Assembly: GCF_004168285.1 (NCBI RefSeq)
Contig: NZ_SEWF01000003.1
Coordinates: 62,001-126,000, forward strand
Origin: Emticicia agri
Lineage (GTDB): Bacteria; Bacteroidota; Bacteroidia; Cytophagales; Spirosomataceae
Direction: 5' to 3'
DNA: 64,000 nucleotides
Shown: positions 1 through 64,000 of the stretch, in pieces
Numbering within the stretch: position 1 is the first letter of the stretch
How the letters are laid out: every line of letters starts with the position of its first letter
Notes under the pieces: generated by a model
The model's database searches: none
The model's input: only the letters and a program-made list of their open reading frames with translations
Told to the model about the DNA's origin: nothing
Made by a program: the position numbers and the translations under genes

Positions 1-236
1 TCGGCTGCATCAATGTATCTTTCTACTGTTCTGGCAAAAGGCACTCGTTTTACCGGCCTGTAACCTGCCCCTAAAGTAAGACTTATCTTCTTGCCCAATA
101 CTTTTTCGTATTGCAGAGAGTAAGTACCCAGAGTAAGTGCTGAAAGATTGAGTTTCAGTACACTTGTCGGAGATTCCTGAGAGAAACATAAAAATGAAAA
201 ACAAACATAAAAGGCTGTAATGGAAGTAGTTTTCAC
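1..236 (-). CDS. Secreted beta-barrel-like protein, N-terminal part (cut by window edge)
   Basis: The reading frame enters from the left edge on the minus strand; only its first 78 or so codons are visible. It has no ATG; the best start is GTG at 236, a few codons after an in-frame stop. The first 20 residues are a hydrophobic signal peptide ending CFSQ. After it comes a stretch containing SALTLGTYSLQYEKVLGKK and LTLGAGYRP, alternating polar and apolar as in an outer-membrane beta strand. It resembles the start of Bacteroidota DUF3575-type or related outer-membrane proteins, but the family name is an inference from a short stretch. The rest of the gene lies outside the window. Confidence 0.65.
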   Translation of the reverse strand, partial: MKTTSITAFYVCFSFLCFSQESPTSVLKLNLSALTLGTYSLQYEKVLGKKISLTLGAGYRPVKRVPFARTVERYIDAA

Positions 237-280
237 CGGATTTTTTAAGTAAGGTTAATACAATAAATAAAGAAAGCGGA

Positions 281-499
281 TTAATTAAGATTATCGTCTT
301 TGGTGGACTGATAGAATGAGTTAATGGTTGCCATTTCTTTAATTAAAAAGGTTTGCAATTGCTCATTAAATTCTTTTTTATCCTCGTCAGACAAAGATTC
401 ATACAGGTCTTTTAATTCCTGATTGATAGAAGCTTTTTCAGCTTCTGACGAAGAGTTCATAGCCCTTATATGATATGATTTAAGGTTAAAATCTTTCAT
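281..499 (-). CDS. Small hypothetical protein, 72 aa
   Basis: I do not recognise the family. The product is highly charged, rich in Glu, Lys and Asp, without signal peptide or membrane segment. Residues about 15-65 look helical (EAEKASINQELKDLYESL and DKKEFNEQLQTFLIKEM), suggesting a small cytoplasmic helical or coiled-coil protein. It starts with ATG, 59 nt downstream of the esterase gene on the same strand, so it may be its last co-transcribed partner. Codon use and composition look like real coding sequence. Confidence 0.6.
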   Translation of the reverse strand: MKDFNLKSYHIRAMNSSSEAEKASINQELKDLYESLSDEDKKEFNEQLQTFLIKEMATINSFYQSTKDDNLN

Positions 500-558
500 T
501 GATTATTTTTAATCTCTCTTATTAAACACAATATTGTTCATTTAATTGCAAAGAAAGT

Positions 559-2541
559 TTATTTTTCAGTAGAATTAACTAAAAAATAAACTATCCTACA
601 GGCATTGCCTTTACTTTGAGGGTTTTTACTGCTACTTACTTTTAATTGAAGCGTATGTTTTTTGTCGGTAAGACCTGCGGCAAACAATTTGTACCAGGGT
701 AAATGCAAAAAGTGACTCCATTGAGTATATAAATCCATGGTTTTATAGAGGCCACCATCAATGCGATACAAAACTTGTCCGGCATCCGGCCCTGAAACTA
801 ATCCTATCCCTATGGCATTGCCTGTAAAAGTCAGAGATAAAGCGGCATCTGAGGAAGTTGCTTCAAGAACAGGGCAATTAACAAAACCTTCGCGTGTTCC
901 GATTCCATCAGATGGTTGCCACTTTTCAATTATTTTCCATCCCTGCTGTATTTTTGCCTCATGAATAGCGATATATTTACCACCTTCAAAATTCTTAGGC
1001 TCTAACGGTTTGGTTAATTGAATACTTTCTGATAAAACTACGTTAACTGGTAGAAAGTTTTTGTAGGCTTCATGCAAAAGGAATTTCATGCTTTGGTAAT
1101 AAATTTCCTGACCAAAAGGTGAGGGGTGTAAATCTTTAAAATCATACTCCCAACTGAATTCTCTAGCAGCTAATCGGTCAGCTATTTCTTTGGCCAGATT
1201 AATAGAAGGCAACTGGTAATGGTTAGCTACTGCCTCATGATTCATAATTTCCAACGGAATAAACCCTTTTTGATAATCTGCCGTTTTATCAGGATCAGCA
1301 AAAGACATTAAAACTATATCTATTGCAGGATTACTTTTTTTGGCATGGCGTATAATTCCTTCCAAAGCTCTTATTTGGGTCAGACTGTCGGTTTCGTTGG
1401 TGTGGTCGTTTACAGCGGCTTCAACAAATAATAAATCTGGTTTACCTTTCCTGAGAACATCTTGTTCAAAACGAAAAGCATGAGGCAGGCTCCCCAATGA
1501 GGGTATTCCGGCATTAATAAATGTAAAAGACTTTTCAGGGAATCTCTCTTGCAGATATTTGCTTACTTTATCTCTCCACCCTTTATTGTGCGTAATAGAA
1601 CCGCCTAAATAAGTTACTGTGATAGTTTGTTTCTGCTGTAAAGTCTGGTAGAAGTGCGAAAGCCCAGCTCGTAGCTGTACATAATCAGCTTTGGGCAATG
1701 GCTGTATAACAGGTGTAGAATGTTGAATCACGAAATCAGCCCACCACTCAGGGTGTTCGATTGGAAAATGATGCCCTTCTAAAGTTTGTGGGCCACGACT
1801 CATGCTATATACGTAAGCAGTACCACCCAACTTCTGGTATCTTTCTACTAAGGGGAATGTATTTTCTTCTACTGGGACTAATTTATCTTTTAACCCTATA
1901 ATATGTAGAAGAGGTACTTTATGTGCCGCTAAGCCTTCTAAATGGTCTAAAGGATTATCGTCGTAGGCTAATGCTTTTTCTTCCGTAAAGCTATATACTT
2001 CTAATAACTGCTTCCATTCCTGCTCGTTTCGTTTGCTTTTTCCTTTGCCTCCCGGCCAACTTTTAAAATCACAAACGGGTGTTTCGGTATAAATGCAACT
2101 GACTTTTTCAGGGTTGCGTTTTGCCCAGGCATATACATATAACGCTCCACGGCTTATGCCTTCTAAAGCCACTTTAGGAGCAAAAGAAAGGTTTTTAGTG
2201 AGATACTTATAAAAATCATCCCATTTCAGCATGGCTTGTGGGTCTCCGTATCGGTTGTCAGTATTGATATAGGCAACATGAAAGCCTTTTTCTAAAAGGA
2301 TGCTATCCATATCAATATGCCAGTCGGCGAAATAGGCACGCCATATCCACGGACTACCGGGCATAGGCTTATTAGGCTTTACATAGTGAGCAGGAGTACC
2401 ATCTAACAGAAAACTGACTTTCTGAAACCCGTGCCAGTTTTCTGTTTTCTGTGAGGTGATATTCTGAGCAAAAAGCGAGAAACTTATTTGAGTAATTAAA
2501 ATAAGTTGTATTACCCAGTTAAAAGAATAGCGGTTTAGCAT
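559..2541 (-). CDS. Secreted two-domain esterase: alpha/beta hydrolase fused to SGNH hydrolase
   Basis: A 660-aa exported protein with an N-terminal signal peptide ending near LFAQ (residue 26). Residues about 40-275 form an alpha/beta-hydrolase domain with the nucleophile elbow GISRG (S130) and a late His in EGHHFP. Residues about 305-490 form an SGNH/GDSL esterase domain: GGSIT (S315), a conserved Gly block near 344-350, the VND block (N378), and the DLH block (D470, H472). A C-terminal beta-rich region (about 525-655) may bind carbohydrate. Such pairs are found in polysaccharide-degrading Bacteroidota, where they probably remove acyl groups from glycans; the substrate is not readable here. 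No SusC/D or glycoside hydrolase gene is adjacent. Confidence 0.85.
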   Translation of the reverse strand: MLNRYSFNWVIQLILITQISFSLFAQNITSQKTENWHGFQKVSFLLDGTPAHYVKPNKPMPGSPWIWRAYFADWHIDMDSILLEKGFHVAYINTDNRYGDPQAMLKWDDFYKYLTKNLSFAPKVALEGISRGALYVYAWAKRNPEKVSCIYTETPVCDFKSWPGGKGKSKRNEQEWKQLLEVYSFTEEKALAYDDNPLDHLEGLAAHKVPLLHIIGLKDKLVPVEENTFPLVERYQKLGGTAYVYSMSRGPQTLEGHHFPIEHPEWWADFVIQHSTPVIQPLPKADYVQLRAGLSHFYQTLQQKQTITVTYLGGSITHNKGWRDKVSKYLQERFPEKSFTFINAGIPSLGSLPHAFRFEQDVLRKGKPDLLFVEAAVNDHTNETDSLTQIRALEGIIRHAKKSNPAIDIVLMSFADPDKTADYQKGFIPLEIMNHEAVANHYQLPSINLAKEIADRLAAREFSWEYDFKDLHPSPFGQEIYYQSMKFLLHEAYKNFLPVNVVLSESIQLTKPLEPKNFEGGKYIAIHEAKIQQGWKIIEKWQPSDGIGTREGFVNCPVLEATSSDAALSLTFTGNAIGIGLVSGPDAGQVLYRIDGGLYKTMDLYTQWSHFLHLPWYKLFAAGLTDKKHTLQLKVSSSKNPQSKGNACRIVYFLVNSTEK

Positions 2542-2564
2542 AAATATTTAAGAGGATGTCAGAT

Positions 2565-4178
2565 TTATGAATGACCGTTCCAGGTTATTTTAGCTTCATC
2601 AAAGTCTAATTGCATTTCTTGCTTACGAATTTCATCATCACTAAAGGCATATTCTTTACGAATAGAATACAATTCTTTTCTTTGAGTAATGTAAAGTTCT
2701 TTTAAAACCTTGTTATATTGTTCAATCTCTTTTTTCTGACATATCTGGCATTCCATTGAGTTCAGCCGCTGGTGTGTCAGTGAAATATCACTTTCAATCT
2801 CATGCTTTAAGAAACTTAATAGTTCATTATTTTTTATTTCACTTGAATATTTCTCGTTGAGTTGATTGAGTGCGGCTTTTTTAATCCTCAATTTAATGCC
2901 TGCTTCTTGTTCTTCTTCCGGTGCAATATGGTCGATTTCTTTTATCCCTAACCAATTCACAATAAAGGGCAATGTTAAACCCTGAAAAACTAAGGTTATC
3001 AGAATGACTACAAAAGTGATGAACAATATCAGATTGCGATGTGGAAATGGCTGTCCACTATTGAGAAAAAGAGGAATAGACAATGCAGATGCTAAGGAAA
3101 TCACACCTCTCATACCTGCCCAACCTAAAATAAATGGATTTTTTAAGCCCGGGTTTGCTTCATTCTCTCTTATGCTTTTAAATAAAAACCGTGGTATAAA
3201 AGTGGCAGGATATATCCATACTAATCTCACAACAATAGTTAAAATACTAATGATAACGGCATACTTAACAGCCTCTAAAATTGAATAGCCTTCAAGTCCT
3301 TTTATAATCATCGGAAGTTCTAACCCAATCAGGATGAATACTAAGCCATTGAGTACAAAAACCAATGTTGCCCAAACCCCTATGGTTTGCAAACGAGTTG
3401 ACCCATGTGTTAGTATTTCATGCGAGCGGTAAGATAAGAACAAACCACCACTTACTACAGCCATTACACCCGAAAAATGAAATTGCTCTGCTACAATATA
3501 CATGAAATAAGGTGTTAATAAGGTAAGTGCGGCGTCAATACTGGGTGTAGTAGGCAAAAACCGATGTACTGCATAAGCAACGTGTGCAATAACCAGCCCT
3601 ACAACAATGCCCATACCAGCCACCCAAAAGAAAGTGCCAATGGCTTGTTGCAAAGAGAATTGTCCTGTAACAATGGCAGCCAGGGCGAATCGGAAGACAA
3701 TTAAGCTTGAAGCATCGTTAATAAGGCTTTCTCCCTCTAAAATTGTAAGAACTCTCTTTGGTACTTTGATTCCCTTAAGAACTGATGAGGCCGCTACTGC
3801 ATCAGGAGGAGAAATAATACCGCCCAGTAAGAAGCCCAAGGCAAGCGTAAATCCGGGAATCATGGCCTGCGACGCATAGGCTATAATGGTTGATGTAAAA
3901 ATAACCAAACCAAAAGCGAGTAGTGCAATAGGGCGTTTCCATTTCCAGAAATCATTCCAGGAGGTGTACCAGGCTGCTTCGTAAAGTAATGGTGGTAGAA
4001 AGATTAAAAAAATAAGCTCAGGGTCAACCTCAATTTGTGGAATTTTGGGCATGAAACTGATAAACAACCCCGCCAATACTAAAAAGATAGGAGAGGATAT
4101 TTTAATTTTTTGCCCTAACATAACTAACATGAAAATGACAAAAAGTAATGATATAACGAGTAGTAAGTTGTAATGCAT
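2565..4178 (-). CDS. Na+/H+ antiporter, CPA1/NhaP type
   Basis: A 537-aa inner-membrane protein with about 12 hydrophobic segments in residues 1-415, followed by a charged cytoplasmic tail (about 420-537). The family core is visible: GGIISPPDAVAASSVL and the ion-binding ND pair in EGESLINDASSL (near residue 150), plus GWAGMRGVISLA in the second half. It exchanges Na+ or K+ for protons and so serves pH and salt homeostasis. The tail holds CQICQKK, a possible metal or redox Cys pair, and is otherwise Lys/Glu-rich. The start ATG at 4178 lies about 50 nt downstream of a strong palindrome that may be an operator. Confidence 0.9.
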   Translation of the reverse strand: MHYNLLLVISLLFVIFMLVMLGQKIKISSPIFLVLAGLFISFMPKIPQIEVDPELIFLIFLPPLLYEAAWYTSWNDFWKWKRPIALLAFGLVIFTSTIIAYASQAMIPGFTLALGFLLGGIISPPDAVAASSVLKGIKVPKRVLTILEGESLINDASSLIVFRFALAAIVTGQFSLQQAIGTFFWVAGMGIVVGLVIAHVAYAVHRFLPTTPSIDAALTLLTPYFMYIVAEQFHFSGVMAVVSGGLFLSYRSHEILTHGSTRLQTIGVWATLVFVLNGLVFILIGLELPMIIKGLEGYSILEAVKYAVIISILTIVVRLVWIYPATFIPRFLFKSIRENEANPGLKNPFILGWAGMRGVISLASALSIPLFLNSGQPFPHRNLILFITFVVILITLVFQGLTLPFIVNWLGIKEIDHIAPEEEQEAGIKLRIKKAALNQLNEKYSSEIKNNELLSFLKHEIESDISLTHQRLNSMECQICQKKEIEQYNKVLKELYITQRKELYSIRKEYAFSDDEIRKQEMQLDFDEAKITWNGHS

Positions 4179-4228
4179 TTTTTAGAATAGGTATTAGTTG
4201 GGGGAACACAGTTTTTTTGCGAAAAGTT

Positions 4229-4248
4229 TTATCTACATGTGTAGATAA
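4229..4248. promoter_or_regulatory. Perfect 9-bp palindrome upstream of the antiporter
   Basis: TTATCTACA and TGTAGATAA face each other across a 2-nt TG spacer. The site lies 51 nt upstream of the antiporter ATG, in the gap after hemW on the same strand. The TACA/TGTA core recalls operators of the BlaI/MecI/CopY winged-helix repressors, but no such repressor gene is in the window, so the regulator is unknown. Confidence 0.45.
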
Positions 4249-4348
4249 TTTGATTTTTCGCTAAAATTTTAAAACCGTATTTGGCTAACCAAATATAAAA
4301 AAAATAGTAATTATAACAATACAGTAGTAGATTTTGAGAACTAACTTG

Positions 4349-5473
4349 TCAGATTAAAAACAAATCACTGGCAATTCTATCGGCAAATAACTTGCCTTGT
4401 CGGGTAAGGGTAAGTGTTTGATTGTTGAGTTGTAAAAGCTTACTGGTTAGATATTTATTTAAAACTGCCTGATTGGCTATCTGCCATTTGCTACCAACCA
4501 TTTTTTCAATTTCATTTATATTACATCCCCATTTGGTACGTAAGCCTGTCAGTATATAATCGTTAATCTTTTCTTCTTTGGATAACAGTTCATAATCAGC
4601 CGGAACTTGGCCCAAATGAATGGCTTTGAGATAAGAGGTATTGTTAGCTACATTGTACTGTCGTGAATTACCATTGTAGGAATGGGCAGACGGGCCAACA
4701 CCTAAATATTCATGACGTTGCCAGTAAGAAGAATTATGGCGAGAGTATTTATTGTCTCTGCAAAAATTGGAGATTTCATATTGCTCATATCCGGCAGATT
4801 CAAGCGTGTCAACTAAGATTCTGAATTGTTCGGATGCGAAATCTTCGTTGACAGGAGGAATCTTATTGAGTTGTAACCACTTACCGAAAACAGTTTTTTC
4901 TTCAATAGTCAAGCAATAAGAAGAAATATGTGGCACATTCAGGTTAAGTGCCCGTTCCAAATCATTTTTCCAGATATGATGATTTTCGTATGGAATGGCA
5001 TAGATGAGGTCAATGGTAATATTCTCAAATCCCATATCCTGAGCCAATTTAACACATTCTTCTGCCTGAGAGGCATTGTGGATGCGATTCAGTTTTTTCA
5101 GATGATGGTCGTTAAAAGACTGAATACCAATACTTAAGCGATTGAAGCCAAATCTTTGTAAAATAGAGAGGCGCTCTTTGGTTATATCATCGGGGTTTGC
5201 TTCTAAGGTTATTTCAATATCTTCTGAAAAAGTATAATACTTTTTAATTGTTTTAAAAGTGTCATACAACTCATTAATATTGAGTAGAGAAGGTGTTCCA
5301 CCACCAAAATAGATGGTTTGTAGCTCTTTATTGCTAAGATAATTGGCTTGTAATTCAATTTCCCGATTAATAGCCTCTACAACTGTACTTTTCATGGTCA
5401 GGTTTGTACTGAAATGAAAATCACAGTAATGACAAGCCCTGCGACAAAAAGGTATATGAAGATATAAATGCAC
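4349..5473 (-). CDS. hemW: Radical SAM heme chaperone HemW
   Basis: A 374-aa HemN-like radical SAM protein. The 4Fe-4S motif CRRACHYC is at residues 10-17, directly after LHIPF, the usual family start. YFGGGTPSLL (near 55) is the SAM-binding glycine block and SIGIQSFNDHHLKKLNRIH is the next conserved stretch. The shorter N-terminus compared with coproporphyrinogen dehydrogenase HemN fits HemW, which hands heme to target proteins rather than decarboxylating coproporphyrinogen. The start is GTG at 5473. The methyltransferase gene ends 45 nt upstream on the same strand. Confidence 0.88.
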   Translation of the reverse strand: MHLYLHIPFCRRACHYCDFHFSTNLTMKSTVVEAINREIELQANYLSNKELQTIYFGGGTPSLLNINELYDTFKTIKKYYTFSEDIEITLEANPDDITKERLSILQRFGFNRLSIGIQSFNDHHLKKLNRIHNASQAEECVKLAQDMGFENITIDLIYAIPYENHHIWKNDLERALNLNVPHISSYCLTIEEKTVFGKWLQLNKIPPVNEDFASEQFRILVDTLESAGYEQYEISNFCRDNKYSRHNSSYWQRHEYLGVGPSAHSYNGNSRQYNVANNTSYLKAIHLGQVPADYELLSKEEKINDYILTGLRTKWGCNINEIEKMVGSKWQIANQAVLNKYLTSKLLQLNNQTLTLTRQGKLFADRIASDLFLI

Positions 5474-5518
5474 TCAGTGAAAGAAATAATCCGGCAATTG
5501 ATTCAATTGCCAGAAATA

Positions 5519-6295
5519 CTATTTGGTTCCTATAAAAAAGAAATCAATACATTTTTCAGGCTCGTTTGAGAGAAAATGGTCATCCCAACGAATTTCGGCT
5601 GCCAAACCTCCGGTTCCTTCCATTAACTTATTTCTATTGAAACGGTTCAGAATTTCATAAGGTAATCTAAGCATCCAAGCCGGAAGGCGATGTTGTAAGT
5701 CGAAAATATCGAAGCGCATGATTCGTCGCACCGACTGCTTATTTTCTTCGTAATAATCCCAGACTTTTTTGTTGCCACCTACGCCCATAGTATCTACTTT
5801 CGAAAAATACTTTTGCATTAATGTACGCAATTCAGCAGTATTGTACTCACGGATATGCCAGGGGTTTCGGCTTAATGAATATGGTCTGTTCACGGTTGTC
5901 AGTAAAATCTTACCTCCCGGTTTCAGTACCCGTGCTGCCTCTGATAGAAATTTATGGTCGTCCTGAATATGTTCAATTACCTGAAAGGTAACTACAAAGT
6001 CAAAAGTATTATCTTTAAATTTAGTCAAATGCGGTAAGTCAGCCGTTCGGAAGGTATGCATCGGATAAGCAGCCTGTAGCTGATTAATAAGGGGTTCGTT
6101 TTTATCTAAACCAGTATAATGGTCGCATTTTTCAATTAAAGTCTCAACACCACGACCCCATCCACAACCTAACTCTAATACATTGCCGTGAATGATTTTT
6201 GCTGCTTCTGTATAAGGGAAGTATAGACGTTGATGTACAGGATTATCCGACGGAATTTCGGCACTTGTAATTTCTGTTGTTGCGTATTTGCTCAT
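5519..6295 (-). CDS. Class I SAM-dependent methyltransferase
   Basis: A 258-aa cytoplasmic protein with a Methyltransf_11/25-type fold. Motif I is VLELGCGWGRG (about residues 39-49), the acidic strand-2 end is in YTGLDKNEP, and motif post-I/II is FDFVVTFQVIEHIQDD, followed by LKPGGKILLTTVN. These residues bind S-adenosylmethionine. The substrate cannot be inferred; similar proteins act on lipids, quinones or small metabolites. It lies upstream of hemW with a 45-nt gap and probably shares a transcript. Confidence 0.8.
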   Translation of the reverse strand: MSKYATTEITSAEIPSDNPVHQRLYFPYTEAAKIIHGNVLELGCGWGRGVETLIEKCDHYTGLDKNEPLINQLQAAYPMHTFRTADLPHLTKFKDNTFDFVVTFQVIEHIQDDHKFLSEAARVLKPGGKILLTTVNRPYSLSRNPWHIREYNTAELRTLMQKYFSKVDTMGVGGNKKVWDYYEENKQSVRRIMRFDIFDLQHRLPAWMLRLPYEILNRFNRNKLMEGTGGLAAEIRWDDHFLSNEPEKCIDFFFIGTK

Positions 6296-6508
6296 AGACG
6301 CTCTTCGTATCTTTTTCCTGCCTGATTCATTATTAAAACTGGCGGACTAACACTTTATTTTGATTGGAATTAAGTCTGATTTTCTATTTTTCAGCTTATT
6401 TTTACAAAGTTACTTTAAAATTCTGCCTTTGTAAAATGATAGTTGTAGTTTATAAAATTTTCTATCTTGCCAAGCGTTATTTCAGTAATCTAAACCATAT
6501 ATCAGGCA

Positions 6509-6862
6509 ATGAAAACAAGTTTATTGTTGATTGGATTTTTGTTGATTATGATGAATGCAAATGCCCAGATTGGTATTCACAGTATTTATAACCCTTACTT
6601 GCTAAATTCCAGAAAAAAATCTTCTGTTTTCAAAACCAATAGTATTTCACCCACTACCAAATTAGATTCTGTATTTATAAAAAACCGGACTTTGTTTTTG
6701 CAGTATCTACCCAAACATAAATATTCCCATATCATTATTTTTGCTGACAACAGGATGAGTATCGTTAATCATTTACAGGATGAACTCGACCTGGAAACGT
6801 CGAGGAACCGGACTAAGCAATTGTTCTTCAAAATGAAAATGTGGCGGTATTTCAGGGAATAG
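6509..6862 (+). CDS. Small secreted protein, 117 aa, ending inside a MITE-like element
   Basis: I do not recognise the family. The first 20 residues (MKTSLLLIGFLLIMMNANAQ) are a clean signal peptide with cleavage after NAQ, so the product is exported. The mature part is basic and ends KMKMWRYFRE. The stop codon TAG at 6860-6862 is the first triplet of the inverted-repeat element at 6860-7020. The original C-terminus may therefore have been cut off by that insertion. Translation start ATG at 6509 is supported by the signal peptide. Confidence 0.6.
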   Translation: MKTSLLLIGFLLIMMNANAQIGIHSIYNPYLLNSRKKSSVFKTNSISPTTKLDSVFIKNRTLFLQYLPKHKYSHIIIFADNRMSIVNHLQDELDLETSRNRTKQLFFKMKMWRYFRE

Positions 6863-7020
6863 ACTTCTTGCAAAAGTGTTTTAAGCCGCAAAACTGCACC
6901 TTTTCGGCTACAAATTGAATAAATTTCTCAACCATAATAGGCTATGCTATCAAAATTTATCCAATTTTCGCTCGAAAATTCACAATTTTTCAATCATAAA
7001 TCACTCTTGCAAGAAGTCTA
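6860..7020. mobile_element. MITE-like element with 19-bp terminal inverted repeats
   Basis: The left end TAGACTTCTTGCAAAAGTG (6860-6878) and the reverse complement of the right end (7002-7020) differ at one base. Beyond these ends the two halves keep pairing imperfectly for about 70 nt, meeting around a short centre, so the whole 161 bp can fold on itself. It has no coding capacity. TA at both outer edges could be part of the element or a duplicated target. The ends resemble those of IS5-related elements in general style, but no transposase is in the window. Confidence 0.6.
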
Positions 7021-7021
7021 A

Positions 7022-7058
7022 TAAAAAAACGCCAGATTAAAACCTGACGCTTTTTTAA
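7022..7058. terminator. Bidirectional terminator, downstream of the DAHP synthase gene
   Basis: CGCCAG and CTGACG pair around an 8-nt loop, flanked by an A-run on the left and a T-run on the right. It can end transcription of the minus-strand DAHP synthase gene and stop rightward transcripts. Confidence 0.75.
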
Positions 7059-7094
7059 ATTCTTCTTTTCTCTAAATAAATTTATTCAACCTGC

Positions 7095-8189
7095 TCAGGC
7101 AGTTTGTTGATTCATTACTTCCGTTTGCTTACGAATAGATTCCATGTGAATCAATTTGAATAATTCTTCAACCATTTCAGGATATAGATTTAGTTTCTTA
7201 CCCTGCTCTGCACGGCTATTATGAACCTGTTTCCAACGATCCAGTTGTAAAACAGCTACGTTATTATCTCTCTTGTATTCACCTAATTTTTCTACTACTG
7301 CCATACGCGCCGCTAATACTTCTAAAAGCTCACGGTCGATGTTATCGATTTTTTGACGTAGTCTGTCTAATTCGCTTTGGAAGTCTTCACCGTAAGATGC
7401 TTTGCGTACTTCTAATTCACGAAGCATTTCACCTAAAGCCTCAGGTGTTAATTGTTGAGAAGCATCAGACCATGCATCGTCAGGATTGCGGTGAGACTCA
7501 ATGATTAAACCATCATAATTCAAGTCTAAGGCACGTTGTGCTAACTCAAACAAATAAGCTCTCTTACCTGCCATATGGCTTGGGTCGCCAATGATTGGTA
7601 ACTGAGGGAACAATGTCTTCAGTTCTACAGCAAGCTGCCACATTGGAGAGTTACGATATTTGGTTTCTTGTGCATTAGAAAAACCACGGTGGATAGCCGC
7701 CATTTTCTTGATACCTGCACCTGCAATGCGCTCAAATGCGCCAACCCATAATGCTAAATCAGGGTTCACAGGGTTTTTAATTAATACCGGAACGTCTACA
7801 CCTTTCAGGGCATCAGCTAAATCCTGTACATTGAAAGGGTTTACGGTTGTACGCGCACCAATCCAAAGAATATCAATACCATATTTTAAAGCTAATTCGA
7901 TGTGTTGAGGTGTTGCTACTTCTACTGCAATTGGTAGGCCTGTTTCTTTTTTTACGGCAGCCAACCAAGGCAATGCTGCTTCTCCCATACCCTCAAAACT
8001 ACCCGGACGTGTACGAGGTTTCCAAACACCTGCACGAATCACATGCGCATAACCTTCTTTAGCAATACGGGTTACGGTTTCGGTTACTTGTTCTTCTGTC
8101 TCGGCACTACACGGACCAGCGATAATTAAGGGTTTTCCGTTTGTATCTATCCAACTGTTAAGCGGAAGTACATCTAAATTTGCTTTCAT
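7095..8189 (-). CDS. Bifunctional DAHP synthase / chorismate mutase
   Basis: Residues 1-260 of the 364-aa product are a type I-beta DAHP synthase: AGPCSAE, AGVWKPRTRPGSFEG, GARTTVNPF, KNPVNPD, HRGF and IGDPSHMAGKR are the substrate- and metal-binding blocks. Residues about 270-355 are an AroQ chorismate mutase helix bundle (LDRLRQKIDNIDRELLEVL, then ESIRKQTEV). It condenses phosphoenolpyruvate with erythrose 4-phosphate, opening the shikimate pathway, and converts chorismate to prephenate, so the mutase domain may also give feedback control. The frame extends to TTG at 8243, but ATG at 8189 matches the usual family start (MKANLDVLPLNSW). Confidence 0.92.
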   Translation of the reverse strand: MKANLDVLPLNSWIDTNGKPLIIAGPCSAETEEQVTETVTRIAKEGYAHVIRAGVWKPRTRPGSFEGMGEAALPWLAAVKKETGLPIAVEVATPQHIELALKYGIDILWIGARTTVNPFNVQDLADALKGVDVPVLIKNPVNPDLALWVGAFERIAGAGIKKMAAIHRGFSNAQETKYRNSPMWQLAVELKTLFPQLPIIGDPSHMAGKRAYLFELAQRALDLNYDGLIIESHRNPDDAWSDASQQLTPEALGEMLRELEVRKASYGEDFQSELDRLRQKIDNIDRELLEVLAARMAVVEKLGEYKRDNNVAVLQLDRWKQVHNSRAEQGKKLNLYPEMVEELFKLIHMESIRKQTEVMNQQTA

Positions 8190-8335
8190 TTCTTTGTTAA
8201 AATTTGTTTTGTCAATTTTTTCAATGCTTGTAAAAGGTATCAAATGAGTATGTATTGCTCTTGAGCATGGGTATTGACAATATTGTAGATTACCGAATTA
8301 TTGATATAGTTTCATTAAATGTCTTTTCTTTGGCG

Positions 8336-8343
8336 TATATTTG
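8336..8343 (+). promoter_or_regulatory. TAnnTTTG -7 box for proline dehydrogenase
   Basis: TATATTTG matches the Bacteroidota -7 element. Transcription would start near 8350, giving a leader of about 100 nt before the ATG at 8447. No good TTG lies at the expected -33 position. Confidence 0.5.
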
Positions 8344-8446
8344 CAAACCATTTTAAAAATATCGTTATTTAAACGATAATGTTTCTTGAAATAGTACAAT
8401 TCATCATCAAAACCAAAAAATTTAAAAGAAACCAATATTTGAAATA

Positions 8447-9646
8447 ATGAAAACGGCTATTCAAAACCGCTCGTTAAATTTCGATGATACTTCTATTGCC
8501 TTTGCTCATCAATCAAACAGCAAGCTTCGTAAAACTTATTTGATTTTTGCGTTGATGAATCAAAACTGGGTTGTAAAGATAGGAACTTTTTTTATAAAAC
8601 TCGCAATAAAATTAGGATTACCTATAAAATTACTGATTAAAAATACCATATTTGCTCAGTTTTGTGGTGGTGAGAGTATCGCAACTTGTCAAAAGACCAT
8701 TGAAAGCCTTTCAAAAAGTAAAGTGGGTACAATTTTAGATTATTCAGTAGAGGGAGAAGATAACGAAAAAGACTTTGAGGCTACTACAGATGAAATACTT
8801 AAAACAATAGATAAAGCTGCTACGCAAAGAAAAGATATTCCGTTTACTGTCTTTAAAGTATCAGGTATTGGATCAGTTGATCTTCTTGAAAAAGTACAAG
8901 AGCATCCGGCAGATTTAACAGATGAAGAGAAGATTGCCTTTAAGCGAGTGCAAAACAGAGTAGATAAATTGTGTGCACACGCAGCAGCAGCAGATGTCAG
9001 GATTTTTTTAGATGCAGAAGAGTCTTGGATTCAGGATGTGATAGATGACCTGAGTTATGAGATGATGAAAAAATATAACATTAACGGTAAAACGATAGTT
9101 TATAATACTTTCCAGTTGTATAGATGGGAGAGCCTGCAACACTTGACAGATGCCTGCGAAGTTGCGCGGAAAGAAAATTATAAGGTAGGAGCGAAACTGG
9201 TGCGTGGAGCCTATATTGAGAAAGAAAGGCGTCGGGCAGCCGAATTGGAGTATAAAGACCCAATTCATGCAACTAAACATGAGACAGATATAGACTTCAA
9301 TAAATCTATTCATTTCTCAATTGACAATCTGGATGTTTTATCTATCTGCTTAGGTACACATAATGAAGAAAGTTGTTTGCTATGTGCCGAACTCATGAAA
9401 GAGAAAAAAATTAAAATAAGTGATGAACGAATTTGGTTTGCACAGTTATTAGGCATGAGCGATAATATTTCTTATAATCTGGCTGATGCGGGTTACAATG
9501 TGGCTAAATATGTACCTTATGGTCCGGTTGAGGCGGTAATGCCTTATCTTTTTCGTCGGGCTGAAGAAAACACCTCTATTGCCGGACAAAGTAGTCGGGA
9601 GTTTCTGCTGATTAAGAAAGAAAAAGAGAGAAGGAGGGCTTCTTAA
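8447..9646 (+). CDS. Proline dehydrogenase (FAD-dependent)
   Basis: A 399-aa single-function PRODH, not the large fused PutA. It oxidises proline to pyrroline-5-carboxylate with FAD, feeding electrons to the respiratory chain. The TIM-barrel hallmarks are present: FLDAEESWIQ (near 185), VGAKLVRGAYIEKER (near 245), and the C-terminal YVPYGPVEAVMPYLFRRAEEN with the paired arginines that hold the substrate carboxylate. Residues about 35-70 are hydrophobic and may help membrane association. No P5C dehydrogenase is in the window. Confidence 0.92.
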   Translation: MKTAIQNRSLNFDDTSIAFAHQSNSKLRKTYLIFALMNQNWVVKIGTFFIKLAIKLGLPIKLLIKNTIFAQFCGGESIATCQKTIESLSKSKVGTILDYSVEGEDNEKDFEATTDEILKTIDKAATQRKDIPFTVFKVSGIGSVDLLEKVQEHPADLTDEEKIAFKRVQNRVDKLCAHAAAADVRIFLDAEESWIQDVIDDLSYEMMKKYNINGKTIVYNTFQLYRWESLQHLTDACEVARKENYKVGAKLVRGAYIEKERRRAAELEYKDPIHATKHETDIDFNKSIHFSIDNLDVLSICLGTHNEESCLLCAELMKEKKIKISDERIWFAQLLGMSDNISYNLADAGYNVAKYVPYGPVEAVMPYLFRRAEENTSIAGQSSREFLLIKKEKERRRAS

Positions 9647-9767
9647 TAGAAGACTTACAATATTTTTAATAAATTTATGTCGGCTTTCGTTTAAGTATTG
9701 AAGCAAACGATATATTTGAAAAGAATATCTGCCTTATGAAAGGCTGTTGTATTAAACTTAACAATAA

Positions 9768-10562
9768 ATGATTACAAGTAGCGGCTCGTTGGAGGGCAAG
9801 TCTCCATTTAAATATTTATTTCTTACAATTGCGTTGATTTTAATTGACCAAGGAATTAAGCTTTGGATGTATTATGATGTACTCCCTAACCACTATGGCG
9901 AAATAGATTTAATTCCAGGTGTTTTCAAACTGCATTATGTTGAAAACAAAGGTATGGCTTTTGGGTGGCAGCTTGCCGGCGAATATGGCAAGTTACTTCT
10001 GACTGTTTTTCGTCTTTGTGCCATGATAGGTATTTGCTGGTATCTGGTTTATTTAGCTCGCAAAAATGCACATAATGGTTTGCTTTGGTCTATTGCGGCT
10101 GTGTTAGGCGGTGCTATTGGTAATGTAATTGATAGTACTTTCTATGGCGTATGGTTAAATAATGCTCCGTTAGATTCGCCAACACCTTGGTTTCATGGAC
10201 AAGTGATTGATATGTTTTATACCTATGGCTTAGATGGTAATTATCCAGATTGGATTCCTTTTCTGGGTGGGCAATATAATACAACTCCTATATTTAATTT
10301 TGCCGATGCCTGTATTTTTTGTGGTGTGGTGAGTATCCTGATTTTTCAGAAGAGCTTTTTTATTCATGAAGACAGACAAACTGCACAAACAATACAAAAT
10401 GATGCGTTAGTGGAAGGTGAAGAAAAAGCGTCTGTGCAAGAAAATACGTCAATAGTAGAAGATGAATTGCATTCGTCAGATACAAATAAAGAAAATGTTG
10501 AAGTATTTGTGAATCATAAAACCGAAAATGATTCTGAAGAGATAAAAGAAGAGTCAAAGTAA
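9768..10562 (+). CDS. lspA: Lipoprotein signal peptidase (signal peptidase II)
   Basis: A polytopic inner-membrane aspartyl protease that removes the signal peptide of prolipoproteins. Four membrane spans are visible. The two catalytic blocks are GNVID (GAIGNVIDSTFYG) and FNFADA (IFNFADACIF), and YVENKGMAFG is the conserved first-loop block. At 264 aa it is longer than the usual 150-200: it has a loop insertion between the catalytic blocks and a C-terminal acidic tail of about 65 residues rich in Glu, Asp and Ser, probably cytoplasmic. It may be co-transcribed with the small membrane protein 39 nt downstream. Confidence 0.92.
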   Translation: MITSSGSLEGKSPFKYLFLTIALILIDQGIKLWMYYDVLPNHYGEIDLIPGVFKLHYVENKGMAFGWQLAGEYGKLLLTVFRLCAMIGICWYLVYLARKNAHNGLLWSIAAVLGGAIGNVIDSTFYGVWLNNAPLDSPTPWFHGQVIDMFYTYGLDGNYPDWIPFLGGQYNTTPIFNFADACIFCGVVSILIFQKSFFIHEDRQTAQTIQNDALVEGEEKASVQENTSIVEDELHSSDTNKENVEVFVNHKTENDSEEIKEESK

Positions 10563-10601
10563 AAGTACAGCAAATTTAAAAATTAAAATTGATATATTAT
10601 T

Positions 10602-10859
10602 ATGGCAGTTTTATCTAAGCATTCTTACAGATGGATTATTGTTCTGAGTTTTTTGGGAATTATTATTTTACCAGGTATGATGCCATCACCCACTTTAAGA
10701 AACACAACTTTAGGTGCATTAGGTTTAATATGCTTAGTCTTTCAATTTCTTAATATGGGTATTGTTACACCCGATAGAAGCCGGAAAGCCGATATTATTC
10801 AGGCCTGGATTTTGATATTATTTACAATTATTCTATTGATTGTAAACTTTATGGTTTAA
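10602..10859 (+). CDS. Small membrane protein, 85 aa
   Basis: I do not recognise the family. The product has three likely membrane spans (about residues 10-27, 36-52 and 65-84) with a short basic loop PDRSRKAD between the second and third. It follows lspA with a 39-nt gap on the same strand, so it is probably in the same transcript and acts in the inner membrane. It looks like other small, conserved unknowns of Cytophagales. Confidence 0.7.
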   Translation: MAVLSKHSYRWIIVLSFLGIIILPGMMPSPTLRNTTLGALGLICLVFQFLNMGIVTPDRSRKADIIQAWILILFTIILLIVNFMV

Positions 10860-10951
10860 ATGCTGATTGAACAGTTTTTATAGGTAGCAATTAGACAAAT
10901 CGTGAAGATTCAATCAATAGTATTTTCTAAATTTACTAAAAGCTATTATAC

Positions 10952-11707
10952 ATGAAAATCTGTTTTCTTCTACACCTAATTTTCTTCTTTTCTGTAGGTA
11001 GTGTTTCTGCTCAAAAAGAAATGATGCAGAGTACACGAGATGCGCTAACCCGTGATGTAAAAATTGGTCAGCATAATTCAACGATGCTATATGGCTTCGA
11101 TAACCGAACTACTGAAATACAAGGTAGTTTTTATCTTGACCCTGATTGGTCTGTTGCTACAGTAAGGTTTTATCCGAGAACTATTTCTACACCAAAAGGG
11201 CTTATCAAATTAGATAGTGTTACAGATGTGCAGATGAGGGTATTGCTGAAAGGTAACGACGTTGAATTTAATACACAAGAGGGCATAAAAGTGATTTCAG
11301 GTAATTTAATTAGAAGTTTTACTATTAAAAAGCAAGACTTTGTGGATAGGAATTACATCAGTACTCAGGAATTTACAGATAATAGTGAAAAAGTAAAGTC
11401 GGGCTTTTTTGAGATACTGGCAGACGGAAAAGTGAAATTGCTTGAATATAGTAAATTAAAAATACATCAACCTGATTATGTAGAGGCCTTTAATATAGGC
11501 AGCAAAGATGTGAAAATTAATACAGAGAAACTATGGTTTATTACCAAGGGTAAAGAGGTAATAAAATTCAGTGCAGGGAAAAGAGATTTATATGAAGTGA
11601 TGGCCGACAAAAAGCCCGAAATTGAAAAATTTGTTAAAGACAATCATCTGAGTCTGAAAGATAAAACAGACCTGATAAAAGTATTTCAGTATTTCAATAC
11701 TATATAG
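10952..11707 (+). CDS. Secreted hypothetical protein, 251 aa
   Basis: The first 20 residues form a signal peptide ending SVSAQ. The mature part is beta-rich and charged and carries no catalytic motif I can recognise. It contains a repeated-looking polar stretch around FEILADGKVKLLEYSKLKIH and a C-terminal YQYFN-like end (KVFQYFNTI), common in Bacteroidota exported proteins of unknown role. It ends just before a strong bidirectional terminator. Location is likely periplasm or outer membrane; no function is assigned. Confidence 0.7.
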   Translation: MKICFLLHLIFFFSVGSVSAQKEMMQSTRDALTRDVKIGQHNSTMLYGFDNRTTEIQGSFYLDPDWSVATVRFYPRTISTPKGLIKLDSVTDVQMRVLLKGNDVEFNTQEGIKVISGNLIRSFTIKKQDFVDRNYISTQEFTDNSEKVKSGFFEILADGKVKLLEYSKLKIHQPDYVEAFNIGSKDVKINTEKLWFITKGKEVIKFSAGKRDLYEVMADKKPEIEKFVKDNHLSLKDKTDLIKVFQYFNTI

Positions 11708-11710
11708 CAA

Positions 11711-11732
11711 AAGAGGGCTGAAAAGCCCTCTT
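11711..11732. terminator. Bidirectional terminator between convergent genes
   Basis: GAGGGCT and AGCCCTC pair perfectly around a GAAA tetraloop, with A/T-rich flanks. It serves the secreted protein gene on the plus strand and the LysM gene on the minus strand. Confidence 0.85.
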
Positions 11733-11736
11733 CCTT

Positions 11737-12438
11737 TTATTCTTTTTGTGCATACGGAATAATCAGTTTTTCTCCACGCTCTGCAAAATTCTTTGTCTTT
11801 TTATTAGCCTGCATAATCAGATTTACTGGGACACCATATTTCTTGCCTACCACCCGAAGAATATCTCCCGGCCCAACTGTATGAATAGCTTTTATTCTTA
11901 CCTTCAGTTTAGTAACTCCTACTTTAATACCGCTTTCTTCGGTATTTGGATTCATGGCCTTTAAGGTTTCTTTTTTGACATTGAAACGATTAGCAATTCC
12001 AAAGAAAGTTTCTCCTTCGCCGACGGTATGTGTATAAGTTTCACCACCGGTCGGAATCTCTATTTTAGGTTTCTCTTCTTCTTTGGGTTTTTCTTCTTTT
12101 GTTTTGGTATCTGTAGTTTTAGCCTCTGTTTTGGTAGCATCGGTTTTTTTATCTCCTACTTTTGGCATTGACACATCAGGTAAAGCCTCAGAAGTTTTTT
12201 CTTCCGTTTCGGGAGCAGGTTCCTCTTCAGATGGTTGTGTGTTAATGGCATTAGCAACGGAGTCAGCAGGAGCGGTAGTTAGTTCATCGGCAGTTGATGT
12301 ATCATCAGACATATATTTCCAGCCGATGTAAAGCAAAGCGCAGATAATACTCACCAGTACCAAAAGCACTGCCATTGGTAAGTTACGTGAGGCTTCTTTA
12401 GGACGTTCATTACGTTGTTCGCGGTCTTCGAACTGCAT
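11737..12438 (-). CDS. Membrane-anchored LysM-domain protein
   Basis: A 233-aa protein with a short cytoplasmic N-terminus, one membrane span (about residues 22-40), a long Thr/Glu/Lys-rich linker (about 48-130), and two LysM repeats: YTHTVGEGETFFGIANRF (near 133) and HTVGPGDILRVVGKKYG (near 187). LysM binds peptidoglycan, so the protein probably tethers the inner membrane to the cell wall or recruits a wall enzyme. The low-complexity linker fits a periplasmic spacer. It is convergent with the upstream secreted gene and shares its terminator. Confidence 0.8.
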   Translation of the reverse strand: MQFEDREQRNERPKEASRNLPMAVLLVLVSIICALLYIGWKYMSDDTSTADELTTAPADSVANAINTQPSEEEPAPETEEKTSEALPDVSMPKVGDKKTDATKTEAKTTDTKTKEEKPKEEEKPKIEIPTGGETYTHTVGEGETFFGIANRFNVKKETLKAMNPNTEESGIKVGVTKLKVRIKAIHTVGPGDILRVVGKKYGVPVNLIMQANKKTKNFAERGEKLIIPYAQKE

Positions 12439-12580
12439 GGTATTAGGAATTTAGTTACGAATTATATTAGGAAAACAAGTTCTTTAATCTAAGCTTATCG
12501 TAAGAAGCACTGTATTTGACATAAATATACAATCATTTCGCTATAATTAACAAAATGATTGCCTACTTAATTGTATATAC

Positions 12581-13066
12581 TCATATACTTTTTTTCAATT
12601 CTTCATTCATTTCCTCAACCAAATCTTTCAGACTCTCCCGATAAGTTCTTAATCTTTTGGCAACTTCTTCATCTCCTACACCCAATATTTCTGCGGCTAA
12701 AATTCCGGCATTTTTAGCACCGTTTAAGGCAACTGTTGCTACCGGCACGCCAGTAGGCATCTGAAGAATTGATAAAACGGAATCCCAGCCATCGATAGAG
12801 TTGCTTGATTTGATAGGAACACCTATCACCGGAAGTGTGGTACTTGAGGCTACCATACCGGGTAGATGTGCTGCTCCACCTGCGCCTGCAATGATTACTT
12901 TCAGACCACGACGACGTGCCGAAAGGGCATAGTCAAACATTTTCTGAGGTGTACGATGTGCCGAAACAACCTCTTTTTCGTAAGCAATATCTAATTCATC
13001 TAAAATTTCTGCAACCCCTGCCATGATTTTCCAGTCAGAGAAACTGCCCATAATAATTCCAACCAT
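12581..13066 (-). CDS. purE: N5-carboxyaminoimidazole ribonucleotide mutase
   Basis: A 161-aa class I PurE. It moves the carboxylate of N5-CAIR to give CAIR in purine synthesis. The active-site blocks are GSFSDWKIM (near 7), VVSAHRTP (H in SAHR) and [13 protein letters not shown], with GVPIKSS further on. It lies 37 nt downstream of purK on the same strand, and the two enzymes act consecutively. The C-terminal helix is Lys/Glu-rich, as usual. Confidence 0.95.
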
Positions 13067-13103
13067 TTACGTCTGTTTTACAAGTAATTAAGGATTCAAT
13101 TGC

Positions 13104-14246
13104 TTAGTTTTTGGCTATAACTTTTAATTTTTCTTTTACAAAAATGACTTTTTCTTTTAATTTTTCAAAATTCTGGTCAATAATCGTAATATGTCCCATT
13201 TTTCTGAACGGTTTGGTAAAGCGTTTGCCATAAAGAAAAGGATGAACACCCTCAACGGCAAGTACTTCGTCCATACCCTGATAAACAGCTTCCCCGGCGT
13301 ATCCTTCTTCACCTAATAAATTAACCATTGCTGCTTTTGAATGTGCTTTGGTAGAGCCTAAAGGTAAATTAAGTATGGCTCTCAGGTGCTGTTCAAACTG
13401 TGAAACATCGTTAGCCCTGATACTCTGATGTCCGCTATTGTGCGGGCGAGGAGCTACTTCGTTAATAAGAATCTGGCCGTCTTTAGTCAAAAACATTTCT
13501 ACAGCCAGCAAACCTGTAATGCCTAAGGCATTGGCTATTTGTATGGCAATTGCATCTGCTTTCTGTTCGGTTTCTTTCGAAATATTGGCAGGGCTGAAAA
13601 GATACTCTACCAAATTAGCTTCCGGATGAAAAACCATTTCTACTACCGGAAAAGTTTTAGTTTCACCTTCCTGGTTGCGGGCTACTATAACGGCTAACTC
13701 TTTTTCAAAGTCAATCATTTTTTCCAACACACCCGGTTGGTCGAAGGCTTTACGGAAATCATCTGCACTTCTTAAAATCTGTACACCCTTACCATCATAT
13801 CCGCCTTGCCCGAGTTTATGTACTGCGGGCAGGAAGTTTTCAAAACTACGGGTATGTTCCTGATTATCAGTAAGGATAAATTCGGCTGTTGGTAGATTTT
13901 GCTGTTGATAGAATTGCTTTTGTACTCGTTTGTCTTTGATAATGCGCAATACAGAAGGTTGCGGAAAAACTGCTTTACCCTGTTTTTCTAATGCTTCCAA
14001 TGCTTCAATACTCACATTTTCAATCTCAATTGTAACTATATCACAATCCTGAGCAAAGGCCATTACTGTATCATAATCGTTCAGCGAACCTACAACAAAT
14101 TCGTGGGAAATATATTTACAAGGAGCATCACTATCAGGGTCAAGGGTTTTGATAGTTAAGTCGAAATCAATAGCGGCCTGAATAAGCATCCTGCCTAATT
14201 GCCCGCCACCAAGTATGCCTAATTTTTTTCTGTTATCGAATCGCAC
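13104..14246 (-). CDS. purK: 5-(carboxyamino)imidazole ribonucleotide synthase
   Basis: An ATP-grasp enzyme of 380 aa that makes N5-CAIR from AIR, bicarbonate and ATP, feeding PurE. LGILGGGQLGRM is the N-terminal Rossmann-like block, HKLGQGGYDGKGV the ATP-grasp loop, and INEVAPRPHNSGH the metal and phosphate site. The frame is open to 14285, but a TATCTTTG promoter box lies at 14271-14264, so that longer start would be upstream of the transcript. The GTG at 14246 gives the usual family start (RFDNRKKLGILGGG) with a short leader. Confidence 0.93.
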   Translation of the reverse strand: MRFDNRKKLGILGGGQLGRMLIQAAIDFDLTIKTLDPDSDAPCKYISHEFVVGSLNDYDTVMAFAQDCDIVTIEIENVSIEALEALEKQGKAVFPQPSVLRIIKDKRVQKQFYQQQNLPTAEFILTDNQEHTRSFENFLPAVHKLGQGGYDGKGVQILRSADDFRKAFDQPGVLEKMIDFEKELAVIVARNQEGETKTFPVVEMVFHPEANLVEYLFSPANISKETEQKADAIAIQIANALGITGLLAVEMFLTKDGQILINEVAPRPHNSGHQSIRANDVSQFEQHLRAILNLPLGSTKAHSKAAMVNLLGEEGYAGEAVYQGMDEVLAVEGVHPFLYGKRFTKPFRKMGHITIIDQNFEKLKEKVIFVKEKLKVIAKN

Positions 14247-14263
14247 TATTAGGATTTTTTTTG

Positions 14264-14271
14264 CAAAGATA
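14264..14271 (-). promoter_or_regulatory. TAnnTTTG -7 box of purK-purE
   Basis: TATCTTTG on the minus strand, with a TTG 22 nt upstream, slightly wider than the usual 19-20. It implies transcription starting near 14257, about 11 nt before the GTG start. Confidence 0.6.
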
Positions 14272-14335
14272 CGGTAAGAAACCATAGTATAAGCAAGAAT
14301 AAGACTATTTACATATCTTTTTTCGTATATATTAC

Positions 14336-14343
14336 TATATTTG
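14336..14343 (+). promoter_or_regulatory. TAnnTTTG -7 box of the histidine kinase gene
   Basis: TATATTTG sits 21 nt upstream of the ATG at 14365. The region between 14247 and 14364 thus holds two divergent promoters, one for purK-purE and one for the kinase. Confidence 0.55.
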
Positions 14344-14364
14344 TTTTATGAATGCTTCGGCTCT

Positions 14365-16350
14365 ATGAAAAAAAAGATGCTCAGAAAAGTAACTGCTTTC
14401 TTTGTGGGTTTTCTATACCTGCCGTTTGTCTTTCCGCAAAATACTCCTTTTCCTGATGTAGTAATTGAATTAAAAAATGCTTCTTTAGCGCACAAGAAAG
14501 TCAATTCTGATAGCTTACTTTATGTATTAAAGAGTTATTACTATTCAGCCCAAACCCCTGATTTTCTCAAAGTAAAGGCTGTTCTTGAATTGTGCAAACT
14601 TTATGGACTTAATACCAATCCGTTAAAAAATGCAGACTCTACTTTAAAGTATGCTTACTTGTTGATAAACCTTGGTAAAAAGACTAATAACAGCCTTACT
14701 GTATTTGATGGGCTATTGTATAAGATTGATGCCATGAATGATGCACATAATTATCCTAAAAGCCTTGAGTATTGCGTAGATGGATTAAGGTATGCAGATT
14801 CGGTAGGTGTAGAAGGGCTTGAATATTATCATGCAAGGTTACATCTCTATTATGCTTTAAATCTCAGAACATTGGGAGACCATGACAACTCCATTAGACA
14901 AAATATTCAGGCCATTGATTTCTTGAAAAAATCTAAAAATTATCCAACAGAAGAATTAATAGATTATCAGATAGATCTGGCAAGAACACTAAGTGTAAGT
15001 GGGCAAAATGAAGCGGCAAAAGAAAATTTGCTTATGGCTTTGTCAAGTGCCGGCAAAATAAAATCTCGTGCCTTAGAAATGTATATATATAACGAATTAG
15101 CAAGTATTTTTTTAGAACTAAATCAGCCCGAAAAAGCAGAACAATATGTAAGAGCATCGAGGCAGTTTTTTGAAAACAGTAACGATTATTTTAGTTTATG
15201 TGAGGCTTATTTTCTTACATCGAAAATATTTCATCAGGCTAAAAATTACGATAAGTGTATTGAATTTGCTCTGAAGTCGCTTAATGTGCCTGCCAATGCT
15301 TTGGCACTAAGAATTATTATAAACGCTAACGAGTTGTTGTATCTGAGTTATAAAGCAAAGAATCAATCGGATAGAGCATTAGTTTATTATGAAAAATATA
15401 TAGAATCCAAAGAGAGAAGTTTTAATAAAGCAAACGCTTTAGAGATGTCTTTTCTTAGAAAGACAATTGAAGATGCTGAATTGAATGCCAAAATAGAACA
15501 AGAAGAAAATCTAAATAAGGAACAGAAAAAACTAAGAAACTACATGATAATTAGTATCAGTATATTGCTGATTATGGTAGCGGTTCTATGGTATTATTAT
15601 CGACTTCTACATATAAAAAATACAATTGTTGAAAAACAGAAAAATGAGATTGAGGTCTTGAATTCAGGTCTGGAGGAAAAGGTGAATGAAAGAACTATTG
15701 CATTGCAACAGGCGTACGATGCAATAAAAGAAGCGATGCAAAAAGGACAAACACTTGAGCGTAAACGCATGGCTGCTGATTTGCATGATAATATTGGGAG
15801 CTTATTAACTGCTATTAATATTTCATTAGATAATATTAATACAGAGAATTTATCTGAACGGGAAAAGAAAATATATGCAGGTATATTAGATATGACAGAG
15901 AATGCATATGCAGAGGTAAGAATCTTATCGCACAATTTATTGCCTGAAGAATTGGAGAAAGAAGGCTTGAAAATGGCATTGGAGAGGCTGATTAAGAAAT
16001 TAAATAATAGTCAGAAAATTCATTTTTCATTAATAGCTGAGGAATTGAATCGTCATAGAAAAAATATAGAATTAAATATTTATGCTATTTGTTTGGAACT
16101 TACTCAAAATATAATTAAGCATTCGTATGCGACAGAAGCTCATGTTTCGATTTTTGAGAAAGGCAGAATACTATGGCTCAAAGTAAGTGATAATGGAAAG
16201 GGATTAAAAAAGAACATAGAGAGAGGGATGGGACTGAAAAATATTCAAAGCCGTCTGGAAGATATAGGAGGCGAATTTTTTATTGATTCGAATAATAAAG
16301 GTACAGAATTTATTATATCGGTACCATTAGATATGGTTTATGAGAGTTGA
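14365..16350 (+). CDS. TPR-containing sensor histidine kinase (HisKA_3 type)
   Basis: A 661-aa kinase. A signal peptide or first membrane anchor comes first (LPFVFPQ), then TPR-like helical pairs (about 60-370), one membrane span (about 390-412), a coiled coil, and a NarX/DegS-type kinase core: RKRMAADLHDNIGSLL with the phospho-accepting His, and the ATP lid SDNGKGL...RGMGLKNIQSRLEDIGG. The TPR region would sense a periplasmic signal. The frame extends to a TTG at 14341, inside the promoter box, so ATG at 14365 is preferred. Its likely partner is the NarL-type regulator that abuts it on the other strand. Confidence 0.88.
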   Translation: MKKKMLRKVTAFFVGFLYLPFVFPQNTPFPDVVIELKNASLAHKKVNSDSLLYVLKSYYYSAQTPDFLKVKAVLELCKLYGLNTNPLKNADSTLKYAYLLINLGKKTNNSLTVFDGLLYKIDAMNDAHNYPKSLEYCVDGLRYADSVGVEGLEYYHARLHLYYALNLRTLGDHDNSIRQNIQAIDFLKKSKNYPTEELIDYQIDLARTLSVSGQNEAAKENLLMALSSAGKIKSRALEMYIYNELASIFLELNQPEKAEQYVRASRQFFENSNDYFSLCEAYFLTSKIFHQAKNYDKCIEFALKSLNVPANALALRIIINANELLYLSYKAKNQSDRALVYYEKYIESKERSFNKANALEMSFLRKTIEDAELNAKIEQEENLNKEQKKLRNYMIISISILLIMVAVLWYYYRLLHIKNTIVEKQKNEIEVLNSGLEEKVNERTIALQQAYDAIKEAMQKGQTLERKRMAADLHDNIGSLLTAINISLDNINTENLSEREKKIYAGILDMTENAYAEVRILSHNLLPEELEKEGLKMALERLIKKLNNSQKIHFSLIAEELNRHRKNIELNIYAICLELTQNIIKHSYATEAHVSIFEKGRILWLKVSDNGKGLKKNIERGMGLKNIQSRLEDIGGEFFIDSNNKGTEFIISVPLDMVYES

Positions 16351-16986
16351 TTATTGAATCAGTTTGTGTTGAAGGGCATACTTGATGATACCTGCAAGAT
16401 TTTTGATATTGAGTTTGCGAAAAATATTCTTGCGATGGCTCTCAACTGTATTAAGGCTGATAAAAAGCTTATTGGCAATTTGCTGACTTGAATATTCCTC
16501 TGCTATCAGAATTAAAACCTCCAGTTCTCTTTCTGTAAGGCTCTGATGCTGATAGTCTACGGCATTATACTCTTCTTCGTGTGTCAGAGAAGCAAGCAAT
16601 TCTTCATTAAAGTATTTTTTTCCTGATGCCACTGCGAGAATAGCCTTTTCTAATTCTGCTTTTTTTGACTTCTTTAGTATATAGCCGGATGCTCCTGCCT
16701 GAATGGCACTTCTGATAGGTATATTGTCTTCTAACATGGTCAACATAAGAATTCTGACCTCTGGGAAAGATTGTCTCACCTGCAATACAGTTGTTATGCC
16801 ATCCATGATGGGCATTTGCATATCGCAAACCAAAACATCTACTTCATATATATCTAATTTTTTTAATACCTCTTCTCCATTGGTAGCAGTACTCACCACT
16901 TCTATCTCGCTACTGGCATTAATTGAGGTAGCAAGACTTTCCAGCAAAATTTCATGGTCGTCGGCAAGGAGCACTTTTACAGGCAT
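16351..16986 (-). CDS. NarL/LuxR-family response regulator
   Basis: A 211-aa DNA-binding regulator. The receiver domain (1-120) has LLADDHEIL, the phosphorylated Asp in VLVCDMQMPIMDG and the Lys in YILKKSKK. The LuxR helix-turn-helix (about 145-205) has LTERELEVLILIAEEYSSQQIANKLFISLNTVESHRKNI. It is the natural partner of the neighbouring HisKA_3 kinase. The two stop codons touch (16348-16350 and 16351-16353) with no terminator between, so their transcripts overlap at the 3' ends. The frame reaches TTG at 17010, which is inside a TATCTTTG promoter box; ATG at 16986 is preferred. Confidence 0.9.
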   Translation of the reverse strand: MPVKVLLADDHEILLESLATSINASSEIEVVSTATNGEEVLKKLDIYEVDVLVCDMQMPIMDGITTVLQVRQSFPEVRILMLTMLEDNIPIRSAIQAGASGYILKKSKKAELEKAILAVASGKKYFNEELLASLTHEEEYNAVDYQHQSLTERELEVLILIAEEYSSQQIANKLFISLNTVESHRKNIFRKLNIKNLAGIIKYALQHKLIQ

Positions 16987-17007
16987 AGTATATTTTGTAT
17001 CGTTAGC

Positions 17008-17015
17008 CAAAGATA
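17008..17015 (-). promoter_or_regulatory. TAnnTTTG -7 box of the response regulator gene
   Basis: TATCTTTG on the minus strand, 21 nt upstream of the ATG at 16986. No clear -33 TTG is seen. Confidence 0.5.
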
Positions 17016-17078
17016 AATATATTATAATGCTATAATAGATTTAATTGGCATAATGTTTGGACAAATTGAAATATAACC

Positions 17079-18287
17079 ATGCCGATACTTATGAAGACTA
17101 CTAATTTATCACCCATTCTATTTAGCTTAATTATACTATTTTCTTATTCTCTAAAAGGACAAGAATCAAAAACTACATCCTTTATTTTCTCAAACGAAAC
17201 TATTGGGCTGTATTTTTTCGATAATATGGCACGTGTAAATATCGGAGGAAAATATGGTTTTATTGACCGTCAAGGCTTTTTACAAATTCCTTGCCAATAT
17301 GATATGGCCTTAAATTTTGAGGATGGACTGGCCATTGTAAGAGAAAAAGAAAAATATAGTTTTATTCGTAAAGATGGTAGTTTGCTTTCTTCGTTAATTT
17401 TTGATAGCTGCGAACCTTTTTCTGAGGGATACGCCTTAGTAAGTATTCATGGCAAATACGGCTTTATTGACAAAGAGGGAAAAGTGGTTATTGCGCCCCA
17501 ATATGATTTTGGTATGGGCTTTACGAATGGCAAAGCCGTTGTAATTAAAAATGGTAAAAACGGATATATTGATACCAATGGCAAATTGGTGATTGATTTT
17601 AAATATGAGTTCTCGTTACCTTTCTCAGAGAACTATGCAGTTGTGATGAACAACGGTAAGTTTGGTTATATTGACCAAGATGGGAATGAAGTAATTCCTT
17701 GCAAATATGATATAGCCAGTTCGTATCATGAAGGTTTAGCGACAGTAAAAATCGGAGAGCTTAGCGGAGTAATAGACCAAAAGGATAACATGATTGTTGA
17801 GGCAATTTATCAGAATATTAGTAGCTATGAAAATGGTGTAGCTGTAATGATGAAAGGTGATAAATATGGCATCATTGACCGTAATGGTAGAGAAGTTGTT
17901 TCGGCTAAATATGATCTATTAGATGATTTCAAAGATAATATCGCGGCTTTTAAAATCAACAATAAATATGGATTTATTAACAGTGATGGCAAAGAGTTTA
18001 TTCCTGCCATGTTTGATAAAGCCAGCGCATTTGATCAGGGAATGGCTGCTGTGATTCAAAAAAATAATTTGTACTACATTGATACACAAGGTAAAATCAT
18101 TTACTCAAGCAAATATGCTATTCCATCAGAAATAGCAAGTAATACCCAGAAAATATCAGGGTATATTGACGGAAAAGAGAAAATAGACTTTACAATTGAT
18201 AAGAACAACCGTTCGAAAGTACAAGTAATACTCACCAAAAACTTTGCGTTTGATAAGGGCAATGTACTTACAGGTATTTCGGATTAA
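17079..18287 (+). CDS. Secreted WG-repeat protein
   Basis: A 402-aa exported protein: a signal peptide (about 1-28, ending SLKGQ) followed by about ten WG-type repeats of roughly 30-35 residues, each containing a variant of KYGFIDRNGKxVIPxKYD (for example KYGFIDRQG, KYGFIDKEG, KFGYIDQDG, KYGIIDRNG, KYGFINSDG). These repeats form a beta-propeller-like or solenoid fold. The function of the family is not established; surface or periplasmic binding is likely. Start ATG at 17079 or the second Met at 17091 both keep the signal peptide. It is the convergent neighbour of the META lipoprotein, with only 15 nt between. Confidence 0.85.
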   Translation: MPILMKTTNLSPILFSLIILFSYSLKGQESKTTSFIFSNETIGLYFFDNMARVNIGGKYGFIDRQGFLQIPCQYDMALNFEDGLAIVREKEKYSFIRKDGSLLSSLIFDSCEPFSEGYALVSIHGKYGFIDKEGKVVIAPQYDFGMGFTNGKAVVIKNGKNGYIDTNGKLVIDFKYEFSLPFSENYAVVMNNGKFGYIDQDGNEVIPCKYDIASSYHEGLATVKIGELSGVIDQKDNMIVEAIYQNISSYENGVAVMMKGDKYGIIDRNGREVVSAKYDLLDDFKDNIAAFKINNKYGFINSDGKEFIPAMFDKASAFDQGMAAVIQKNNLYYIDTQGKIIYSSKYAIPSEIASNTQKISGYIDGKEKIDFTIDKNNRSKVQVILTKNFAFDKGNVLTGISD

Positions 18288-18302
18288 AGGATGGTATAGA
18301 AA

Positions 18303-18767
18303 TTATTGCTTAATAACTTTTACCAGTCTTAATGTTTCGGCACCACCTGAGTTAAGGCTTAGCGAATTATCAGCATTAATAGAAAACGTATCTATTTTTT
18401 TTAGCAAATCTACAAAAGTTGATTCACCTTCGCCCTGACAAGCCATTTTTGTCATGGCCATAGATTTATTGAGATTTATTTTATTGCCATAAACTACCAG
18501 TAATCCACTGAAATTATTGCAACTGGTATTACCCGCAAATTTATTGTCGTCAACATCGAAAGTTATAATGGGCTTTTTGTTAGGGTACATACCTGATACG
18601 GATACTCTGGCACCCGGAATATCTGCCAGTTCCCAACTACCGTTGAGTTTCATAGATGTATTCATGGCATCAGCAGGTTTCTGGGTAGAAGTGGTGGTTG
18701 TTTGTGTGCCTACACAACCAAGCATGCTGCATGATAAAATACTTATGGCGAATACTAAATTTTTCAT
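18303..18767 (-). CDS. META-domain lipoprotein
   Basis: A 154-aa lipoprotein. The signal peptide ends in the lipobox SMLGC (Cys near 18). After a Thr/Gln-rich linker, the META domain (about 42-150) begins with LNGSWELADIPGARV and includes PIITFDVDDNKFAGNTSCNNFSG, the typical META pattern with NNF. META domains are found in HslJ-like envelope proteins linked to stress or drug tolerance; the exact role here is unknown. It would be anchored in the inner or outer membrane. Confidence 0.85.
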   Translation of the reverse strand: MKNLVFAISILSCSMLGCVGTQTTTTSTQKPADAMNTSMKLNGSWELADIPGARVSVSGMYPNKKPIITFDVDDNKFAGNTSCNNFSGLLVVYGNKINLNKSMAMTKMACQGEGESTFVDLLKKIDTFSINADNSLSLNSGGAETLRLVKVIKQ

Positions 18768-18827
18768 AGCTTTAAGTTTTTAGTGAAAATTGTTAATTGC
18801 GTTTATTGTACTAAGTTAGACAATCTA

Positions 18828-19613
18828 TTACTTCAATACGTTTAACAGAGGCTGAAAGTTTTTAAATTCTTTCAATAAAAAAGCATGGTTTTTAGGCTTT
18901 AAAAAAATCATAACAGAAAGTCTGAATACAATGGCCCTTAGTGCCAGTTGACTTACCAATGAGTCAACATGTTTTGTCGTCCACAGGCTGTTAATGGGTT
19001 CCTGATGCCAGGCTATGGAATCTGTGATTAGCAATATTTCGGCAAAAGCTTCAGGTCTGAACTCAGGACTAAAGTCTATAATGACAGGAGTAGAGCCATT
19101 AAACAAAATATTGCCTGCCAAATCTGAATGAATTAATTGTCTGGTTAAATAAACAGGTTTGTAATTGGCTTTGATTGATTCAATGATTTCTCTTGATTGA
19201 ATATCTGTATTTCCTGGTAAATCAGCTTCTTCCCATGCTACCCGGTTTGCCAATTGCCAGGGAGAAGACCAATGCTTCCAATCTGCTGGCTGTGCAACTG
19301 TTTGAAGCAACTGATTCAGCTCTATGCAGGCTTTAACTTTTTCGGCTATTCTGCTAATAAAGAAATCTCCTTCTATGTAATGGGTAACTCCATAACCATT
19401 CTCAACAAAATTGCCATTTTTGGAGCGAATGGGTTTAGCTATTGCCAGATTCTGGCTTGAAACAGACATGAAAACTTCACCAATCCAGCTATATTTGTTC
19501 TTCTCTTCAATGGGTTTTATCACAAAATCACCCACTCTCAAAGACTGCCCTTGCCCACCTGGTAATTTTTCTCTTTTACCACTAATCCCAAATATTTCCA
19601 GAATTTCTTTCAA
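18828..19613 (-). CDS. Phosphotransferase-family (APH-like) small-molecule kinase
   Basis: A 261-aa kinase-like protein. The N-terminal LPGGQGQSLRVGDFVIKP carries the glycine loop and Lys; the catalytic loop is LIHSDLAGNILF (HxD...N, near 165) and the metal-binding Asp is in VIIDFSPEF. It matches the aminoglycoside-phosphotransferase-like superfamily, closest in feel to the TIGR02569 group of unknown substrate. It has a TTG start 10 nt after the stop of the NamZ-like gene, suggesting translational coupling. Given that neighbour, a kinase for N-acetylmuramic acid or another wall sugar is conceivable, but this is inference. Confidence 0.75.
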   Translation of the reverse strand: MKEILEIFGISGKREKLPGGQGQSLRVGDFVIKPIEEKNKYSWIGEVFMSVSSQNLAIAKPIRSKNGNFVENGYGVTHYIEGDFFISRIAEKVKACIELNQLLQTVAQPADWKHWSSPWQLANRVAWEEADLPGNTDIQSREIIESIKANYKPVYLTRQLIHSDLAGNILFNGSTPVIIDFSPEFRPEAFAEILLITDSIAWHQEPINSLWTTKHVDSLVSQLALRAIVFRLSVMIFLKPKNHAFLLKEFKNFQPLLNVLK

Positions 19614-19623
19614 TATTTTGGCG

Positions 19624-20865
19624 TTAAGGGTATAGTAAGTATTTCTTTCTCATGGTTTTATAGGCAGATAAACCTGGTTCCCAACTTTTACGGATTTCTT
19701 CTTCTGACTTGCCATCAATTATCTGTTGTTTAAAATTCCTTGTTCCTGCCAGTAGATTAATATCATTCATTTGTCTGCTTTGCGTTTTGTCAAAGAATTT
19801 TTCTTTATAAGGATAAGCCTTATATAAATCCATCATCCATTTCAGATTCAGTTTTCTGGATTTTCTCAGCTCACTGGTATCATAGTTTCTCAGGTCTATG
19901 CCATAACATTCTTCGTTCTGGTGTAAAGGCGTTTCACTCATGCCGGGTATGCTCACAGGTTTGAAATGAAATTCATATTTACCTTTTAAGGCCGGTGCTC
20001 CTAATACTGTAAACGGAATATAAGTACCTCTACCCTGGCTAAGAATGGTTCCTTCAAATAAACAGATGCTCGGATAAAGCAGGATAGATTGTTGCGAGTT
20101 TAGATTTGGTGATGGAAAAACAGGAAGTTCATAAGACATATCATGATTGTAGTTAGCTACTTTAATGATAGTAAGTTTACACTTTATTTTATTCGGAATC
20201 CACCCTTCGCCATTAATCATCTGGGCAAACTCTCCCATTGTCATACCATGTGTAATTGGGATAGGGTGCATACCAATACCAGAATGCAAATCGTCTTCTA
20301 ACATTGGGCCATCAACAATATAGCCATTCGGATTAGGTCTGTCTAATATTATCAACTCCTTATTGTTTTCAGCACAGCCTTCCATTACATGGTTAAGAGT
20401 ATTGATATAAGTATAAAAACGACAGCCTACATCTTGCATATCAAACACTACTAAATCAACATCGGCCAGATGTTCTTTTGATGGTTTTTTGTTTTTACCA
20501 TAAAGTGATATAATAGGGATACCCGTTTTAGGGTCTGTATTATCTTCTACTTTTGCACCATTACTGGCATTGCCACGAAAGCCGTGTTCAGGACCAAAAA
20601 CTTTTACCACATTTATACCCAAGGCTAACAAACTATCGACACTTGGTTTTTTACCAATAATAGATGTCTGATTAACTACCATCGCAATGCGTTTACCTTT
20701 CAGAAGAGAAAGATAAGAAGATAGCTGGTCTGCTCCGGTAATAATCTCTTTTGGTTTTATTTCAGAATTCTTTCCAGATAAATCACCTTTTGATTGACCA
20801 AAAAGAATAAATCCAATAATGGTTATCTGTAAGGGTAAGAGTGCTATGATAATAGCTTTTTTCAT
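19624..20865 (-). CDS. Exo-beta-N-acetylmuramidase NamZ-like protein (DUF1343)
   Basis: A 413-aa exported protein with an N-terminal membrane/signal segment (about 4-22). The DUF1343 core shows IAMVNQTS-type, KVFGPEHGFRGNASNGAKV, PIISLYG, LVVFDMQDVGCRFYTYINTL, RPNPNGYIVDGPML, GMHPIPITHGMTMGEFAQM and LFEGTILSQGRGT blocks. Characterised members (Tannerella and Bacillus NamZ) release terminal N-acetylmuramic acid from peptidoglycan fragments. It probably acts in the periplasm in cell-wall recycling. The APH-like kinase gene follows by 10 nt. Confidence 0.88.
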   Translation of the reverse strand: MKKAIIIALLPLQITIIGFILFGQSKGDLSGKNSEIKPKEIITGADQLSSYLSLLKGKRIAMVVNQTSIIGKKPSVDSLLALGINVVKVFGPEHGFRGNASNGAKVEDNTDPKTGIPIISLYGKNKKPSKEHLADVDLVVFDMQDVGCRFYTYINTLNHVMEGCAENNKELIILDRPNPNGYIVDGPMLEDDLHSGIGMHPIPITHGMTMGEFAQMINGEGWIPNKIKCKLTIIKVANYNHDMSYELPVFPSPNLNSQQSILLYPSICLFEGTILSQGRGTYIPFTVLGAPALKGKYEFHFKPVSIPGMSETPLHQNEECYGIDLRNYDTSELRKSRKLNLKWMMDLYKAYPYKEKFFDKTQSRQMNDINLLAGTRNFKQQIIDGKSEEEIRKSWEPGLSAYKTMRKKYLLYP

Positions 20866-21366
20866 CTGGTACTATAAAGTTTTGGAAGTATGATTTATTT
20901 GCGAATAAACGAAAATGTAAGGACTTTTCTGCAAATATAAGGGCAGAAATTTAAAATGCCCTTGTTGTATTTTTAGTTATTCATGATTCCTTCTATCTTT
21001 CAAAGGTGCTTTATCACTCAAAATACCAGTTCATTCGGAATTTCTGATAATTTATGAAATTTAACTTCTGACTTATGTTGTATATAAGCCTGTGATGGAG
21101 AGGCTAGAAAAAATGGTTTTCTCAAAAGCCGACATGCTTTGGTGTGGTTGTTTGATATAAGCGAAAGCAACCTGCCGCTTTGGATGGGTATTTTTTGAAT
21201 GGATATTGACACGACAAGCTAAAAAGGCTTTGAAATCGGGTATTGATAAGCAGCTTACTGAAAGATATGTGAAATACTAAAATCAAAATAACCGTACGGA
21301 CATGAGTATAAAAAAGCAGATAGCTAAAAAACTATCTGCCTTTAACTTATAAATCATTCAGAACAC
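20866..21366. other. Intergenic region with a possible decayed coding remnant
   Basis: No intact gene is supported here. On the plus strand, 21088-21280 reads as protein-like sequence in two frames joined at a T-run near 21190-21197 (a segment ending LPLWMGIF, then EWILTRQAKKALK to a TAA at 21278-21280). A single-base loss in the T-run would explain it. The family is not recognisable. A terminator follows at 21312-21343. Confidence 0.3.
21312..21343. terminator. Terminator of the LolA-like gene
   Basis: GCAGATAG and CTATCTGC pair perfectly across an 8-nt A-rich loop. On the minus strand a T-run follows, ending transcription of the gene at 21367-22131. Confidence 0.75.
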
Positions 21367-22131
21367 TTATTCTTTAATCTCAAATTCAGAATCTTTCAAT
21401 CCTTTGTTGATTTTTACTGATTGTACTTCTGATACTACTTCGCCCATTTGTCCGCCGCTTCTTTTGCTAACTGCAGGTATTAATACATCAGTACCTTTGA
21501 ATTTCTTGTAGTTTTCATACAAAACGGTACTTTCAAATTTACCTCTTGGTGTTTCGTTAGAAGTAAAGTTTTTTACTTTCAGGCCAGATGCTACATCAAA
21601 ATAATCTGTCCATTTTCTTCCGTCAGCCGTAGCGAACTCTACTTTATAGGCATCTTTATCGCCTACTTTCTCTGTTCCTAATACTGTACCTGTAATTCCT
21701 AAGTCTTTATACATCGTTTCAAAAAATGGGCTTGAGCGCATTGCCTGAATTTTAGCTGCGTTACCTTCCAACTGAGGACGGTTTCCTCCACCTCCACCAT
21801 TTCCTCCGCCGCCATTCCCACCGCCACGTCCGCCAAAGCCGCCGCTACTTTGGAAATTCTTTCCATCATATACTGTTGACATTCCCGGATTCCCATTAAA
21901 GTACATATTCATGGCATATTTATCAGGAAATTTATATTTTACTTCTGTTTCAGAAGTGCCTCTTTGGCTTTCGCTTGTACTACTGATAGTTATATCCTGA
22001 ATTTTAGCTATGGCATCTTTTCCACCGATAGCCGTAATATATTTGTCAATAATGGCATCAGCGGTAGGCGTGTCCTGAGCAAAACTACCCAAGGCAATGA
22101 ATGAAAAAAGGCTAACAAAAATTCTTTTCAT
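21367..22131 (-). CDS. Exported LolA-like / peptidase-associated protein with Gly-rich insert
   Basis: A 254-aa exported protein: signal peptide to about residue 18 (GSFAQ), then DAIIDKYITAIGGKDAIAKIQDI, the common opening of Bacteroidota exported lipoprotein-carrier-like (LolA/outer-membrane lipoprotein-sorting-like) proteins. A Gly/Asn run with FGGRGGGNGGGG interrupts the fold at about residues 95-120, probably a flexible loop. The remaining beta-rich part (VYDGKNF, KWTDYFDVASGLKV, VLYENYKKF) fits that fold. The ligand is unknown. Confidence 0.7.
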   Translation of the reverse strand: MKRIFVSLFSFIALGSFAQDTPTADAIIDKYITAIGGKDAIAKIQDITISSTSESQRGTSETEVKYKFPDKYAMNMYFNGNPGMSTVYDGKNFQSSGGFGGRGGGNGGGGNGGGGGNRPQLEGNAAKIQAMRSSPFFETMYKDLGITGTVLGTEKVGDKDAYKVEFATADGRKWTDYFDVASGLKVKNFTSNETPRGKFESTVLYENYKKFKGTDVLIPAVSKRSGGQMGEVVSEVQSVKINKGLKDSEFEIKE

Positions 22132-22249
22132 TGTTGTTTATAAATTTATAGAGTTTGATTTTGAATTAGACAAACAATTAACCTAAAAGTAAAGTTTTTA
22201 TTTAAAGATATAGATTAAAAAATTAATACCGAAGATAAAAGTTCAATAA

Positions 22250-23566
22250 ATGGAGATGAAGCAAAAAGTGAGTATATTCTGGTACAGAAGAGATTTAAGA
22301 TTAGAAGACAATGCCGGACTTTATTATGCGCTCAAGGGTACTTATCCTGTAATACCTGTTTTTATTTTTGACTGCCAGATACTTGATAAATTAGACAATA
22401 AACACGATGCCCGTGTAGAGTTTATTCATAAAACTCTGAAAAATCTGCGTCAGCAATTAGCAGGAATAGGTTCGTCAATTATGGTAAAATACGGAAACCC
22501 AATTGAGGTCTGGAGAGATTTGATGAAAACATTTGACATTTCTGAAGTCTATACTAACCATGATTATGAAAAATATGCCATTGACCGTGATAGAAAAGTA
22601 GGAGAGCTGCTCAATGCTGAAGGGATTGGTTTTTATACCTACAAAGACCAGGTGATATTTGAGAAAAATGAAATTCTGACCGGAAGCAAAACACCCTATA
22701 CGGTATTTACACCTTATAGCAAAAAATGGAAAGACCAGCTAAATGACTTTTACATAAAATCGTACCCGACTGAGCTGTACTTTAATAATTTTCTGAAAAC
22801 TGAAAGCCTACCATTGCCTTCTTTAAAAGATATGGGCTTCTTTGAAACCGGAAAGAATTTTCCTGAAAAAAGTATTGATGAGAAAACCATTGAGGACTAT
22901 GATAAATTAAGAGATATTCCTTCAATAGATGGTACAAGCCGATTGAGTGTTCATTTGCGGTTCGGTACTGTTAGCATCAGGAAACTGGTACAAAAGGCTT
23001 TGTCTCTGAATCAGATCTGGTTAAATGAATTGATATGGAGAGATTTCTATATGAATATTCTGTGGCATTTTCCACATATTAATAATGCAAAAGCATTCAG
23101 AAAAGAATACGATGAGATTGTATGGCGGAATAATGAAACGGAGTTTCAGGCATGGTGTGAGGGAAAGACAGGTTACCCGATTGTGGATGCAGGCATGAGA
23201 GAACTGAATGAAACAGGATTTATGCACAACCGGGTAAGAATGATAACTGCCAGTTTTCTGGTAAAACATCTGCTGATTGACTGGAAATGGGGTGAAGCCT
23301 ACTTTGCAGACAAATTGCTTGACTATGATTTTGCTGCCAACAATGGCGGCTGGCAATGGGCCGCAGGAAGTGGTTGTGATGCTGCACCTTATTTCAGAAT
23401 ATTTAATCCGACTGCGCAGACACAAAGATTTGACCCTGAATTGAAATACATCAGAAGGTGGGTGCCGGAGGTCAGTAATTTTGATTATCCTGAACCTATT
23501 GTAGAACATACATTTGCCAGAGAACGTGTATTAAAAGCTTACAAAAAAGCTCTGGACAGAAAATAG
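22250..23566 (+). CDS. Cryptochrome/DNA photolyase family protein (CPD photolyase-like)
   Basis: A 438-aa flavoprotein. The N-terminal alpha/beta domain begins FWYRRDLRLEDN; the FAD domain holds TSRLSVHLRFGTVSIRKL, WLNELIWRDFYM, GKTGYPIVDAGMRELNETGFMHNRVRM and DYDFAANNGGWQWAAGSGCDAAPYFRIFNP. These residues bind FAD and the pyrimidine dimer, and the Trp residues support photoreduction, so light-driven repair is likely. It stands alone with a 118-nt gap upstream and no SOS-like box that I can identify. Confidence 0.92.
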   Translation: MEMKQKVSIFWYRRDLRLEDNAGLYYALKGTYPVIPVFIFDCQILDKLDNKHDARVEFIHKTLKNLRQQLAGIGSSIMVKYGNPIEVWRDLMKTFDISEVYTNHDYEKYAIDRDRKVGELLNAEGIGFYTYKDQVIFEKNEILTGSKTPYTVFTPYSKKWKDQLNDFYIKSYPTELYFNNFLKTESLPLPSLKDMGFFETGKNFPEKSIDEKTIEDYDKLRDIPSIDGTSRLSVHLRFGTVSIRKLVQKALSLNQIWLNELIWRDFYMNILWHFPHINNAKAFRKEYDEIVWRNNETEFQAWCEGKTGYPIVDAGMRELNETGFMHNRVRMITASFLVKHLLIDWKWGEAYFADKLLDYDFAANNGGWQWAAGSGCDAAPYFRIFNPTAQTQRFDPELKYIRRWVPEVSNFDYPEPIVEHTFARERVLKAYKKALDRK

Positions 23567-24044
23567 TTTCTGAAAGTTAGTTTCTTTGTTTTGTTATATT
23601 TTTTGCAAACCCCTGAATCAGGCCTTGTATTACTTTACCTTGTAAATGTTTAATATTGATGTAAGTTTTTTGGTGATATAATGGAGCTTTGATGAGTGAA
23701 TAATTAACTATTAATGGTGAAAATAATGGGTTTAATGTGATGAACTTCTTTTCTGTTAATACATGTAAGAATTATGAATTGCTGTGGTTGAAAATATAAT
23801 CTTATAAAAATAGAGTTACTGTCTCTTACGCTATTACACTTAAATCAAGCCATAAATTAGAAAAGTATAGTTTTGTTGAAATACCTTTCAATAGAGATTT
23901 CTGTCCTTATAATAATTTTCATTGAATAAATCTGATAAAAAGCTGTAATTTGCATAAAGATTATCTATATTATCAATAAGCTGTTTCTACACTTGACAAT
24001 AAATAGATGCTTCTACTCATTTATTGATAGTATTAGTTATTTCA
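23567..24044. other. AT-rich intergenic region, nothing identified
   Basis: Between the photolyase gene and the nuclease gene. I see no RNA gene, strong hairpin or credible small ORF. The promoter of the following four-gene run presumably lies here. Confidence 0.5.
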
Positions 24045-26963
24045 ATGGTATTTCTGGAACAATCGGCTCGTTACGTTTTTGATAAACACCCCTTGGCACA
24101 ATTGAAAAATATTTGTGTCATTTTGCCTAACCGCAGAGCCGTGTATTATTTCAAGCGTTACTTAGCGCGTGTTTCAAAAGTTCCTTTTTTGGCTCCACAG
24201 GTTTTTGCTATTGATGATTTTGTTGCCAAAATGTCGGGTTTCAACCAGATTGACGCCGTTGGTTTATTATTTGAGTTGTATGAAACATTCAGAAAGTATG
24301 ACCCCAATGTAAATTTTGATAGATTTATAGCATGGGCTCCTACTTTGCTAAGAGATTTTGATACCATAGACCAATACTTGATTGGCGACCCAAAGGCATT
24401 ATTTGATTATATAAGCGAGGCTCAAACCATTGCCCGTTGGAATTTAGAGTTAGAAAAAATAAGTAAGCCATTTGTTGAAAGTACTTCTAATACAGATAAA
24501 TATTTTAAACTCTTTGAAAATATCTATCATGTGTATAACGACCTGCATAGAGAATTGCGAATTAAAGGCTTCTGTTATAGGGGTATGTCATATCGACTGC
24601 TGGCAGAGGAGGTAGATACGCTTTTACTGGAAAACAGGGTTTTTGAAAAATTCTATTTCATTGGGTTCAATGCTTTCAGTAAGTCAGAAGAGAAAGTCAT
24701 TGAGAAATTAGTAAAAGCCAATATGGCCGAAATGCTTTGGGATTCGGATGAGTATTTTATGAACCCAAAGTTTAATCATAAAGGCGGTAACCAGCTAAGA
24801 AAATATAAGGTCGGAGGGAAGTTTGGTCAATGGAACTGGAAAACAGACCATTTATTAACTGATGAGAAAAAAATCAGAATAATTGGTGTTGAAAATTCTA
24901 CTTTACAGACCAAAGTAGCCGGAGCCATTTATGCAGACGTTATAGCAGAAAAACCAGATACGCCAACAGCCATTGTTTTGTGTGATGAGAATCTGCTATA
25001 TCCTTTAATGTACTCGCTCGATAATGCGGTATCAGATTTTAATATTACGATGGGGCTCTCTCTGAGAGGTTCTATGTTATTTACCTTGATTGATGCTATT
25101 TTTGAGTTACAGCAAAATGTGGCCGAGTTTAAAGACAAATCAGGTGAAACGGTAAAAGTAGCCAAATATAGTCATCGTCATATTTTCAAGGTACTTAATC
25201 ATCCATTCTGCCGCAGGTATGAGCAGATGAATTATATTAATCAGGAGAGTTCTTTTAAAATAAATATTTTCAGAGAAACGCTTAGGAGAATTATACAGGG
25301 AAATCTGGTTTACTTGAGTGAAGAAGAAATGCTTGAGTTTGGAAGGGGTGATAAACTTTTCAGAATTTTGTTCACCCGTTGGGGAGATAATTCTCAGAAA
25401 TCGTTACAAGCATTTTATGATTTGATTGATGAACTGAGGGCTGTATATAGGGAATCGAAAGATGCTATTGAAACCGAGTATTTATATTTGTTCCTGACGA
25501 TTCTGAATCGTCTTGAAAAAATACAATTTAATAATCGCCAATTAAACCTCAGAAGTTTCAAACATTTTTTATATGAATTAATCAAACAGGAAAAAATTCC
25601 GTTTAGCGGAGAGCCTATTGCTAACTTGCAAATTATGGGTATGCTTGAAACACGCTGTCTTGATTTTGAAAGAGTTATTTTTCTTTCGGTCAATGAAGGC
25701 GTATTACCTGCAACCCGACACCTTAATTCTTTAATTCCATTTGATGCATCAATAGAATTTGGTTTGCCTGTACATTCAGATCAAAATGCCATAATGTCTT
25801 ATCATTTTTTCAGGCTTATGCAACGGGCCAAAGAAATAGATATTTTATATGTGATACCTACCGGGGAGGGTGTAAGTGGAGGAGCTACGGAAAAAAGCAG
25901 GTTTATTTTACAAATTGAGAATGAATTGGCTAAAGAAAATAAGAAAATTCAAATCTCCTATCCGAAGGTAAAATATAACAAAACTGCTGATAAAGATGTA
26001 GTTAGTAAGATAGCAATTCATAAAACTACGGATATTCTGGCTGAGGTCAGTCAACTGATTTCTGGTAATGGTCTTTATCCGACTTATCTGAATGAATATT
26101 TGCATTGCACCATGAAATTCTATTTTAATAAGATTGCCAGGATTTCGAAGAGAGAAGAAGTAGATGAGAATTTTGGTGCAGATATTTTTGGTACCTGGTT
26201 ACATAATACTTTAGAGAAGATTGATAACGATTTTGGACCGATGATTACAAAAGAATTAATTGATTCGATTGTAAGCGAAATTCCGAAAAGATTAGAGACT
26301 GCTTACCTTGAGCAGTTTGGTGGATACGTAATTGACTCTGGGATGAATTACCTGTTAAAGCAGGTGGCTGAACAATTGTTGGAAGATTTTTTCAAACAAC
26401 AAAAGCAAAGTCAGGTTTTCCCCTATCAGGTTTTGGAAACAGAAAGAAAAATTGAGGTAGTGTTTGATGTGCCTGTTCTTGGAAAAGTGCAAAAAGTAAA
26501 AATTGCCGGACGTGTTGACAGAATTGAAAAAGAAGGGAATACTATAAAAGTAATTGATTATAAAACCGGAAGAGTGGGAAAAAAAGAACTGGAAAAAGCA
26601 AAGGAACAGATTTTAGAAGAAGCTTTGGTTGACCCAGACAAAGAAAAACTCAGACAATTGTGGCTTTATCAATACCTTATGCTGAAGAGTATAAATCAGG
26701 ATAAGAGTTTTTTATTAGGAGGAGAAAATCCTGAGAATCATGATGTGAAAGCAAAAATTTATTCTTTTAGAAATATGAAAGAAAATTTAGAGGTAAATTT
26801 GAGTTTTAATGATAACCCAAGTATCTTTGGTTTTATAGAAAAATCAGAGCAGATATTAGCCGATTTAATAAAAGAAATGCTTAATCCTGAAGTCCCATTT
26901 ATTCAGACAAATAATCTGGTAATTTGTGAAAGGTGTGATTTTAAAGGAATTTGCGGAAGATAA
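24045..26963 (+). CDS. PD-(D/E)XK nuclease family protein, AddB/RecB-like
   Basis: A 972-aa protein with an AddB-like architecture: a degenerate helicase-like part (residues 1-650) and a C-terminal nuclease (about 690-972). The nuclease core is [27 protein letters not shown] with the catalytic Asp and Lys. The C-terminal [12 protein letters not shown] holds three cysteines, which with an earlier Cys (near LHCTMKFYF) would bind a 4Fe-4S cluster as in AddB. It probably acts in double-strand break processing with an AddA-type helicase not seen here. The frame extends to a TTG at 24024; ATG at 24045 ([12 protein letters not shown]) is preferred. Confidence 0.82.
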
Positions 26964-26965
26964 AA

Positions 26966-28090
26966 ATGACAAATTTTAAAAATACATTGAGCACACGTAA
27001 GAATCATATCCCATTTTTAGATTTGAAATTATTGAATCGGGATTATGAGAAGTCTATCAATGAGGTGCTATCCAAAAAAATTGCGTCAGGATGGTATATA
27101 TTGGGTGAGGAAGTAAAAGTTTTTGAAAAATCATTTGCAGAATATTGCGAAACCAAACATTGTATAGGTGTTGCCAACGGTCTTGATGCATTGCTACTTT
27201 TGTTAAAGGCTTCTGATTTTCCAAAGGGTTCAGAAGTTCTCGTTCCATCAAACACCTATATTGCGAGTATACTTGCTATTTCATTGGCTGGTCTTACTCC
27301 TGTTTTAGTAGAACCAGACATCCATACTTACCTGATTGACCCAAAAAAGATTGAAGAAAAAATTACCAAAAATACTAAAGCAATTTTAGTGGTGCACCTT
27401 TATGGCAAGTGTTGCGAGATGGAGCCAATCAATGAAATTGCGAAAAGAAATAATTTAAAAGTTTTTGAAGATGCAGCCCAGTCTCATGGAGCTATTTATC
27501 AGAATAAAAAAGCAGGTAATTTGTCGGATGGAGCAGGATTTAGTTTTTATCCGACAAAAAACCTGGGAGCGATGGGCGATGCAGGAGCAGTAACAACCAA
27601 TGATGATGTTCTGGCAAGTAAGATACGAGCTTTGAGGAACTATGGGTCAGGAGAAAAATATGTTTTCGAGGAGCAAGGAATCAATAGTCGGTTAGATGAA
27701 ATGCAGGCAGCTATCCTGAGTGTAAAGTTGCCGAATCTGGATAATGAAAATAAAGTTCGCCAGTCAATTGCAAAAAGATATTTAACTGAAATTAATAACC
27801 CGACAATTACTTTACCATTTGCCGGAACAATAATGGAAGATGTCTGGCATTTGTTTGTAGTAAGAACCCGAGACCGTGATAAATTCAGAGAGTATCTTTC
27901 TCAAAATAAAATTGGCTCAGATGTTCATTATCCGGTTCCGCCACATCAACAGTTGGCCTACAAAGACTGGAACAATGATTCTTATCCGATTTCAGAAAAA
28001 ATACATCAGCAGGTAATAAGCTTGCCACTAAATGCTACCTTGTTAGAAGAAGAGGTGAGTTATATAATCGAAAAAATTAATTCGTATTGA
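26966..28090 (+). CDS. DegT/DnrJ/EryC1/StrS-family sugar aminotransferase
   Basis: A 374-aa PLP enzyme that aminates a keto-sugar nucleotide. Visible blocks: [10 protein letters not shown] at the start, [26 protein letters not shown] (cofactor Asp), [18 protein letters not shown] with the PLP-binding Lys, and [26 protein letters not shown]. It resembles the FdtB/QdtB type that makes dTDP-3-amino-3,6-dideoxyhexoses, but the exact sugar is not readable. ATG at 26966 lies 2 nt past the stop of the nuclease gene (an upstream TTG would overlap it). A glycosyltransferase and a methyltransferase follow. Confidence 0.88.
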
Positions 28091-28097
28091 GTCGCCT

Positions 28098-28997
28098 ATG
28101 TTATTATCTGTAGTTATACCTGTTTATAAAGGAGAAAAAACGATTACTAAACTTGTAGAAAAACTACAAGACGAACTAAAGAAGTATGACTTTGAAATAA
28201 TACTGGTAAACGATGGCAGTCCGGATAATTCAGAGCAAGTGTGTTTTTCACTGAACGAAAAATATAAGAATCTTCATTTTATTTCCCTTCGTAAAAATTT
28301 CGGAGAATTTAATGCGGTTATTTGTGGGTTGCGATATGTGAAAGGAAAATATGCCGTAATTATAGATGATGATTTCCAGAATCCTCCTTCAGAAATTCTT
28401 AAACTTCTTAACAAAGCTCAGCAAGAAAACCGTGATGTAGTGTATAGTTACTACACAGATAAGAAACATCATTTTTTCAGAAACCTCGGAAGTTGGGTAG
28501 TTAACCGAATCACTACCTGGTTGATTCATAAACCTGCAAATTTATATTTATCAAGTTTTAAACTCATCAGTAAAGAAGTTATTGCTGAGATTATTAAATA
28601 TACAGGGCCCTATCCATATATTGATGCCTTGATTTTCAGAGTTACCAATAATGTGGGAAGAGTGGAGGTAGCACATAATGATAGAATGGAAGGCGAGTCT
28701 AACTATACCATTAAGAAATTAGTCAGACTTTTTATTATCATTGTTTTTGTTTACTCACTTTTACCTATTCGGTTTGTACAGGCAACAGGTATATTCCTGA
28801 TAGCTTCATCTTTAATACTTACTTTTTTATATTTAATCAATGTAATTGCTGACTGGCAAATACTTATGTTTATTTTCTTTGGGGGAATACAACTTAGCTC
28901 GATAGGTATCATTGGTGAATATGTTGGTAAATTATTCCTAACTCAGAACGAAACTCCGCAGTTCGTAGAAAAGTATAACTCAAATCATGTTAAGTAG
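28098..28997 (+). CDS. Family 2 glycosyltransferase, DPM1/GtrB-like, membrane-anchored
   Basis: A 299-aa GT-A enzyme. SVVIPVYKGEK, ILVNDGSPDNS (nucleotide-binding Asp) and VIIDDDFQNPP (the DXD metal motif) lie in residues 1-100. Two membrane spans follow near residues 210-235 and 245-270, as in polyprenyl-phosphate glycosyltransferases such as GtrB. It probably transfers a sugar, perhaps the amino-sugar made by the upstream aminotransferase, to a lipid carrier or O-antigen/glycan. The gene starts 7 nt after the upstream stop. Confidence 0.88.
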   Translation: MLLSVVIPVYKGEKTITKLVEKLQDELKKYDFEIILVNDGSPDNSEQVCFSLNEKYKNLHFISLRKNFGEFNAVICGLRYVKGKYAVIIDDDFQNPPSEILKLLNKAQQENRDVVYSYYTDKKHHFFRNLGSWVVNRITTWLIHKPANLYLSSFKLISKEVIAEIIKYTGPYPYIDALIFRVTNNVGRVEVAHNDRMEGESNYTIKKLVRLFIIIVFVYSLLPIRFVQATGIFLIASSLILTFLYLINVIADWQILMFIFFGGIQLSSIGIIGEYVGKLFLTQNETPQFVEKYNSNHVK

Positions 28998-29751
28998 TAG
29001 AGAAGAATACCAGATGATGTATGACTCTGAAGAGAAACTTTGGTGGTATAAAATTCTGCATGAGAAAATTCTGAAAGAGATTAAATCGAAATTTGCAGAG
29101 GACAAAAGTATAAATATTCTTGATGCCGGTTGTGGAACAGGAGGATTAATGAGTTTTTTAATTCAGCACGGTTATAAGAATATTGAGGGATTTGATTTTT
29201 CAAAAGATGCGGTGAGTTTCTGCAAGGAACGGAAATTGAAAGTTCAGCACATTGATGTTACCAATTTTGATCTTGAATTTGTAGATTCTTCTTTTGATGT
29301 GATTATTAACGATGATGTATTATATCAGTTTGAAGATAATATTATCGTGAAAGCCCTGAAAAATCTTGAGAGAAAATTGAAATCTAATGGAATTTTGATT
29401 TCAAACAACAATGCTTTCGATATTTTTTATGGAACACACGATATAGCAGTAGGTGGTTTACAAAGATTTACAAAAAGTGACTTTGAAAAATACCTGACCC
29501 AAACCGGATTAAAGATTTTTCGCTACTCATATTGGAGCCTTTTCTTGTCTCCTTTGATTTTATCGGTTCGATTACTTCAGCAGTTTCAGTTAAAGTTCAA
29601 TTTAATTAACAGAGCTGAGATTAAGTCAGATGTGAGTGTACCTGGGAATTTTGTGAATAATATATTATACAAGATTGTGAAAGTAGAGGAAAAGATTTTT
29701 ACGAACGGGGGCTTTGGAAGTTCTTTGTTTTTGGTAATGATAAAAAAATAA
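28987..29751 (+). CDS. Class I SAM-dependent methyltransferase
   Basis: A 254-aa methyltransferase. Motif I is ILDAGCGTGGLMSFL (near 41-55), motif II NDDVLYQFEDN, followed by LKSNGILISNNN. The start overlaps the end of the glycosyltransferase gene by 11 nt, so the two are translationally coupled. It probably methylates the sugar or glycan assembled by the neighbouring genes. The segment about 180-205 is hydrophobic (YWSLFLSPLILSVRLL) and may contact the membrane. Confidence 0.8.
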   Translation: MLSSREEYQMMYDSEEKLWWYKILHEKILKEIKSKFAEDKSINILDAGCGTGGLMSFLIQHGYKNIEGFDFSKDAVSFCKERKLKVQHIDVTNFDLEFVDSSFDVIINDDVLYQFEDNIIVKALKNLERKLKSNGILISNNNAFDIFYGTHDIAVGGLQRFTKSDFEKYLTQTGLKIFRYSYWSLFLSPLILSVRLLQQFQLKFNLINRAEIKSDVSVPGNFVNNILYKIVKVEEKIFTNGGFGSSLFLVMIKK

Positions 29752-29776
29752 AGACCTCCGTTAAGAGGTCTTTATT
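29747..29776. terminator. Bidirectional terminator, 12-bp stem
   Basis: AATAAAGACCTC pairs perfectly with GAGGTCTTTATT around CGTTAA. It overlaps the stop codon of the methyltransferase gene and also ends purL transcription on the other strand. Confidence 0.85.
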
Positions 29777-29799
29777 CATTTATAGAAATTTGCTAAGTC

Positions 29800-32046
29800 T
29801 TAATTCATGATTTTTCCTATCACATTATCATAAAGATTTTTAGCAGTTTTGCATGTAATCACTGTTTCTCCGTCAATAATAAAGCTTCCTTCATTTACTT
29901 CGCCTAAAAAAGTAAAACTTACATTTTTGCTTCGTAATAAATTTTCAATCGAATCCTTTTGCGAATTATTCGCTGAAATTACAACTCGGCTTTGGGCTTC
30001 ACCAAATAAGAAAGCATCGGTTCTTAATTGAGCATCCGTTTTAATACTGAAACCTAATTCATTGGTAAATGACGATTCTGCCAATGTGATAAACAATCCT
30101 CCATCTGAAATGTCATGTACTGATTGAACTAGTTTATTTTGAATCAATTCTTTGATAGCTTGTTGTACATTGAACTCGGTATCCAAATCAAATGCAGGAG
30201 CAGGAGATGCTTTTACGTCACGGTATGAATATAGATACTCAGAAGAGGCAATGTCGTTTTTTGGCTCACCCACTAAGTAAATTAAATCTCCGGCATTTTT
30301 GAAATTCAAGGTCATGTGGTTCTCAGTATTTTCTAACAAACCTAACATACCTATAGTTGGCGTAGGAAATACTGGGCCATCATCTGAACTTTGGTTATAG
30401 AAACTTACATTACCACCAGTTACCGGAGTACTGAATTTGATACAAGCTTTACTCATTCCTTTTACAGCACCAACAAATTGCCAGTACACTTCGGGATTAT
30501 ATGGGTTTCCAAAATTCAGATTATTGGTAATAGCCAACGGTTCGCCTCCAGTACACACAATATTACGCGCTGCTTCAGATACGGCAATCTGGCAACCAAT
30601 TTCCGGATCGGCATTTACATATCTTCCGTTACAATCAACAGTAATAACAATGGCTTTATCTAAATTGCCTTTTTCAGGATTTCTTAATCTTACTACTGCC
30701 GCATCCGACGGACGGTTTGTGCTACGGTTGGCAGTTCCAACTGTTGAATCATATTGTTCGGTAATCCATTTGCGTGAACAGATATTTGGGTGAGACAAAA
30801 GATGTTCTGCTATTTTTACCAATTCTGCCTGGCCATTAATATCGGCCACTGAGTTAATGTCGAATTTTTTGAATTCCTGATAATAAGCAGGCTCACTATA
30901 TTTGCGATGATATTGTGGAGCTCCACCACCCAAAACTAAATCTTCTGCCGGAACATCAGCAATCAATTTCCCGTGTTGATAGAAATGGAGTCGTTGGGTA
31001 TCGGTTACTTCACCAATCTGGGCACAATGCAAATCCCATTTATCAAATATAGTTTTGATTAAATCTTCTTTACCTTTTTGTACTACCACCAACATTCTTT
31101 CCTGCGATTCTGAGAGTAAAATCTCCCAACCGTGCATGTTTGACTGACGGGTCGGAACTTTATCCAAATCTATAATCATTCCATGTTCGCCTTTGGCACT
31201 CATTTCAGAAGTAGAGCAGATGATACCTGCTGCACCCATATCCTGGATTCCGATTACATAGCCGCTACCGAGAATTTCTAAAGTAGCTTCTAACAATAGT
31301 TTTTCCATAAAGGGATCCCCTACCTGAACAGCCGGAAGTTTCTCCGTTGATTTATCGGTAATATCTTCTGAGGCAAAAGTTGCTCCATGAATTCCATCTT
31401 TTCCGGTAGCAGACCCAACTATAAATACCGGATTGCCCACACCATAAGAGGTAGCCGACGCTTGTTTACCAACTTCAACTATACCAGCAGAAAAGGCATT
31501 CACCAAAGGATTGGTATTATAACAATCGTCGAAATAGATTTCACCACCAACTGTCGGAATCCCAAAGGCATTACCATAATCACCAATTCCTTTTACCACA
31601 CCTTTTAATAGACGTTGTGTTTTTGGGGAGTTGATGTTTCCGAATCGGAGAGAATTTAATTGAGCAATAGGGCGAGCACCCATCGTGAAAATATCACGGT
31701 TGATTCCACCTACACCAGTAGCAGCACCCTGATAAGGTTCTAATGCAGAAGGGTGATTGTGTGATTCTATCTTGAAGCTACATGCCAGACCATCACCAAT
31801 ATCAACCAGACCTGCATTTTCCTCACCTGCTTTTGCTAACATGCGGTCAGAATCACGCGGTAATGTTTTTAGCCATACAATAGAATTTTTGTATGAGCAG
31901 TGCTCCGACCACATCACTGAAAAAATGGATAGTTCAGTGAAGTTGGGAGTTCGTCCTAAGATTTGTTTGATTTTCTCAAATTCTTCGGGCAATAAGCCAA
32001 GTTTTTTGGCAGTTTCGAAAGTTGGAAGTTGTTCGATTGTTTCCAC
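29800..32046 (-). CDS. purL: Phosphoribosylformylglycinamidine synthase subunit PurL (small form)
   Basis: A 748-aa PurL of the short type that works with separate PurQ and PurS, neither in this window. It converts FGAR to FGAM with ATP and glutamine-derived ammonia. Blocks: SVMWSEHCSYKNS, FKIESHNHPSALEPYQGAATGVGG, GDPFMEKLLLEATLE, IQDMGAAGI, STNRPSDAAVVRL and GGNVSFYNQS. The longer frame to 32073 begins inside a TAAATTTG promoter box (32080-32073). The in-frame GTG at 32046 gives the usual start VETIEQLPTF. Confidence 0.95.
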   Translation of the reverse strand: METIEQLPTFETAKKLGLLPEEFEKIKQILGRTPNFTELSIFSVMWSEHCSYKNSIVWLKTLPRDSDRMLAKAGEENAGLVDIGDGLACSFKIESHNHPSALEPYQGAATGVGGINRDIFTMGARPIAQLNSLRFGNINSPKTQRLLKGVVKGIGDYGNAFGIPTVGGEIYFDDCYNTNPLVNAFSAGIVEVGKQASATSYGVGNPVFIVGSATGKDGIHGATFASEDITDKSTEKLPAVQVGDPFMEKLLLEATLEILGSGYVIGIQDMGAAGIICSTSEMSAKGEHGMIIDLDKVPTRQSNMHGWEILLSESQERMLVVVQKGKEDLIKTIFDKWDLHCAQIGEVTDTQRLHFYQHGKLIADVPAEDLVLGGGAPQYHRKYSEPAYYQEFKKFDINSVADINGQAELVKIAEHLLSHPNICSRKWITEQYDSTVGTANRSTNRPSDAAVVRLRNPEKGNLDKAIVITVDCNGRYVNADPEIGCQIAVSEAARNIVCTGGEPLAITNNLNFGNPYNPEVYWQFVGAVKGMSKACIKFSTPVTGGNVSFYNQSSDDGPVFPTPTIGMLGLLENTENHMTLNFKNAGDLIYLVGEPKNDIASSEYLYSYRDVKASPAPAFDLDTEFNVQQAIKELIQNKLVQSVHDISDGGLFITLAESSFTNELGFSIKTDAQLRTDAFLFGEAQSRVVISANNSQKDSIENLLRSKNVSFTFLGEVNEGSFIIDGETVITCKTAKNLYDNVIGKIMN

Positions 32047-32072
32047 AAAAAGAAGTATTCGTAAAATTTTCA

Positions 32073-32080
32073 CAAATTTA
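32073..32080 (-). promoter_or_regulatory. TAnnTTTG -7 box of purL
   Basis: TAAATTTG on the minus strand, 26 nt upstream of the GTG start at 32046. Its position excludes the upstream GTG at 32073 as a start. Confidence 0.5.
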
Positions 32081-32136
32081 CGGTTTTTCGAGGGCTTCTG
32101 AAAGGAAAAAAAAACTAAAAATTATTTAGCGAGGGG

Positions 32137-32167
32137 TTGACATTAATTGAGGAAAGCCGTATCTTTG
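32137..32167 (+). promoter_or_regulatory. Promoter of tRNA-Ser
   Basis: TTG (32137-32139), a 20-nt spacer and TATCTTTG (32160-32167) form a textbook Bacteroidota -33/-7 promoter, 19 nt before the tRNA. Confidence 0.8.
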
Positions 32168-32186
32168 CAAAACATTTCAGTAACAC

Positions 32187-32271
32187 AGAGAGATGGCAGA
32201 GTGGTCGATTGCGGCGGTCTTGAAAACCGTTGACTGTTAAAGGTCCGGGGGTTCGAATCCCTCTCTCTCTG
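32187..32271 (+). tRNA. tRNA-Ser, anticodon UGA
   Basis: The acceptor strands AGAGAGA and TCTCTCT pair over 7 bp, the anticodon stem encloses CTTGAAA (anticodon TGA at 32221-32223), a long variable arm typical of serine follows, and the T arm has GGGGG-TTCGAAT-CCCTC. The discriminator is G at 32271. CCA is not encoded. It reads UCN codons, mainly UCA. Confidence 0.95.
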
Positions 32272-32272
32272 C

Positions 32273-32306
32273 AAAAGCCGAATCATTTGATTCGGCTTTT
32301 TTTTGT
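32273..32306 (+). terminator. Terminator after tRNA-Ser
   Basis: AGCCGAATCA and TGATTCGGCT pair perfectly around TT, followed by eight T. It ends the tRNA transcript just before the pterin dehydratase gene. Confidence 0.9.
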
Positions 32307-32354
32307 TGTATATTGTATTGAGGTTTCAGATACACACATTTAACAATTAAAATT

Positions 32355-32588
32355 ATGTGGAAGGAAGAAGACAATAAATTAAGCAGAACCTTCAAATTTA
32401 AAGATTTCTCGGAAGCTTTTGCCTTTATGACCCGTGTCGCATTTTTAGCGGAAACTCAAGGACACCATCCTGACTGGTCAAATACCTACAATAAAGTAAA
32501 TATTACTCTATCAACACATGATGCAGGGAATATTGTTACTGATAAAGACAGAGATTTGGCAAAAGCCATAGATAAGTTGCTTAAATAA
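32355..32588 (+). CDS. 4a-hydroxytetrahydrobiopterin dehydratase
   Basis: A 77-aa protein of the pterin-4a-carbinolamine dehydratase family. [19 protein letters not shown] is the first helix; [24 protein letters not shown] contains the active-site His pair and Trp; [10 protein letters not shown] is the last helix. It recycles the pterin cofactor of aromatic amino-acid hydroxylases. It is shorter than the usual 95-110 aa because the N-terminal strand is brief. No hydroxylase gene is adjacent. Confidence 0.88.
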
Positions 32589-32736
32589 AGTAGTAATTTT
32601 AAGTGCTAATTGGTGTTTATAAAGTGTTGATAATCAATTACTTACAAGAGTATGTTTTTTGCTACATAATACCAAATCCCAAGAAATTAGATTTTTTTAT
32701 ACGAAAACCTTGAAAAAAGCTGATCATATAGCTAAC

Positions 32737-32810
32737 TATTATGGCTGAGAATTGAATATTTGTTGCTTGCTTGATATATTGTACAGTACATTTAATTCTC
32801 AGCCATAATA
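32737..32810. repeat. Inverted repeat with 21-bp arms
   Basis: TATTATGGCTGAGAATTGAAT (32737-32757) and its near-exact reverse complement (32790-32810, one mismatch) flank a 32-nt centre. The hairpin lies 79 nt upstream of the permease ATG and has no coding capacity. It may be a MITE remnant, a cis-regulatory hairpin, or an insulating terminator without T-run. Confidence 0.6.
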
Positions 32811-32889
32811 AATCCTGCACAAGTGTATAAAAAAATCCGAAAAACGACGCTTTTACTCGTTCTTTTTTAACAAAACTATAACCAATAAA

Positions 32890-34185
32890 ATGTCTGACCA
32901 GTTTAAAAGAGCCATAAGCTTATATAGTTTAACCATGATTGCTATTGGCTCAAGTATTGGGTCAGGTATTTTTAAAACACCATCAGAGATTGCCACTTAC
33001 TTACCATCAGAAGGACTTATGCTTTCGGTTTGGGTAATGGGAGCTATTATAGCTGTTTGTGGAGCACTTACTTTTGCCAGTATTTCTTCTAAGTTTTCTA
33101 AAGTAGGTGGTTTTTATGTGTTTATTAAAGAGGCTTTCGGCGAATTACCTGCATTTCTTTATGGATGGTCGATGCTTGTGGTTATTAATACAGGGTCATT
33201 GGCAGCGTTAAGTTTGGTTTTTACTTCTTATCTCGGCGTTTTTATAGAAATTTCAGAAAATGTTCAGGTAATCATAGCTGTTTTTACTATTGTAGCGCTT
33301 ACCATTATGAATATCGTAGGGGTAAAACTGGGAAGTATCTTTGCCAGCATTTTTACCAGTACCAAGCTGTTGGGTATTTTTATAGTTGTAGTTATTGGTA
33401 TTTTGTTTGGCGTAAATGAAGAAATTCATCTGAATAATTTCAATTTGCCTGAAAATACGAATAATTTATCATTAATTTCAGCTTTTGGGCTTGCCCTGAT
33501 AGGAGTTTCATTCTCTTATGGGGGGTATCAACATGCTACTTTTGTGGCTGGAGAGGTGAAAGATGCCGCCAGAATAGTGCCAAAAGCTATGATTCTGGGC
33601 ATATTTGTTGTATGCCTGGCCTATTTAACAATCAATATTGCTTATTTGAGACTATTACCAATCAGTAACATAGCCACTTCTAATAGTGTTGCTTCAGATG
33701 CGATTAGTGTGGTATGGTCGATAGGTGGTAAATTTATTTCCTTTTTAATAATATTATCTGTTTTAGGTACTATTGGTATTTATATTCTGACGGCTCCACG
33801 TATTTATTTTGCTATGGCAGACGATAAATTGTTTTTCAAGAAGTTTGCTGAGATACATCCTACCTATAAAACTCCCTTCTGGGCTATTATTTTTCAATCT
33901 TTGTGGACTATTTTTTTATTAATTTTCTGGAAAACGTTCTCAAATCTGATAACTTATGTGGTTTTTGTAGATACGGCCTTTTTTTTCCTGGCAGCTTTGA
34001 CTTATTTTTGGTTGTTGAAGGAAAAAACGCTTGCCGGAAGCATAGGTGCTATTGTTTTTATGGGTATGTGTGCTTTTATAGTAGGCAATACTTTACTTGA
34101 AAAACCACAGCAGGCAGGTGCCGGATTACTTTTTTTAGGAGTCGGCTGTGTTTTTTATCTATTCTTTAAGAAAAAATCAAATTAG
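32890..34185 (+). CDS. APC-superfamily amino acid permease
   Basis: A 431-aa inner-membrane transporter with about 12 spans. The TM1 signature is IAIGSSIGSGIFKTPSEIA; the unwound-helix Gly blocks and FSYGGYQHATFVAGEVKDAAR (near 215-235) fit the APC family (LAT-type amino-acid permeases). The substrate cannot be told. It may be co-transcribed with the PLP enzyme 47 nt downstream, which would fit uptake and breakdown of a sulfur amino acid. Confidence 0.88.
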   Translation: MSDQFKRAISLYSLTMIAIGSSIGSGIFKTPSEIATYLPSEGLMLSVWVMGAIIAVCGALTFASISSKFSKVGGFYVFIKEAFGELPAFLYGWSMLVVINTGSLAALSLVFTSYLGVFIEISENVQVIIAVFTIVALTIMNIVGVKLGSIFASIFTSTKLLGIFIVVVIGILFGVNEEIHLNNFNLPENTNNLSLISAFGLALIGVSFSYGGYQHATFVAGEVKDAARIVPKAMILGIFVVCLAYLTINIAYLRLLPISNIATSNSVASDAISVVWSIGGKFISFLIILSVLGTIGIYILTAPRIYFAMADDKLFFKKFAEIHPTYKTPFWAIIFQSLWTIFLLIFWKTFSNLITYVVFVDTAFFFLAALTYFWLLKEKTLAGSIGAIVFMGMCAFIVGNTLLEKPQQAGAGLLFLGVGCVFYLFFKKKSN

Positions 34186-34232
34186 TAATTCATTTCTACA
34201 CTTTTTTAAGCTAAACAGGGAAATATTACCTT

Positions 34233-35378
34233 ATGAACGACTCTTATATTATTAATCAGCTCGCTGAAAATCGTGAGCAATACTTTCATGCAGTTGCCCC
34301 ACCCATTATTCAGACAAGTAATTTTGCTTATCCAACGGTAGATGAATTTGCCTATGCAGTTACGCATGAAAAAGATGAACACATTTATACAAGAGGTAAT
34401 AACCCCACAGTAAATATGCTATGCCAAAAAATGGCAGCATTGGAGGGAGCAGAAGATTGTTTAATGGTTGGCAGTGGAGCCGCCGCTATTACCAACGCAA
34501 TTATGTCGCAAGTAAGTATGGGCGATCATATTGTTTCTGTTAAAAACGTCTATAGCTGGGCTACCCGGCTCATGACAAATACACTTCCTCGGTTTGGAAT
34601 TACTACTACTTTTATAGATGGGACTGATATTAACAATTTTGTTGAGACAATTTCTGATAAAACCCGTCTAATTTATTTAGAATCACCCATTTCGTGGACA
34701 TTCGAAATTCAGGACTTAGAAAAAATTGCCGAATTAGCCAGAAAAAAAGGTATTATAACCATTATAGATAATAGTTATTGTACGGCTCTTTGCCAGAAAC
34801 CTATTGAATTTGGTATAGACATAATAATTTACTCAGCCACTAAATACTATAATGGACATAGCGATATAGTAGCAGGTGCTATTTGTGGTTCAAAAGAGAA
34901 AATGACCCAAATTTTCTATAACGAGTATATGACTTTTGGGAATATCTTGTCTCCACAAAACGCCTGGCTTATGTTGCGCAGTCTCCGTACTTTACCCATC
35001 AGGCTCAAACAATCTTCAGAAAGTACATTGAAAATACTTGACTTTCTTAGAAAGTCGCCTAAAATAGACAAAATATGGTATCCATTTGAAGAATCTAATC
35101 CTCAAATCGACCTTGTGAATAAGCAAATGAAAATGCCAATGGGGATGTTTACCGTATCACTTAAAAACAAAGATATATCATCAATCAAAAAATTCTGTGA
35201 ATCTTTACAGAGTTTTCTGATTGCGGTGTCCTGGGGAGGACACGAATCTCTAATAATGCCCAAATGTGCATTTGTTAGCGAGACAGACCCACAAGCAAGT
35301 ATGATCCGATTTTATATCGGCTTAGAGGAGGCAGACTATATTATTGAAGACCTGGAGAAAAACCTTTTTTTATTGTAA
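34233..35378 (+). CDS. Cys/Met-metabolism PLP enzyme (transsulfuration family)
   Basis: A 381-aa fold-type I PLP enzyme. Blocks: HIYTRGNNPTVNMLCQKMAALEGAED, VGSGAAAITNAIM, VYLESP-like LIYLESPISW, IIDNSYCTA (cofactor Asp), and SATKYYNGHSDIVAGAIC with the PLP Lys. The family contains cystathionine gamma-synthase, cystathionine beta- and gamma-lyase and methionine gamma-lyase; the sequence alone does not decide. It lies 47 nt after the permease gene on the same strand, so both may handle the same amino acid. Confidence 0.85.
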   Translation: MNDSYIINQLAENREQYFHAVAPPIIQTSNFAYPTVDEFAYAVTHEKDEHIYTRGNNPTVNMLCQKMAALEGAEDCLMVGSGAAAITNAIMSQVSMGDHIVSVKNVYSWATRLMTNTLPRFGITTTFIDGTDINNFVETISDKTRLIYLESPISWTFEIQDLEKIAELARKKGIITIIDNSYCTALCQKPIEFGIDIIIYSATKYYNGHSDIVAGAICGSKEKMTQIFYNEYMTFGNILSPQNAWLMLRSLRTLPIRLKQSSESTLKILDFLRKSPKIDKIWYPFEESNPQIDLVNKQMKMPMGMFTVSLKNKDISSIKKFCESLQSFLIAVSWGGHESLIMPKCAFVSETDPQASMIRFYIGLEEADYIIEDLEKNLFLL

Positions 35379-35474
35379 ATTGGGATTCATCTCATTGTCC
35401 GAAAAGCAAAAACAGTATCGATAAATACACATTTTGTGTATTCTAAGCAACGTAATCTGTATTAAACAGGGATA

Positions 35475-35612
35475 TTACCAGGCGTAAACTGAACGAGGAC
35501 GAGATTGTAAGCGAGCCAAATATCCTTTTGGTGCATATAATTCTTTTTCTTCATTCATGCGGGTCATTAAAAGACCACCAAAAGCGAGTGATGCGATAGT
35601 AAGTAGTAACAT
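35475..35612 (-). CDS. Small membrane peptide, 45 aa, copy 1 of a tandem pair
   Basis: I do not recognise a named family. The product has a hydrophobic N-terminal segment (MLLLTIASLAFGGLLMT) and then a short tail with ELYAPKGYL, LQSRPR and VYAW. It is clearly related to the next peptide at 35832-35966, which has the same layout. The frame is open upstream to 35690, but the ATG at 35612 is the start that aligns with the paralogue. One membrane anchor with a basic tail on one side is likely; possible roles include a membrane-protein subunit or a regulator. Confidence 0.7.
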   Translation of the reverse strand: MLLLTIASLAFGGLLMTRMNEEKELYAPKGYLARLQSRPRSVYAW

Positions 35613-35757
35613 AGTTTTAAGCACGTTTAATGTGTACAATTTTCTAAAATTCCTTGCAAAAAAGCAATAACTAAAAAAACTATAAGTCAATAATTGGATT
35701 TTTTTATCCTAAAATAGGACTCTTTTACGGTAGTTTTAGTTAAAAAAAAGCACAAAC

Positions 35758-35812
35758 ATTCAAAAATTGTATTAATAATAGGTATTTCAAGTTGTGATAC
35801 AGATTTTTGAAT
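35758..35812. terminator. Hairpin downstream of small peptide copy 2
   Basis: ATTCAAAAAT and ATTTTTGAAT pair perfectly, extended by TGTAT/ATACA with a one-base bulge. On the minus strand it follows the stop of copy 2 by 19 nt, and T-rich sequence comes after it, so it may act as terminator and separate the two small genes. Confidence 0.5.
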
Positions 35813-35831
35813 AACAATAGGGGACTTTAAA

Positions 35832-35966
35832 TTAATAAGAATAAACGTTACGTGGGCGAGTTTGTAAACTCATCAGGTAACCTTTTGGAGCATAAAGCTC
35901 AGTTGTTGCACGTACTTTGGTCATCATCAGACCACCTACGGCGAGGGCTATGGCTGCTAATAACAT
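35832..35966 (-). CDS. Small membrane peptide, 44 aa, copy 2 of a tandem pair
   Basis: This gene is too short for usual gene callers. ATG at 35966, stop TAA at 35832-35834. The product starts with a hydrophobic segment (MLLAAIALAVGGLMMTK) and continues with ELYAPKGYL, LQTRPR and VYSY. Against copy 1, the shared pattern is MLL...GGL.MT...ELYAPKGYL..LQ.RPR.VY. A well-formed promoter (TTG, 20-nt spacer, TAGTTTTG) stands 25 nt upstream. Conservation of the protein pattern between diverged copies argues that both are translated. Function unknown. Confidence 0.75.
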   Translation of the reverse strand: MLLAAIALAVGGLMMTKVRATTELYAPKGYLMSLQTRPRNVYSY

Positions 35967-35990
35967 GGCTTATAAGGTTTATTAGTTCTT

Positions 35991-36021
35991 CAAAACTATG
36001 TATTTAATTTTGTTTTGTCAA
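35991..36021 (-). promoter_or_regulatory. Promoter of small peptide copy 2
   Basis: On the minus strand: TTG (36021-36019), a 20-nt spacer and TAGTTTTG (35998-35991). Both the boxes and the spacing fit the Bacteroidota consensus; the ATG follows 25 nt later. Confidence 0.75.
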
Positions 36022-36165
36022 GTATTTTCAGAAATTTTTGAAAATAATATAACAAATGAATGTCAGTTTTTTATTAAACGGCTAAATATTAGTGATTTCT
36101 TATAAAAATATCCTATTAATAAGCTTTTAATTCAGGATAATCTTCCAGTTGAACGTTGAAATTTG

Positions 36166-36173
36166 TACTTTTG
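36166..36173 (+). promoter_or_regulatory. TAnnTTTG -7 box of rsmI
   Basis: TACTTTTG lies 15 nt upstream of the GTG at 36189 and inside the longer open frame that begins with TTG at 36156, which it therefore excludes as start. Confidence 0.5.
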
Positions 36174-36188
36174 TCGAAAAAAAATATA

Positions 36189-36857
36189 GTGAAGCTTGTT
36201 CTTGTACCGACACCAATTGGCAATTTAGAAGACATTACATTGAGAGCAATCAATGTAATTAAAGAAGCTGATTTAATACTCTCTGAAGATACACGCAATA
36301 CAGGTTTTCTTCTTAAACATCTGAATATAACTAAGCCTTTGCAAAGCCATCACGCTTTTAATGAACACCAGACTGTGGGAAAGGTGGTAGAAAGGCTTAA
36401 AAAGGGAGAAAAAATCGTACTTGTATCAGATGCAGGTACGCCGGCTATCTCTGATCCCGGTTTTTTATTGGTAAGAGAGTGCATAAGAAATGGGGTAGAG
36501 GTAGAATGTCTGCCTGGACCCACTGCATTTGTGCCAGCATTGGTTAATTCTGGGTTGCCTTGTGATAGATTTACCTTCGAAGGTTTTCTTCCAGTGAAAA
36601 AAGGCAGACAAACGAGATTAAAATCTCTTATAGAGGAAGAAAGAACGATGATTTTCTATGAATCACCGTTCAGATTGCTTAAAACACTTGAAAATTTTGT
36701 AGAAACCTTTGGCGCAGACAGACAAGCCTCTGTATCGAGAGAAATTACTAAAATGTTTGAAGAAAACGTTCGGGGAACTTTAACTGAAATCATTGCGAAT
36801 TTCGCCAATCGTAGCATTAAAGGAGAGATAGTAATTGTAGTTCAGGGGCGTACTTAA
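36189..36857 (+). CDS. rsmI: 16S rRNA (cytidine-1402 2'-O)-methyltransferase
   Basis: A 222-aa SAM-dependent methyltransferase that modifies C1402 in the ribosomal P site. KLVLVPTPIGNLEDITLRAI begins the tetrapyrrole-methylase fold; LSEDTRNTGFLLKHL, VLVSDAGTPAISDPGFLLVREC and CLPGPTAFVPALVNSGLP follow in order. C-terminal FYESPFRLLKTLENF and SREITKMFEENVRGT are typical. It is shorter than the E. coli enzyme, lacking the C-terminal extension. The start is GTG at 36189, by promoter position and family alignment. Confidence 0.93.
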   Translation: MKLVLVPTPIGNLEDITLRAINVIKEADLILSEDTRNTGFLLKHLNITKPLQSHHAFNEHQTVGKVVERLKKGEKIVLVSDAGTPAISDPGFLLVRECIRNGVEVECLPGPTAFVPALVNSGLPCDRFTFEGFLPVKKGRQTRLKSLIEEERTMIFYESPFRLLKTLENFVETFGADRQASVSREITKMFEENVRGTLTEIIANFANRSIKGEIVIVVQGRT

Positions 36858-36919
36858 ATCAAAAAGCCTTAAAGCCCTGATTACAAGAAGTTTAATATGT
36901 TTTAATTATTTGCTTTTTT

Positions 36920-37864
36920 ATGTTCGAAAGTCTTAAAAACTACACCATTGAGCAGCTTGTTATTATTTTTTCAACGCCTCTATATACTTTTTTGATTCTT
37001 GGAGAAATCGTATTAAGTAGCATTCAGGATCGTCGGTTTTATACCTTTAAAGATACTGTTACTAATATTTATCTGATGCTGCTGAACGGAGGCATTGATT
37101 TGTTATCTCGTGGGGTTACCTGGGTGATACTGGCCTGGTTTTTTCAATACCGTTTCTTCGAAATACAAAATCCGATTCTTTACTGGTTTTTATTGTTTAT
37201 AGCCGAAGATTTTGTGTTTTATATCTTACATGTGGTTGACCATCATTCAAGATTCTTCTGGGCGGCACATGTTACCCACCATTCATCTGAGCAATTTAAC
37301 TTGACAGTTGGCTTTCGCTCATCAGTATTCCAACCGCTATATAGATTCATCTATTTTATACCGCTATCGTTAATGGGATTTAAAGTGGCAGATATTGCAG
37401 TGATGTATTCCATAACCCAGATTTATGGTATCCTGGTACATACCAGTTATGTGCCAAAGTTTCGCAAAATGCCTTTAAAATTATTAGAATACGTAATAGT
37501 TACGCCATCACAGCACCGGGTACACCATGCGTCTAATATAGAGTATCTGGATAAAAATATGGGAATGTGCCTTACTATATGGGATAGAATGTTCGGTACT
37601 TTTCAGGAAGAAATCGATGATTTGCCTATTAAGTATGGCCTTGTTTCGCCTTTAGAAAACAGGAATGCGGTTAATATTGTGTTCCATGAATGGGTAAAAT
37701 TAGTTGCTGATTTAAAAAAGCCGGTGAGTTTATTTACCAAAATAAAATATATGTTTATGCCTCCAGGCTGGTCTCACGATGGAAGTACCAAGACCAGTAA
37801 AGGCTTAAGAGAAGACCTGAAAAGAGAAAAAGAAGCCATTGAAACCTTAACTGAATCCGTTTAA
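36920..37864 (+). CDS. Sterol desaturase / fatty acid hydroxylase family protein
   Basis: A 314-aa membrane di-iron enzyme with four or more spans. The histidine boxes are HVVDHH (near 105-115), HVTHHSSEQ and QHRVHHASN (near 195-205), which bind the two irons. Family members hydroxylate or desaturate fatty acids, sphingolipids, sterols or carotenoids. The substrate is not known here; a lipid hydroxylation in the cell envelope is likely. It lies 22 nt before fabG on the same strand, which suggests a link to fatty-acid metabolism. Confidence 0.85.
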   Translation: MFESLKNYTIEQLVIIFSTPLYTFLILGEIVLSSIQDRRFYTFKDTVTNIYLMLLNGGIDLLSRGVTWVILAWFFQYRFFEIQNPILYWFLLFIAEDFVFYILHVVDHHSRFFWAAHVTHHSSEQFNLTVGFRSSVFQPLYRFIYFIPLSLMGFKVADIAVMYSITQIYGILVHTSYVPKFRKMPLKLLEYVIVTPSQHRVHHASNIEYLDKNMGMCLTIWDRMFGTFQEEIDDLPIKYGLVSPLENRNAVNIVFHEWVKLVADLKKPVSLFTKIKYMFMPPGWSHDGSTKTSKGLREDLKREKEAIETLTESV

Positions 37865-37886
37865 CACTAATTATTCAAAATCATAC

Positions 37887-38633
37887 ATGAAATTACTCGA
37901 AAATAAAATTGCCTTAGTTACGGGAGCCTCACGTGGAATTGGGAGAGAAATTGCTAAAAAGTTCGCAGAACAAGGGGCAAATATCGCATTTACGTACTTA
38001 TCAAGCGTAGAGAAAGGGCAGGCCTTAGAAGCCGAATTGGCGGACTATGGTGTAAAAGCTAAGGGGTATCGTTCTGATGCCTCTGATTATACCGCTGCCG
38101 AGCAGCTAATTACAGATGTTGTAAGCGACTTTGGAACCGTAGATATTCTGGTTAATAATGCCGGAATCACCCGAGATACACTCTTAATGCGTATGTCAGA
38201 AGAACAATGGGATGAAGTGTTGCGAGTAAACTTGAAATCAGTTTTTAATCTTACCAAGGCAGCAACAAAGCCGATGATGAGGGCAAAACAGGGGTCAATT
38301 ATCAATATTACTTCTGTAGTAGGTTTAATGGGTAATGCCGGGCAGGCTAATTATTCGGCTTCTAAAGCAGGTATTATCGGTTTTACCAAATCTGTTGCTA
38401 AAGAATTAGGATCAAGAAATATCCGTTCTAATGCACTTGCTCCGGGTTTTATTGAAACAGAAATGACTGGAGAACTGAATGAAAAGGCTTTGGAAGACTG
38501 GTTGAAAAATATCCCATTGAAACGGGCAGGTCAGGGTGAAGAAGTAGCGAATGCTTGTGTATTTTTAGGCTCTGATATGTCAAAATATATAACCGGACAG
38601 GTTTTGCAGGTTGATGGAGGTATGCTGATGTAA
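37887..38633 (+). CDS. fabG: 3-oxoacyl-[acyl-carrier-protein] reductase
   Basis: A 248-aa short-chain dehydrogenase. TGASRGIG is the NADPH loop, NNAG follows, INITSVVGLMGNAGQANYSASKAG holds the catalytic Ser, Tyr and Lys, and LAPGFIETEMTGEL the substrate loop. It reduces 3-oxoacyl-ACP to the 3-hydroxy form in fatty-acid elongation. The length and the C-terminal GQVLQVDGGMLM are typical. A clear terminator follows. Confidence 0.92.
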   Translation: MKLLENKIALVTGASRGIGREIAKKFAEQGANIAFTYLSSVEKGQALEAELADYGVKAKGYRSDASDYTAAEQLITDVVSDFGTVDILVNNAGITRDTLLMRMSEEQWDEVLRVNLKSVFNLTKAATKPMMRAKQGSIINITSVVGLMGNAGQANYSASKAGIIGFTKSVAKELGSRNIRSNALAPGFIETEMTGELNEKALEDWLKNIPLKRAGQGEEVANACVFLGSDMSKYITGQVLQVDGGMLM

Positions 38634-38671
38634 GCATCTATCATGTATTCATAGTATTCTGTCGTAGTTTC

Positions 38672-38715
38672 TATCGTCAAGGGTGATTAATAGCTACCCT
38701 TGACGATATTTTTTT
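38672..38715 (+). terminator. Terminator after fabG
   Basis: TATCGTCAAGGGT and ACCCTTGACGATA form a perfect 13-bp stem, followed by TTTTTTTTG. It ends the hydroxylase-fabG transcript. Confidence 0.9.
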
Positions 38716-38809
38716 GTATCTTGGCAAAATATTTGTTCACTTAAGGTGTTGTTTTAGTAGTACTATTTTTTAATAAAAATTTCACGTTAATTAACGGAAT
38801 CCGGGGTTT

Positions 38810-40897
38810 ATGAAATCCGAACTTATCTTTCAATCTTCACCATGGTTTATTATACTTTGCTTGCTCGCAGGAGCAGTTTATGCTGTTGTATTATACCAAA
38901 AAAAGACCAACTTTTCAGTACTACAAAACAGGCTTTTAGCTGTTGCCAGGGGCTTGCTGGTAGCACTTTTAGCTTTTCTGCTGATAAACCCTTTATTAAG
39001 AAGTAATAAGTCGACAATTGAGAAGCCAACAGTAGTATTAGCTATTGATAATTCAACATCGATGGCACAAGGAGGTCAGGATAAGCTGACACAACTAAAA
39101 GATAATTTGCAAAAGCTGAAAGATGATATTGAGTCTAAAGGTGCAAGTGTAGAAATCAAGACTTTTGATGAGGAAGGTGATAACAAAGATATTAATGGTA
39201 TAAAATTCGGAGAAAAAACTTCTGATTTATCAGGTTTACTGGCAAATGTGAAAAATAATTACGAGGGAAGAAACCTTACAGATGTCATCTTAGTATCTGA
39301 TGGGATTGCTAACTCAGGTATTTCGCCCACTTATGGAAAATATAATTTCAATATTCATTCGATAGGACTTGGAGATACTACCCAGAAAAAAGATATAAAA
39401 CTTAACGCAGTTTATACCAATAGAATAGCCTATTTGAGTAATAAATTCCCTGTGCAGGCCGAAATTTCGAGTTTTGGATACCTGGGGAAGTCCACCTCAG
39501 TTTTATTGAAACAGGGAGGTAAAGTATTAGACAAACAAATTATCAGTTTCGATAAGCCTACAGACCTTAAGCAGGTAACTTTTTATACGGCTGCCGAGCA
39601 AAAAGGTATGCAACGATATATTATAGAAGTTGTACCAAGTAGTGGCGAGTTTTCAACAAGAAATAATTCAAGAGATGTTTATATTGATGTAGTAGATGGA
39701 AAAGAAAAGGTTCTATTAGTTGCTTTGGCTCCACACCCAGATATCAAGGCCATTAAATCTATTATAGAAAAAAATGAACTTTATGAACTGACAGTAAAGA
39801 TAATTCAGAGTGATAATATCAGTGAAATAGGGAACCAACCGTTCGATGCCCTGATTCTCCACCAGCTGCCTGATTTATACGGAGCAGGTGGAAGTCTAAT
39901 AAACCGCTTATTAGCCCAACAGAAGCCCACTTTATTTATATTGGGTAATCAGTCTAATATTGCCAGCTTTAATGGCCTACAACAAACATTGAGTATTATT
40001 TCGCAGGCCGGAAGAGCAGATAAGGTAACAGCAAAGTTTAACAGTAGTTTCAACCTGTTTAACCTTGATGGAGAAAAACTAAACATTCTGGAGAAATTAC
40101 CCCCGTTGTTATCTCCATTTGGAGAGTATAGACCGGCCACAGGCAGCGAAACTATCCTTTACCAAAGAGTTGGGTCATTGGTAACGCCTAAGCCTCTTCT
40201 AATAGCTAATACAGCCAATGCCCGTAAATCTGCTGTTTTGGCCGGAGAGGGTATGTGGCAATGGCGTTTAGAAGAGTTTGCACTTACTGACAAACAAGAA
40301 GTAGTGGATGAAATATTCATGAAAACACTACAATTGATTTCAGTGAAAGACGACAAACGCAAATTAAGGGTTTATCCTGTTTCACCCGAGTTCTCGATTG
40401 ATGATAAAGTTATTTTTGAGAATGAAGCCTATAACGATATCTATGAGCGCATTTATAACCAGAATATCAAATTAGACATTACAGACGAAAGAGGAACCAC
40501 TAAGAGTTATAATTATACGATTAGTCAGGAGAATACCCGTTTTGAAATAACAGGCTTAGGCGAAGGGGTATATCGCTACAAAGCATCAACACAGGTATTA
40601 GGTAAGAGTGAGGTAGTAGATGGACAATTTATAGTCAGAAATGCCGATTTAGAAGGGCTTACCAATACAGCTGATTTTAATATGCTACGTACGTTGGCTC
40701 AGCAAAACAACGGAAAGTTTTTTGTAGCTAATCAATTAGATAAATTGAAAGAATACTTATCATCAAATCAAAGCCCAGACAAAGTAATGAGTGTTGAAGA
40801 GATGAATGAGTTCATTAATTTAAAGTGGGTTTTCTTTGTTTTGCTCATTTTAGCTTCAATTGAATGGGTAACCAGAAAATATCTTGGAAGCTATTAA
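38810..40897 (+). CDS. Membrane protein with von Willebrand factor A domain
   Basis: A 695-aa protein. Two N-terminal spans (about 12-29 and 46-63) are followed by a VWA domain (about 74-230) with the MIDAS start DNSTS at residues 80-84. A long beta-rich extracytoplasmic part and a C-terminal span (about 672-690) follow. It resembles the large VWA/glutamine-amidotransferase-like membrane proteins found beside Bat/MoxR systems in Bacteroidota, which bind divalent metal and partner proteins. No MoxR ATPase or Bat genes are adjacent, so it stands alone here. Confidence 0.82.
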   Translation: MKSELIFQSSPWFIILCLLAGAVYAVVLYQKKTNFSVLQNRLLAVARGLLVALLAFLLINPLLRSNKSTIEKPTVVLAIDNSTSMAQGGQDKLTQLKDNLQKLKDDIESKGASVEIKTFDEEGDNKDINGIKFGEKTSDLSGLLANVKNNYEGRNLTDVILVSDGIANSGISPTYGKYNFNIHSIGLGDTTQKKDIKLNAVYTNRIAYLSNKFPVQAEISSFGYLGKSTSVLLKQGGKVLDKQIISFDKPTDLKQVTFYTAAEQKGMQRYIIEVVPSSGEFSTRNNSRDVYIDVVDGKEKVLLVALAPHPDIKAIKSIIEKNELYELTVKIIQSDNISEIGNQPFDALILHQLPDLYGAGGSLINRLLAQQKPTLFILGNQSNIASFNGLQQTLSIISQAGRADKVTAKFNSSFNLFNLDGEKLNILEKLPPLLSPFGEYRPATGSETILYQRVGSLVTPKPLLIANTANARKSAVLAGEGMWQWRLEEFALTDKQEVVDEIFMKTLQLISVKDDKRKLRVYPVSPEFSIDDKVIFENEAYNDIYERIYNQNIKLDITDERGTTKSYNYTISQENTRFEITGLGEGVYRYKASTQVLGKSEVVDGQFIVRNADLEGLTNTADFNMLRTLAQQNNGKFFVANQLDKLKEYLSSNQSPDKVMSVEEMNEFINLKWVFFVLLILASIEWVTRKYLGSY

Positions 40898-41532
40898 TTA
40901 TGGCTCTTTCCATCATTTTTTATATTTCGTAATAAAAAGACTTTTTAATAGTATTGCGAATTTTTAGCCTGATTTTATGAATTAACGGTAACATTTTACC
41001 GTATTTTTACATAGAGTCAGGCTTTTTTTGTACTTTATTGATGTGAAAAGAATGCATTTATTGTATTTTTCTTTGTCTTCCTGCTTTTAAAATACATCAT
41101 TTTTATTTCCTTATTTTATTTTTTTATATAAAAAAGCTGTTTTGTTGCTGCACAGTTTTTCCCCTAAAAGTAAATAAGCCAATCAAGAATTTTAATATGA
41201 CACCGTTTACGAGTTTAACTGTTTTTATTTCTCGTTTTATTTAAGATAAAATTTAAAAACGAAGGTTTTGGTAATTTTTACTGAATTTATGAATCTGAAA
41301 TTTTAAGGCTGTTTTATTGCTTCTTTAGTCTTAGGAGGCAAAGATTTTTACAATTCCCTTCTTAATGCTTTTTATATATTTAGTAGATTTGCATACGAGT
41401 AAGAATAGTATTTTTCTTAGAAAGAAATTTGGATTTTAGCGCATGCTATGAAATTAATTTAGTGTTTGTGCTGTTATAGAAATTGTCTGTTGATAGCTTA
41501 CAGACACAATTTTACATAACGAATAACACACC
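40898..41532. other. AT-rich intergenic region of 635 bp
   Basis: Contains a terminator-like structure at 40966-41023. I see no further RNA gene or credible small ORF in the remaining 500 bp, which is very T-rich around 41080-41270. The promoter of the DUF2027 gene is expected in the last 130 bp. Confidence 0.5.
40966..41023 (+). terminator. Two-stem terminator
   Basis: Outer arms AGCCTGA and TCAGGCT enclose an inner perfect hairpin (ACGGTAA, CATT, TTACCGT); a run of seven T follows. It should end the VWA gene transcript. Confidence 0.7.
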
Positions 41533-42045
41533 ATGAATATAGGAGATAAGGTAAGGCTCTTACACTCGAAAGAAGAAGGAATAATTACACGATTTTTAAA
41601 AGATAACGTAGTAGAGGTTGAGATTGAAGCAGGATTTAAACTACCTGTATTAAGGAGAGAATTAGCAATTGTTTCGAAAACAGAGCAACAGTTTTTTAAA
41701 CCTGTTCAACCATCCTCTGGCAATGAAGTAACTAAACAAAAAGATACTAAGCCAGTAATCAAAGCTGATAAGGGAGTTTTTTTAGCTTTTTTACCAGTTA
41801 ATGATAAAAGTGTAGCCGTCTATCTTATTAATAATTCTGACTGGAATTTCCCTTTTACATTGACTTTACACACCGAAAGGATTCATGTGGGTTTGTTGGG
41901 AGGAGTGCTTCAGGCCAAAAGTTCTCAGAAATCGCCCCTGGAATTAGCGATCAAGGATATGGAAGAATGGGGTAGTTTTTCTTTTCAGGCCTTTTATTAT
42001 AATGACGGACCTTTTGACGAACGAGCCTCTCTGTCAAAAAAATGA
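41533..42045 (+). CDS. DUF2027-type protein, N-terminal part of a split DUF2027/Smr gene
   Basis: The 170-aa product begins MNIGDKVRLLHSKEEGIITRFL, a KOW/SH3-like beta barrel opening, and continues with a DUF2027 domain (VFLAFLPVNDKSVAVYLINNSDWNFPF). In most Bacteroidota this domain sits at the front of one protein of about 330-370 aa ending in an Smr domain. Here the frame stops at TGA 42043-42045, right after the slippery heptamer A AAA AAA (42036-42042) read in exactly the phase needed for a -1 shift. The next frame then continues the protein. Confidence 0.8.
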   Translation: MNIGDKVRLLHSKEEGIITRFLKDNVVEVEIEAGFKLPVLRRELAIVSKTEQQFFKPVQPSSGNEVTKQKDTKPVIKADKGVFLAFLPVNDKSVAVYLINNSDWNFPFTLTLHTERIHVGLLGGVLQAKSSQKSPLELAIKDMEEWGSFSFQAFYYNDGPFDERASLSKK

Positions 42046-42539
42046 GAGTGCGTTCTAATACCTGGGCTAATTACAAGAAAAAAGCACCTTTATTAGAAAA
42101 GGACGCTTATCTATATCAGCTTGATTCGGATGAAGTAGAAGTAACTGTGCAAAAACCCAAAGAACAGGAGAAAAAACTCGTTATTGATGTAACAAAGCTG
42201 AAAGAAGGAATGATGGAGAAAAAAACAGCAGATGTTTTACCAAAGACTTATGAGAAACCTACGCAGATAGTTGATTTGCATATTGAAGAGCTGACCAAAA
42301 ACCATCGGTCAATGAATAATGCAGAAATGCTTGAATTACAGCTAAACACGTTTTTAACTAAGTTTGAGCAGGCGATAGCGAGCGGTATGGATGAAATAAC
42401 CTTTATACATGGCGTAGGGAATGGTGTATTAAGGCAGGAGATACAAAGAAAACTATCAGGTCATAAAAATGTGGCGTGGTTTGAAGATGCTCAGAAAGAG
42501 AAGTTTGGATATGGTGCTACGAAAATTAAGATTAAATAG
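42042..42539 (+). CDS. Smr-domain protein, C-terminal part of the split DUF2027/Smr gene
   Basis: The 165-aa frame begins with ATG 42042-42044, overlapping the preceding TGA (ATGA). The Smr domain (about 85-165) has VDLHIEELT at the start and the GxGxG-like block FIHGVGNGVLRQEI, as in small MutS-related nucleases, then AWFEDAQKEKFGYGATKIKI. Smr domains nick or bind nucleic acid or collided ribosomes. It is probably expressed either as the -1 frameshift extension of the upstream gene, or by re-initiation at the overlapping ATG. A disabling point deletion is the third possibility. Confidence 0.8.
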   Translation: MRVRSNTWANYKKKAPLLEKDAYLYQLDSDEVEVTVQKPKEQEKKLVIDVTKLKEGMMEKKTADVLPKTYEKPTQIVDLHIEELTKNHRSMNNAEMLELQLNTFLTKFEQAIASGMDEITFIHGVGNGVLRQEIQRKLSGHKNVAWFEDAQKEKFGYGATKIKIK

Positions 42540-42611
42540 TATTCACTTCTTAAACCAATAATTTTTTTTGGTTTTGTGCGTTTTGCACAAGTTCCCAATT
42601 ATTTATTCATA

Positions 42612-44018
42612 ATGAAAAAGTCAAACGTATCTGTTCATTTTATAGTAATTGCATTTTTTTGTTCATTTTTAAATGCCAATGCCCAGAAAGCTAATCCGGA
42701 AGCTCCGGAGGAAAAGTATTTACAAGATTCTGTTCGTGTGCAAAAAGTTTTTTCAAATATCAGTATCCCGTTCGATATATCAATGAGTGATATTGAAAGG
42801 CAGATTAATGTATCTATTGCAGGGCTTATTTACGAAGACAATAGCTATACAGATGGAAATAATGATAATTTTAAATGTAAAGTATGGAAAAAATCTAATA
42901 TTCTTATTACAGCAGCAACAAATGATGTGTTTGATTTTACTGTACCAATTAAAGTTTGGGCTGAACAAGGTATTGGTGCATTTGGCATAATGAAATATGT
43001 TCCAATTGAATTTGAGATGAATTTAAAGTTCTCTACCAAGTTCACGATAAAGCCCGATTGGGCCGTCCAGACTTTTACAACCCCGAATGGATATGAATGG
43101 ATTACAAAGCCTAAAATAAACATTGGTTTTGATGTACCAATTGACTTTATTGTAGGAAAAATTATTGATAATAACCACACAAGATTTGCAAAGTCGATAG
43201 ATGAAGCAGTCGCAAAAAACCTTACCATAAAGCCTTACGTGGTTCAAGCTTGGAATGCTGCCTTACAACCTTACCTGGTGTCAAATGAATATAGAACTTG
43301 GGTAAGAATTACGCCTTTAGAGATTTTTATGACACCCTTGACTACAGCGGGCAGAGCCGTAAAGTCTGTATTGGGTATTAAAGCATATACAGAAACTATC
43401 ACCGGCGAGAAACCTGCTGCACCATTATCAGTCAATACAGTGCCTAATCTTAAATTAGTATCAACAATTCCGAATGAGTTTCAGGTTGGTCTTATGAGTG
43501 ATGTGCCGTTTGTGGAAGCAGCATCAGTGGCAAAAAAAATGTTTATTGGTAAGACCTATGATTTTAAAGAGGGAAAATACAAAATCGAGATAACAGATTT
43601 GGATATTTATGGAAGCAATGAGTTTCTGGTAATTAAGGCTGATGTGAAGGGGAATCTGAAAGGAACGATTTATATCAAAGGCATTCCGGTTTATAATCCG
43701 GCAAAGAAGAGTATCGTGTTGAGCAATACACAATTTGACATAAAGACAAAGAATATTTTAGCGAGAGCAGCAGCATGGGTGCTGGAAGGACGAATGGTGA
43801 AAATGATAGAAGAAGAATATGGGCTACCTGTAGATGAGTTGCTGGGATATGCTAAACAAAATGTTGAAACAGCTATGAATAGTGAATATAGAAAAGGGGT
43901 GCGATTAAGCGGAAAGATTGATAGTGTATTGCCGGATAAAGTTTATCTGACACCCTCAAGCATTGTAGCAGTTGTTTTAGCTAAAGGAAAAGTTGAGTTA
44001 AAAGTAGATGGTTTATAA
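42612..44018 (+). CDS. DUF4403-family secreted protein
   Basis: A 468-aa exported protein. ATG at 42612 gives a signal peptide ending FLNANAQ; the open frame continues upstream to a GTG at 42576 but without support. The mature part shows the DUF4403 pattern: LQDSVRVQKVFSNISIPFDISMSDIERQIN, a repeated lipid-binding-like fold, and ITDLDIYGSNEFLVIKADVKGNLKGTIYIKGIPVYN. Function is unknown in the family; a two-repeat, BPI- or TULIP-like lipid-binding role has been suggested for similar folds and is inference here. It lies in the cell envelope. Confidence 0.8.
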   Translation: MKKSNVSVHFIVIAFFCSFLNANAQKANPEAPEEKYLQDSVRVQKVFSNISIPFDISMSDIERQINVSIAGLIYEDNSYTDGNNDNFKCKVWKKSNILITAATNDVFDFTVPIKVWAEQGIGAFGIMKYVPIEFEMNLKFSTKFTIKPDWAVQTFTTPNGYEWITKPKINIGFDVPIDFIVGKIIDNNHTRFAKSIDEAVAKNLTIKPYVVQAWNAALQPYLVSNEYRTWVRITPLEIFMTPLTTAGRAVKSVLGIKAYTETITGEKPAAPLSVNTVPNLKLVSTIPNEFQVGLMSDVPFVEAASVAKKMFIGKTYDFKEGKYKIEITDLDIYGSNEFLVIKADVKGNLKGTIYIKGIPVYNPAKKSIVLSNTQFDIKTKNILARAAAWVLEGRMVKMIEEEYGLPVDELLGYAKQNVETAMNSEYRKGVRLSGKIDSVLPDKVYLTPSSIVAVVLAKGKVELKVDGL

Positions 44019-44124
44019 TTGAATTACTTCGTATAATAATTAAATAAAACTTTTTTAGCGAGGTTTTGCTATGGCACCGCTTAGTCAGTTAAATATTTTT
44101 GATAGGTATCAGCAGTGATATAAG

Positions 44125-44155
44125 TTGCATTATATACAAGTATCAGTTAGTTTTG
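44125..44155 (+). promoter_or_regulatory. Promoter of rnpB
   Basis: TTG (44125-44127), a 20-nt spacer and TAGTTTTG (44148-44155). Transcription would begin about 44162-44166, which is the 5' end of the RNase P stem. Confidence 0.8.
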
Positions 44156-44165
44156 TATTAAGAAA

Positions 44166-44568
44166 AAGTAAGCCGTCTTATCGCTGCTTTTGGGATACCC
44201 CGATAAAGTTGAGGAAAGTCCGAACAGTGCAGAGCATCATGCTACCTAACGGGTAGGGGATAATTGAGTGATTGATTATCTACAGCCAGTACCACAGAAA
44301 ATATACCGCCTTCGGGTAAGGGTGAAAAGGTGGAGTAAGAGCCTACCGCTTGTGTTGGCAACAATCAAGGCATGGTAAACCTCATGAACTGAAAGACCAA
44401 ATAAACCGACAAGAGCAATCGTAAGATTGTTTAAAAGGCTGCTCGCCTGAGTCGGAGGGTAGGTTGATAGAAATAATAGGCGACTATTATTCCAGATAAA
44501 TGATAAGACTTTAATGAATATCTTATGGAGAATCATTAAACGACAGAATTCGGCTTATAGGCTTACTT
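44166..44568 (+). ncRNA. rnpB: RNase P RNA (class A)
   Basis: The catalytic RNA of RNase P, which cuts the 5' leader from pre-tRNAs. The first 9 nt AAGTAAGCC pair with the last GGCTTACTT (P1). The universal core GAGGAAAGTCCGAAC (44211 on) and the 3' block ACAGAATTCGGCTTATAG are both present, about 330 nt apart, as is GCATGGTAAACC. Length about 403 nt fits bacterial type A. Confidence 0.95.
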
Positions 44569-44637
44569 CTTCTTTATTAATAGTGTGTATAAAAATACGA
44601 AAGAACAAGTAATTTGCTAAAAAAACCTTGTGAAACT

Positions 44638-44667
44638 TTGATTTTACAAGGGTTTTTTATACTTTTG
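44638..44667 (+). promoter_or_regulatory. Promoter of rpsP-rimM-trmD
   Basis: TTG (44638-44640), a 19-nt spacer and TACTTTTG (44660-44667). The leader to the rpsP ATG is about 47 nt. Confidence 0.8.
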
Positions 44668-44720
44668 CAGTCCCAAAAATGCGGAAAGGGGACGGGCTCC
44701 CCATTAAAAAACAAATAACA

Positions 44721-45260
44721 ATGGCAGTTAAAATCAGATTAGCAAAAAGAGGACGTAAGAAAGCACCATTATATGATATCGTGGTAGCTGACGCTCGCTC
44801 ACCACGTGATGGTAAGTTTATTGAGAAATTGGGTCAGTATAATCCTCAATCTACCCCGGCGGGTATTACATTGAAAGATGACAGAGCTTTGTATTGGTTA
44901 ATGGTTGGTGCTGAACCAACAGACACCACACGCAAAATTTTGTCGGTAAAAGGTATAATGTTTAAAAAGCATTTACAAATAGGTGTTGATAAAGGTGCTA
45001 TTACACAAGAAGTAGCAGATGCACGTTTTGAGTCTTGGTCGAAAGACAAACAAGAAAAACGTGAGTCGAGAATTGCTAAATTAACAGAAGGTAAAGATAG
45101 TATCAAGAAAGCGGCCTTAGAAGCAGAACGTAAAAAACGTGCTGATATGGAAGCGGCTCAACAAAAAGCCCAAGCTGAAGCCGAAGCGGCAGCAAATCCG
45201 ACTGAAGCTAGTGAAGAAGCTCCTTCAGCCGAAACTACTGAAGAGTCAGCAGAAGCATAA
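44721..45260 (+). CDS. rpsP: 30S ribosomal protein S16 with long C-terminal tail
   Basis: MAVKIRLAKRGRKKAPLYDIVVADARSPRDG is the canonical S16 start, and residues 1-85 are the ribosome-binding domain. The 179-aa total is about twice the usual bacterial length: from about residue 95 on there is a charged helix and an Ala/Glu-rich acidic tail (AEAEAAANPTEASEEAPSAE). Long S16 tails are known in Bacteroidota. ATG at 44721 is the correct start, not an upstream ATG. Operon order rpsP-rimM-trmD is the classic one, lacking rplS here. Confidence 0.95.
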   Translation: MAVKIRLAKRGRKKAPLYDIVVADARSPRDGKFIEKLGQYNPQSTPAGITLKDDRALYWLMVGAEPTDTTRKILSVKGIMFKKHLQIGVDKGAITQEVADARFESWSKDKQEKRESRIAKLTEGKDSIKKAALEAERKKRADMEAAQQKAQAEAEAAANPTEASEEAPSAETTEESAEA

Positions 45261-45297
45261 GCTTTTCTTAGAAAGAAGTTCTAAAGAAATGATAGAG

Positions 45298-45324
45298 AAT
45301 CCTCGCCCAAAAGCGGGGATTTTT
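45298..45324 (+). terminator. Weak terminator/attenuator between rpsP and rimM
   Basis: AATCCTCGC and GCGGGGATT pair (one G-T) around a 6-nt A-rich loop, followed by TTTTA. It may lower rimM-trmD expression relative to the abundant S16. Confidence 0.65.
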
Positions 45325-45344
45325 ATATTAAACTTGATAAAGAT

Positions 45345-45920
45345 ATGACCAAAGAGGATTGTTATTTATTAGGCAAGATAACTAAAACACATGGGCTTAA
45401 AGGGGAACTGGCCATTTGGCTTGATGTTGATTACCCGGAAGACTATGAAGAGTTAGACTCCGTACTATTAGAAATAAAAGGAGAACTGGTGCCACACTTT
45501 GTGGAAGAAATACAAATCAGACCTAATAAATCAATTATTAAGTTTGAGGATATTGACACTATTGAAGAAGCGCAGAAACTGGTAAATTGTGATATTTACC
45601 TGCCTGAAGATAATTTGCCTGAACTGGAAGATGATGACCAGTTCTATTACCATGAAATTATTAGTTATGATGTGATTGATGAAGAAAAGGGTAAATTAGG
45701 AAAAGTACTGGCTGTATATACTTCAGACAGACAAGATCTGATTGCTATGCAATATGAAGGCAAAGAAATATTGATTCCGATTGATGATGATATTGTAAAG
45801 ACTGTGAACAGAGAGAAAAAGGAGCTTTATACTAATCTTCCAAATGGTTTGTTAGAAGTATATTTAGAAGATAGCACTTCTCAGGAACCTGATGACGATG
45901 ATACAGAAGAACATCAATAA
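45345..45920 (+). CDS. rimM: Ribosome maturation factor RimM
   Basis: A 191-aa 16S processing factor that binds S19 in 30S assembly. LLGKITKTHGLKGELAIWLDV is the N-terminal RimM beta barrel start; the PRC-barrel half (about 95-170) has YYHEIISYDVIDEEKGKLGKVLAVY and LIPIDDDIV. The C-terminus is strongly acidic (DDDDTEEHQ type). It lies between rpsP and trmD, 6 nt before trmD. Confidence 0.93.
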   Translation: MTKEDCYLLGKITKTHGLKGELAIWLDVDYPEDYEELDSVLLEIKGELVPHFVEEIQIRPNKSIIKFEDIDTIEEAQKLVNCDIYLPEDNLPELEDDDQFYYHEIISYDVIDEEKGKLGKVLAVYTSDRQDLIAMQYEGKEILIPIDDDIVKTVNREKKELYTNLPNGLLEVYLEDSTSQEPDDDDTEEHQ

Positions 45921-45926
45921 GTAACT

Positions 45927-46655
45927 ATGAAAATTCAGAATAAAGAAAATACCAGTCATTCAGGTGATGACAGTAGTGGTATTCGTATTGATATCATTTC
46001 ATGTGTGCCTCGTTTATTAGATAGTTATTTCGACCATTCTATTCTGAAACGAGCAAAAGAAGCAGGTCATGCGCAGGTAATTATTCATGATTTGAGGGAT
46101 TATTCTGAAAACAAACATCGTCAAGTAGATGATTATGCTTTTGGTGGTGGCGCTGGAATGGTATTAGGCATTGAGCCAATTGCTAAATGTATCCGTCATT
46201 TACAATCATTCAGGATCTATGATGAAATTCTCTATATGACGCCCGATGGCGATGTATTTGACCAGAGGACAGCAAATAGATTATCAATGACTAAAAACCT
46301 GATTATTCTCTGTGGACATTATAAAGGTATAGATGAACGTGTAAGAGAACATTTTATTACCAAGGAGGTTTCAATCGGAGATTATGTTTTATCTGGCGGT
46401 GAATTACCTGCTGCGGTTGTCTCTGATGCCATTATAAGATTAATTCCAGGAGTGCTCAATGATGAAACTTCGGCTTTAACAGATTCTTTTCAGGATAACC
46501 TTTTAGCTCCACCAGTTTATACAAGGCCTGCAGAGTTTGAAGGATTAAAGGTCCCTGAGATACTTTTGTCTGGTCACGAAAAAAAAATTAACGACTGGCG
46601 TCTGGAGCAATCTATTAAACGTACACAAGAAAGAAGACCAGATTTGCTTAAATAA
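45927..46655 (+). CDS. trmD: tRNA (guanine-37 N1)-methyltransferase
   Basis: A 242-aa SPOUT-knot enzyme that methylates G37 in tRNAs with a G36G37, preventing frameshifts. [48 protein letters not shown] and the SAM knot [16 protein letters not shown] are all present. A 19-residue polar N-terminal extension precedes the canonical start (near IRIDIIS), so an internal start is possible, but the ATG at 45927 is 6 nt after rimM. Confidence 0.93.
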
Positions 46656-46779
46656 CTGCTACAAATAATCAAAAGCTTTGCTTATCAGCATTCTATTATC
46701 CATACCATTCCCATTTATTTAACTTTTAAGCGGCTTAATTCTTTCTAATGGGTAATTAATTCTACACTATTTATTTAAA

Positions 46780-46823
46780 AAATAGCCAAGAAACTCTTTT
46801 GTGGTTATGGCTTGATTTTTTTG
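46780..46823 (+). terminator. Likely terminator of the rpsP operon
   Basis: AGCCA and TGGCT flank a weakly paired 22-nt loop and are followed by a T-rich run. The stem is short, so this is a tentative call. Confidence 0.4.
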
Positions 46824-46920
46824 TTATTATGTCCAAATACGAATAGTTAATTACAACAAATATTAGATTATCGTATTTAGCAACTAATTAATTCCATAAT
46901 AACTTAAATTATTTAAAAAC

Positions 46921-47253
46921 ATGAAAAAGAATTTTTGTTCTTCGATCGTAGCACTTGTATTAACTTTATTTATCTCTATTAGTGCTAATGCTGCTACACC
47001 GTCTGCTACTACAGAAAATCCAGCTAAGATTTCAAAGAAAGAAAAATTGATGGGCTCTGAAGAGGGTAAAGCCATCTTATCAAGATTAGAAGAAATTAAA
47101 GCAATGGATAAGTCAGAAATGACTGCCAAAGAAAAAAGAGAATTACGTAAAGAGGTGAGAGCATTGAAAACCCAAGCAGCGCAATTAGGTGGGGGTGTAT
47201 ATATTTCTGCCGGTGCCTTGATTGTGATTCTACTTCTTATCCTTTTATTGTAA
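46921..47253 (+). CDS. Small secreted protein with C-terminal membrane segment, 110 aa
   Basis: Signal peptide about 1-24 (ending SANA), then a charged helix-rich middle (EEGKAILSRLEEIKAMDKSEMTAKEKRELRKEVRALK) and a C-terminal hydrophobic segment YISAGALIVILLLILLL. The layout matches many small Bacteroidota envelope proteins of unknown function that end in a membrane anchor. A 17-bp exact tandem duplication covers its stop codon (47245-47278). Confidence 0.7.
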   Translation: MKKNFCSSIVALVLTLFISISANAATPSATTENPAKISKKEKLMGSEEGKAILSRLEEIKAMDKSEMTAKEKRELRKEVRALKTQAAQLGGGVYISAGALIVILLLILLL

Positions 47254-47278
47254 GAGGGTTATTATTGTAAGAGGGTTA
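47245..47278 (+). repeat. 17-bp tandem duplication at a stop codon
   Basis: TTATTGTAAGAGGGTTA occurs twice head to tail (47245-47261 and 47262-47278). The first copy contains the TAA stop of the preceding gene. A recent slippage event is likely. Confidence 0.8.
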
Positions 47279-47288
47279 AATATAAGAA

Positions 47289-47295
47289 AAGGAGG
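47289..47295 (+). promoter_or_regulatory. Shine-Dalgarno sequence
   Basis: AAGGAGG at 5 nt before the ATG at 47300. Other genes in the window lack such a site. Confidence 0.7.
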
Positions 47296-47299
47296 AGTT

Positions 47300-47674
47300 A
47301 TGAAAACTGATCAAAAGCCTAAGGAAAAGGCAAAAGAGACTGAATTTCCAGGATATCCGTTATATCCAGCTTCAGAAGATATTTACAGCAGGGGGATTAA
47401 AGAAGATAATATTGATCCTGAAAATGTAGATAAACTGAAACAACCCAATGATAAATCACGTAACGATTGGAATGAAGGCGATTATGCTCATCAGGGAACC
47501 GGAGATGATTTAGATGTACCCGGCTCAGAATACGATGATGAAGAGGAAGAAATAGGTCTTGAAGACGAAGAGAATAATTATTATAGTTTAGGAGGTGATA
47601 ATCATTCTGAAGAAGTTAATACAGATTTAGTACAAGATGACTCCGAAGACCAGGATCAATCAAGAATAGATTAA
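47300..47674 (+). CDS. Acidic low-complexity protein, 124 aa
   Basis: I recognise no domain. The product is very acidic and polar (DDEEEEIGLEDEENN, EEVNTDLVQDDSEDQDQ) with FPGYPLYPASEDIYS near the start, no signal peptide and no membrane span; a similar PxYPxSEDIY opening is found in other Bacteroidota acidic proteins. It is probably disordered. The gene has an unusual strong Shine-Dalgarno sequence AAGGAGG (47289-47295) 5 nt before ATG, rare in this phylum. Confidence 0.65.
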   Translation: MKTDQKPKEKAKETEFPGYPLYPASEDIYSRGIKEDNIDPENVDKLKQPNDKSRNDWNEGDYAHQGTGDDLDVPGSEYDDEEEEIGLEDEENNYYSLGGDNHSEEVNTDLVQDDSEDQDQSRID

Positions 47675-47773
47675 TTAAGCCTTGTAAGCTAATAATAAAT
47701 CTTTCGCACGATTAGCCAAACAACGAAAACCAAGCTACTAATAAAGCTATGGGGTTTTTAAATAAGAGACGCC

Positions 47774-48073
47774 ATGAAAATTTTAAATAAACTATTTCTA
47801 TTGGGAGTATTTGCTCTTCCAATTGGATTGGCTGGTTGCTCAGGTGAGATTATAACAACACCCCCTCCGGCCGCCGTAGTTGAAACTATGCCAGCTCCAC
47901 CATCACCTTCTTATGTCTGGATTCCCGGACATTATGTTGCCAGAGGAGGGGTCTATACCTGGAGAAATGGATACTATAGACCAGCTCCACGTTACAGAAA
48001 AGTATGGGTTCCAAGCCGATATGTACAAACGTCAAGGGGCTACGTGTATAGGAGGGGGCATTGGAGAAGATAA
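47774..48073 (+). CDS. Small lipoprotein with YxWxxGHY-type repeats
   Basis: A 99-aa lipoprotein: signal peptide with lipobox GLAGC (Cys near 22), a Pro-rich linker (TTPPPAAVVETMPAPP), then short aromatic-basic repeats YVWIPGHYVARGG, YTWRNGYYRPAP, KVWVPSRYV, YVYRRGHW. Such YXWGXW-like repeats occur in envelope lipoproteins, often several per genome. The function is unknown; the basic aromatic repeats could bind polysaccharide or peptidoglycan. Confidence 0.75.
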   Translation: MKILNKLFLLGVFALPIGLAGCSGEIITTPPPAAVVETMPAPPSPSYVWIPGHYVARGGVYTWRNGYYRPAPRYRKVWVPSRYVQTSRGYVYRRGHWRR

Positions 48074-48091
48074 GGTTTAACGAGTAAAAAT

Positions 48092-48149
48092 TTAAGGCTT
48101 AGAAAAGATTATCTTGTGTTAAACAAGTGATTTTTTTTAAGCCTTTTTT
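48092..48149 (+). terminator. Terminator after the small lipoprotein gene
   Basis: AAGGCTTA and TAAGCCTT form the outer stem, with an inner CTTGT...ACAAG hairpin, then a six-T run. Confidence 0.75.
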
Positions 48150-48274
48150 GTATTAAATGTATTTATTTATATAAAATGTATTGCCTTATAAATAGTATAT
48201 TACTTTATGTTTGTATATATGTTATAAATAATACTATACTTATATTATTTATTCGATATTAATACTTAAAAATC

Positions 48275-48305
48275 TTGTTAGTCTATGATTATTTTATTAA
48301 ATTTG
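48275..48305 (+). promoter_or_regulatory. Promoter of gyrA
   Basis: TTG (48275-48277), a 20-nt spacer and TAAATTTG (48298-48305), matching the Bacteroidota consensus. The leader to the ATG at 48387 is about 75 nt. The rest of 48150-48386 is AT-rich without a gene. Confidence 0.75.
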
Positions 48306-48386
48306 TATAACTACTATTGAGAATAGTACAACGATATAGTTAAAAAGTTATATTTATCCTTCTAAAAAAAGAAAATTTTAAGGCTA

Positions 48387-51026
48387 ATGGCTGAGGAAAC
48401 AGAAAATCTAATCCCAGAATCTTCCAACAACGGCACAATTATCCCAATCAACATCGAAGACGAAATGCGTGGAGCATACATTGATTATTCAATGTCTGTT
48501 ATTATCTCACGTGCTTTACCTGATGTTAGAGATGGACTTAAACCCGTTCACCGCCGTGTATTGTACGGTATGGCAGAACTTGGCGTATATCACAATCGCC
48601 CTTATAAAAAATCAGCACGTATAGTAGGAGAGGTGCTTGGTAAATACCACCCACATGGAGATGCATCGGTATATGATACCATGGTTCGTATGGCTCAGGA
48701 GTGGTCTTTGCGTTATACTTTGGTAGATGGGCAAGGTAATTTTGGGTCAATTGATGGCGATTCACCTGCCGCAATGCGTTATACAGAGGCACGTTTGAAG
48801 CGAATAGCGGAAGAAATGCTTGCCGATATTAATAAAGAAACTGTTGATTTTCAGCCTAATTTTGATGATTCCTTAGAAGAACCCTCAGTGATGCCGGGTA
48901 AAATACCCAACCTTTTATTGAACGGTTCAGCAGGTATTGCAGTAGGTATGGCTACAAATATGGCACCTCATAATTTATCTGAGGTGGTTGATGGTATTGC
49001 CGCCTATGTGGATAATACAGAAATTACGGTTGAAGAATTAATGCACCATATTAAAGCACCTGATTTTCCTACTGGAGCTATTATATACGGCTACAGTGGT
49101 GTAAAGTCGGCATTTGAAACCGGTAGAGGACGTATAGTGTTACGTTCTGTGGCTAATTTTGAAGTATCTAAAACCGGTAAAGACCAGATTGTAGTTACTG
49201 AGATTCCATATATGGTTAATAAGGCCATGATGATTGAGAAAACAGCTCAGTTAATTAATGAAAAGAAAATTGAGGGAATTTCAGACATCAGAGATGAGTC
49301 TGACAGAGATGGTATGCGTATCGTATATGACTTACGTAAGGATGCTGTACCTAATGTGGTACTGAACAATCTGTATAAATATACTCAACTTCAATCATCT
49401 TTCAGTATTAATAACGTGGCGCTTGTAAAAGGTCGGCCGGTTACCTTGAATCTGAAAGATATGATTCGCTATTATGTGGAGCATCGTCTGGAAATTATTA
49501 CCAGACGTACGCAATATGATTTAAAAGAGGCTGAAAAAAGAGCACATATTTTAATCGGACTTCTGATTGCATTAGATTATATAGATGCAGTAATTACACT
49601 CATTCGTAGGTCAAAAGACGCAGATGAAGCCAGAACTGGATTAATGCAAGGCGATTTCATGACTGCTCAGCAGAAAGAAAAATTCTTGACAGAAGGTTTA
49701 CAACGCTTGCAGATTGTTGATGAGTTGAGTACTGATGCAGAAAGTGGGAATATCTTAAGCGAAGTGCAGGCAAAAGCTATTCTGGATATGCGTTTGCAAC
49801 GTTTGGTAGGACTGGAAAGAGATAAGTTAAATGCTGAATTTGAAGAAATCAAAAACCTGATTGAAGACCTACGTGCCATTTTAGGGTCAGAAGAAAGAAA
49901 AAGGATTATTATCAAAGAAGAGTTGGCGGAGTTAAAAGCCCGCTATGGTGATGAAAGACGTTCTAAAATTGAAATGGCTGCAGGAGAATTCAGTATCGAA
50001 GATATGATTCCAGATGATGAAATGCTTGTAACTATTTCACATCAGGGATATATCAAACGTACAGCATTGCAGGAGTATAGAACACAGGGGAGAGGTGGTA
50101 CTGGCTCAAGAGGTGTTAAAACAAAAGACGAGGACTATACCGAGCATTTGTTTGCTGCCACAAATCATAATTATCTTTTATTCTTTACTAAAAAAGGTAA
50201 ACTTTTTTGGTTGAGAGTATTTGAAATACCTGAAGGTAGTAAAACAGCTAAAGGAAGAGCCATTCAGAACCTGATTAATATTGAATCTGATGATAAGATT
50301 CAGGCTGTTCTGAACGTAACTACACTTACTGATGAAGACTATATTAATAACAATTATATAGTCATGTGTACAGAAGACGGTACTGTAAAGAAAACACTTT
50401 TAGAAGCTTATTCTCGGCCACGTCAGGGAGGAATTATTGCTATTAATATTAATGAAGGCGATAACCTGCTGGATGTAGCGCTTACTAATGGAGACAATAA
50501 TATAGTAATAGCCGCCAAAAATGGTAAAGTAGTTCGTTTTCACGAATCGGGTACACGCCCAATGGGACGTACAGCCACAGGTGTAAGAGGTATCAGTCTG
50601 GAAGGAGATGACAAGGTAATTGGAATGGTTTGTGTTTCAAGAGCTGATACACAGCTACTGGTTGTTTCAGAAAAAGGTTACGGAAAACGCTCTGATATAG
50701 AAGATTATCGTATTACGTCAAGAGGTGCAAAAGGTGTGAAAACATTGAATATTACCGATAAGACGGGTACATTGGTTGCCATAAAAGAGGTAACAGATGA
50801 TGATGATTTGATGATTATTACTAAAAATGGTATTGCTATTCGTATTAAAATTGCAGATCTGAGAGTTATGGGGCGTAATACACAGGGAGTAAGGCTTATT
50901 AGATTAAATGATACAGATGATATTGCTTCGGTTACTCGTATTATTCGTGAAGAAGACGAGGAAGAAACTGCAGAAGGTGGAGACAATTCAGGTGTATCAA
51001 CCGAGACAGAAACGTCAGTAGAGTAG
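48387..51026 (+). CDS. gyrA: DNA gyrase subunit A
   Basis: An 879-aa subunit of the DNA gyrase. [26 protein letters not shown] opens the breakage-reunion domain, [26 protein letters not shown] covers the quinolone-determining region, and [10 protein letters not shown] has the catalytic Tyr. The C-terminal beta-propeller (about 510-850) has the repeated blades and the GyrA box [13 protein letters not shown] near residue 570. The QRDR positions read [10 protein letters not shown], with Ser and Asp as in susceptible strains. The acidic tail ([13 protein letters not shown]) is normal. Confidence 0.97.
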
Positions 51027-51143
51027 GGGAGTATGTCGAGTTTTTATGTTAATACTTTGTTAATTTCCCGAAAATATATATTTTTCGGGAAATAATATTG
51101 TCTAACCCTAAACGTTTAAGTATTTTAAAAAATCAACTCAAAT

Positions 51144-52253
51144 ATGAAAAAAACCATTTTTGTGTCTGTCTTATCAATGGTTACGGCAGGCGTATTTGCA
51201 CAAGCAGGACTTGATAATCAGCTTCGCGATGCACAATGTAAATCAGCAGCTGATGAAATAGCAAAAGGTGAAAAAGCAAGTCTGGATGCTAAAAAAGGTG
51301 CAAAATCTTCAACCTGGGTTAAACTTGCTACTGCTTATGAAGATATGGCTATTAATTGCGGTAAAGACTCAATGGCATCAGAAAAAGCATACAATACTTA
51401 CAAAAAGGCACTGGAAGTTGAAGCAGGAGGGAAAGGTGCTAAAGATATTGAGGCCGCTTTAACGAGTCAGAAAATCTATTCAGCATTAATGCAACAAGGC
51501 GCAGGTTTCTATAATTCTAAAAATTTCCCAAATGCGCTTAAATTGTTCAGATTAGCTTCTGAAGTAAATCCTAAAGATACCACTGCAGCATTGTATTCAG
51601 GTATAGTAGGACAACAAGCCAAAGATAACGAGGCTGCTAAAATTTACTTTAATAAGTTTATTGAACAGGGAGGTAAAGATCCGGCTGTATTCTATAGTTT
51701 ATCAGAAATCTACAAAGGTGAAAAAAATACAGCTAAAGCAGTAGAAGTATTAAAAAAAGGCATTACTGCTAATCCTAATGATAAAGACTTGAAGGGATCT
51801 CTTGTAAACGTTCAATTATCAAGCGGAAATTCAGACGAAGCAATTGCTGAATTGAAGAAATTAGTAGATTCAGACCCTAATAATATAAATAATATGCTAA
51901 ATCTGGCAATTCTTTATGATAATAGCGGTAAGAAAGAGGAAGCATTAGAGCTTTATAAGAAAGTTATGGCTATAGACCCAACTAATTATGACTGTAACTT
52001 TAATTTAGGCGTTTATTACTTCAATCAAGCTGTAAAAATTAAAGAAGAAGTAGATAAAATGGATATGAAAGAGTATCAAAAAAGTGGTAAAGCAATAGAA
52101 GATAAAGCATGTGCTAAATTCGCTGAGGCAAAACCATACTTTGATACGTGTAAGGCTGTCAGAGACAAAGAAGGAAAAGCACTTGAAGAAGATTTAACTA
52201 ATAGTCTGACAAGTTTAACTACAGTTCTTGAGCAGTGTGCAAAACGCAAATAA
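51144..52253 (+). CDS. Secreted TPR-repeat protein
   Basis: A 369-aa exported protein: signal peptide (1-19, ending GVFAQ), then TPRs from about residue 110 to 300 (FYNSKNFPNALKLFRLASEVNPKD, AVFYSLSEIYKGEKNTAKAVEVLKKGITANPND, NNMLNLAILYDNSGKKEEALELYKKVMAIDP). Several cysteines are spread in the mature part. It probably binds a partner protein in the periplasm. It stands between gyrA and a strong terminator. Confidence 0.82.
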   Translation: MKKTIFVSVLSMVTAGVFAQAGLDNQLRDAQCKSAADEIAKGEKASLDAKKGAKSSTWVKLATAYEDMAINCGKDSMASEKAYNTYKKALEVEAGGKGAKDIEAALTSQKIYSALMQQGAGFYNSKNFPNALKLFRLASEVNPKDTTAALYSGIVGQQAKDNEAAKIYFNKFIEQGGKDPAVFYSLSEIYKGEKNTAKAVEVLKKGITANPNDKDLKGSLVNVQLSSGNSDEAIAELKKLVDSDPNNINNMLNLAILYDNSGKKEEALELYKKVMAIDPTNYDCNFNLGVYYFNQAVKIKEEVDKMDMKEYQKSGKAIEDKACAKFAEAKPYFDTCKAVRDKEGKALEEDLTNSLTSLTTVLEQCAKRK

Positions 52254-52269
52254 AGAATCGGATAAAACG

Positions 52270-52305
52270 AAAAAAGCCCTTAGAAACAACTCTAAGGGCT
52301 TTTTT
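52270..52305 (+). terminator. Terminator of the TPR gene
   Basis: AGCCCTTAGA and TCTAAGGGCT pair perfectly, flanked by A- and T-runs. Confidence 0.9.
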
Positions 52306-52459
52306 ATTGGGTTATATAAATCTTAATGAACTATCTTTTGTCCTATATTTTTGAGTCTCAGTATGGAGAATATTCAGACTTTGCTTAGAATAATTATATT
52401 ATAATGAAAATAATTTGTTAAATCATATAATGTATTAATAGGATAGGTTTAAATTTCCT

Positions 52460-52487
52460 ATTTAACATAATATAAATTATATAACAT
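52460..52487. other. Candidate dif site (XerCD target)
   Basis: 28 bp in an 11-6-11 layout: left arm ATTTAACATAA (52460-52470), core TATAAA (52471-52476), right arm TTATATAACAT (52477-52487). Read on the minus strand, the arm TTATGTTAAAT is identical in all 11 bases to the E. coli XerD-binding arm, and the core TTTATA differs by one base from TGTATA. The other arm is more diverged, as is usual between phyla. Most flanking genes on each side point toward the site, as expected at a replication terminus. Confidence 0.65.
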
Positions 52488-52609
52488 ATATTTTAATCTA
52501 TTCTACAGGGGAAAAGGTGTGGAAAATAAAAAATCCACGTGGAACATTTGTTGATAATTTGTTAAATTCTTTTTCTCTCCTTCTGAAATCTGTGTAAGAA
52601 AAAATATTC

Positions 52610-52936
52610 TTAATTAAGAAAAGCTTTTAATGCTTTTGGTTTTCGCCCAACTTTTTTACGCATTTTAACTTTCTCTGGCCGTTCCTTTATCTTCTTATCT
52701 TCAAAGAACACGCCTAAGGCTTCAATAATTATATCCTTTTGCGACATGCCTTCCCAGTAACCATAATCTTTCATGGTTTCAACCAATTCGTTCGGACAAT
52801 CGAATGTAACTTTAGTTGATGGCCCGTTGTCTTGTAGAGCAGCTATCGCTGCCGGCTGATTAACTGTTGCCGTAGATTGTTCAGTATTTTTTGTAGGAAC
52901 TAAACTTTCAAAGGTGAAATTTTTATTCTTTGCCAT
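52610..52936 (-). CDS. Small DNA-binding partner of ParA (ribbon-helix-helix-like)
   Basis: A 108-aa basic protein. Residues about 50-90 (TKVTFDCPNELVETMKDYGYWEGMSQKDIIIEALGVFFEDK) fit a ribbon-helix-helix fold with the beta strand KVTFDCP and two helices; the C-terminal tail is Lys/Arg-rich (KVKMRKKVGRKPKALK). The N-terminal 45 residues look disordered. The gene lies 60 nt downstream of parA, the usual layout of small plasmid ParB-like partners that bind the centromere. Confidence 0.72.
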   Translation of the reverse strand: MAKNKNFTFESLVPTKNTEQSTATVNQPAAIAALQDNGPSTKVTFDCPNELVETMKDYGYWEGMSQKDIIIEALGVFFEDKKIKERPEKVKMRKKVGRKPKALKAFLN

Positions 52937-52996
52937 TTTTTTTAATTTAATTTGATACAGACGATTCTCAACAAGTTGATTTTAATAATATTCTGC

Positions 52997-53761
52997 TTAA
53001 TTATTAATACTTTTTAGAATCTCTTTTGTTAATTGATAATAATCCATAGCACCATTGCTTTCCGGTGAGTAAGAAAAAATATCTTTTCCGTTTGCCTGAG
53101 CTTCAGAAATAGCAATATTATCTCTGATAGTTGTAGTAAAAAATGAACTGCCTAATTGCTGTTTTGTAGCTTCGATAATATCGTTACTAAGTTTCTTGTT
53201 TATTCGAGGATTATACCTGGTCGCAAAAACACCACCTAATTTGGTCTGAGGACTAATAAGTTGTAGTTCTGAAGAATAATTTAAGAAATTCCTGAGCCCT
53301 TCATAACTTAAAAATTCTGCTTGTAGAGGCACTAAATAAATGTCGCAGGCTATAAGCGCAACTCTTGTCATTCCTGAAAGTGTGGGAGGACAATCAATCA
53401 TAATGTAATCATAGTTCTTTTTTACTTTCTCTAATAGTAGCTTTAGGTTGAAAGGAAATACCGGTGAGGCTTTGATTGCATCTTCTTTTGAATTAAGCTC
53501 GGCGGCGCTGGGTAATAAATCTCCTATTGCTGTATTTATTACAATACTTTCAAAAGGAAATTCGCCACTCAGGTAATTACCTACATGGTTCTTTCCAACC
53601 TGGGATTCCTGAACACCAAAACATCTTGTAAGACTGGCTTGTCCGTCAAGGTCAATGAACAGTACACGAGCATTTGCAAATTTCTGAAAGGCAGCACCAA
53701 GATTTTGAGTAGAGGTGGTTTTACCCACTCCCCCTTTGTTGTTTACTACACTAATGGTCAT
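52997..53761 (-). CDS. ParA-family partition ATPase, plasmid type
   Basis: A 254-aa deviant Walker ATPase: KGGVGKTT at residues 9-16, LFIDLDGQASLT, and MIDCPPTLS, plus LVPLQAEFLSYEGL. There is no N-terminal helix-turn-helix, so it is of the small type used by plasmids and integrated elements, not the type Ia form. It moves DNA bound by the adjacent small partner. The AT-rich leader to its right carries ten repeats of ACTTAT/ATAAGT that could be the centromere. The combination with an XRE repressor and a dif-like site suggests an integrated plasmid-like element. Confidence 0.85.
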   Translation of the reverse strand: MTISVVNNKGGVGKTTSTQNLGAAFQKFANARVLFIDLDGQASLTRCFGVQESQVGKNHVGNYLSGEFPFESIVINTAIGDLLPSAAELNSKEDAIKASPVFPFNLKLLLEKVKKNYDYIMIDCPPTLSGMTRVALIACDIYLVPLQAEFLSYEGLRNFLNYSSELQLISPQTKLGGVFATRYNPRINKKLSNDIIEATKQQLGSSFFTTTIRDNIAISEAQANGKDIFSYSPESNGAMDYYQLTKEILKSINN

Positions 53762-54300
53762 TGTATATAAGAATAATATTGTGCAGCAATATAGAACAAA
53801 TCATTCGTAGTAACAATATTAATTAATAACTTATTATAGTTAATAATATCTTTATAATATGTATAGAATGTTTTTATAGAGGTAATTGTAATAAATATAT
53901 AATTCTTATAAAATATAAATACTTATCTATAAGTAATAATGGTATTTTAATTAATAAAAAAAGTAAAATACATACTTATATTAAATAATGTTATAATTTA
54001 TATATACTTATTTTATTATCAATATATAATAAACTTATAATTTTTATGAAACTTATTTAATTAATGGTATGTATAATTAATTAATTAAGTTTTAAACTTA
54101 ATAAAAGTATTTAATTTATAATATGTATTATTTCAATAATAAAGATAATATGTATAAATAATAGTATTATTATGATAAGTATAAATAAATCTAAAAATAA
54201 AAATATATTTTGAATGCATAATAAGTATATAATGTTTAATAAGTTTATTTATGTACTAATAGTATAGTTTGTATTTGCAACTCATTATATAGGTTGTTTT
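53762..54300. repeat. Very AT-rich leader with iterated ACTTAT/ATAAGT, candidate centromere
   Basis: This stretch has about 15% or less G+C by eye. ACTTAT occurs at 53829, 53921, 53974, 54006, 54033 and 54051; the reverse form ATAAGT at 53929, 54175, 54221 and 54239 (first base of each). Copies at 53920-53935 form a palindrome (TACTTAT, CT, ATAAGTA). The forward copies are on the left and, apart from that palindrome, the reverse copies on the right. Further ATAAGT lie at 54777, 56241 and 56248. Confidence 0.55.
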
Positions 54301-55306
<1,006 letters not shown>

Positions 55307-55563
55307 TACGAAAAGTAAGAAGTAGCATCTTACTCTATTAGCCTTGGAGCAACTCACGAACTATAAAACTTTAATGGAGAATTGATTAGACTTTATAGTT
55401 TGCATGATTTACCTTTTCGTCAAAAACTGATTCAATTCAATTAAGTATAATAGCTTGGTGAAATTTTGAATAAACATGCAACTGGAGTTTAGAATGAAAT
55501 TCAATCAATCACACCAAGCTAAAACATAGTCTTCTTTTGTTTATCCGACACTCTGACAAATTG

Positions 55564-55995
55564 TCATGTATTGCTCGACTCAAAAACCTGAGTATTTCCA
55601 TCCGTATAAACAACAATAATTCTTGCTACATTACCATGCCCGAAATTAGGCAAAATTGTGCTGCTGAGATTTTGTTGTGGTGTAGCATTATCCGCAATTT
55701 TCCTTTCAAGCGATTCTCGGGAGGCAAATATAGGCCTCTTTTGTTGTGTAACTGCTTGATTATTAGTGACTTGTGATAATGCTTGAGTCTCATTTTCTTC
55801 ATCTTCTAAAAACCAATCGAAGCCAAGTTCAGGGTATCTTTTGTAAATTTTTTGAACAATCTCTAAACTGGGCTTATTTCTGTCAGATAAAATGTGTGAT
55901 ATGCTCGGTCTGGGCACTCCAATTTCATCTGCAAACTTAGTAGAGGTCAAATCTTTGTCATTAATAAATCGGCGAATCTTCTCATTTAATTTCAT
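55564..55995 (-). CDS. XRE-family transcriptional regulator
   Basis: A 143-aa DNA-binding repressor. The helix-turn-helix (about 5-60) has LNEKIRRFINDKDLTSTKFADEIGVPRPSISHILSDRNKPSLEIVQKI; the C-terminal half has a linker and the ending ARIIVVYTDGNTQVFE, a common tail of Bacteroidota XRE regulators (IVVFYxDxTFxxY-like). The frame extends upstream to 56037 but ATG at 55995 gives the family start. Its own promoter and several GTAAAC/GTTTAC sites lie upstream, so it is probably autoregulated, as in phage and plasmid repressors. Confidence 0.85.
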   Translation of the reverse strand: MKLNEKIRRFINDKDLTSTKFADEIGVPRPSISHILSDRNKPSLEIVQKIYKRYPELGFDWFLEDEENETQALSQVTNNQAVTQQKRPIFASRESLERKIADNATPQQNLSSTILPNFGHGNVARIIVVYTDGNTQVFESSNT

Positions 55996-56025
55996 AAACA
56001 GTTTACAATTATATTTATAAATAAT

Positions 56026-56048
56026 AGATGTAAACAAAAGTAAACACT
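56026..56048. promoter_or_regulatory. GTAAAC operator pair
   Basis: GATGTAAAC and AAGTAAAC lie side by side in the leader of the XRE gene, between its presumed transcription start and the coding sequence. A third GTTTAC lies at 56000-56005. They resemble the palindrome at 56145-56167. Confidence 0.5.
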
Positions 56049-56087
56049 AATTCTAAATGTTAATTAACAATTATAAACATCACATTA

Positions 56088-56118
56088 CAAATATAAATTG
56101 TTTAAAAATGAAAACCAA
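56088..56118 (-). promoter_or_regulatory. Promoter of the XRE regulator gene
   Basis: On the minus strand: TTG (56118-56116), a 20-nt spacer and TATATTTG (56095-56088), a perfect fit to the consensus. Transcription would start near 56081. Confidence 0.7.
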
Positions 56119-56139
56119 ATACTTTTGTAAATATATTTG
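56098..56139 (+). promoter_or_regulatory. Divergent rightward promoter region
   Basis: TTG (56098-56100), 19-nt spacer and TACTTTTG (56120-56127), with a second box TATATTTG at 56132-56139. The start site would fall at about 56134-56146, immediately before or in the operator palindrome. The region overlaps the XRE promoter back to back. Confidence 0.5.
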
Positions 56140-56144
56140 TATAG

Positions 56145-56167
56145 ATGTAAACAGTATGTGTTTACAT
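56145..56167. promoter_or_regulatory. Perfect operator palindrome of the XRE repressor (inferred)
   Basis: ATGTAAACA and TGTTTACAT face each other across GTATG (9-bp perfect arms). It covers the start region of the rightward promoter, so a bound repressor would block it. The assignment to the XRE protein is inferred from position and motif repetition. Confidence 0.65.
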
Positions 56168-56490
56168 ATGAAATATAATTGTTAATAGCCTTATTTTCAA
56201 TGAATTATATGATTTAATATGTGTTTATAAGAAGTAGAAGATAAGTTATAAGTAGCGTAGAGTGCTCTCATTGAAATTTCGGAGGACGAAACACAAATCA
56301 CACAGTATGGAAAAAAGCTTATTAGGATAAATTCAACCTATATTTAATAATGTCAAGAAAAAAAAGAATAATATTTACAAACGGAGCTTGTTTATTAATA
56401 GATGTAAACTAAATTTGTATCACGCTTACGTGCTTTCAAACATAATTCATTAAAGATAAATTTAAGTAAAGGTTTAATTTGTAGGTAGAA
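56168..56490. other. Rightward leader with short ORFs and an internal promoter
   Basis: No gene of normal size. A 20-codon frame (56350-56412, beginning MSRKKRIIF) lies within it, and a third GTAAAC site (56404-56409) sits in the spacer of a second promoter: TTG (56388-56390), 19 nt, TAAATTTG (56410-56417). Confidence 0.35.
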
Positions 56491-56613
56491 ATGCCAACAA
56501 TTTGGGATTCAATCGTCAGAAAGTCCTATCTTCTTTTAGATTGGGCTTTTTTTATTTTAGTACTATCAAAAGGCCTATGTTTAGTTTATAACTATTTAGC
56601 CCTTTTTTATTGA
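56491..56613 (+). CDS. Possible small membrane peptide, 40 aa
   Basis: ATG at 56491, stop TGA at 56611-56613. The first part reads MPTIWDSIVRKSYLLLDW, then a hydrophobic stretch FFILVLSKGLCLVY and the end NYLALFY, so one membrane span is likely. It follows the repressor-controlled promoter at 56388-56417 by about 65 nt. A short frame this size can occur by chance in AT-rich DNA, and a terminator-like hairpin (56520-56556) lies within it, so the transcript could instead be a small RNA of about 130 nt. Confidence 0.35.
   Translation: MPTIWDSIVRKSYLLLDWAFFILVLSKGLCLVYNYLALFY
56520..56556 (+). terminator. Possible terminator of a small RNA
   Basis: AGTCCTATCT and AGATTGGGCT pair with one G-T and one mismatch, around TCTTTT, and a seven-T run follows. 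If active it ends a short transcript from the promoter at 56388-56417. Confidence 0.4.
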
Positions 56614-56907
56614 AGTATATATGGCAAGTAAAATGTGATAGAAAATAGAAAACGCTAAAGGTAAATCCAGACTCGGAGTTAATAGATAATCTCAATTAAT
56701 AGCAACCTTATGTTTTATTTATATAGACAAACTGACAGTATATTATATGACTAACTATTTAAGCATGGATAGCGTCCTTTATTTTTCCTCCTTAAAGGTT
56801 TAATGTATATCTAAATCTCTTGGTTATTTTCTTAATAATGAAATTGACTCTACACATAAATAGTTTAATTCTCTTTAATGAAGTATGTATTCTGGCCTAA
56901 CTCGTAA
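56614..56907. other. AT-rich gap, nothing identified
   Basis: No credible gene or strong structure up to the dapD terminator. Confidence 0.4.
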
Positions 56908-56941
56908 CAAAAAAGGCAGTAGTTGATTACTACCGCCTTTA
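56908..56941. terminator. Terminator of dapD
   Basis: GGCAGTAGT and ACTACCGCC pair (one G-T) around TGATT, with an A-run at left, which is a T-run for the minus-strand dapD transcript. Confidence 0.8.
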
Positions 56942-56962
56942 TAAGGTCAATTTAAAATTAAT

Positions 56963-57772
56963 TCAGACTGAGACGTTATTTTCTCTCAGTGCTTCATTCA
57001 GAGAGGTCTTAAGGTCTGTACTTGCTTTTCTCTGGCCTATGATAAGGGCACAAGGTACTCCAAAATCTCCGGCAGGATATTTTTTAGGTAGCATGCCAGG
57101 GATAACTACAGAGTTATCAGGAACATAACCAATGTACTCCTGGCCGGTATTAACATCGATAATTTTAGAACTACTGGTAATAGTTACTCCTGCTCCTAAG
57201 ACGGCTCTTTTGCCTATCCTTGCTCCTTCTACAACTATACAACGGGAGCCAATAAATGCCCCGTCTTCAATGATTACCGGAGAGGCCTGTGCAGGCTCTA
57301 AAACGCCTCCAATGCCTACGCCACCACTTAAATGTACATCTTGCCCTATTTGAGCGCAACTACCTACTGTAGCCCAGGTATCTACCATAGTTCCTGAATC
57401 TACATACGCCCCTATATTAACATAAGAAGGCATTAGAATAACTCCTTTAGCTAAATAAGACCCATATCTCGCTACTGCGGGAGGAACCACCCTTACACCA
57501 ATCTTATCGTATCCTGTTTTTAATTTCATTTTATCATGATATTCGAAGATGCCTACTTCCTGAATATTCATTTGTTGCAGAGGAAAATATAGTATAATGG
57601 CTTTCTTTACCCAATCATTTGTGGTCCAGGTTCCATCTTCATTAGGATTAGAGACGCGGATGATTCCCTCGTTTAATTGGTTAATTATTTCTTCAATTGC
57701 ATTTTTAGTAGCGGGGTCATTAATTAATGAGCGATCTTCCCAAGCAGATTCTATAACTGTTTTTAAAGACAT
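56963..57772 (-). CDS. dapD: Tetrahydrodipicolinate N-succinyltransferase
   Basis: A 269-aa left-handed beta-helix acyltransferase of lysine and diaminopimelate synthesis; it moves succinyl from CoA to tetrahydrodipicolinate in the cytoplasm. The hexapeptide-repeat region (about 105-225) includes GVILMPSYVNIGAYVDSGTMVDTWATVGSCAQIGQDVHLSGGVGIGGVLEP and IEDGAFIGSRCIVVEGARIGKRAVLGAGVTIT. N-terminal helices (WEDRSLINDPATKNAIEEII) are typical. Length fits the family. Confidence 0.95.
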   Translation of the reverse strand: MSLKTVIESAWEDRSLINDPATKNAIEEIINQLNEGIIRVSNPNEDGTWTTNDWVKKAIILYFPLQQMNIQEVGIFEYHDKMKLKTGYDKIGVRVVPPAVARYGSYLAKGVILMPSYVNIGAYVDSGTMVDTWATVGSCAQIGQDVHLSGGVGIGGVLEPAQASPVIIEDGAFIGSRCIVVEGARIGKRAVLGAGVTITSSSKIIDVNTGQEYIGYVPDNSVVIPGMLPKKYPAGDFGVPCALIIGQRKASTDLKTSLNEALRENNVSV

Positions 57773-58351
57773 TTTATGGTTATTTAAAATATTAATATAA
57801 AAATTATAAAGTGTTTATAGTCAATTATTTATGATTAAATTTTAAGTATTTTTTAAGTAAATATAAATAAATTAGTGACATTTACTATACATAAATACAA
57901 AGGTAAGATAATATATTTAAAAAACACAGATGCGGTTCTAAGGTTGTCAGTATTTTAAGTAGTGCTGCATTGCATGCATCTCTCCCCTACTAATTATATC
58001 AAAGCAAAAACTGAGATAGCAATTAAACCTATGATAAAACATTTAAATCATTCAGCGATTGCTCTGTTTTTCTGGTTACAGAAGCATTTTTTGCAATATA
58101 AATCAACGATTAAACTCGAATAATGCAAAATCATTAAATGGTCAGATTAAAACTAAAATATAATAGTCATAATTAACTAATATTTTTAGTTTTAATTACT
58201 AATTAATATTTAGCTTTTTGGTTAAAATTACTAAAAATATTAGTAAACACTAATTAGTAATTAATTATTCTACATTCATTTATTGTCTTTCATTAATATA
58301 AAAATCTTCTTAACTTGCACTATCGTACCACTTAAACCAAATTATTTTAAA
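57773..58351. other. AT-rich gap between dapD and gap with inverted repeat
   Basis: No gene. ACTAATATTTTTAGT (58176-58190) and its exact reverse complement (58230-58244) are separated by 39 nt of ACTAATTA/TTAGTAATTA-rich sequence. It lies about 110 nt upstream of the gap start and may be regulatory. Confidence 0.5.
58176..58244. repeat. 15-bp perfect inverted repeat upstream of gap
   Basis: Arms at 58176-58190 and 58230-58244. The centre holds further ACTAATTA-like repeats. In a region this AT-rich some chance pairing is expected, but 15 of 15 is notable. Confidence 0.6.
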
Positions 58352-59359
58352 ATGTCACAAATAAAGGTAGCTATTAATGGGTTTGGACGAATTGGAAGAC
58401 TCGCCTATCGTCAAATTTATAATATGGATGGAATTGATGTAGTTGCAATTAATGATTTAACCAGCCCATCAGCTCTTGCTCATTTGCTAAAATATGACAG
58501 TGCTCAAGGTAGATTTGATGCAGAAGTAAAATCTACAGATAATAGCATTCTCGTTAATGGAGAAGAAATCAAAATTTATGCTCAAAAGAATCCGGCAGAA
58601 ATTCCTTGGGGAACTCATGAAGTGGATGTAGTTTTAGAATGTACTGGATTTTTTACTGATAAAGATAAAGCTGCCGCACATTTAACGGCCGGAGCAAAAC
58701 GAGTTATTATTAGTGCTCCTGCTACAGGAGATTTAAAAACTATCGTATTCAATGTAAATCATGAAATACTTGATGGTAGTGAAACTATTATTAGTTGTGC
58801 AAGTTGTACTACCAACTGTTTAGCCCCAATGGCCAAAGCACTTAATGACACATTTGGAATTATATTAGGTAGTATGACTACTGTTCATGCTTATACAAAC
58901 GACCAAAATACGTTAGATGCTCCACATGCGAAGGGTGATTTACGTAGAGCGAGAGCTGCTGCTGCCAATATAGTTCCAAATAGCACTGGTGCAGCAAAAG
59001 CTATTGGCTTAGTTTTACCTGAATTGAAAGGTAAACTTGATGGTGGTGCTCAACGTGTTCCAACAATTACAGGAAGTTTAACTGAATTAACAACTGTTTT
59101 AGATAAAACTGTAACTGTTCAAGAAGTTAATGCGGCAATGAAGGCAGCAAGCAATGAAAGTTTCGGCTATACCGAAGATGAAATTGTGAGCAGTGATATT
59201 ATTGGTATTAACTTTGGAAGTTTATTTGATGCCACTCAAACCAAAGTTGTTACCGTTGGTGACAAACAATTAGTTAAAACTGTGAGCTGGTACGATAATG
59301 AAATGAGTTATGTGAGTCAATTAGTTAGAACGGTAAAGTACTTTGCTACACTCATATAG
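58352..59359 (+). CDS. gap: Glyceraldehyde-3-phosphate dehydrogenase, type I
   Basis: A 335-aa NAD-dependent glycolytic enzyme. [18 protein letters not shown] is the NAD Rossmann start; [13 protein letters not shown] contains the active-site Cys; [43 protein letters not shown] is the typical loop and [16 protein letters not shown] the end. The frame continues upstream to 58283, but ATG at 58352 ([12 protein letters not shown]) is the family start. It faces the minus-strand neighbours on both sides. A fragment of a diverged copy lies at 55112-55306 in the same orientation. Confidence 0.96.
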
Positions 59360-59373
59360 TATTAGTTTAACAG

Positions 59374-59422
59374 TAAAAAAGGTCGATTTCAAGATTTTAT
59401 AATCCTAAAATCGACCTTTTTC
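59374..59422. terminator. Bidirectional terminator between gap and trmB
   Basis: AAAAAGGTCGATTT and AAATCGACCTTTTT pair over 14 bp, with A- and T-runs in the stem. Confidence 0.9.
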
Positions 59423-59424
59423 TT

Positions 59425-60078
59425 TTATGGTTTGGCAGCTAAATAATTTATTTTAAATCCTTTTTCAACGAATAATCTTTCGTAATGTGTCACTATGTAA
59501 TGATGTTCTGCTAACAATTCAGAATTATATAAATCAGTGGTATACCTTAATATAGTGTAATTAGCCTCTACAAATGTCTTTAAGGAGTACTCAAAAAGAC
59601 CACAATTGTCTGTTTTGAAGTAGAAATTTCCATTCGATTTTAAAACTTTCCGATACAAATTCAGGTAATTAGTATTGGTTAGTCGCTTCTTTTCTTCTTT
59701 GTCTCTTGGTTGTGGGTCAGGATGAATAAGCCAAATTTCATCAACTTCTTGTTCTTTAAAAAATTCCTCCAAAAAGGCAATTGGAGTTCGCAAAAATGCC
59801 ACATTTTTCAATCCTGCTTCTATAGCTCTCTTGCTACCGCGAGCAATCCTATCGCCTTTGATATCTATCCCAATGAAATTTTTTTCAGGAAATTTCTTAG
59901 CTAATCCAACAGTATATTCTCCTTTCCCACATGCTAATTCTAACACGATTGGATTATCATTTCTAAAATACTCTTTTCTCCATTGACCTTTTACGATAGT
60001 ATATAATTCCTTCCCTCTCTCAATTACATTATCAGCCTGAGCATTGTGTATAAATCTGGGTAATTTTTGTCGTGCCAC
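59425..60078 (-). CDS. trmB: tRNA (guanine-46 N7)-methyltransferase
   Basis: A 217-aa SAM enzyme that makes m7G46 in the tRNA variable loop. LELACGKGEYTVGLAKKFPEKNFIGIDIKGDRIARG is the SAM motif; IWLIHPDPQPRDKEEKKRLTNTNYL is the catalytic family block; FYFKTDNCGLFEYS follows. The start is GTG at 60078 (ARQKLPRF), and length fits. It ends right beside the shared terminator with gap. Confidence 0.93.
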   Translation of the reverse strand: MARQKLPRFIHNAQADNVIERGKELYTIVKGQWRKEYFRNDNPIVLELACGKGEYTVGLAKKFPEKNFIGIDIKGDRIARGSKRAIEAGLKNVAFLRTPIAFLEEFFKEQEVDEIWLIHPDPQPRDKEEKKRLTNTNYLNLYRKVLKSNGNFYFKTDNCGLFEYSLKTFVEANYTILRYTTDLYNSELLAEHHYIVTHYERLFVEKGFKINYLAAKP

Positions 60079-60142
60079 TCTCCTACTTAATTAGAATTTA
60101 TTAAAATTATTAAAAGTATTATTCTTAAAAAAAATATTATGC

Positions 60143-61462
60143 TTATAGTTCACTTAATTCAGCTACTACAAATGTACTGCCACCTATGTAAATAAAATCC
60201 TCTTTTCTGGCAATTTCTCTCGCTTTTTCTAGTGCATCATTCACGCTGAGAATTGAATATCCTTTAAGTCCTATCGACTCAGCAATTTCTATCAAATTCT
60301 CAGAGGCCATAGAACGAGGTGAATTTGCCTGACAAAAGAAATAAATCGCCTCTTTAGGAAACAACTGTAAGATTTCTGCTACATTCTTTTCTTTCACAAA
60401 TCCTAATATAAAATATTTTTGACCCTTAATATATCCAGTCTTTTCTAATTTCTCTATTTGATTTAATACGATATTTAAACCATGTTCGTTATGACCTGTA
60501 TCACAAACAGTGAGTGGCTTGTCACCTAAAATTTGCCATCGACCTTTTAAACCTGTCAAGGAAACTACATTGGAAATTCCTCTCCTTAAAGCCTCATCGG
60601 ATATAGTAAATCCTATACCTTTTAATACCTCAATTGATTGAAAAACTCCGGTTAAATTCTTTAGTTGATAATTGCCAATTAGTTGAGACTCTACTGCTTC
60701 AAGTCTTATATTACCTTCTCTATCATACACATCAACCATTAAACTATAGTTCCATGATAAAGATGTTCTATTCTCTAAAATTTTGTATTTATCCTCAGCA
60801 AAAAAAATTGGTGAATTTTGTTCAATAGCTTTACCAATAAAAACTGGTGCAGTCTCTTGATTTCGCTCTGATATTACAACCGGAGTTTGGTATTTAATAA
60901 TTCCCGCTTTTTCATATGCAATTTTTGGTAAGGTGTCTCCTAAAATATCCATATGGTCAAATCCAATATTGGTTATGATAGAAAGTAAAGGTTGAATAAT
61001 ATTTGTTGAATCAAGCCTTCCTCCTAATCCGACTTCTATGACTGCTATATCTACGTTCTCTTCAGCAAAAAAACTGAAAGCAAGCGCAACGCTTAATTCA
61101 AAAAAAGACGGTTTAAGTGCTTCTATAAAGTCTTTATTTATATTAACAAAGTCTACAACCTTCGCCTTTTCAATAGATTTACCATCTATTCTGAATCTTT
61201 CTGTATAGTCTTTTAAATGTGGAGAGGTATAAAGGCCTGTCTTATATCCTGCGCAATTGAGTATGCAGGCCATATAATGAGAAGTGCTTCCTTTCCCATT
61301 TGTACCTGCTATATGAATGCTTTTAAATTTGTTCTGAGGATTACCAAGGTGCTCACAAAGGGCAAGTATATTTTCAAAACCCGGTTTATACGCCTTTGCT
61401 CCTACTTTATGAAAAACCGGGAGCATGTGGTACAGATAATCAATCGTTTCTTCGTAGTTCAT
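60143..61462 (-). CDS. folC: Bifunctional folylpolyglutamate synthase / dihydrofolate synthase
   Basis: A 439-aa Mur-ligase-family enzyme that makes dihydrofolate from dihydropteroate and then adds glutamates. IHIAGTNGKGSTSHYMACIL is the ATP P-loop, GLYTSPHLKDYTERFRIDG the folate loop, AVIEVGLGGRLDSTN the metal site, and ITNIGFDHMDILGDTLPKIAYEKAGIIK the Lys carbamate region. It covers the whole family length. The C-terminal Rossmann domain has CDTGHNEHGLNIVL. Confidence 0.93.
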   Translation of the reverse strand: MNYEETIDYLYHMLPVFHKVGAKAYKPGFENILALCEHLGNPQNKFKSIHIAGTNGKGSTSHYMACILNCAGYKTGLYTSPHLKDYTERFRIDGKSIEKAKVVDFVNINKDFIEALKPSFFELSVALAFSFFAEENVDIAVIEVGLGGRLDSTNIIQPLLSIITNIGFDHMDILGDTLPKIAYEKAGIIKYQTPVVISERNQETAPVFIGKAIEQNSPIFFAEDKYKILENRTSLSWNYSLMVDVYDREGNIRLEAVESQLIGNYQLKNLTGVFQSIEVLKGIGFTISDEALRRGISNVVSLTGLKGRWQILGDKPLTVCDTGHNEHGLNIVLNQIEKLEKTGYIKGQKYFILGFVKEKNVAEILQLFPKEAIYFFCQANSPRSMASENLIEIAESIGLKGYSILSVNDALEKAREIARKEDFIYIGGSTFVVAELSEL

Positions 61463-61469
61463 TACAAAT

Positions 61470-61496
61470 AAAAAAAGGTGATAATTAAATCACCTT
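61470..61496 (-). terminator. Terminator of the TonB-like gene
   Basis: AAGGTGAT and ATCACCTT pair perfectly around AATTAA; on the minus strand a run of T follows, upstream of folC. Confidence 0.8.
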
Positions 61497-61554
61497 GTTT
61501 GTATTCTGCAAAAATACTAAAGATTTCTAAATATTCGCTTTAGCTTTTCCTTAA

Positions 61555-62562
61555 TTAGTTGCCTGATTGAATATTGATAGTAATAGTTCCGCTTGCTCTT
61601 GGTGGTGGTGTCCCTGCCGGAGTCAATACGGAACTTAGTTTTTGTTGGATGTAATTCTTATAAAAGTTTTGCACTGCAGGGCTTACTGTTGATTCAACTA
61701 CACTAATTCCGACCACATCACCTGAATCATCAACCGTTACTTTAAAAACAATTTTACCCGTTTCACTTGACCCATCATTTGGTAAGGACAATTTCCTTTT
61801 ATTCCAACCACTTAAACCACCGATCGACGCGCCTGAACCTCCTCCTTTGCCAGGATTACCATACAGGCTTTTTCCGTCAAGTGTCCCTCTTGGGTCTCCT
61901 TTATCTCCCACTTCTCCCTTTTTTCCATCACCATTATTGTTGCCACCTATTCCATCTCTGGTACCAATGGTTCCATTTGAATTAGAATTCGAGCCATTGG
62001 CACCATTAGAACCTTTTGATCCTTTCTTGAATAATGAACCGTCATCTACAGTTCTTTTAGGAGGTTCTGGTTTAACCGGCTCAGGTTTTGGTGCCTCTGT
62101 TTTAGCTTTAGTTTCTACAGGAGTTACTTTTACAACAGGTTTGGTTTCTATTTTCTTTACAGGTTTATCATTCTCTTTTTCTTCAACCGGGCTGTCTTCC
62201 TTTGAGGTAATTACAGGTTTAGCCTGTACCTCCTTCACTTTAACCTTTATTGGTTTTTCCGCTACCGGAGGTGGAGTAACCACAGGCTTAACCTTTAGTA
62301 GTTTTGCTTCCTCTTGCTTAGCTGCCGGTTTTACATCATAATTATTGGGAGATGGATTTGCTTTATTGGTTGTTTGTATATCTCCACTACCCACCAGATC
62401 TATTCCATAATTTAATTCAACACCCTCCGGTTCTTCAAGAGGTGTGTACATTAATTTCAGAAAAAATAAAATGGTTAGAAAAGAACCATAAATAACCAGA
62501 CTAATAACAAACGCCAAAGGTTGATTCTTTTTATTGTCTTCGGAAAGCGTTGCTGTTTGCAT
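61555..62562 (-). CDS. TonB-like energy-transducing protein with Gly-rich linker
   Basis: A 335-aa protein with a TonB-like plan: cytoplasmic N-terminus, one membrane span (about 14-36), a long Pro/Lys/Glu-rich periplasmic linker (about 60-170), a Gly/Asn-rich collagen-like section (GSNGANGSNSNSNG, GGNNNGDG, GEVGDKGDPRG, about 180-230) and a C-terminal domain (about 255-335) ending VVGISVVESTVSPAVQNFY...ASGTITINIQ, as in Bacteroidota TonB-family proteins. It would carry energy from ExbB/ExbD to outer-membrane receptors; neither is in the window. Confidence 0.78.
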   Translation of the reverse strand: MQTATLSEDNKKNQPLAFVISLVIYGSFLTILFFLKLMYTPLEEPEGVELNYGIDLVGSGDIQTTNKANPSPNNYDVKPAAKQEEAKLLKVKPVVTPPPVAEKPIKVKVKEVQAKPVITSKEDSPVEEKENDKPVKKIETKPVVKVTPVETKAKTEAPKPEPVKPEPPKRTVDDGSLFKKGSKGSNGANGSNSNSNGTIGTRDGIGGNNNGDGKKGEVGDKGDPRGTLDGKSLYGNPGKGGGSGASIGGLSGWNKRKLSLPNDGSSETGKIVFKVTVDDSGDVVGISVVESTVSPAVQNFYKNYIQQKLSSVLTPAGTPPPRASGTITINIQSGN

Positions 62563-62597
62563 TTATAATATAAATTATTGTTGAACAAGAAAATATA

Positions 62598-62626
62598 AAA
62601 AAACCTGTAAGTGATGCTTACAGGTT
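62598..62626 (-). terminator. Terminator of the SPOR protein gene
   Basis: AACCTGTAAG and CTTACAGGTT pair perfectly around TGATG; on the minus strand a T-run follows. Confidence 0.85.
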
Positions 62627-62647
62627 CAAAAATATATCGAAAACTCT

Positions 62648-63769
62648 CTATTTACTCTTAACTATGGCTGGTTTCTCGCCTAACAAGCTCTGATGTCTTT
62701 CTGCAATTACCTGAGCCTCTTCAAATGTATCAGATTCAGCAGCAATTACTTTCATAAGGCTGCCAAACTGCACAACTCTTGGTGAAAAACCATTTTTAAG
62801 TAAATTCGCACTAAGCTTTTCTACGTTTTCTTTACTTCTAAAAATCCCGGAAACAATTAAATAACGCTTTTCTGTGTTAATTATTGTTGATTTCGTCTCG
62901 TCACTCTTTGGTATTTCAGGAAGTTTTTGTTCTTTCTTTGTTTCAGTGATGTTTTCAGTGTTCTTGGTCTCAGTTTTAAGAACTGGAGCAATCTCTTCAT
63001 TCTTTCCCTCTAAAACCTCCTTCTTATTGAAAACGGGTTTAATAATTTCATACTCAGAAGGAGAAGTTTTATCAGTATCTTTAACTACTTTATTAGCAGA
63101 CTCTTCTCTTCTTGGAATATAATCTAAAGGATTAAAACTACTTTTTGTGGAGGTTTCGTCACCTTTTGAATTTGAAAACAATACAAAGAACAGGCCTGAC
63201 GATAACAATAATACTGGCAACGAATATAAAACATAAGTCCACTTTGAATGTGTCCCAGTAGTTGAATAGGAACTATCATGAACAAGCATTTCATCATCAT
63301 CCGCATCAAAAGTCTTGCTTAATTTATAGTTCTGTTTTTCGACCTTTCTCGGAAAAATGCTATCGAAGCCAAAGCTCTCGCTAAAGAAATTATTTCTTCG
63401 GTCAGGGTCAAAAACTAAATTATTTTCTTCGTTTAATGAAAAATCCCCGATTTTTTCAAAATGAAATGATTTCTCATTATCTAATGATGATTTAATTTCA
63501 GTTACAAAATTCTGAATAGTTCTTTTTGCTTCATCAATTGTTACACTTTCTCTTCTGGATATATAGGTAGCTAATAGCCCATCATCTTGCTTTAAAATCT
63601 CATTGAAAGCAATTCTTTTCTGAGGAGGCATAAGGGAACCGCTGATATCATTAAAACTTGATGGCATATAATTAGCGATAAATGCCCCAAAATTAGGGAC
63701 AGTTACGTAATCATGCTCATAAAGTAGTGTTCTGATGTATTCTGCAACAGGCTTCATAGGGCTTAACAT
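62648..63769 (-). CDS. HU-CCDC81 and SPOR domain membrane protein
   Basis: A 373-aa protein. Residues about 5-140 are a bacterial HU-CCDC81-type domain (AEYIRTLLYEHDYVTVPNFGAFIANY, KRIAFNEILKQDDGLLATYISRRESVTIDEA). A membrane span (about 175-195) follows, then a Lys/Glu/Thr-rich linker and a C-terminal SPOR domain (about 300-373; RYLIVSGIFRSKENVEKLSANLLKNGFSPRVVQ). SPOR binds denuded peptidoglycan at the septum, so it probably links division or wall remodelling to a cytoplasmic DNA-like domain. A Met at 63757 is an equally possible start. Confidence 0.85.
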   Translation of the reverse strand: MLSPMKPVAEYIRTLLYEHDYVTVPNFGAFIANYMPSSFNDISGSLMPPQKRIAFNEILKQDDGLLATYISRRESVTIDEAKRTIQNFVTEIKSSLDNEKSFHFEKIGDFSLNEENNLVFDPDRRNNFFSESFGFDSIFPRKVEKQNYKLSKTFDADDDEMLVHDSSYSTTGTHSKWTYVLYSLPVLLLSSGLFFVLFSNSKGDETSTKSSFNPLDYIPRREESANKVVKDTDKTSPSEYEIIKPVFNKKEVLEGKNEEIAPVLKTETKNTENITETKKEQKLPEIPKSDETKSTIINTEKRYLIVSGIFRSKENVEKLSANLLKNGFSPRVVQFGSLMKVIAAESDTFEEAQVIAERHQSLLGEKPAIVKSK

Positions 63770-63796
63770 TATTTGGGGAGCAATCTTTATGCTAAA

Positions 63797-64000
63797 TTAA
63801 AATGAAAAATTGACACCTACAAGAAAATTTAAACCTTGTTGCGGATAATATAGAAAACGCTCGTACTTCTTACCTAATATATTATTTAATTTCACGAAAG
63901 CAGTAAATTGTGAGCTGAATAAATAATCAAACTCTGCATTAAGATCATAAAATGCTTTGTTCGTCATAAGTTCTTGTGTGGTTGGATTTTTGGCGTATGT
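63797..64000 (-). CDS. C-terminal end of an outer-membrane beta-barrel protein (cut by window edge)
   Basis: Only the last 67 codons are visible; the gene enters from the right edge. The frame ends TAA at 63797-63799. It reads as barrel strands: AFYDLNAEFDYLFSSQFTAF, VKLNNILGKKYERFLYYPQQG and the last strand NFLVGVNFSF, ending in Phe as outer-membrane proteins do. The N-N-I-L-G-K-K-Y-E-R pattern is common at the end of Bacteroidota TonB-dependent receptors and related barrels. It is 27 nt upstream of the SPOR protein gene on the same strand, so they may be co-transcribed. Confidence 0.75.
   Translation of the reverse strand, partial: TYAKNPTTQELMTNKAFYDLNAEFDYLFSSQFTAFVKLNNILGKKYERFLYYPQQGLNFLVGVNFSF

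Follow-up and report, generated by a model that had tools for sequence, protein, structure and literature searches.

The locus considered here raises the question of whether a dif-like sequence of Emticicia agri marks the terminus of the chromosome or the edge of an accessory island that settled there through the Xer system, as was proposed in an earlier note on this DNA, and of what the genes and sites beside it do. The window (the whole stretch of DNA analyzed, 64,000 nucleotides) contains the following features around this sequence:

48387 to 51026, plus strand: gyrA (NCBIfam GyrA equivalog), beyond the TPR gene, left of dif
51144 to 52253, plus strand: TPR protein (Pfam TPR), the last gene left of dif
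52460 to 52487, minus strand in the E. coli orientation: chromosomal dif (XerC/XerD site), as identified by sequence, uniqueness, conservation and skew
52533 to 52546, plus strand: dif-linked half-parS motif ATCCACGTGGAACA, with its core 13-mer ATYCACGTGRAAC at 52533 to 52545
52610 to 52936, minus strand: small conserved basic protein of 108 amino acids, partner of ParA, a suspected ribbon-helix-helix protein
52997 to 53761, minus strand: ParA-family ATPase (Pfam AAA_31, 3e-41; Soj/ParA relatives in PDB)
53762 to 54260, no strand: strongly AT-rich region upstream of parA in which ATAAGT/ACTTAT is repeated (ACTTAT in excess), a possible centromere
55564 to 56037, minus strand: helix-turn-helix (HTH) protein of the XRE type (Pfam HTH_3), right border of the dif interval
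56963 to 57772, minus strand: dapD (Pfam THDPS_N_2 and Hexapep), right of the HTH gene

XerC and XerD act at dif under FtsK, whereby chromosome dimers are resolved. The 28-mer at 52460 to 52487 (ATTTAACATAATATAAATTATATAACAT) has the 11-6-11 layout described in the earlier note and reads ATGTTATATAA-TTTATA-TTATGTTAAAT on the minus strand; its 11-base XerD arm is identical to that of E. coli dif, from which the core differs by one base. The search for other copies, or for a better dif elsewhere, that the note had recommended returned a single match in the 6.65-Mb genome (up to 3 mismatches), and likewise a single one in the window, against an expectation of 0.00 chance matches at that threshold (100 shuffles of the window) and 0 matches in the 6.65-Mb genome for the reversed 28-mer. 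The recommended comparison with related Cytophagales also bore the site out, as dif is matched in other families of the order: 41 of the 58 order genomes searched contain the 28-mer (its own genome included, up to 3 mismatches), and a degenerate dif pattern is matched in 96 of 157 genomes of an order sample. Within the family (Spirosomataceae) this pattern matches 113 of 120 genomes, with 0 matches for its reversed control in the family and order samples, and a second copy occurs in the family sample in G008 and G009 alone (both Emticicia), on other contigs.

The position of the site is likewise that of a terminus. The cumulative GC-skew maximum, which the note had expected near 52.5 kb, falls at window position 56685, 4.2 kb right of dif, as calculated from this 246-kb contig alone of 174 (2 kb of it read as N). 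In five genomes that carry dif and a full parS both on one near-complete contig, the two are separated by 0.95, 0.97, 0.96, 0.85, and 0.56 of half the chromosome, the last value being that of G031; the full parS is far from dif in four of the five. Most flanking genes are aimed at dif, as the note had stated from the window: among ORFs of at least 100 amino acids in 104 family loci, 209 are on the plus and 63 on the minus strand left of dif, and 461 are on the minus and 126 on the plus strand beyond the HTH gene. By its sequence, uniqueness, position, and conservation, 52460 to 52487 is identified as the chromosomal dif of Emticicia. With other bacterial dif/XerCD sites, both that of E. coli and those of Bacteroidetes in a 2011 paper (PMC3091885), it shares a length of 28 bp, the 11-6-11 layout, an XerD arm identical to that of E. 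coli, an intergenic place near the skew peak, and a number of one per chromosome; dif itself is no different here, and what is extra is the half-parS linked to it. That paper describes chromosome dimer resolution in the phylum as unstudied at the time (PMC3091885).

The order gyrA-TPR-dif-(interval)-HTH-dapD is an arrangement of the terminus that is common to the family. Of 104 family loci, representing 34 genera, 96 have a TPR match on the left of dif, and in a set of 23 family loci this match ends about 50 to 290 bp from dif, except in L070 (2.6 kb); in 21 of these 23, gyrA follows further to the left, beyond the TPR gene, and the other two (L054 and L063) end before gyrA. On the right of dif, the HTH gene is found in 94 of 104 family loci (on the minus strand in 93 of the 94) and dapD in 92 of 104, and many of the TPR, HTH, and dapD misses among the 104 loci are contig ends. 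The interval between dif and the HTH gene ranges from 49 bp to 9 kb across the family and its contents vary by genus, such that other genera have the same interval with different ORFs or nearly empty. The ORFs found there elsewhere presumably include MazG-like and DNA-methyltransferase-like proteins (putative, from a reading of sequence alone). In five Emticicia genomes the stretch from ParA to the HTH gene contains two additional large ORFs (e.g., L048:12290-15441), which in G008 encode one protein with DUF5074 and one TonB-receptor plug protein; the window has a shorter, AT-rich ParA-HTH spacer (53762 to 55563) without those two ORFs. The idea that this spacer is a giant non-coding centromere was rejected on account of the two large ORFs that occupy it in the five Emticicia genomes. 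Also between ParA and the HTH gene, a 64-amino-acid ORF at 55112 to 55306 of the window is an altered partial repeat of GAPDH (intact at 58283 to 59359) and represents a decayed duplicate; no second GAPDH match was found at that place in the relatives searched.

Chromosomal parS is TGTTYCACGTGRAACA. Between dif and the HTH gene, the window contains ATYCACGTGRAAC, a parS in which one arm is complete while only AT remains of the other; read in the 16-bp parS register, 52531 to 52546 is AAATCCACGTGGAACA. In common with chromosomal parS (TGTTYCACGTGRAACA), the motif has the CACGTG core and one intact arm, and the bases that flank the core vary only between C and T and between G and A, as they do in parS. 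It differs from chromosomal parS in that the other arm is broken (AT for GTT), in that it adjoins dif, and in that its place is conserved across genera. The earlier note had overlooked this dif-linked half-parS, which is a real and unexpected feature of the locus.

The motif, whose search pattern was chosen after exact copies were seen, is present in 69 of 104 family loci, always right of dif and in a single orientation, at a distance of 63 bp to 6.5 kb from dif. Counting only loci in which the HTH border is present, 67 of 94 carry it, and these span 20 of 31 genera, or about two thirds. By contrast with the intervals, the flanks contain 0 copies in either orientation over 1.04 Mb (382 kb on the left of dif and 661 kb past the HTH gene). 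Shuffling of the intervals produced the motif in 0 of 96 loci, a set taken from the 104 in which, among the ten loci lacking an HTH match, G035 and G105 (both with the motif) were kept and eight were dropped. The motif is missing in 35 of 104 loci, including G003 (one of nine Emticicia) and all seven g53 (Dyadobacter) loci, and some of these loci end at contig ends. Elsewhere in the order, 84 genomes have a dif match, and none of their dif-bearing contigs, several of which are short, contains the motif. The asymmetry of the arms is apparent from the CACGTG hexamers themselves: among the 85 that lie in intervals, 70 have an intact right arm (RAAC) and 0 an intact left arm, and 69 of the 70 carry the full 13-mer, the three bases left of these 70 hexamers being ATC (42), ATT (27), and CTT (1). 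Outside the intervals, 0 of 81 CACGTG hexamers have either arm. Copies of the exact 14-mer ATCCACGTGGAACA number 33, in 32 of 120 genomes (against 0 for the control), and 31 of them are within 7 kb of dif; one lies beside a dif variant missed by the pattern. In the 69 loci the motif is never within an ORF of at least 90 amino acids, and both neighboring genes converge on it in 50; the neighbors are not convergent in the remaining 19, in several of which the motif is upstream of a gene. In most loci the half-parS does not serve as a promoter operator. Among the open-access papers listed as matches, none deals with parS, whole or half, at a dif site. In this terminus, dif itself is ordinary and the dif-linked half-parS is the unexpected part.

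ParB of Pseudomonas aeruginosa binds a half-parS heptamer, GTTCCAC/GTTTCAC, at hundreds of places (PMC7022226; PMC10419367). The intact arm of our motif, GTGRAAC (GTGGAAC/GTGAAAC), is this heptamer on the other strand and is present at 70 of the 85 interval CACGTG hexamers; a canonical parS is not found, as the left arm is intact in 0 of the 85 and the site adjoins dif rather than the origin. The P. aeruginosa heptamers are scattered in the hundreds, whereas here a longer 13-mer is present mostly once per genome, tied to dif and fixed in orientation (PMC7022226; PMC10419367). ParB is encoded in 118 of 120 family genomes. Origin-distal sites are reportedly bound by Spo0J in B. subtilis. Five copies of the motif lie away from dif, two of them as the exact 14-mer in the 120 genomes (G011 and G076) and three as the 13-mer (G022, G058, and G081, among 12 family genomes searched). 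In G022 and G076, which have a full parS, these copies are 4 to 8 kb from it, as if they belonged to one parS cluster with it; the remaining three are in genomes without a full parS and are uninformative on clustering.

The joint explanation that we regard as best, with a probability of roughly 0.6, is that the dif is chromosomal, that the half-parS is a putative weak ParB site tied to dif, and that the ParA pair (discussed below) is resident, as judged from comparison of sequences. Chromosomal ParB would bind the intact arm GTGRAAC, and the broken arm, which faces dif, would keep the site weak. Such a weak site could hold ParB or SMC near dif late in the cycle without creating a second full centromere.

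The alternative that survives best, although it is rather unlikely, is that the half-parS merely resembles parS and is read by DnaA, by the neighboring HTH protein, or by an unknown terminus protein. GTGRAAC alone is found 12 times in the window, and the heptamer therefore leaves the fixed AT of the other arm unexplained; this conserved AT is not that of parS, yet it fits TTATCCAC of the DnaA box. DnaA-box-like sequences (TTWTNCACA) are enriched around the motif, at 0.35 per site against 0.019 in shuffled sequence and 0.015 in other interval windows, and such 9-mers accompany the motif in each of 8 Emticicia loci and also in some other loci (52500 to 52570 of the window; L090-L118), an enrichment that would fit a reader other than ParB. 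However, the intact arm GTGRAAC corresponds to the ParB heptamer and not to a DnaA box. As to the HTH protein, its gene is the usual right neighbor or border of the motif, but it is also present in 27 of 94 intervals that lack the motif, and it faces the motif with its 3' end and not its promoter.

A doubtful extension of ParB binding is that in most Spirosomataceae genera dif has replaced the origin as the place of the main ParB site, the full parS being lost and the one-armed parS serving as a centromere or terminus tether. The exact full parS 14-mer (GTTYCACGTGRAAC) is present in 38 of 120 family genomes, comprising all nine Emticicia and, for the rest, chiefly members of genera that lack the dif-linked site, and it is missing from 58 of the 69 genomes with that site. 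By locus, the half site is alone in 58, the full parS is alone in 23, the two occur together in 11 (Emticicia accounting for 8), and both are missing in 12. Full parS and dif-linked half-parS tend to occupy different genomes, with Emticicia as the main exception. A quick DapD and TrmB tree of 90 of the 104 loci (those with a DapD reading) places 6 changes in each trait, which is too few independent pairs for a test of mutual exclusion. In 18 genomes with a near-complete contig (G143 left out), the ParB gene lies at 0.04 to 0.67 of half the chromosome from dif, with a mean of 0.30, and thus is origin-proximal in none of the 18; in genomes with two ParB genes, these values are for the longer type, and the other lies at 0.48 to 0.60. 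A second ParB lies 20 to 46 kb from dif in three Emticicia genomes (G001:C28, G002:C2, and G009:C25), and in the genus g23, ParB is 15.6 to 16.0 kb from dif in G032:C9, G078:C11, G091:C60, and G112:C97, and 83 kb from it in G134. In G014, no parS with up to 3 mismatches was found in 200 kb around the sequence start, a stretch that may miss the origin, or in 20 kb at the ParB gene. If the main ParB site had indeed moved, ParABS would act on the last-replicated DNA, and Emticicia, with both a full parS and the half site, would show both states together.

It is very unlikely that the motif is a polar terminator or a point of fork fusion or pausing. Its polarity is fixed and gene orientation switches at it, with 35 plus-strand and 22 minus-strand genes between dif and the motif and 3 plus-strand and 74 minus-strand genes between the motif and the HTH gene, but the pattern is mixed when viewed by genus. 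Moreover, interval genes of motif-less loci are on the minus strand from dif onward by 46 to 1, and so the motif is not needed for the minus orientation. The GC skew at fourfold sites of the plus-strand genes between dif and the motif is 0.029 (bootstrap -0.061 to 0.122) and is uninformative, and one polar site would halt forks from one side only.

The third part of the preferred explanation concerns the ParA pair. Type Ib plasmid partition systems have a gene for a ParA ATPase followed by one for a small basic protein. As the earlier note had observed, plasmid-like genes begin some 120 bp right of dif, the stop of the small-protein gene (52610) being 123 bp from it. The pair has the gene order of type Ib plasmid pairs, ParA ATPase and then small basic protein, and differs from them in being chromosomal and in being present in every Emticicia dif locus and Dyadobacter locus examined, with a partner suspected to be of the ribbon-helix-helix type and putative centromere repeats. 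ParA itself is a ParA-family ATPase by its Pfam and PDB matches. A homologue of the small protein adjoins ParA in 45 of 46 loci, the exception being L245, a second ParA of E. aquatica; the protein itself matches no Pfam or NCBIfam family, and its AlphaFold2 model is of low confidence (mean pLDDT 60). The repeats are present in the window and variable within the genus: ACTTAT occurs 11 times in the 1802-bp spacer against 3.5 in shuffles, is not among the top words of the other eight spacers, and lies in a region upstream of parA that has little conservation within Emticicia. Centromere repeats beside parA, although seen in the window, are thus not supported by conservation within the genus. In ten aligned Dyadobacter loci (L210-L243), the region upstream of parA is far better conserved than in Emticicia and has repeated ATAC-containing blocks, and from its sequence it is the better centromere candidate for the ParA pair.

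The distribution of the pair argues for long residence. In every Emticicia genome with a located dif (9 of 9), ParA and its small partner adjoin it (a count that leaves out G005 and G006, of the same genus, which have no dif match), and the pair is also beside dif in two allied genera (G017 and G035). It is present in 37 of 37 Dyadobacter loci; in g53, which we take as Dyadobacter, 7 of 9 genomes have both the pair and dif on one contig, at a distance of 108 to 178 kb. ParA is 85 to 96% identical to its relatives (7 loci), and GyrA is 86 to 96% identical (6 loci). The best plasmid ParA among the matches listed is 41.6% identical, and at least 5000 plasmid records were counted, all less than 60% identical to ParA. 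No transfer, replication, or phage family was above the cut-off in the three interval proteins scanned. An IMEX would have two bounding dif-like sites and a patchy presence; here a single match with up to 3 mismatches exists in the window and the genome, and the pair is in all nine of the Emticicia genomes counted above. The accessory island proposed in the earlier note is consequently not upheld, given that TPR-dif-HTH-dapD is family-wide and that the ParA pair varies about as little as GyrA, and the same holds for an element that settled here via Xer, as the pair is resident in Emticicia and allied genera, no second dif copy is present at up to 3 mismatches, and the interval is otherwise variable.

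Second dif-like sites are present in two Emticicia genomes, on another contig in each (L049:10001-10028 and L051:10001-10028). L049 holds glycoside hydrolases, L051 has ORFs of like size left of the site, and L051 looks like a plasmid because it carries ParA and a Rep3 initiator there. We infer that ParA and the small protein are a resident chromosomal pair and not a recent Xer insertion, and the pair is probably a domesticated plasmid-type partition pair. The least probable account, that an integrative element or plasmid recently inserted the ParA genes at dif through XerC/XerD, can be set aside as highly improbable, since the closeness of ParA-type genes to dif, the second site beside Rep3 and ParA in one Emticicia genome, the weak, sub-cutoff match of the HTH gene to phage RstR repressors, and the integration at dif-like sites proposed for Microviridae proviruses of Bacteroidetes (PMC3091885) are opposed by the presence of the pair in all nine Emticicia genomes with a located dif and in allied genera, the single dif, the distance from plasmid ParA proteins, and the lack of mobile-element families above cut-off in the proteins scanned. 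An old Xer-mediated capture of the ParA pair may nevertheless have taken place.

A conserved, polar half-parS at dif would link ParB and SMC, for which the origin is the usual loading place, with the site of dimer resolution, and it offers a sequence handle on how the terminus is handled in this phylum.
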